DNA of 24,033 bases. Source: a virus. The DNA lies in IMG/VR virus record IMGVR_UViG_3300025086_000238, positions 1 to 24,033 of that record; one strand, given 5' to 3'. The translations under genes were made by a program, and so were the position numbers. The notes under the pieces were generated by a model. That model saw nothing but the letters and a program-made list of their open reading frames with translations, had not been told where the DNA came from and searched no databases. Positions 1 to 24,033 of the stretch are shown here, one piece after another; position 1 is the stretch's first letter; each line of letters opens with the position of its first letter.

Positions 1-1
1 T

Positions 2-2215
2 GGAGAAGTAGTTGACATAACTCATGCATTTAAAAATACAACAGCATCGGAATCAAAAAAGAAGCAAGGTGGTTCTGGTGATGAAGCTATGGATAATGTT
101 CGTGGTGAAGTAACAATTCAATTACAAGGAAACCAAGCAGGAGCTGGTTCTGGACCAGGTAAACAAGTTACAGCATATCCAGCTGATATTAATACAACTC
201 GTATACCTCTAGTAGGAGAACATGTTGTATGCTTCCAAGGACCTGGACCTGAAATGGGAGCAGCCTCTCCAGATGGCGCAACAGGTAAAAAAGCTGCAGG
301 AATGCAGTATGATTTAGATTGGTATTATCTTGCTCCAGTATCATTAGGAGGAAGTATTCATACAAATTTGAATCCTGCTTCAAATGCAAAAGGAGTAAAA
401 AGTCCAACTAGAGTATTACAAGATGGTAATAAGACTAATAAAGTAGATGCATATGCAAATGCAGAAGCTGGTAATCCTACTACATCAAATAAAAAGCAAG
501 ATGCAAAAGAAGGTGTTCCAGCAGAAGAGCCACCAACTACCGATCAATTATCTAGTAAGATGATTTCAAAATTCCAAAAATTAGAAGAAGCAGTTCTTCA
601 ATATCAACAAGCAATGGAATCTGGTGATACTCGAAAAACTCCAGAAGGTTTAAAGGATAGAGAAAATAAAATTGAAGAGTATAAAGAGAGATTGGTACGA
701 GAAGGGTATACCGGAGAATTCAAAGAATCTGAAGAAAAATTTGGATATAACACTGTAACAGGATATTTAGAATTATCAACATTAACAGCTGATAATTACG
801 AATTTAATAATATGCCAGTTGGTAAAGGTGGAACATATAAATCAATTGCAGAATTACATGAATTAGATAGAGGATATGAAAATAATAGTTTTTATACAAA
901 AGAAGAATCATCTAAATTTGTAGAACAATTTAAAGAACCAACAGAACGTAAACCTGAAGTTGATCAAAACTATTCTCCTAATCCTAAAGATTCTAATCCT
1001 ACCGCAGGACCAAACCCTAATACATCAGATAATAAAACTAATCCAGCTCCAGGTAATGATTTTGTAGAACAAACAGAACTAAATAATTTACAGCCATATG
1101 AAGGTGATATTTTAATACAAGGTCGTTTTGGAAATTCTATACGATTTGGATCAACAGTTAATCCAAAAGAACCAGAACGATATATAAAAATGCCATCATG
1201 GGGCGAGGGGCAAGCAGGTCCAGGAGCTCCAATTAATATATTAAGAGCAGGGCAAGCACCTTCTCAGAAAAATTCTAGAAATGAATATATCATCGAAGAT
1301 ATTAATGGAGACAAAGCTTCAATCTATATGTGTTCAGGACAAAAAATTGCAGTTTCATTAGCACATAACCAATATGATGCAATTGAACAGCCATTTAGTA
1401 ATTCATCAGATGAAGCCCATTATAGTTCTAATGGATATGCTATTCCATCTAAAGATTGTAATGGTATTAGTGCACCAATATTTCCTGCAGAACCATTAGA
1501 ACCAATTCCAGATGATGTAGAAGATTTAGAATTATTAGATGGTGAATATGAATATTTTGATACTGAAAGAGGATCACCAACTAGAGGGCGAGTTGTTGGT
1601 ACAGATAGAATACGATTAATACAAGGACAACCTGTATTAGAAAAAATGTGTGGCAAAGTGCTTACATTATTTAAGGCAGCAAAAGCTGATGGAGTAGAAA
1701 TAAAATTAAATAGTAGCTTCAGAGGTCTTTGGCAAATCAATCATCCAAGAACAGGAAAGAAATTAGCATCAGGACAAGTAAATTGTAGATATGCAAATGC
1801 AATTAATAAAGGTTGGAAAACAGAAGCCAATAAAAAAGATAGATCAAGTCCGTTATGGACAGCAAGTTCAACTAAATTTTCATGTTACGTAGCAATACCA
1901 GGTTATAGTAGACACCAAAGTGGTACTGCAATTGATTTAGATTATAAACGATATCTAGTAAATAAAGATGGTAGTCGATCAAAAACTAGTACTACTAATA
2001 CAAAAGGAGTTTATGCATGGTTGGTAGCTAATTCATATAAATATGGATTTGTAAGAACTGTGACAACAGAAGAATGGCATTTTGAATATAACACTGCACT
2101 TGCAAGCAAAGGACCGTTTTCAAAATTAAGAGCAGGTAAATCAAGTAATTCATGGCATGGATTAGATGCAGCATTTGAACAAGGAAAGTTAGGACCTTGG
2201 CCAGGACAAAGTTAA
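2..2215 (+). CDS. Baseplate hub protein with M15 (VanY-type) D,D-peptidase domain, 5' end missing
   Basis: The frame is open from base 2 through to TAA at 2213-2215. The ATG at 89 is probably internal, because the 29 codons before it read as the kind of GEVVDI-containing N-terminal segment seen in gp5-like hub proteins, so the true start is outside the window. Numbering from the Met at 89, residues about 350-450 hold a segment typical of phage hub proteins (GDILIQGRFGNSIRFGS). The C-terminal third has the M15 metallopeptidase signature: H609-x6-D616 in SRHQSGTAID, then E661-E662-W663-H664. Zinc ligands would be H609, D616 and H664, with E661 catalytic. M15 enzymes cut D-Ala-containing peptide bonds in peptidoglycan. 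By analogy with T4 gp5, whose lytic domain is a muramidase, the protein probably sits at the tail tip and opens the cell wall during DNA entry. The middle (about 90-330) is low-complexity, charged and Pro/Asn-rich, a likely linker. The domain call is firm; the hub role rests on family resemblance and on gp25 and gp6 lying downstream. Confidence 0.85.
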   Translation, partial: GEVVDITHAFKNTTASESKKKQGGSGDEAMDNVRGEVTIQLQGNQAGAGSGPGKQVTAYPADINTTRIPLVGEHVVCFQGPGPEMGAASPDGATGKKAAGMQYDLDWYYLAPVSLGGSIHTNLNPASNAKGVKSPTRVLQDGNKTNKVDAYANAEAGNPTTSNKKQDAKEGVPAEEPPTTDQLSSKMISKFQKLEEAVLQYQQAMESGDTRKTPEGLKDRENKIEEYKERLVREGYTGEFKESEEKFGYNTVTGYLELSTLTADNYEFNNMPVGKGGTYKSIAELHELDRGYENNSFYTKEESSKFVEQFKEPTERKPEVDQNYSPNPKDSNPTAGPNPNTSDNKTNPAPGNDFVEQTELNNLQPYEGDILIQGRFGNSIRFGSTVNPKEPERYIKMPSWGEGQAGPGAPINILRAGQAPSQKNSRNEYIIEDINGDKASIYMCSGQKIAVSLAHNQYDAIEQPFSNSSDEAHYSSNGYAIPSKDCNGISAPIFPAEPLEPIPDDVEDLELLDGEYEYFDTERGSPTRGRVVGTDRIRLIQGQPVLEKMCGKVLTLFKAAKADGVEIKLNSSFRGLWQINHPRTGKKLASGQVNCRYANAINKGWKTEANKKDRSSPLWTASSTKFSCYVAIPGYSRHQSGTAIDLDYKRYLVNKDGSRSKTSTTNTKGVYAWLVANSYKYGFVRTVTTEEWHFEYNTALASKGPFSKLRAGKSSNSWHGLDAAFEQGKLGPWPGQS

Positions 2216-2228
2216 ACGGAAAAAAATT

Positions 2229-3509
2229 ATGGCAAAAAGAGAATCTTACGAAAATTTAAAAGTACCAAAAGGACATGTAGTAGATAGAACCGAAACTATA
2301 TACGAAGGTGAAATATGGGGAATGGAAAATGTATACATTTTTCCAGGAGATATGAAACGAGATGTGCGTGGAATATTATGGGTAATACCACCTACATCAA
2401 CTGCAGCAATAGAATATTCAGATGATCCTGGATTTGTAGGACAACATTATGCATATGACTTGATTAAGCAATCTATCCAAGAAGGCCATATACCACAAGA
2501 TGACTGGGTTATTGTTGTAGCAGCAAACCATAGATGGAGTTTAGAACAATGTTCATCTAATGCAAAAGATGTATTTAGAGAGCAAGGACTAAGTTACGCA
2601 AAACATATTGATTTATGTGGATGTTGTACAACCCCAGATGGAAAACAATATTTAAATGCCATATATGCAATTGGTGAAGGAGCAAATGCAATAGACTTTA
2701 CTGATACAGAACTTACAAATGTAATAATGTCAGATCCAATATTATATCCTCCATTAAAGATTCCAGAAGATATAGCATCAAATATTACGTTGGCAATGAA
2801 CCCAAATAACTATGATCCAACAACACCATCAGGAGAAGCTTCTTTAAATGCATTTGAAGAACTAAAAGAAATTATACCTGCTGATAATGTAGTAGAATCC
2901 AACCAAGATGCATTTAATACAGCAGCAATTGCGGCAGGTATATTAGCTTTAATAAATTTTGGTGCTGATTTAATAGACATGTTTGGACCTCAAGGAGGAG
3001 ATTTAGGAGATGCACCTGGAGACCTAGACGAAGATTTAGAAGAAATAGGAGTAATGGATGATCCAGCTGGTACACCAGAATCAAAACAAAAAGATCAAGG
3101 TACACCAACACCATCTCCAGTTGCAGGCTGTGCAGATTATGAAAGCCCTCAAGTTATTATTACATCAGATAGATTAGTATTTAATGCACGACAAGATGTA
3201 ATTTTATTATCTGCAGGAACAAAAATAGGATTATCAGCAACTGAAGCGGTAGGAATAGATGTAGGAGGGGCAGGCCATTTCACAGTAAATGCACCAGAAA
3301 TTCATTTAGGATTAGATTCAGTCGAACCATTAATACTTGGCCAACAAATGCATGATTGGTGTGTTGAATTAATAGATAAGATTCAAATGTTAACATATAC
3401 AAATTCTGGAGGTCCAACAGGTCCAGCAATTAACGCTGCAATTTTAGATACATTAAAGACAGATTTTGTTTGGAACTATATAAAAAGCGATCAGAATTAT
3501 ACTTTATAA
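2229..3509 (+). CDS. Baseplate-hub-like structural protein with C-terminal beta-repeat
   Basis: 426 residues, starting 13 bases after the hub gene stop, with a weak GGA-containing purine tract before ATG. Residues about 305-372 form short alternating strands (QVIITSDRLVFNAR, DVILLSAGTKIGLS, HFTVNAPEIHLG) ending in EPLILGQ. This pattern recurs in T4-like hub and spike proteins and suggests a beta-helix or stacked-strand needle. The N-terminal 175 residues look like a compact domain I do not recognise, with a C130-G-C132-C133 cluster. Between them lie an Ala/Gly/Leu-rich hydrophobic stretch at about 230-250 (too close to polar surroundings to call a membrane segment), an acidic GDLDEDLEE region and a Thr/Pro-rich linker. 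Position directly after the hub peptidase and before gp25/gp6 suggests a tail-tip component. The role is inferred; no enzymatic function is assigned. Confidence 0.7.
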   Translation: MAKRESYENLKVPKGHVVDRTETIYEGEIWGMENVYIFPGDMKRDVRGILWVIPPTSTAAIEYSDDPGFVGQHYAYDLIKQSIQEGHIPQDDWVIVVAANHRWSLEQCSSNAKDVFREQGLSYAKHIDLCGCCTTPDGKQYLNAIYAIGEGANAIDFTDTELTNVIMSDPILYPPLKIPEDIASNITLAMNPNNYDPTTPSGEASLNAFEELKEIIPADNVVESNQDAFNTAAIAAGILALINFGADLIDMFGPQGGDLGDAPGDLDEDLEEIGVMDDPAGTPESKQKDQGTPTPSPVAGCADYESPQVIITSDRLVFNARQDVILLSAGTKIGLSATEAVGIDVGGAGHFTVNAPEIHLGLDSVEPLILGQQMHDWCVELIDKIQMLTYTNSGGPTGPAINAAILDTLKTDFVWNYIKSDQNYTL

Positions 3510-3534
3510 CAACCACCATAATTCTAGTATCTTC

Positions 3535-3548
3535 ATATTTATATTAAA
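3535..3548 (+). promoter_or_regulatory. Shared intergenic AT motif upstream of gene 3566
   Basis: ATATTTATATTAAA lies in the 56-base gap after the hub-like gene, 31 bases from the first base of the motif to the ATG at 3566. The identical 14-mer occurs at 19765-19778 before phoH, and a close variant at 15396-15409 has the same 31-base spacing to its ATG. Repetition in gaps suggests a phage promoter or leader element. In so AT-rich a genome chance recurrence is possible, and the reverse complement contains TATAAATA, the T4 late promoter word, pointing the wrong way. Confidence 0.4.
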
Positions 3549-3565
3549 ATAAATTGGAGAAGACT

Positions 3566-4039
3566 ATGGATACGAAGAGTTTCGTTAAAATTTTAAGAAA
3601 AGTTATAAGAGAAGAAGTTGGTAAAGCTGTTAAACAGGCTATCAATGAACAACAGGTTAACACTAATCAAGTTATTGAACATGGTATGAATTTATCAGAA
3701 ATTGCAGAAAATCCTATGCCAAGGAGGCCTATTGCAAGAAAAAAGAAATTTACAAAAAATTCAATGTTAAATGATTTATTAAATGAGACAGCACAAACAG
3801 GTGATTTTGCATCAATGGTAGATGGACCACCAGTTAGTATGATGGAAGATTATCCACAAATGGGTCCAACAAGAACATCTACTATGGCAAGACCAAATCA
3901 AGTAATGACAGGTATAGATGGAGAATCTGTAAAACCAAAGACCCCAGAATTACAAGCTGTGCAAGATGCGTTAATGAAAGATTATAGTGGAATCATTAAA
4001 GCAATAGATAAGAAAAATGGTAAAATGGGAACTAGATAG
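3566..4039 (+). CDS. Small hypothetical protein of the virion module
   Basis: 157 residues. I chose ATG at 3566 rather than the in-frame TTG at 3554, because GGAGAA at 3556-3561 is a good ribosome binding site for 3566 and would lie inside the TTG-initiated gene. The N-terminal 28 residues form a strongly amphipathic, charged helix (KILRKVIREEVGKAVKQAI). The middle is basic (RRPIARKKK) and then rich in Met, Pro and Gly, probably flexible. The C-terminal 30 residues look helical again. The stop TAG overlaps the GTG start of the gp25 gene by one base, so the two are probably translationally coupled. I do not recognise a family. Position next to gp25 and gp6 suggests a baseplate assembly or minor structural role, which is inference. 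Confidence 0.65.
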   Translation: MDTKSFVKILRKVIREEVGKAVKQAINEQQVNTNQVIEHGMNLSEIAENPMPRRPIARKKKFTKNSMLNDLLNETAQTGDFASMVDGPPVSMMEDYPQMGPTRTSTMARPNQVMTGIDGESVKPKTPELQAVQDALMKDYSGIIKAIDKKNGKMGTR

Positions 4040-4641
4040 TGGCAGATAAATACTTCAAAAGCAAAAAAGAATCAGCTTACTTAAAAGGTGGTGGTCGACC
4101 GATATATCGTTACAATGTTAATGATATGGAAGCTGACAAGGCTATTGGAGTAATGCTTCCGTTTAATGGAGCAGCTGCTGGCGTAACATCAAAACCAAAT
4201 TTAGCATATGGAGAAGTATCTGGTTCAACTGGTGCAAATGAATTAGCAGAAAAATTAGCTGGTAAATTTCCGTTATCATATACAACAGAACAGCAAGCAT
4301 TAACAAATCTTAAAAACCTGTTATTAACATATCCAGGTGAGAGATATATGCAACCAAAGTTTGGAGTAAGAATTAAAGATAGAGTATTTGAACCAAATAC
4401 ACCAGAACTAATAATTAGTTTAAATAAAGAAATACAAGATGCTATAAAATTTTGGTTACCTTATATTATTATCAAAAATATTAATATAGATAACCGAGAT
4501 GATAAAAACCATCTTACAAATTATTTATTTATTAAACTTACATTTAGAGTGACCGAACAAGGAGCAAACCAAGAGATAACATTAGTGAGTAACGGTGAAA
4601 GTACTACAACAGTTGACGCAGGATCAATGGCATCATATTAA
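4039..4641 (+). CDS. gp25: Baseplate wedge protein gp25-like
   Basis: 200 residues from a GTG start overlapping the previous stop (TAGTG), with GGGAA at 4027-4031 as a possible ribosome binding site. Residues about 86-120 carry the gp25 family core: a helix (ALTNLKNLLLTYPGER) followed by PKFGVRIKDRVFEP. This LxTxPGER...P-FG pattern is the hallmark of the gp25-like fold used in contractile-tail baseplates and in type VI secretion TssE. Residues about 124-150 give the helix and strand that follow. T4 gp25 is 132 residues, so this copy has an N-terminal extension of about 70-80 residues, Gly/Ala-rich and without a recognised domain. Gene gp6 follows 11 bases later, matching the wedge partnership known in T4, where gp25 joins gp6 and gp53 around the tube. 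Confidence 0.85.
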   Translation: MADKYFKSKKESAYLKGGGRPIYRYNVNDMEADKAIGVMLPFNGAAAGVTSKPNLAYGEVSGSTGANELAEKLAGKFPLSYTTEQQALTNLKNLLLTYPGERYMQPKFGVRIKDRVFEPNTPELIISLNKEIQDAIKFWLPYIIIKNINIDNRDDKNHLTNYLFIKLTFRVTEQGANQEITLVSNGESTTTVDAGSMASY

Positions 4642-4646
4642 GGGAA
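4639..4646 (+). promoter_or_regulatory. Ribosome binding site overlapping a stop codon (gp6)
   Basis: TAAGGGAA: the TAA stop of the gp25 gene is the first half of the Shine-Dalgarno-like site for gp6, whose ATG is at 4653. TAAGG pairs with the usual 16S rRNA tail, the third G could pair as G-U, and the next A does not pair. The arrangement couples termination to re-initiation. Confidence 0.55.
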
Positions 4647-4652
4647 TAACCA

Positions 4653-6533
4653 ATGGCAGAATTAGTTAAAAAAGATATAAAATATTTAAGTAGGGATTTT
4701 GGTGAATTTAGACAAAATTTAGTTAACTTCGCAAAAAATTATTTTCCAAATACTTATAATGATTTTAATGAATCATCACCAGGAATGATGTTCATGGAAA
4801 TGTCGGCTTATATAGGCGATGTATTATCATATTATTCAGATAGTAATCTTAAAGAATCATTACTGGGATATGCAGAAGAAAGAGCAAATATTAATTCTAT
4901 TGCAGCGGCATTAGGATATAAAACAAAAAATATGATATCATCATTAGTAGAATTGGATGTATATCAAACAGTGCCAGCAACTGGTACAGGTGTTAATGCA
5001 AAACCAGATTGGAGATATGCATTAAATATTGAAGCAGGAATGATTGCAAAATCAAATACAGGTGTTGAATTTAGATCAGTTGATCCAGTAGATTTTGGCG
5101 CAACAGGTTCAGCAACTAATCCTAGAACAGTAACTGTATATCAAATTGATGAAGCAACTGGAACACCAACATATTTCTTAATCAAGAAAAAAGTTGCAGC
5201 TGTATCAGGAGGAATAACACAAGAAGATTTCAGATTTCAAGAACCTAAAATATATGATAAGATAGTATTGAAAGATACAGATATAATTGATGTAGTTGAT
5301 ATTATTGATGAACAAGGTAATAAGTGGTATGAGGTTCCGTATTTAGCTCAGGATACAATTCAAGAAGGTATTAGAAATACACCAATGATAGATCCAGAAC
5401 TAAGTTCTTATAATAGTAGTGTACCATATATCTTAAAATTAAGACGAACAGCTAAAAGATTTGTAACAAGATTTAGAGCAGATAAACAATTAGAAATTCA
5501 ATTTGGTGCAGGTATATCTGAAGAACATGATAGAGATTTAATACCAAATCCAGAAAATGTTGGATTAGGAATAAAAGGATTAAATAGAGAAGTTGATGTA
5601 TCAATTGATCCTGCAAACTTTTTATATTCAAGTACATATGGACAAGCACCTTCACAAACTACCTTAACAGTTCGTTACTCAAGAGGTAAAGGACTTTCAG
5701 ATAATGTACCGGCTAATTCAATACAAGAAGTTTCATTTGCATCTTATGCAAATTCAATCCAAAATTTAGATACATCAATATTAAATCAAGCAAAAGGATC
5801 GGTAGCAGTAAATAATCCATTACCTTCTAGAGGAGGAGCTTCTGCAGAGTCAGTAGAAACTACAAGACAAAAAGCATTAAGTGTATTTGCAGCACAAAAT
5901 AGAGCAGTAACAAAAGAAGATTATATCTTAAGATGTTATACCATGCCACCAAAATTTGGACATGTAGCTAAAGCATATATTATTCAAGATGAACAAGTAG
6001 ATTCAACAGATCCTGAAGCTAAAATACCTAATCCATTAGCAATGAACATATATGCAATGGGATATAATTCTACCAAACAATTGGTAGCTCTGAATCCTGC
6101 TATTAAACAAAATCTTAAAACATATATATCACAGTTTAGATTAATGACGGATGCAATTAATATTAAGAATTGTTTTATTGTTAATTTAGGTATTGATTTT
6201 GAAGTAATACCAAAACCAACCTTTAATGGTTCTGAAGTAGTATTAAGATGTGTAAATAAACTTAAAGAATTATTACATGTAGATAATATGCAGATTAATG
6301 CACCTATTGTAATTTCCGATGTTTATACAAAGTTAGATAATGTCGAAGGAGTACAAACGGTTGCAGATGTAACGATAAAAAATCTATATGATTTAAACTC
6401 AGGATATTCAGGAAATGTATATGATATCAAAGCTGCAACATTAAATAATATAATTTATCCATCATTAGATCCATGTATATTTGAAATTAGATATCCTAAT
6501 TCAGATATCAAAGGTAGAATTGTAGGAATATAA
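4653..6533 (+). CDS. gp6: Baseplate wedge protein gp6-like (baseplate J family)
   Basis: 626 residues, close to the 660 of T4 gp6. The N-terminus has the diagnostic gp6 opening: YLSRDFGEFRQNLVNFAK, then FNESSPGMMFMEMSAYIGDVLSYYSD and a helix with EERANINSIAAALGY. The middle (about 190-380) is beta-rich and would form the outer domain. From about 385 the baseplate-J-like core begins (SVETTRQKALSVFAAQNRAVTKEDYILRCY), which in the family makes the inner ring around the tube. The C-terminal 120 residues include a hydrophobic strand-helix pattern (VVLRCVNKLKELLHV). In T4, gp6 dimers join neighbouring wedges and form the iris that opens on sheath contraction. Order gp25 then gp6 supports this. The start ATG is set by AAGGGAA overlapping the gp25 stop. 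Confidence 0.85.
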   Translation: MAELVKKDIKYLSRDFGEFRQNLVNFAKNYFPNTYNDFNESSPGMMFMEMSAYIGDVLSYYSDSNLKESLLGYAEERANINSIAAALGYKTKNMISSLVELDVYQTVPATGTGVNAKPDWRYALNIEAGMIAKSNTGVEFRSVDPVDFGATGSATNPRTVTVYQIDEATGTPTYFLIKKKVAAVSGGITQEDFRFQEPKIYDKIVLKDTDIIDVVDIIDEQGNKWYEVPYLAQDTIQEGIRNTPMIDPELSSYNSSVPYILKLRRTAKRFVTRFRADKQLEIQFGAGISEEHDRDLIPNPENVGLGIKGLNREVDVSIDPANFLYSSTYGQAPSQTTLTVRYSRGKGLSDNVPANSIQEVSFASYANSIQNLDTSILNQAKGSVAVNNPLPSRGGASAESVETTRQKALSVFAAQNRAVTKEDYILRCYTMPPKFGHVAKAYIIQDEQVDSTDPEAKIPNPLAMNIYAMGYNSTKQLVALNPAIKQNLKTYISQFRLMTDAINIKNCFIVNLGIDFEVIPKPTFNGSEVVLRCVNKLKELLHVDNMQINAPIVISDVYTKLDNVEGVQTVADVTIKNLYDLNSGYSGNVYDIKAATLNNIIYPSLDPCIFEIRYPNSDIKGRIVGI

Positions 6534-6538
6534 GGGAA
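6531..6538 (+). promoter_or_regulatory. Ribosome binding site overlapping a stop codon (gene 6546)
   Basis: TAAGGGAA again: the TAA stop of gp6 forms the first half of the site, 7 bases before ATG 6546. This is the same 8-mer and design as at 4639-4646. Confidence 0.55.
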
Positions 6539-6545
6539 ATAGAAT

Positions 6546-7682
6546 ATGCAATATCAAATATATGCCAATAAAGATACAACATTATATGAAAAATTTCCAA
6601 GTAAGAATACTGGAATTGATCAGATACTTGAGTTAATAAAAACAACTTCTGGTTCTCGATTAGATGACTTATTTCAAATTGGAACATATAATAGTCGTAT
6701 ATTATTAGATTTTTCAGGACCAGAATTTACTGCATTATCTCAATCTATAGTTGATGGAACTGTAGGAAGTACGCTTCGTAAGTTTTATTTAAACATGAAA
6801 AGTATTTATGCATCTGATATGCCAATAGATTTTACATTGTATGCATATCCAGTTTCTGAATCCTGGAATAATGGAAACGGAAATTATGCAGATATACCTG
6901 AAACTCGTAACGGATCTTCATGGTATTATTCTGATGATTATGATTCTGCAACAAGATGGAACACAGGATCTGCTCATAGTGCACATCAATTAGGAATACA
7001 AGAACCATTAGGAGGAGGAACTTGGATAACAGGTTCTGGATATGAAGCATCTCAATCATTCGCATATGAATCTGCAGATGTTAGAATGGATATTACTACC
7101 ATTGTTAATAAATGGTTAGATGGAACTATACCAAATTATGGATTAATATTAAAACAATCATATTCAGCCGAATCAAGTAATAGTGATTCTCTTAATATAA
7201 AATATTTTGCAAAAGATACTCATACAATATATGCACCAAAATTAGAAGTGGTTTGGAGAGATCATACCGTGACAGATGCTACTTTAACTGAAGTTCATCA
7301 AACTAATAACGGAGGACCAATTGCATTCTTTAAAAATATAGAAGAAAAATATCCTGAAGGAAGTAGAGTAACATTTAGAGTCGGAACTAGATCAAAATAT
7401 CCAACTAAGACATATACAACATCATCATTCTACTTAAATGAAACACAAAGATTAAGTTATACAAGTTCATATGCGGTATATGATGCAAATACAGATGAGA
7501 TTATATTAGATTATGATGATACATATACAAAATTAAGTGTTGATTCAAACGGAAGTTATTTTACTTATTGGATGAATTCATTAGCACCCGAACGATATTA
7601 TAAATTTAAAATCAAATCAAAATATCCAGATGGAACAATTAAATATTTTGATAATGGTTATTATTTCAAAGTGGTAAGATAA
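6546..7682 (+). CDS. DNRLRE-domain structural protein
   Basis: 378 residues. The first 235 residues follow the DNRLRE pattern found in secreted and phage surface proteins: an opening YANKDTTLYEKFPSKNTG, a strand with RILLDF, a beta strand LRKFYLNMKS, the SWNNGNGNYAD turn, an aromatic Asn/Ser-rich loop, and the closing DVRMDITTIVNKWLDGTIPNYGLILK helix and strands. Such domains adopt a jelly-roll resembling carbohydrate-binding modules. Residues about 236-378 form a second beta-rich part (FKNIEEKYPEGSRVTFRVGTRSKYPTKTY, then a KFKIKSKYPDGTIKYF hairpin), possibly a fibronectin-like domain; its KYP(D/E)G turns are similar. No catalytic motif is seen. Located between gp6 and large structural genes, it is probably a baseplate-periphery or adhesin component. 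Its stop is two bases before the next ATG. Confidence 0.7.
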   Translation: MQYQIYANKDTTLYEKFPSKNTGIDQILELIKTTSGSRLDDLFQIGTYNSRILLDFSGPEFTALSQSIVDGTVGSTLRKFYLNMKSIYASDMPIDFTLYAYPVSESWNNGNGNYADIPETRNGSSWYYSDDYDSATRWNTGSAHSAHQLGIQEPLGGGTWITGSGYEASQSFAYESADVRMDITTIVNKWLDGTIPNYGLILKQSYSAESSNSDSLNIKYFAKDTHTIYAPKLEVVWRDHTVTDATLTEVHQTNNGGPIAFFKNIEEKYPEGSRVTFRVGTRSKYPTKTYTTSSFYLNETQRLSYTSSYAVYDANTDEIILDYDDTYTKLSVDSNGSYFTYWMNSLAPERYYKFKIKSKYPDGTIKYFDNGYYFKVVR

Positions 7683-7683
7683 A

Positions 7684-9561
7684 ATGGAAGACTATCAAGC
7701 ACATAATGTTGGAGGAAAGTCTGCAGTAGATGTTCAGCAAGCTACTGATGATCATATATTAAAACGATTAAATAAAAAAGTTAATGGTTTAGATAGATTG
7801 ATAGGCCAAACTCCTACTATTCAAAATCAAGGAGACCTTATAAAACCAGATGGTACGATTGCAAAGGATAATGAAGATATTAGATTAGTAGAACAAAGAC
7901 CTTTACGTACTCCTCGTGGTGTTATTGAATATAAAGAAGCTACTCCTAATGAAAACTTTCCAATTAAAATACCATTACAATCTGTAAAATATGATATAGA
8001 ATCATTTATGGAAGCTGTAGATACAACTTTTAATAGTTATCTTAAAGGATTTGAACAAACTGATTTACCTGAAGAAGTTACAATAAATGTTTTAGATAAC
8101 CCATCTGAACCACAAATTGAAGTTGAGACTCGTTTTGTTGATTCTAGAGATAATGAAACCGACGAAGAAGAAGTAGAAGATCCGCCAACAGCAACCGAAC
8201 AATTTGGTGATAAATTTGAATTGAAAACAGAATTTAATTCTGCAGGAGACTTAACAGGAGTTGCAGGAATGATATTTATTGTTTGGAAAGGTGTACGATA
8301 TAGATGTAATAATGGTTCTACTCAAGGAGATGATAATTCAATTGGAGGATCACCTGTACATCATTTTGATGGAGGTGTCAATCCACCACCAGTTAAAGGA
8401 TTAACAAATACAAGAGAAGGTAGAAATTTAGAAGTGTTCATGAAAGATCGAGACATGACATATGATGATATAGATATAGTACCAAAAGCTGAAATCACAA
8501 CAGAAACTACAGCAATAGAGCGATTAGTAGTAAGTAATGATTTAGATGATGTAGAATGGGGCCCAGCTGAAAAAGATGGTTGTCAATATAATACTAATGA
8601 GGTTGATCTTAATTTAGGAGATGGTAGAGTAACATTTGAAAAAGGAGATCTTATAAGACCAGCTGGTTTTGATGATGATGATTTAAGTGATTATGATAAA
8701 GCATTTTTACCAGACATGTCATCTAGATGGACAGAATACCATCCAGAAGAAACACAAAAGCCTGCTAAACGTTCTCAAATATATACTCCTACTGGAAATG
8801 AGTTTACAACTAAACAATGGGAAGGTGAACTTATTAGAGGATATACTGGAGGTCTAAAAGGTGGTTACTTTATGGTATGTAGAGGAGAGGTGAGAAAGTA
8901 TACTGGTGGACTTGCTTTTTACGCAACAGTAAAAAAATTACCATCATCTGTTGAAGCAAACACAGCAGAGAATAATTACGATGAATATCATAATAGAACA
9001 TATACAGCAATGGATTGGAGCCAGATAAGATATTTAGGATATCCTGCATCTTCGATGGTAACTAAAGCAACGCTAGACGGATCAGAACGAGTAAAAATAT
9101 CTCAACATAGTGACGGAGCTGGTTGGAATTATGAACTTGAGGTTGGTAAGAAATATCATGCAAATGCTAGAAGATCGCATAGGCATGGTAATAGTACCCA
9201 TAGTCACTATGCACGGGCGGCTGGTCATATTAGGTTAAGTAACTGGACAGAAAATTCTTTAACTTCTATTTTTATTCCAAAAGGGATAAAGGTTAGGCTC
9301 AGAACAGGAATTCCTGATTCACCATTCTTTTCACCTGGTAGAGAAAAATGGATAATAGGTGATGATTATAGAATCAATTTTGGTAGAGGGGACAATGATG
9401 ATTATGATACAATTGAAGTTTATGAACATAATGGCGGAACAAGAGGATTAAGAGCTGGAGGTGCAGAGTTAACTAGAGATAGGTATAAAAAATATATAGC
9501 TGAGGATAGTTTCTATAGAAAATCACATTTAGCACCATATAACAAATTATTTGAAGGATAG
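7684..9561 (+). CDS. Large baseplate or tail structural protein with His-x-His cluster
   Basis: 625 residues starting one base after the previous stop, implying coupled translation. The N-terminal 150 residues look like a baseplate-attachment part: an early helix (DVQQATDDHILKRLNKKVNGLDRLIG), then FPIKIPLQSVKYDIESFMEAVD and another helix. An acidic patch (DNETDEEEVEDPP) at about 154-166 acts as a linker. The rest is beta-rich with aromatic and Gly residues, including two YTGG(L) segments near residues 395 and 412. Residues 499-515 contain H499-R-H501, H506-S-H508 and H515, a cluster like the metal-binding His-x-His motifs of phage fibre tips. I do not recognise a database family. Position after gp6 and before the giant LamG protein suggests a wedge or fibre-connecting protein. 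This assignment is tentative. Confidence 0.6.
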   Translation: MEDYQAHNVGGKSAVDVQQATDDHILKRLNKKVNGLDRLIGQTPTIQNQGDLIKPDGTIAKDNEDIRLVEQRPLRTPRGVIEYKEATPNENFPIKIPLQSVKYDIESFMEAVDTTFNSYLKGFEQTDLPEEVTINVLDNPSEPQIEVETRFVDSRDNETDEEEVEDPPTATEQFGDKFELKTEFNSAGDLTGVAGMIFIVWKGVRYRCNNGSTQGDDNSIGGSPVHHFDGGVNPPPVKGLTNTREGRNLEVFMKDRDMTYDDIDIVPKAEITTETTAIERLVVSNDLDDVEWGPAEKDGCQYNTNEVDLNLGDGRVTFEKGDLIRPAGFDDDDLSDYDKAFLPDMSSRWTEYHPEETQKPAKRSQIYTPTGNEFTTKQWEGELIRGYTGGLKGGYFMVCRGEVRKYTGGLAFYATVKKLPSSVEANTAENNYDEYHNRTYTAMDWSQIRYLGYPASSMVTKATLDGSERVKISQHSDGAGWNYELEVGKKYHANARRSHRHGNSTHSHYARAAGHIRLSNWTENSLTSIFIPKGIKVRLRTGIPDSPFFSPGREKWIIGDDYRINFGRGDNDDYDTIEVYEHNGGTRGLRAGGAELTRDRYKKYIAEDSFYRKSHLAPYNKLFEG

Positions 9562-9569
9562 AAAGACTA

Positions 9570-12500
9570 ATGGCAATAGAACAATATCTAAATAGTGAAA
9601 ACATAAAAGCATCAAATAAACCAATTGATGCATTACAACTCACAGCTGATGACCAAGAAGTAATTGCAAGTGAAGTAGTTGAAATACGTAAATTTGATGA
9701 TCCTGCTTTAGATGAAACAGTAGAGTTACATGTTTATGATATGATGAGTAATTATATCACAAGTGAACATACAGCTGATCACTGGAAAGCATTTAATACT
9801 GAAGACAGTCTTGTTCAATTTGATTTATATAAAAACTTTGATGACTTAGGAATCAAGCAAGGAACATATAAATTTGTTCTTAACTTTTTTAGACCAATTG
9901 TAGGTGATGATGCAAATCCATCATTATACATAAAAGAAATATCTGCAGATCGTACAGAATTAAAAGTATATATTGGTGACGAAAATATAAAACAAAAGAA
10001 AAAGGCCATTAAAACATTAGATATATCTGATTTAACAACATCAGAACAGCTATCAATGTTCCATACAAGAAGAAATGAGTTATGTGGTGATAATGGGTTT
10101 ATGAACTTATTATTCTTGAATTTTGGTAGAAATAGATTAGCACAATTTGTAAATTATAGATGGTTAAGTGATTCTAGAGAATTATATATTAAGTTATATC
10201 AACCATTACAGGAAAATTACAAAGAAAAACAACGACTATGGATAGTTCAACAAGTAAGACAACCATATACAGATAATGTAGTACTTTACAGAAAGCCAAT
10301 TGAATCTCCAACCAATGCAATGAGAGGTCCAAATTTTGAAGTGGATGCAAAATGGTCAAAAATTAACGAAACAAATTTCCAAAACTGGAACGATTTATTA
10401 GGATCTGCGACATCGACTTCACAGCAAATTATAGATAAAATGTTTTCTGGATCTTTACAAGGAGTAGAGTTAGGAATTGATTATTCTGGATTCCAAAACT
10501 TTGTTCATTACTCATCAGCTAAAGAAAGAGTTGCAAACTTTAAACATAAAATAGAATTAGTTGAATACTATGATGATCAAGTTAAAACATTAAATTCAGT
10601 ATCAGAATCTAACGAAGTAAATGCAAATAAATCTTTATACGAAAAATATAAAGATAATATTTTAGGCGGTTTTGATGGTTTTGAAAAATATCTTTATCAA
10701 TATAATACAGGAAGTATTTATACAAATGCAACCTCAGGTTCCAATATTGGACATGAAACGTTTGTTGTTGAGCCATGGCCAAAAGAAGGATACGGAGTAA
10801 CAACTTCAGATAAACAATTTACAGCTAACCAATGGACATTATGTCATTCAACATCATCTCAAGCAGAAGTATGGTATAATGCATTAGAAGCATCTGCTTC
10901 ATTATGGGATTTCCATAACGATCATGCATTAGTAAAAACAGTACCAGAACATATTAGAGAAGATAATAATAATTCTGAGTTTGAAACATTTGTACATATG
11001 ATTGGCCATCATTATGATATTATGTATTCATATGTTAAACATCAAACGGATGTATACAATAGAGATGAACATCATAGACATGGTTTATCAAAAGACTTAT
11101 TATATGAAACTGCAAAATCATTTGGTTGGCATTTAGAAAATGGAAATCAACATGAACGTTTATTTGAATATTTATTAGGTACAGATGAATTAGGATCATT
11201 TGGAAATATCAATGATAGAAGAATAGATGATAATTTAATATTATATGTTCCATTTGATGAAGGTAGGCCTGACTTTGCAAGACAAAATTTTATAGATTAT
11301 GGTATAGTAAAAGATCAAGCATTAGAAGCATTTGATAAACCAATATTTGAAGAAGGCGCACATGGTTGGGGCGGAAAATTTGATGGAACAAATTATCTAA
11401 AATATAATAAACCATATGACTATGGAACAGATGATTATGCAGTATCATTCTGGATAAAAGATGCAGACCTTACAAATGCAACCGGATATGTATTTAGCGC
11501 ATTATCAGGATCTGGAAATGATGCAGGATGGGGAATTTATGCAAATGCTCCATATGGAACGCTGAGATGGGTACAAAACTATTCAGGCTCTCATGGAGAA
11601 CATACAGTTACTCTTGATAAACATACTACAAAGATATTTTCATCATCATATCTTGATACAACGTCATTAGAAGGAACATCAACTGGGGGTGTATCAAATG
11701 GCTGGCATCACATAGTATTTAATGTTAATAGACAAGAAAGTGCATCTGCATACCTTAATGGAACATTTGTAGAAGGCACAGATATTTCAGTTAGTGGATC
11801 TCATGATATAGGACCTGAATCAACAGGTGATTATCCAAAACCAATTCTTGGTGCAAGAGATACTAATAATACAGGAGTCCCTTATAGTAACTTTACTGGT
11901 TCATTAGATGAGTTTAGAATATATAACAGAACATTAACAGATGCAGAAATATCAGATTTATATACAAATAAATCACAATATATAACTCAATCATCAGCCG
12001 TATCATTTGCAACTCCAAAAGAAGATTTAACAAAGCAGGTATGGAGAAGAGTAGTTAATAATTTACCTCACCTATTAAAAACAAAAGGAACATCTAGATC
12101 AGTTAAAGCTTTATTATCATGTTACGGTATTCCAGAATCTTTATTATCTATTAGAGAATATGGTGGACCTAAAATGCCAAAATCTGAACCAGCAGGAATA
12201 TATGATCAATTCTCATATGCATTGCAAATACAATCTGGTTCATATGTAGAATTTACTCATGATCATTATAAAACAGATTTATATGATTGGGGATTCCAAA
12301 GAGAGTATTTATCTGCAGGAGATACAATACCTGATCAAACAAGAGAGTGGAGATTCAAACCAGCAATAACAGCAAGTATGATAATTTACTCTGCAGGTCT
12401 TGTAGGTGCCATACCAGTGCCTATATCACATATTGCAATTGAATATACAGGTTCATATTCAGGTAGTGCAAATTATGGTAGAGTGCATTATGTGCATGGA

Positions 12501-15371
12501 CAAGGTGCTGGATCAACAACACCAATGACAGCATCATCAGATTGGGCTCCATTATATGATGGTAATTTTTGGAACTTGAGATATTATTGGGAAGCAACCG
12601 GATCTGACTCAGGAATATATAATATAGCTGCTAGTACCAATGTCACTTACCATGTACAGGTACAACAAGCTTCAGATTATGTTAAAGGAAAATTAATCCA
12701 TTCAGCAAGTTTATCTGTTACTCCAACTTATAATGCACATAACAATGCATGGAGTACAGCAACAGGAGCAACAGCTGGATATCTAGGAGGCCAAACTGGA
12801 TCAACTGGTGGAAATACCTTCAAAGTAAATCAATACTTAAATCATGCAATTGGAAATGGATCAACATCAGGTGGTGCATCTGATCCTGCAGGAATAGGAA
12901 CATTTACAGGTTCATTCCAAGAATATCGCGAATGGTTAGAAAATATAGGTCAAAATGCATTTGATAAACATACATTGAATCCAAAATCATATGTATCATC
13001 AATTAGCGCAACTTCATCATTTGATACATTGGTAAGGCATTATACTTTTGGAACAAATCAAAAAGGATATAATCATGCAGCGACAATTTATATTTCATCA
13101 TCACATCCAAATCAAGCTATTCAAGACTTTTCTGATCCAGTAAATGATGGAACAACATCATGGGCAACCGCAAGTAATTTCCAAACACCATGGGATACTG
13201 TTAATAATGATCATTATGAGCGAGTAGAAGAAACATATTATATTCATGGACCAAGTATTGGAGGAAAGAATTTAAAATCAGAAAAAATAAGAATTGAAGA
13301 TAATAAATTAGTTCATCCATTGAATAGAGAAACTAGAGGAGAAATAAGTCAGTATGATACAGTATCAAATGATTCTGCTAAACTAGGAATATATTTCTCT
13401 CCTCAGGATATGATAAACAAAGATATTTTCAATCAAATAGGTAACGTTGCATTAGATGATTTCTTTGGTTCTGCAGAAGATCAATACAAAGAATTGTATC
13501 CAAAACTAAAAACATTTGCTCATAGATATTGGAGAAAATATGAAAATGATAATGATATAAATGCATATATAAGAATATTTGCATTATTTGATTTTTCATT
13601 CTTCTCGCAACTAAAACAGTTAATACCAGTTAGGACAAATGCAGATTTAGGGCTGATAGTTGAACCAAGTGTGCTAGAAAGGTCTAAAGTAATGGTAGAG
13701 GCAGAACCTTCAAGAGAAGAACTGCATTATGAAGATTTTATACCAGATCCTTTCCCTGATCCAATCATGGACATATTACCATTAACAGCATCTGTAGATG
13801 CATTAGAACCTTTAGAAGCTGAACCAATGCATTATACTGCATCTATTTCAGATATACAAACAATGGAAGGTGAGCCAATGCATTATACAGGTTCTTTAAA
13901 TTTTGAAGTTCCTGTTCATTCTAATTTATCAGGTTCATTGACAAGATCAATTGTTACAGTAAATGATGTTATTAATGGAACTAATTTAGGAGTATATAAA
14001 ATAGCAACCGGATCAGTTGACGGAGATGATTACACAGATCCAGGAATAGATTTATTTAGAATAGGAGATGGATATCCTGGAGCAACATATAGGTATATAG
14101 GCGTAAGATATGATACAACAAATGGTGGTTGGATAACGCAGTCAAGACATGAATTAGAATGGTCACCAACCGGCTCTGTAGTAATGGAACAACGTAAATC
14201 TCCGATGTTTAGTAAAAAGGTATTTTATTATGGACCTGAAAATGCTGCATCACATCACTTTAGATTGGATAACTTTAATGGTTCAAGAATGTTAGATTCT
14301 AGACCAACTTATAACCATTCATCAGGCTCCGGATTTGAATCAGTAAATACTTCAGGAACTGCAACTCAGAAAGCTGCATCAACTGCTAGATTTGAAACGA
14401 TAACTCATAATAATTGGACCGGCCAAGCCATGTTATTTGATCTTCAAGGACCACAGTTATCTGCGACACATAATAGAGGAGGTACTAGAATCAAATTAAC
14501 AGATGATATAATGCTTCCAAAATCTGATAACACAGGAAAGTTTAGTATATCAGTAATATTGAAACCTGCTTCTGGATCAGGTGAAGGGGATATTGCATTT
14601 CTTGGTAGAGGAGATGCAACAAATCCTGGATTCTGGATTAATAATTATGGTAATTTGGTTGCAAGATCTGAAGATGCAACTTATTGGGGTACATTAGGAT
14701 CAGGCTTCCAAACAGCTGAATGGAACTCAAGATGGGACGGAGGACAAGCCTGGCCAGTAACAAATGATGCTGCAAGAGATACAAATCATCTAGCATATAC
14801 ATATGACGGTACAGATCCAGAAAATGCAACTATGAAGTTTTACTTAAACGGAAGATTGCAAAACACAGTTACCAAAGATGTAACTGGTGATGTAGGTTTA
14901 GGAAGATGGAGAATTAGACATATTGGTATGGGATATAAATCATCAGCAAATACATATGCATATTCAGGATCAATGGCACAGCTTCAGATATTTGATGATT
15001 ATTGTTTATCAGCCCAAGAAGTTAAAACATTAAACAAATATCCAGATATGCAAGCAAATAGAGATTGGGGAGATGAAAGAGGTAGAAAAGGTAGAATATA
15101 TATGACTAGAGCAAGACGAAGTAATGGATATGGTACATTTACAGATCTAGGAACATTTTCTACCAGCCATTCATTACAACCAGCAGATTATAGAGATGAT
15201 GCATTAGATTCATCATATTATGAAGGATCAAAATTAACGGCACCAGGGATAAATGAATTCTCAAATCAGACAACAGATGGGGAAGAAGTAGTAAAAATAA
15301 CATTAAGAAACAGATATAGTTTAGTATATAAGAAAGATTTACCATCTGGAGGTAATTTAGATGTTAGATAA
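9570..15371 (+). CDS. Giant structural protein (1933 residues) with two LamG-like domains
   Basis: Starts at ATG 9570 with AAGGA at 9554-9558. Residues about 1-470 are unrecognised but carry a charged, helix-and-strand mix. Residues about 477-527 hold a helical motif (GHHYDIMYSYVKHQTDVYN, then GLSKDLLYETAKSFGW), and 832-869 hold LPHLLKTKGTSRSVKALLSCYGIP with REYGGP. I associate both with large baseplate or tail proteins of T4-like environmental phages. LamG-like domain 1 spans about 555-802, from LILYVPFDEG through GWGGKFDG, YAVSFWIK and GWHHIVFNVNR to GSLDEFRIYNRTLTDAEI. LamG-like domain 2 spans about 1620-1826, ending GSMAQLQIFDDYCLSAQEV. Such beta-sandwich domains commonly bind glycans. 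Between them lies a duplicated EPMHYT element. T4 gp7 (1032 residues) is the large wedge protein at a similar place, so this could be a gp7-like wedge enlarged by lectin domains. No catalytic motif was found. Confidence 0.7.
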   Translation: MAIEQYLNSENIKASNKPIDALQLTADDQEVIASEVVEIRKFDDPALDETVELHVYDMMSNYITSEHTADHWKAFNTEDSLVQFDLYKNFDDLGIKQGTYKFVLNFFRPIVGDDANPSLYIKEISADRTELKVYIGDENIKQKKKAIKTLDISDLTTSEQLSMFHTRRNELCGDNGFMNLLFLNFGRNRLAQFVNYRWLSDSRELYIKLYQPLQENYKEKQRLWIVQQVRQPYTDNVVLYRKPIESPTNAMRGPNFEVDAKWSKINETNFQNWNDLLGSATSTSQQIIDKMFSGSLQGVELGIDYSGFQNFVHYSSAKERVANFKHKIELVEYYDDQVKTLNSVSESNEVNANKSLYEKYKDNILGGFDGFEKYLYQYNTGSIYTNATSGSNIGHETFVVEPWPKEGYGVTTSDKQFTANQWTLCHSTSSQAEVWYNALEASASLWDFHNDHALVKTVPEHIREDNNNSEFETFVHMIGHHYDIMYSYVKHQTDVYNRDEHHRHGLSKDLLYETAKSFGWHLENGNQHERLFEYLLGTDELGSFGNINDRRIDDNLILYVPFDEGRPDFARQNFIDYGIVKDQALEAFDKPIFEEGAHGWGGKFDGTNYLKYNKPYDYGTDDYAVSFWIKDADLTNATGYVFSALSGSGNDAGWGIYANAPYGTLRWVQNYSGSHGEHTVTLDKHTTKIFSSSYLDTTSLEGTSTGGVSNGWHHIVFNVNRQESASAYLNGTFVEGTDISVSGSHDIGPESTGDYPKPILGARDTNNTGVPYSNFTGSLDEFRIYNRTLTDAEISDLYTNKSQYITQSSAVSFATPKEDLTKQVWRRVVNNLPHLLKTKGTSRSVKALLSCYGIPESLLSIREYGGPKMPKSEPAGIYDQFSYALQIQSGSYVEFTHDHYKTDLYDWGFQREYLSAGDTIPDQTREWRFKPAITASMIIYSAGLVGAIPVPISHIAIEYTGSYSGSANYGRVHYVHGQGAGSTTPMTASSDWAPLYDGNFWNLRYYWEATGSDSGIYNIAASTNVTYHVQVQQASDYVKGKLIHSASLSVTPTYNAHNNAWSTATGATAGYLGGQTGSTGGNTFKVNQYLNHAIGNGSTSGGASDPAGIGTFTGSFQEYREWLENIGQNAFDKHTLNPKSYVSSISATSSFDTLVRHYTFGTNQKGYNHAATIYISSSHPNQAIQDFSDPVNDGTTSWATASNFQTPWDTVNNDHYERVEETYYIHGPSIGGKNLKSEKIRIEDNKLVHPLNRETRGEISQYDTVSNDSAKLGIYFSPQDMINKDIFNQIGNVALDDFFGSAEDQYKELYPKLKTFAHRYWRKYENDNDINAYIRIFALFDFSFFSQLKQLIPVRTNADLGLIVEPSVLERSKVMVEAEPSREELHYEDFIPDPFPDPIMDILPLTASVDALEPLEAEPMHYTASISDIQTMEGEPMHYTGSLNFEVPVHSNLSGSLTRSIVTVNDVINGTNLGVYKIATGSVDGDDYTDPGIDLFRIGDGYPGATYRYIGVRYDTTNGGWITQSRHELEWSPTGSVVMEQRKSPMFSKKVFYYGPENAASHHFRLDNFNGSRMLDSRPTYNHSSGSGFESVNTSGTATQKAASTARFETITHNNWTGQAMLFDLQGPQLSATHNRGGTRIKLTDDIMLPKSDNTGKFSISVILKPASGSGEGDIAFLGRGDATNPGFWINNYGNLVARSEDATYWGTLGSGFQTAEWNSRWDGGQAWPVTNDAARDTNHLAYTYDGTDPENATMKFYLNGRLQNTVTKDVTGDVGLGRWRIRHIGMGYKSSANTYAYSGSMAQLQIFDDYCLSAQEVKTLNKYPDMQANRDWGDERGRKGRIYMTRARRSNGYGTFTDLGTFSTSHSLQPADYRDDALDSSYYEGSKLTAPGINEFSNQTTDGEEVVKITLRNRYSLVYKKDLPSGGNLDVR
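13815..13888 (+). repeat. Short tandem duplication encoding E-x-EPMHYT
   Basis: Two near-identical 23-base copies at 13815-13837 and 13866-13888, both ending CCAATGCATTATAC, start 51 bases (17 codons) apart in frame. They encode EAEPMHYTAS and EGEPMHYTGS in the giant structural protein. A related but weaker acidic LEPLEAEP stretch precedes them. This looks like an internal duplication in a linker. Confidence 0.6.
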
Positions 15372-15395
15372 ATGGTATACTTTTCTATGATAAAC

Positions 15396-15409
15396 ATATT
15401 TATTTAAAA
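15396..15409 (+). promoter_or_regulatory. Shared intergenic AT motif upstream of gene 15427
   Basis: ATATTTATTTAAAA lies in the 55-base gap after the giant gene, starting 31 bases before ATG, the same spacing as at 3535. From motif to ATG the two leaders match at 27 of 34 positions without gaps. A weak TTTAT/ATAAA inverted repeat is also present, but there is no convincing terminator. Confidence 0.4.
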
Positions 15410-15426
15410 ATAAAAAGGGAAACACT

Positions 15427-16101
15427 ATGGGATATTTAGATAATAGTTCAATTACAGTAGATGCTATCCTGACCAAGAAGGGAAGACAATTGTTGGCAAG
15501 GGGTAGAGATGAATTCAAAATAACACAATACGCTTTAGCAGATGATGAGGTAGATTACGATTTATGGAATAATGATCATCCATTAGGAACTTCATTCTAT
15601 GGAGTAGTAATTGAGAACATGCCGGTAATCGAAGCATTACCAGACGAAACTCAAATGATGAAATATAAACTTGTAACACTTCCATCTAGGTCAACTAGAA
15701 TTCCAGTGATTTCCGTACAAAACAAGAACATTACATTATCGAGTGGTGGTACAGCTTCAATTAGACCATATACTAGAAACTTCAATAGAGGTAACCAAAC
15801 ATTTGGTTATACTGCAGTATTATCTGATTCAGATGCAGCTTATTTAAGAGTAACAAGAGGAACAGGTAGAGCAGGAAGAGGTGCTACGGTTCCTGCATTT
15901 ATTGGTGATAATGAAGCGGCACAAACAGTAACTGTACAAGGATTGTCATTTGAAGTAATTGCAAAAGCTCAACCAGTAGAAGATAAGACAGCAACTATTA
16001 CAGTTGTAGGTAATGAAACTGGTGGAAGTGTAACAATTAACTTAACAGTAGAAAAACAAGAATTAGAAACGACACCAGGAGTAGCTTTACAAGCTATGTA
16101 A
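15427..16101 (+). CDS. Phage structural protein, 224 residues
   Basis: ATG at 15427 has AAGGGA at 15415-15420. The N-terminal 55 residues (GYLDNSSITVDAILTKKGRQLLARG, then ITQYALADDEVDYDLWN and HPLGTSFYG) form a module I associate with structural proteins of T4-like environmental phages: a short segment ending in a Lys/Arg helix, then a strand. The next 45 residues contain IENMPVIEALPDETQMMKYKL. The remainder is beta-rich with regularly spaced strands (NITLSSGGTASIRPYT, YTAVLSDSDAAYLRVTRG, TATITVVGNETGGSVTINLTV), which would fit an immunoglobulin-like or similar beta-sandwich domain. No enzyme motif is visible. It begins a group of three structural genes after a gap with a putative regulatory motif. 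The exact location in the virion is unknown. Confidence 0.7.
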   Translation: MGYLDNSSITVDAILTKKGRQLLARGRDEFKITQYALADDEVDYDLWNNDHPLGTSFYGVVIENMPVIEALPDETQMMKYKLVTLPSRSTRIPVISVQNKNITLSSGGTASIRPYTRNFNRGNQTFGYTAVLSDSDAAYLRVTRGTGRAGRGATVPAFIGDNEAAQTVTVQGLSFEVIAKAQPVEDKTATITVVGNETGGSVTINLTVEKQELETTPGVALQAM

Positions 16102-16126
16102 GATTATAAATAAGGGATAAAATAAT

Positions 16127-17542
16127 ATGGCATCAATAAAAAGAAATAAGTCAGGATATAATGGTTCATCCATGGCAGCATCAAGAGGAAGATTTGCAGG
16201 TAGGTTTAGATCAAGAGGTCCAATGCGAAATATGGCAAGACCAAGACCTAGACCAAGAGCAGAATCACCAGTTCTCCAACAAGATACTGTTAGAGATATT
16301 GCGAACCAAGCTCGTATAAGAAATATTGAAATTGAAAGAAGAGCAAGACAGATTGCAAATCAATTAATTGCACAAAGAGAGCGTGCAAGATTAGCAGCAA
16401 GGAATGGAAGAATATTTACTGAGTTCGATCTTGATACTGATGTTATCCCAAATCAGCAAGAGGTTGTAACAAGAGGATTATTTCCACCAAATGTTGGTAA
16501 TCAATTAGATTTTTATACATCATCTTTATTATCTGCAACTCAAAAAAGATATTATTACGAAATATGGAACGGAGATAATAGAACTGCAAATTCATCATAT
16601 GATGCAACAGGTTCTGCATTAATGAGTATTGCATATGGACATAGATTAGGTTCTGGTTCTGCAGATGAAGGTGGCCAAGTAAATGATACACCATCAAGAG
16701 CAATTTATTCTCAATATAGATTATTATGTTTAGAACCAGATGATACTAAGTTTACATTTAACGGCGTTGATTCAGATTCTATATATGTAATGAACTTTAA
16801 CCGTGCATTGATGAGAGAAAGATTAGATGAAGGAAATATAGAACTTAACTTATCTCACTTATCTGGTTCGGTTTATGGAGCAACAGGAAATAACAATACA
16901 CATACAGGTTCAAATGTAAAACCTTCATTTGGTGATAGTAGTCCTGAAAATAATCATGTTTTACGTATTACTGATGATTCAAAAATAACTTCTGCAATAT
17001 CAGTTAGAAGAGGACATTTTGGAAGAAGATATAATATGGTATCTGGATCAATTGAACAAGGAGTTTATAATTCAGTAACACCTTACCATTATGGTTTATT
17101 ATATCCAGATTTAGGAATTATAATACTTAATGCAGATGTATTAAACGTGTCAGGAGGATTTAATACTGTAACAGGTTCAGAAATAGCAGGTAATAATGCA
17201 TTTAAATTATTTACATCAATATCGCATTCAGGAGCATATCTATCTGATGCATCTGGTGATAAATTAGGAATACAAGCAAGGTCATCTGAAAAAGTAACAT
17301 CAACTCATTATTTTGTTAGAGCAACAAATGCGGAATATAATTTTACAAATAATCCAACATTTGTTACCGGTTCAAATGGTAGATTTGCTCAATCATCATT
17401 TATTGGAGATCCTAAAGTTTATATTACTACAGTAGGTATGTATAATGATAGAAGAGAATTATTAGCAGTTGCAAAATTAAGTAAGCCTTTATTGAAATCA
17501 TTTACAAGAGAGGCATTAATTAAAGTAAAATTAGACTTCTAA
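16127..17542 (+). CDS. Structural protein with Arg-rich N-terminus and shared C-terminal module
   Basis: 471 residues, ATG 16127 with AAGGGA at 16112-16117. The first 45 residues are extremely basic and low-complexity (SRGRFAGRFRSRGPMRNMAR, then PRPRPRAE). A predicted long helix rich in Arg and Ala follows (about 50-92: DIANQARIRNIEIERRARQIANQ, then LIAQRERARLAARNG). The body (about 95-430) is Ser/Thr/Asn/Gly-rich with many short strands, as in tail fibre or tail-surface proteins. The last 40 residues, from Y432, match the last 40 of the protein at 17629 without gaps (YITTVGMYND versus YITTIGLYDD; LLAVAKL identical in both). Followed by an intrinsic terminator. The role is probably structural; a fibre or attachment function is inferred from the company it keeps. 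Confidence 0.7.
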   Translation: MASIKRNKSGYNGSSMAASRGRFAGRFRSRGPMRNMARPRPRPRAESPVLQQDTVRDIANQARIRNIEIERRARQIANQLIAQRERARLAARNGRIFTEFDLDTDVIPNQQEVVTRGLFPPNVGNQLDFYTSSLLSATQKRYYYEIWNGDNRTANSSYDATGSALMSIAYGHRLGSGSADEGGQVNDTPSRAIYSQYRLLCLEPDDTKFTFNGVDSDSIYVMNFNRALMRERLDEGNIELNLSHLSGSVYGATGNNNTHTGSNVKPSFGDSSPENNHVLRITDDSKITSAISVRRGHFGRRYNMVSGSIEQGVYNSVTPYHYGLLYPDLGIIILNADVLNVSGGFNTVTGSEIAGNNAFKLFTSISHSGAYLSDASGDKLGIQARSSEKVTSTHYFVRATNAEYNFTNNPTFVTGSNGRFAQSSFIGDPKVYITTVGMYNDRRELLAVAKLSKPLLKSFTREALIKVKLDF

Positions 17543-17577
17543 TAGATTCTAATCGTTATAATTCATCATATTTAAAG

Positions 17578-17610
17578 CTCTCTTATATTTATAAGTATAA
17601 GAGAGTTTTT
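17578..17610 (+). terminator. Intrinsic (Rho-independent) terminator
   Basis: A perfect 10-bp stem, CTCTCTTATA at 17578-17587 and TATAAGAGAG at 17596-17605, closes an 8-base loop and is followed immediately by TTTTT (17606-17610). It lies 36 bases after the stop of gene 16127 and before the RBS of gene 17629, so it should end or attenuate the upstream transcript. The stem-loop also contains the ATATTTAT word (17585-17592) seen in other gaps. Confidence 0.8.
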
Positions 17611-17628
17611 ACTATAAAGGGAATATAA

Positions 17629-19764
17629 ATGGCTTCAAGAGCAGTAGTCTTCAGACCAATTAATAAAGATGATGTATCAATTACACCGTTTGAAGCAAAT
17701 ACAATATTTAAAACAGATGAAACATCATATCTAACTGATGGATATGTAGTTCGACATGGAATACATAATGTACAGACTACACCAATTAGTGCATCAAATC
17801 TAGATGCTGATAATGCAAGAAATCCAGACGGAACATATCAAACTCCTACTTGGAAAGCAATAGACCATTTATTTTATAGACCAGAAACAAAAAATGTTCC
17901 TATGCATACTATGGAACATTATAATCCAAGATATACAGAAAAGAATTTATTTTATTCATGTAGTGTAGTAGCAATACCATATGTTAAACATGGAGAAAAT
18001 ATTAAGAAAACATCAGTGCATGTATCTTTTACAGGATCTGATGATTATCAATTAGTAGATTTATATGATGATAAATATGGAAATTTACGTGACCATACAA
18101 TAAATACTGGTAGTTTTATATCTCAATCAAAGTCTATTGCATATTGGGGATTCAATGATGAGTTTCGTCATTTTGAATTAAACTTTGGTCGTCTAGGAGT
18201 TCATACCAGAGGAAAAACATATAAACATATTCAGAATACCAATCGTATCAATAAGGATATTGTATCAACAGCACATTTAGTAAGATATGAACCAGGTATT
18301 AAAACAACAGGTTTAGGTGGAATCACATTAGGATCAGAAATAGTACCAAATCCTACTTTTGCATCTGATACCAATTGGAATAAAAACTCTAACTGGACGA
18401 TAGGAAGTGGAGTTGCAGCAAGTGATGGATCTTCAAATGGTAACCTCAATTATGGCTCCGTACCTGATGGACATCAGCATAGTGGATCAGGTATTACTTA
18501 TTCTGGATCACTTGAAATAAAATCATTAACTTCAGGAACAGGATACAAAGTTTCTGTCGGTCAAGGAACTAATTTTTCTGACACCTTCACTACAGTAGGT
18601 GTTCATCAATTTGTTATAAAAAGTACTTTACCATATGCCAGCCACCTTTATATAACACCAGTAGGTAATGCAGCAGGTACTATAGATAACGTACATTTAT
18701 CTAGAATTAATTTTCCTAATTCAGGAATTGCAGCCGCATTTGATTCAGGTTCAAAAGCATATATAATTACTCCAAATAATAATAAGTTTAATTTTAGACA
18801 AGACCAAGACTTTGCAATATCATTTTGGTGTAAATTACCACCAACTCAATCAGATACAGGATCAACAGCATATCGTACATCTGGTTCAAATTGTATAATT
18901 ACAAAGCGAGGTGTTGAACAAGAATTAGTAAGAGTAAATAGAAAATCAAATAGAAAAACATTTTATAGAAATACAAATATACATCGTACTAGATTTCCAT
19001 ATGATATAAGTGTTACAAATAAAAATCATCCAACATATCCGGCCGGAAAAATATTGTTTAGTAGAAGTAATGGAATTGATACATTGGAAGTAACTTCAAG
19101 TACATGTGTTACATCGTCTAATGATACTTGGTATCATGTAATGTGTAGCAAATCAGGATCAGATCTTGCAATGTTTGTTAATGGTGTATGGGAAAGTGGA
19201 GTTACAGATAAATTCCATACAGCTGATGATAATTTAATGAATCCATCACATTTAATGTTTGGAGCATTAGATGAGGATTGTAATGCATCCTTATCAGGAA
19301 GTATTGATGAAATAAGAATTTTCAATACATATTTACATTCTGCATCTGCAGAGTCATTAGCAAATAATCATTGGATGAGTAGTAGTGCATACCAAACAAA
19401 TGTTGCAGGTAATGTATTTTACAGATCAGGACAAATAGTAGTTTCATCACCATTACCAAAATATCATTATGCATTACAAGAAGGTTTTGATATAGAACAT
19501 AAATCGTCTAGAACTATTTATGAAAATGAAATACTATGTAAAGTTCCAATGGGAGAATGTAATGTTAGTATGAATCCAACATTACGTAAACCAAAAAGTG
19601 AATTGATACAAAATCAATTTACAAGTAGTGCCTGGAAACCATATATAACAACAATTGGATTGTACGACGACAATGCACAGTTATTAGCTGTAGCAAAATT
19701 GGCTAGACCAGTACAAAAACGAGATGATGTTGATATGAATTTCCTAATTAAATGGGATTACTAG
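17629..19764 (+). CDS. Probable tail fibre or adhesin with CBM-like and LamG domains
   Basis: 711 residues, ATG 17629 with AAGGGA at 17617-17622. Residues 1-230 look like a conserved virion-attachment part (RAVVFRPINKDDVSITPFEANTIF at the start). About 234-365 resembles a carbohydrate-binding module (SEIVPNPTFASDTNWNKNSNW, then strands ending TIDNVHLSRI). About 367-580 is a LamG/concanavalin-like domain: AAAFDSGSKAYII, FAISFWCKLP, DTWYHVMCSKSG, AMFVNGVWESG and GSIDEIRIFNTYLHSASAE. Inside it, about 425-473, is an unusually basic loop (VNRKSNRKTFYRNTNIHRTR). The final 40 residues, from Y672, form the module shared with gene 16127. Two putative glycan-binding domains suggest host recognition, which is inference. 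TAG ends the gene directly against the motif upstream of phoH. Confidence 0.75.
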   Translation: MASRAVVFRPINKDDVSITPFEANTIFKTDETSYLTDGYVVRHGIHNVQTTPISASNLDADNARNPDGTYQTPTWKAIDHLFYRPETKNVPMHTMEHYNPRYTEKNLFYSCSVVAIPYVKHGENIKKTSVHVSFTGSDDYQLVDLYDDKYGNLRDHTINTGSFISQSKSIAYWGFNDEFRHFELNFGRLGVHTRGKTYKHIQNTNRINKDIVSTAHLVRYEPGIKTTGLGGITLGSEIVPNPTFASDTNWNKNSNWTIGSGVAASDGSSNGNLNYGSVPDGHQHSGSGITYSGSLEIKSLTSGTGYKVSVGQGTNFSDTFTTVGVHQFVIKSTLPYASHLYITPVGNAAGTIDNVHLSRINFPNSGIAAAFDSGSKAYIITPNNNKFNFRQDQDFAISFWCKLPPTQSDTGSTAYRTSGSNCIITKRGVEQELVRVNRKSNRKTFYRNTNIHRTRFPYDISVTNKNHPTYPAGKILFSRSNGIDTLEVTSSTCVTSSNDTWYHVMCSKSGSDLAMFVNGVWESGVTDKFHTADDNLMNPSHLMFGALDEDCNASLSGSIDEIRIFNTYLHSASAESLANNHWMSSSAYQTNVAGNVFYRSGQIVVSSPLPKYHYALQEGFDIEHKSSRTIYENEILCKVPMGECNVSMNPTLRKPKSELIQNQFTSSAWKPYITTIGLYDDNAQLLAVAKLARPVQKRDDVDMNFLIKWDY

Positions 19765-19778
19765 ATATTTATATTAAA
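19765..19778 (+). promoter_or_regulatory. Shared intergenic AT motif upstream of phoH
   Basis: ATATTTATATTAAA, identical to 3535-3548, begins directly after the TAG stop of gene 17629. It precedes AAAAGGAG (19788-19795), the most canonical ribosome binding site of the window, and the phoH ATG at 19804. It sits at the junction between structural and nucleic-acid genes, where a new promoter would be expected. Confidence 0.45.
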
Positions 19779-19803
19779 TAGGTTAATAAAAGGAGTCACG
19801 AGA

Positions 19804-20472
19804 ATGGCAGTAAAAGATAATATGGTTAAGAGTCCGCCAAAAGGGGCTATAAGGTTTTCTATTTCTTTATCACCAGAACAAAAGAAAGCAAAAACACAAA
19901 TTCTAAAACATCCTTATAATTTTATTGTAGGTAAAGCTGGTAGTGGTAAAACACTATTAGCAGTGCAAGTAGCATTGGATCAATTTTTTAAAAAACAATA
20001 TAATAAAATAATAATTACAAGACCAACCATTTCTACAGAAGATAATGGATTCTTACCTGGATCTGAAAGAGAAAAAATGGAACCATGGTTAGTACCAATT
20101 AGAAGTAATATGAGAAAGGTTTATAATAAACCACCTATATTAGAAAAAATGGAAAAGTCTGAACAAATTGAATTAGTATCATTAGCTCACTTTAGAGGTA
20201 GAACTTTTGATAATTCAATTGTAATTGTAGATGAGTTTCAAAATTTAACAAGATCACAATTGGCGATGGCAATTGGTAGATTAGGTAAAGATTCCAAAAT
20301 GTTATTTTGTGGAGATTCTTACCAAATCGATCTAAAAGATAAAAATTATTCAGCTTACCACGATATGGCTAAACTAACAAATTCAGCTTATGTATTTAAA
20401 TGTGTATTAGAAGATTCACATAGACATAGTGCAATAGATGATTTGTTAGAATTATTAAACGGTTATCATTAA
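19804..20472 (+). CDS. phoH: PhoH-like ATPase
   Basis: 222 residues, the length usual for the phage PhoH family. Walker A is GKAGSGKT at residues 43-50, with TRPT at 72-75 following. The FRGRTF segment is at 130-135 and Walker B at 139-146 (IVIVDEFQ). GDSYQIDL at 170-177 and the EDSHRH arginine segment at 203-208 complete the P-loop NTPase core. PhoH proteins are cytoplasmic RNA/DNA-linked ATPases, sometimes fused to RNases in bacteria. Their role in phages is unsettled despite the link with phosphate stress in hosts. The gene starts after a strong AAAAGGAG site and a repeated upstream motif, and its stop is one base before the next ATG, so it heads a compact cluster of replication and recombination genes. 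The family call is secure; its function in this phage is not known. Confidence 0.95.
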   Translation: MAVKDNMVKSPPKGAIRFSISLSPEQKKAKTQILKHPYNFIVGKAGSGKTLLAVQVALDQFFKKQYNKIIITRPTISTEDNGFLPGSEREKMEPWLVPIRSNMRKVYNKPPILEKMEKSEQIELVSLAHFRGRTFDNSIVIVDEFQNLTRSQLAMAIGRLGKDSKMLFCGDSYQIDLKDKNYSAYHDMAKLTNSAYVFKCVLEDSHRHSAIDDLLELLNGYH

Positions 20473-20473
20473 T

Positions 20474-20884
20474 ATGGCTTGGAGAAGTAAAAGTAAATTA
20501 CGTAGAAATGCAATTAAACATGGTTATAGATCTGGATTCGAACATAAAGTATCAGATCAGTTAAAAGAAAACAAAATTAAGTTTGAATATGAAACAACAG
20601 TAATACCATATATCAAACCAGAAACTAAACATACTTATACAATTGATTTTACATTACCAAATGGAATACTAGTTGAAACAAAAGGAAGGTGGGTAGCAGA
20701 AGACCGTAAAAAACACTTACTTATTAAAAAACAACATCCTGAGTTAGATATAAGGATAGTATTCATGTCTGGTAAAACAAAAATTAGAAAAGGTTCACCA
20801 ACTACATATGGAATGTGGTGTGATAAGCATGGAATTCCATGGGCAGAAAAAACAATTCCAACTTCATGGTTTTCTGAAAAATAA
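20474..20884 (+). CDS. T7 endonuclease I-like Holliday junction resolvase
   Basis: 136 residues (T7 gp3 is 149). The motif order follows T7 endonuclease I: GYRSGFEHKV with E23, YTIDFTLPNG with D58, and VETKGR with E68 and K70. These correspond to T7 E20, D55, E65 and K67, all shifted by exactly three residues, so the PD-(D/E)XK active site is complete. The helix DRKKHLLIKKQHPELDIR and the C-terminal KGSPTTYGMWCDKHGIPWAEK block also match the family. The enzyme acts as a dimer that cuts four-way and branched DNA, clearing recombination and replication junctions before packaging. T4 uses the unrelated gp49 (endonuclease VII) for this. The start is one base after the phoH stop with no clear ribosome binding site, so translation is probably coupled. 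A very small chance remains that it is a repair enzyme of the same fold. Confidence 0.92.
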   Translation: MAWRSKSKLRRNAIKHGYRSGFEHKVSDQLKENKIKFEYETTVIPYIKPETKHTYTIDFTLPNGILVETKGRWVAEDRKKHLLIKKQHPELDIRIVFMSGKTKIRKGSPTTYGMWCDKHGIPWAEKTIPTSWFSEK

Positions 20885-20906
20885 TTTGGTTATTTGAAAA
20901 GTTTTC

Positions 20907-20915
20907 TTTATATTA
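20907..20915 (+). promoter_or_regulatory. TTTATATTA core before the primase gene
   Basis: The 37-base gap before the primase ATG (20922) holds TTTATATTA, the core of the motifs at 3535 and 19765. A weak sigma70-like pair can also be drawn (TTGGTT at 20886-20891, 17-base spacer, TATATT at 20909-20914), but the -35 is poor. The core ends only 6 bases before ATG, so a promoter here would give an almost leaderless message. No terminator or ribosome binding site is visible in the gap. Confidence 0.25.
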
Positions 20916-20921
20916 GTATAC

Positions 20922-21845
20922 ATGACGAATTTTAAATTACTAACATTAATAGAATCTGTACTCGGAAAGGGTAGATCTACTAATAAAGGCAATGTAGCTT
21001 TTCACTGTCCTTTTTGCCATCATAACAAAAAGAAGTTAGAAGTTAACATCCTTTCTCAACACTGGCATTGCTGGGTATGTAATGCGGCAGGCCGTAAAAT
21101 AATTACATTATTTAAAAAGTTAAAAGTTGAACGATTTAAAATATCTAAATTATTTGAATATATTGAAGAAACAGAATATAGACCTAAAATAACTACTACA
21201 AATACAAAGGCAGTAGAATTACCACCCGAGTTCAAGCCATTATGGAAAATAAACACATTATCACCAGAATATAGAAATGCGGTTTATTATCTTAAAAAAC
21301 GAGGTATTACTATTCATGATATTCTTAAATATAGAATAGGATATTGCGAAACTGGACAATATTCAGGAAAGGTTATTATTCCTAGTTATGATGCAAATGG
21401 AGTATTAAATTACTTTGTTGGAAGAGCTTACTATGAAGATGATAATTTTAAACATAAAAATCCACAGGTATCAAAAGATATTGTAGGATTTGAGTTACAT
21501 ATTAACTGGAATTATCCAGTATGTTTAGTTGAAGGAGCTTTTGATGCAATTGCAATAAGAAGGAATGCAATTCCATTATTTGGTAAAACAATACCAGATC
21601 AACTTAAACATCGTATTATAGAAAATAATGTAAAAATAATTTATATATGTCTTGACCAAGATGCAAGAAAACAAGCTATTGAAACGGCTGAATATTTTAT
21701 GGCAAATGGAGTAGATGTATATTTTGTAGACTTAAAAGAAAAAGATCCAAGTGAAGTAGGTTTTGGAAAAATTAATAACATATTAGCTGGAACAGAAAAA
21801 CTTACTTCTAGTTGGCTAATAGAGCAAAGGATAATGGGAATATGA
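20922..21845 (+). CDS. gp61: DNA primase (zinc finger plus Toprim, T4 gp61 type)
   Basis: 307 residues, against 342 for T4 gp61. An N-terminal zinc ribbon uses C29-x2-C32 and C50-x2-C53 (HCPFC and HCWVC), which in this family recognises the priming site. A linker rich in Thr/Lys follows (80-100). The Toprim catalytic domain includes SGKVIIPSYDANG (148-160), LVEGAFDAIAI with E204, and ICLDQDARKQA with the D245-x-D247 pair, the metal-binding residues. DLKEKDPSEVG (270-280) is the usual end motif. The protein makes short RNA primers for lagging-strand synthesis, normally together with a DnaB-type helicase (T4 gp41), which is not in the window. The TGA stop overlaps the next ATG in ATGA (21842-21845), so primase and the Mre11-Rad50 gene are probably translated together. 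Confidence 0.92.
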   Translation: MTNFKLLTLIESVLGKGRSTNKGNVAFHCPFCHHNKKKLEVNILSQHWHCWVCNAAGRKIITLFKKLKVERFKISKLFEYIEETEYRPKITTTNTKAVELPPEFKPLWKINTLSPEYRNAVYYLKKRGITIHDILKYRIGYCETGQYSGKVIIPSYDANGVLNYFVGRAYYEDDNFKHKNPQVSKDIVGFELHINWNYPVCLVEGAFDAIAIRRNAIPLFGKTIPDQLKHRIIENNVKIIYICLDQDARKQAIETAEYFMANGVDVYFVDLKEKDPSEVGFGKINNILAGTEKLTSSWLIEQRIMGI

Positions 21846-24033
21846 TAAATAGAATATATCACATAGCAGATGTACATATAAGAAATGTTAAACGTCATAA
21901 AGAATATAGACAAGTATTTAAACGATTATATTCTTATATAAAAAAGACAAAACAAGAAAATGATATTATTTATATTGCTGGAGATATTGTACACGCAAAA
22001 ACAGATATGTCACCAGAGTTAATTGATTTAACATCTGAATTCTTTTCTAATTTAGCAGATTTATTACCTACCATAGTAATTTTAGGAAATCATGATTGTA
22101 ACCTAAATAACAATTATAGACTGGATGCCTTAAGTCCTATTGTTAAAGCCATCAATCATAAGAACTTACACTATCTTAAAGACAACGATGTATATGATAT
22201 CCAAGGTGTACACTTTAACGTAATGGCGGTGGATGAAAAGCCTGCAAAATATATAAAAGCATCTGATTTTGAAGGTAATTTTAAGATAGCATTACATCAT
22301 GGTTCGGTACATAACGCATCAACAGATGCTGGATTTACATTAAGTAATACTCATGTTACAACAGATATGTTTATAGGACATGATTTGGTATTATTAGGTG
22401 ATATCCATAAACCACAATATTTAGATGATAAGAAAACAATTGCATATGCTGGTTCTTTAATTCAACAAAATCATGGAGAATCTTTAGGTCATGGAATAAT
22501 GATTTGGGATTTAAAAACTAAAAAATCTGAATTTGTTGAAATTGAAAATGATTATGGTTATTATACATACGAAATTGATAATGGCAAAATTATCAATCCA
22601 GACTCAAGAGTACCTAAAAAACCAAGATTGAGATTAAAAGTAAAAGATACAGATTCTGGAACCTTAAAACAAATAATTGCAGATATTCGATCTAAATATA
22701 AAGTCCAAGATATTTCAATTCAAAAAATAAATGCATTAAATACAACAGATTCAAAAAATAAAATTAATTTTGGAAATGTGCGAGATGTAGAATGGCAAAA
22801 CAATGTTATTACAGAATATCTAACAGATGAATTTGCGCTTGATGATGAATTGCTAGATACAGTTAGACATATAAATAGAACCGTTCATTCAAAATTACCA
22901 ACTAATACATTAACAAGAAATATTACTTGGCAACCTAAGAAATTTGAATTTTCAAACATGTTTAGTTATGGTGAAGATAATGAAATTGATTTTTCAAATA
23001 TGAATGGAACATATGGATTATTTGCACCAAATGCATCTGGTAAATCAACATTATTAGATGCATTAGCATTTACTTGTTTTGATAGATGTAGTCGTACAAA
23101 AAAAGCTGCTCATGTATTAAATAATAAAAAATCTAGATTCCATTGTAAGTTTGAATTTGAATTAGGAAAATATATATACTTTATTGAAAGGACAGGAAAA
23201 AAGAATAATCGTGGTCATGTAAAAGTAGATGTAAATTTTTGGAGAGTTGATAAAGACGGAAATGAAGAATCATTAAATGGAGACCAAAGAGATTCTACAA
23301 ATAAAAGTATAAGACAATATCTTGGATCATATGAAGACTTTGTATTAACAGCATTATCATTACAAAATAATAATACAGGCTTTATTGATAAAACTCAAAG
23401 AGAACGAAAAGATTTATTATCACAGTTTTTAGATATTGATATTTTTGAACAACAATATTTGGTAGGCCATGAAGATATTAGAGAAACAGCTGCATTAATA
23501 AGAGAATACAAAAGAAAAGATTTTTCAACTGATTTATCAACTGCTAGGGAAATTATATCTCAATATACCGGATCATATGAACAAATGAAAGTTGACAAGA
23601 CAGAACATGAAGAAATGAAAACAAATCTCAATGATATCATTTTTTCGTTAACAAAAGAATTAAAAAAAGTTGATGATACATTAGATTCACCAGATGATAT
23701 TAAATATGAAATTACTCAATTATCTGATAGAATTGGAAATTTAAAATTAGACCGAGAACATCAAAAAGATTTAATTAAGTCTCAACAAAAATTAATAAAA
23801 GAAATAACCCAAAAAATAAATAAGATTGATGAACAATCTTTAAAAGATGCATTAGTAGAATTAAAAGATTATAATGATACTGTTATTAAATTAAATAACG
23901 ATCTTAAATTAAAACAATTAAAAATACAACATGCTCAAAAAATGGTTTCAAAATTAGATAAACATGAATGGGATGAAGATTGTAGTTATTGTATGGCTAA
24001 TCCATGGTTAAAAGAAACTCAACAAGTTGCAGA
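21842..24033 (+). CDS. Mre11-Rad50 (gp47-gp46) single-chain fusion, 3' end missing
   Basis: The frame is open for 730 codons to the window edge with no stop, from ATG 21842 (overlapping the primase TGA; AAAGGA at 21826-21831). Residues 1-260 are an Mre11/SbcD/gp47 nuclease with all phosphoesterase motifs: D10-V-H12, G47-D48, GNHD 82-85, H152-H153, GDIH 186-189 and AYAGSL 201-206. About 260-365 would be the capping and ATPase-binding part. Without a stop or new start, a Rad50/SbcC/gp46 ATPase begins: WQPKKFEFSNMFSYGEDNEI (363-382), Walker A APNASGKST (395-403) and the Q-loop LSLQNN with Q508. A Lys/Glu-rich coiled coil runs about 545-712, then the zinc hook C714-S-Y-C717. The returning coil, signature motif and Walker B lie beyond the window. 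The complex resects DNA ends for recombination-dependent replication. T4 makes nuclease and ATPase as separate proteins. Confidence 0.92.
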   Translation, partial: MINRIYHIADVHIRNVKRHKEYRQVFKRLYSYIKKTKQENDIIYIAGDIVHAKTDMSPELIDLTSEFFSNLADLLPTIVILGNHDCNLNNNYRLDALSPIVKAINHKNLHYLKDNDVYDIQGVHFNVMAVDEKPAKYIKASDFEGNFKIALHHGSVHNASTDAGFTLSNTHVTTDMFIGHDLVLLGDIHKPQYLDDKKTIAYAGSLIQQNHGESLGHGIMIWDLKTKKSEFVEIENDYGYYTYEIDNGKIINPDSRVPKKPRLRLKVKDTDSGTLKQIIADIRSKYKVQDISIQKINALNTTDSKNKINFGNVRDVEWQNNVITEYLTDEFALDDELLDTVRHINRTVHSKLPTNTLTRNITWQPKKFEFSNMFSYGEDNEIDFSNMNGTYGLFAPNASGKSTLLDALAFTCFDRCSRTKKAAHVLNNKKSRFHCKFEFELGKYIYFIERTGKKNNRGHVKVDVNFWRVDKDGNEESLNGDQRDSTNKSIRQYLGSYEDFVLTALSLQNNNTGFIDKTQRERKDLLSQFLDIDIFEQQYLVGHEDIRETAALIREYKRKDFSTDLSTAREIISQYTGSYEQMKVDKTEHEEMKTNLNDIIFSLTKELKKVDDTLDSPDDIKYEITQLSDRIGNLKLDREHQKDLIKSQQKLIKEITQKINKIDEQSLKDALVELKDYNDTVIKLNNDLKLKQLKIQHAQKMVSKLDKHEWDEDCSYCMANPWLKETQQVA

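Follow-up and report, generated by a model that had tools for sequence, protein, structure and literature searches.

The window analysed here, a 24,033-nucleotide stretch spanning positions 1 to 24,033 of the IMG/VR virus record IMGVR_UViG_3300025086_000238, ends inside a reading frame in which the motifs of an Mre11-type nuclease are followed by those of a Rad50-type ATPase. This raises the questions of whether the two enzymes are indeed parts of a single protein, whether such a protein has precedents, and how it might work. To the first of these the answer is plain: this marine phage gene encodes an Mre11 nuclease and a Rad50 ATPase as one protein. Translation of positions 21842..24033 (+ strand) gives 730 codons without a stop in a frame still open at the contig end, and Pfam and PHROGs matches confirm that this single frame covers both enzymes; nuclease and ATPase profiles likewise match single chains, nuclease first, in full-length relatives. 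These are the first 730 of the ~1043 codons of a fused SbcD(Mre11)-SbcC(Rad50) gene whose 3' end is lost at the contig end. Extension of the contig, proposed as a check by the first-pass annotation, was provided by a 103-kb contig (L007), 99.95% identical at the DNA level, in which the ORF continues through signature motif and Walker B to a stop, giving one protein of 1043 aa. The nuclease had also rightly been placed N-terminal to the ATPase in one polypeptide, an order found in more than 100 related loci, and a stop or restart at residues 260-365, linker included, was sought in close relatives and found in none of the fused relatives covering that part.

That the window is a fragment, with the gene truncated at its end, could suggest two neighbouring genes merged by assembly or sequencing error. 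However, the same sequence recurs in two other contigs (L002 and L007), 99.95% identical across the stretch with one synonymous difference and listed under two other metagenome ids, from samples possibly independent of the window's own. Moreover, 125 of 154 related loci are fused, with identities down to 38% among the matches listed; the most distant fused locus (L068) is 23% identical to L007; and the fusion is one CDS in the cultured phage Mel-JY01. Because so many diverged relatives are fused, we regard an assembly error as already refuted and its probability as negligible. In six further relatives of 83.6-88.7% DNA identity, synonymous changes outnumber amino-acid changes in the nuclease, in the cap and helix-loop-helix and in the ATPase N-lobe (6/6 each) and in the linker of five of the six (equal in the sixth), whereas amino-acid changes predominate in the coil of four.

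The nuclease and its capping domain (residues 3-296; 21848..22729, +) match Pfam Metallophos (residues 4-191, E 6.2e-11) and the PHROGs SbcD family (residues 2-298, E 5.6e-27), and the predicted fold resembles that of Staphylococcus aureus SbcD (7dog_B; Z 25.5, 3.3 Å over 273 residues). The set of Mre11 motifs had been described as complete, but two are non-canonical, namely GDIVH, in which the third motif-II Asp is a His, and GDIH (residues 186-189; 22397..22408, +) in place of GHxH, the latter lying just before a loop at which some relatives are cut. Both substitutions, the His in motif II and an Asp at the position of Pyrococcus furiosus His206, agree with those reported for R555 (PMC3175470). 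Of the 125 fusions, 124 have GDxxH where GDxxD would be canonical and at least 122 have GDIH where GHxH would be, and the loss of two canonical positions might mean that this half is no longer a nuclease and has a structural or regulatory role instead. We consider this quite improbable: phages with a two-gene system show identical changes in SbcD (both in Bacillus phage SPG24, GDLH in Vibrio phage D146, GDLFH in Staphylococcus phage GH15), Asp can bind metal, and D10, D48, N83, H84, H153, D187 and H189 are invariant in a 62-row alignment. GDxxH and GDxH were also considered as hallmarks of the fusion and rejected, since their occurrence in two-gene phage SbcD makes them undiagnostic.

The Rad50/SbcC part begins at residue 362, and the window covers its N-lobe, ascending coil and the start of its hook (22925..24033, +). 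It matches Pfam AAA_23 (residues 371-664, E 4.5e-8) and the PHROGs SbcC family (residues 339-718, E 1.8e-21), and residues 363-1043 of the full model match Escherichia coli SbcC (7yzo_D; Z 31.9, 3.1 Å over 349 residues). Walker A (residues 395-403; 23024..23050, +), read from translation and alignment, the Q-loop glutamine 508 (23363..23365, +; nearly invariant in 12 rows and invariant in 62) and C714 and C717 of the CxxC zinc hook (residues 714-717; 23981..23992, +) all lie at the positions first given for them; the ascending coiled-coil helices of the AlphaFold2 model occupy residues 533-706 (23438..23959, +). A CxxC within residues 600-850 is conserved in all 125 full-length fusions. Both halves of the ATPase were thus found, Walker A in the window and the post-coil signature, Walker B and D-loop in L007 and relatives, where alone the C-lobe motifs are read, the window ending before them. 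Instead of the canonical two-glycine LSGGQ type, the signature reads TSGMEK (SGGE in E. coli SbcC), and the pattern [T/S/A/C/L]SG[M/F/Y]E[K/R] describes 124 of 125 fusion rows, one being unmatched. Searched against PDB sequences, a profile of the fusion family retrieves SbcC, Rad50, SbcD and Mre11 chains.

Between the last nuclease motif and the ATPase, about 100-130 residues had first been counted. In the AlphaFold2 model these are no plain spacer but comprise a cap reaching residue 296, where the nuclease match ends, a pair of helices (316-331 and 335-350), a linker of ~11 residues (residues 351-361; 22892..22924, +; mean pLDDT 67 for 351-360) and the first Rad50 strand from residue 362. From its position and the published description of related fusions (PMC3175470), the helix-loop-helix (residues 316-350; 22787..22891, +) is likely the Rad50-binding domain. 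The predicted structure in this way combines cap, helix-loop-helix and a linker within the 9-12 residues that were argued, for linkers following the helix-loop-helix, to be compatible with the known Mre11-Rad50 complex (PMC3175470). The full model has a pTM of 0.44, so that its relative placing of the two halves is unreliable. The fusion directly entails a 1:1 ratio of nuclease to ATPase, as had been noted, whereas the altered ATP gating of the nuclease that was suggested with it seems less called for: since the predicted helix-loop-helix and ~11-residue linker are retained, the ordinary Mre11-Rad50 arrangement would be the simpler expectation. The lower model confidence of the linker and a nearly invariant Met373 near the start of the ATPase could point to a frame that yields two proteins, through linker cleavage or an internal start at the Rad50 part. 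Yet inspection of the window by eye revealed no Shine-Dalgarno-like sequence before the Met373 ATG, and a start at this residue would lose strand 1, as the Rad50 part begins 11 residues before it; we hold a two-protein product to be very improbable.

The gene lies in a conserved neighbourhood. The TGA of a DnaG-type primase gene (20922..21845, +; phrog_47, E 5.6e-38) overlaps the ATG of the fusion (ATGA), and a primase match ends no more than 400 bases upstream in 114 of the 115 fusion loci having at least 1.2 kb of upstream sequence. A phage endonuclease I of the T7 gp3 type is encoded at 20474..20884 (+; Pfam, E 4.1e-57), with a match anywhere in the locus in 104 of the same 115. In the 735-kb phage LR756501, the distant fusion L068 is not beside a primase gene and is accompanied by a second SbcC-family match.

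As to precedents, the first-pass annotation knew of no described example, but Yoshida, Claverie and Ogata reported 13 such fusions in 2011, namely the Mre11/Rad50 (SbcDC) fusion R555 of Mimivirus and 12 others (PMC3175470), and the novelty of the fusion falls accordingly. R555-like genes were found on marine scaffolds beside phage primases and T7-type endonucleases, and phages were suspected to be the home of many of them, on the basis of short scaffolds only (PMC3175470). By that published description, on which the likeness rests, the present gene shares with R555-type fusions the N-terminal Mre11, the cap and helix-loop-helix region, the short linker, the two nuclease-motif substitutions, the aquatic viral origin and scaffolds that also encode a phage primase and a T7-type endonuclease; it differs in length (~1043 against 1351 aa for R555), and the genes compared here are complete phage genes rather than short scaffolds (PMC3175470). 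Complete fusions in more than 100 contigs and several cultured phages support the 2011 suspicion (PMC3175470). One such phage, Microcystis phage Mel-JY01 (PP395634.1, titled a complete genome), for which a search of the open-licence literature by name found no paper, encodes a 1066-aa full-length fusion (WWT39521.1), which shares 43% identity with L007 across 100% of the query and whose annotation says no more than 'AAA domain containing protein'; the primase lies two genes upstream, with a small ORF in between. Nothing else in that record matches the SbcD family, and the two additional matches to the SbcC family are weak, with E-values of 7e-6 and 1.8e-4, and cover partial middle stretches of the profile. 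Tenacibaculum phages pT24 and PTm1, Sphingomonas phage PAU and Chryseobacterium phage MA9V-1 carry fused 'metallo-phosphoesterases' as single CDSs of 1301-1326 aa, which match L068 across 96-99% of its length; they are longer, only 23-24% identical to it, and form a separate clade of the fusion group. In the two-gene SbcD/SbcC systems (T4 gp47/gp46, Herelleviridae, E. coli SbcCD), the same domains in the same order make up two polypeptides, whereas no separate nuclease and ATPase genes are found here; the two Herelleviridae examined keep SbcD, SbcC and primase near one another.

At the level of sequence, the Mre11-Rad50 fusion is common in phages. The whole fusion lies in one frame at 125 of the 154 loci of the first related set (in which at least three contigs occur twice), and in a larger set of 292 loci with any match, all four test segments share a frame in 231, which represent 182 different translations. 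In trees, 13 phage fusions fall on one side of a branch separating them from six two-gene systems (nuclease 96/91, ATPase 90/83). Among the other 29 loci of the first set, 25 are truncated at the contig end and four are individual cases. L050 has one or more stops inside its ATPase N-lobe match ~85 bases before the contig end, probably reflecting a poor contig end; L067 is discussed below; and L154 and L155 are nuclease-only genes (277 and 302 aa, 33% identity) ending near the junction, within residues 260-365. Inspection of ORFs by eye recognised no SbcC gene within ~5 kb after L154, and the L155 contig looks chimeric by eye. These two loci speak against a strict 'always fused' reading. The Clostridium kluyveri and Deferribacter plasmid fusions did not appear in a tblastn search of the plasmid collection, which gave 4 records covering no more than 17% of the query, and Bacillus phage 0305phi8-36 (60, 60 and 13 rows) and, by name, Mimivirus were absent among the matches listed.

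We consider it highly probable that the gene belongs to a tailed phage and specifies an Mre11-Rad50 fusion of R555 type that works in the following way. The chain of ~1043 aa would run from nuclease through capping domain, helix-loop-helix, ~11-residue linker, Rad50 N-lobe and zinc-hook coil to the Rad50 C-lobe, and would be produced along with the primase, the two genes overlapping. Two such chains may pair via nuclease, heads and hook, with the helix-loop-helix docked, as when two genes encode the complex, on the root of the coil; as the heads bind and hydrolyse ATP, access to the nuclease would open and close, and the phage would use the enzyme in recombination-dependent replication to process DNA ends and hairpins. 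Fusion would guarantee a 1:1 supply and assembly in cis while keeping the ordinary mechanism. Frame, domain order, conservation, motifs and neighbours are observed and the fold of each half predicted, while the steps of pairing, docking, gating and role are modelled on SbcCD and T4 gp46/gp47. Observations at odds with this explanation are the one differing metal-ligand position in GDIH, the TSGMEK signature and the pTM of the model, together with the absence of a primase beside L068, the second SbcC-family match in LR756501 and the nuclease-only L154 and L155. As its stoichiometry is fixed, a natural single-chain Mre11-Rad50 of this size is attractive for structural work on ATP gating.

Some relatives carry a fusion that has been divided anew within the nuclease domain, in four lineages of a quick tree and always at one place, the loop between GDIH and the following strand (GSLIQQN). 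In one re-cut clade, of 34 contigs, the pieces are separated by a glycosyltransferase-like gene, and in another, of 6 contigs, by nothing; nearly all motifs are retained across both pieces, of which the first carries an acidic tail (net charge -3 to -10) and the second a short head (net charge 0 to +7). In 10 re-cut records, possibly incomplete, no other copy was found except for one weak coil match (LR756508). An intein was rejected as the cause: in L067, interrupted inside the nuclease domain, each of the two pieces and the ORF between them has a frame of its own, and the heads of piece 2 are short and, by eye, devoid of an intein end motif. No group I intron was matched by Rfam searches at relaxed E-values, which covered the insert regions of L067 and L182 as well as L269, L275, L276, L277, L278, L280 and L294. 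An undescribed intron may be present in insert-bearing loci, but is inapplicable to the six contigs because these have no insert. Reading of TGA as Trp was likewise rejected, as TAA terminates piece 1 of L204 and as both L202 and L204 use TGA to end genes; among the contigs compared it would join the pieces in L205 only (three TGA codons between), which makes L205 the weakest of the six.

A further reading, to which we give about even odds, is that the fusion was re-cut some four times at the GDIH/GSLIQQN loop, that tail and head form a clasp reassembling the nuclease, and that the catalytic part is again a separate, exchangeable or dose-controlled subunit. The metal-binding motifs would then reside on a free ~240-aa protein, and a second protein, of ~860 aa, would hold the last part of the nuclease fold together with cap, helix-loop-helix and Rad50, with the glycosyltransferase-like gene stably settled between the halves in one clade. 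We know of no split cellular Mre11 cut at this loop, and a search of the open-licence literature found no paper on a re-cut Mre11-Rad50 fusion. The re-cut relatives could serve as a natural experiment on how far a nuclease fold can be divided while still working. They look like a new case of the phage 'genes-in-pieces' known from Aeh1 nrdA split by mobE, split gene 43 and the T4 topoisomerase (PMC2988022). In all of them an enzyme gene is broken at a site that matters for function and its pieces are kept, but the published cases concern other enzymes, and the intervening gene of the largest re-cut clade is glycosyltransferase-like rather than an endonuclease gene (PMC2988022).

The reading frame that opens at ATG 21842 of the 24,033-base window (plus strand, 21842-24033) is still open where the contig ends. 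Pfam and PHROGs profiles placed an SbcD (Mre11)-type nuclease first and an SbcC (Rad50)-type ATPase after it, as the first-pass annotation had described, with the Walker A, Q-loop and CxxC motifs at the residues it gave. The gene starts in an ATGA overlap with the primase gene, and its final 313 codons are hidden by the contig end. The remainder expected beyond that end is supplied by a 103-kb contig (L007; DNA 99.95% identical to the window), in which the gene comprises 1043 codons with an SGMEK signature, the Walker B sequence AIDEGFG and a stop. A stop and restart within residues 260-365, named earlier as a possible sign of two genes, occurs in none of the fused relatives covering that stretch. 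The fusion is real rather than an artefact, and the initial observation was correctly read.

The full protein was modelled with AlphaFold2 from 62 sequences (mean pLDDT 84); because the pTM of the model is low (0.44), the relative placing of the two halves cannot be read from it. Modelled residues 3-296 resemble Staphylococcus aureus SbcD (Z 25.5, 3.3 A over 273 residues) and residues 363-1043 resemble Escherichia coli SbcC (Z 31.9, 3.1 A over 349 residues). Between them the model has two helices (316-331 and 335-350), followed by Rad50 strand 1 from 362, so by position the interdomain stretch would correspond to the Rad50-binding helix-loop-helix of two-gene complexes, plus about 11 residues. 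PMC3175470 reports that a helix-loop-helix with a 9-12-residue linker fits the Thermotoga maritima complex.

When the window protein was compared with viral contigs, 64 loci matched, to which three phage records, 79 new loci from an alignment-based scan (the best 80 of 596, one already counted) and eight loci on bacterial or archaeal genome contigs were added, for a total of 154 in which at least three contigs are counted twice. A complete nuclease, ATPase N-lobe and ATPase C-lobe share one frame at 125 of the 154. The remaining 29 comprise 25 ended by the contig end; L050, with a stop within the ATPase N-lobe about 85 bases short of its contig end; L067, interrupted within the nuclease domain; and L154 and L155, two distant genes that encode a nuclease alone (277 and 302 aa). 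After further scans, all four test segments were found in one frame at 231 of the 292 loci with any match (182 distinct translations). Codon changes were compared in six relatives at 83.6-88.7% DNA identity. In every one of them synonymous changes exceed amino-acid changes in the nuclease, the cap/helix-loop-helix and the ATPase N-lobe; in the 16-codon linker the counts are 1-6 synonymous versus 1-2 amino-acid changes (equal in one), and in the coil amino-acid changes prevail in four. Phage-type fusions at L148-L152 (L150 and L152 truncated) lie on contigs binned as Nitrosopelagicus, Chloroflexi, Gammaproteobacteria, Dehalococcoidia and an unnamed bacterium, and these are probably phage contigs placed in bacterial or archaeal bins. 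The phage-type SbcD gene of L155 (1409-2317) has neighbours that look non-phage by eye on a Flavobacteriaceae MAG contig, which is probably chimeric.

Motif II reads GDxxH, replacing GDxxD, in 124 of the 125 full fusions; the last metal motif is GDIH instead of GHxH in at least 122, the ATPase signature is SG[M/F/Y]E[K/R] in 124, and CxxC is present in all 125. The same two nuclease motif changes were reported for the Mimivirus fusion R555 in PMC3175470. GDxxH and GDIH were rejected as marks of fusion because two-gene phage SbcD proteins have them (both in Bacillus phage SPG24, GDLH in Vibrio phage D146, GDLFH in Staphylococcus phage GH15).

The suggestion that the arrangement was undescribed does not stand: this kind of finding has been known since 2011, when PMC3175470 presented R555 together with 12 more such proteins from bacteria, plasmids, eukaryotes and a single phage. 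Marine scaffolds with R555-like genes described there carry phage-primase-like genes (SPO1, A511, Twort and S-PM2 among them) and T7-gp3-like endonucleases, the same neighbourhood as in the window. In that paper the fusion was confirmed in environmental data for a few long sequences only, whereas here it is general. The present analysis adds full-length genes from phages, shows how abundant they are and how constantly they follow the primase, and brings in the re-cut clades. Among cultured phages, the fusion is a single CDS in Mel-JY01, Tenacibaculum pT24 and PTm1, Sphingomonas PAU and Chryseobacterium MA9V-1, and PTm5 and MA9V-2 also match, over 98% of the query and, in two pieces, over 84% of it, respectively. 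Only 2 of 664 phage records with a match cover at least 80% of the window protein in one place; two-gene systems among the records examined were those of Vibrio D146, SPG24, ACG-2014f, GH15 and also T4, and the match in Erwinia phage pEa_SNUABM_35 falls within a CDS of 357 codons.

At least 1.2 kb of upstream sequence is available for 115 full-fusion loci, and at 114 of them a primase match ends at most 400 bases upstream, the sole exception being the distant L068 of the 735-kb phage LR756501. Endonuclease I matches occur within 104 of these 115 loci, and PhoH, the next gene in the window, in 9. Terminase was found in five of six records examined; these are therefore tailed phages. The fusion is the sole SbcD-family match in Microcystis phage Mel-JY01 (190-kb record, titled complete genome), where the SbcC family also matches weakly in two other places (E 7e-6 and 1.8e-4), over only part of the profile. 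A second SbcC-family match in LR756501.1 (670999-672753) has four internal stop codons; either the stop is recoded there or the gene is broken. A 1933-codon ORF in the window (9570-15371) had no PHROG match at E 0.01; because baseplate and tape-measure-like genes occur in the same window, it may encode a large tail or fibre protein.

Fusions across life are not monophyletic according to PMC3175470. In small, unrooted trees that combine 13 phage fusions with 6 two-gene systems, built without R555 and cellular fusions, the fusions lie on one side of a branch (96/91 for the nuclease, 90/83 for the ATPase), and because they share that side a single fusion event may account for the 13. The working mode of SbcCD and T4 gp46/gp47 is established and forms the basis of the mechanism proposed here. 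By homology with these systems, two fusion chains would pair, their heads would engage with ATP, the ATP state would block or open the nuclease, and DNA ends would be resected for recombination-dependent replication; being fused probably secures equal amounts of the two parts and lets them assemble in cis.

Two loci with an interrupted match, L067 and L182, were the starting points for tracing relatives in which the fusion is in two pieces, always cut within the nuclease domain between GDIH and the following strand, GSLIQQN. Six contigs (L201-L206) have this cut without an insert, the pieces overlapping or nearly abutting: stop and start share ATGA in four, the overlap is larger in L204, and in L205 about 50 bases separate the pieces. 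An endonuclease-like ORF (PHROG HNH, Pfam TnsA-like N) lies between the pieces at L067 (4950-9172), and a different one, matching DUF7487 and, below cut-off, Vsr, at L182 (2995-7188; L182/L289). A further scan (the best 80 of 152) gave 78 loci, 77 of them new; in 34 the pieces are separated by an unrelated ORF of about 300 aa that overlaps each of them (L295-L328 minus L299 and L318, plus L346 and L355; e.g. L295, 1364-5598), 39 are uncut, two are no-insert contigs counted before and two are too truncated to tell. The modelled insert (pLDDT 77) resembles glycosyltransferase family 9 (3tov, Foldseek E 8e-9, TM 0.56); Pfam returned DUF354 alone, below cut-off.

A tree of 91 rows was made by a quick method; 7 of 248 loci, in which the start pattern was missed, were left out and the other 241 thinned by identity. 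On it, cut versus whole requires at least four changes, gains and losses not being told apart; the six no-insert contigs form one clade (SH-aLRT 100) and L067 sits on a long branch. Piece 1 retains all five nuclease motif patterns in 14 of 17 cut loci, the exceptions being the truncated L201 and L280 and L289, in which the loose HGxV pattern alone is missing. Piece 2 has Walker A and CxxC in all 17, the signature pattern in 16 and the Walker B pattern likewise in 16. A whole-fusion profile revealed no other fusion copy beyond the two pieces in 10 possibly incomplete records, LR756508 giving one weak coil match. Across the 17 loci, piece-1 tails have a net charge of -3 to -10 and piece-2 heads of 0 to +7; heads of the glycosyltransferase clade span 0 to +3 and those of the no-insert clade +4 to +5. 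Phage enzyme genes split by homing endonucleases with function kept are known (PMC2988022), and we read the re-cut relatives as a new case of such splitting; the endonuclease is absent in two re-cut clades and was perhaps lost.

Uncut L271 and L274 have a 53-residue loop at the place of the others' cut, which by eye resembles tail and head joined, and L078 has a 36-residue loop. At L294 (2389-5224), a GIY-YIG homing endonuclease ORF interrupts the fusion in the ATPase N-lobe, with no Rfam intron match. Upstream of the cut fusion of L067, a 484-kb phage, an ORF at 1292-2518 resembles IS605-type TnpB by eye.
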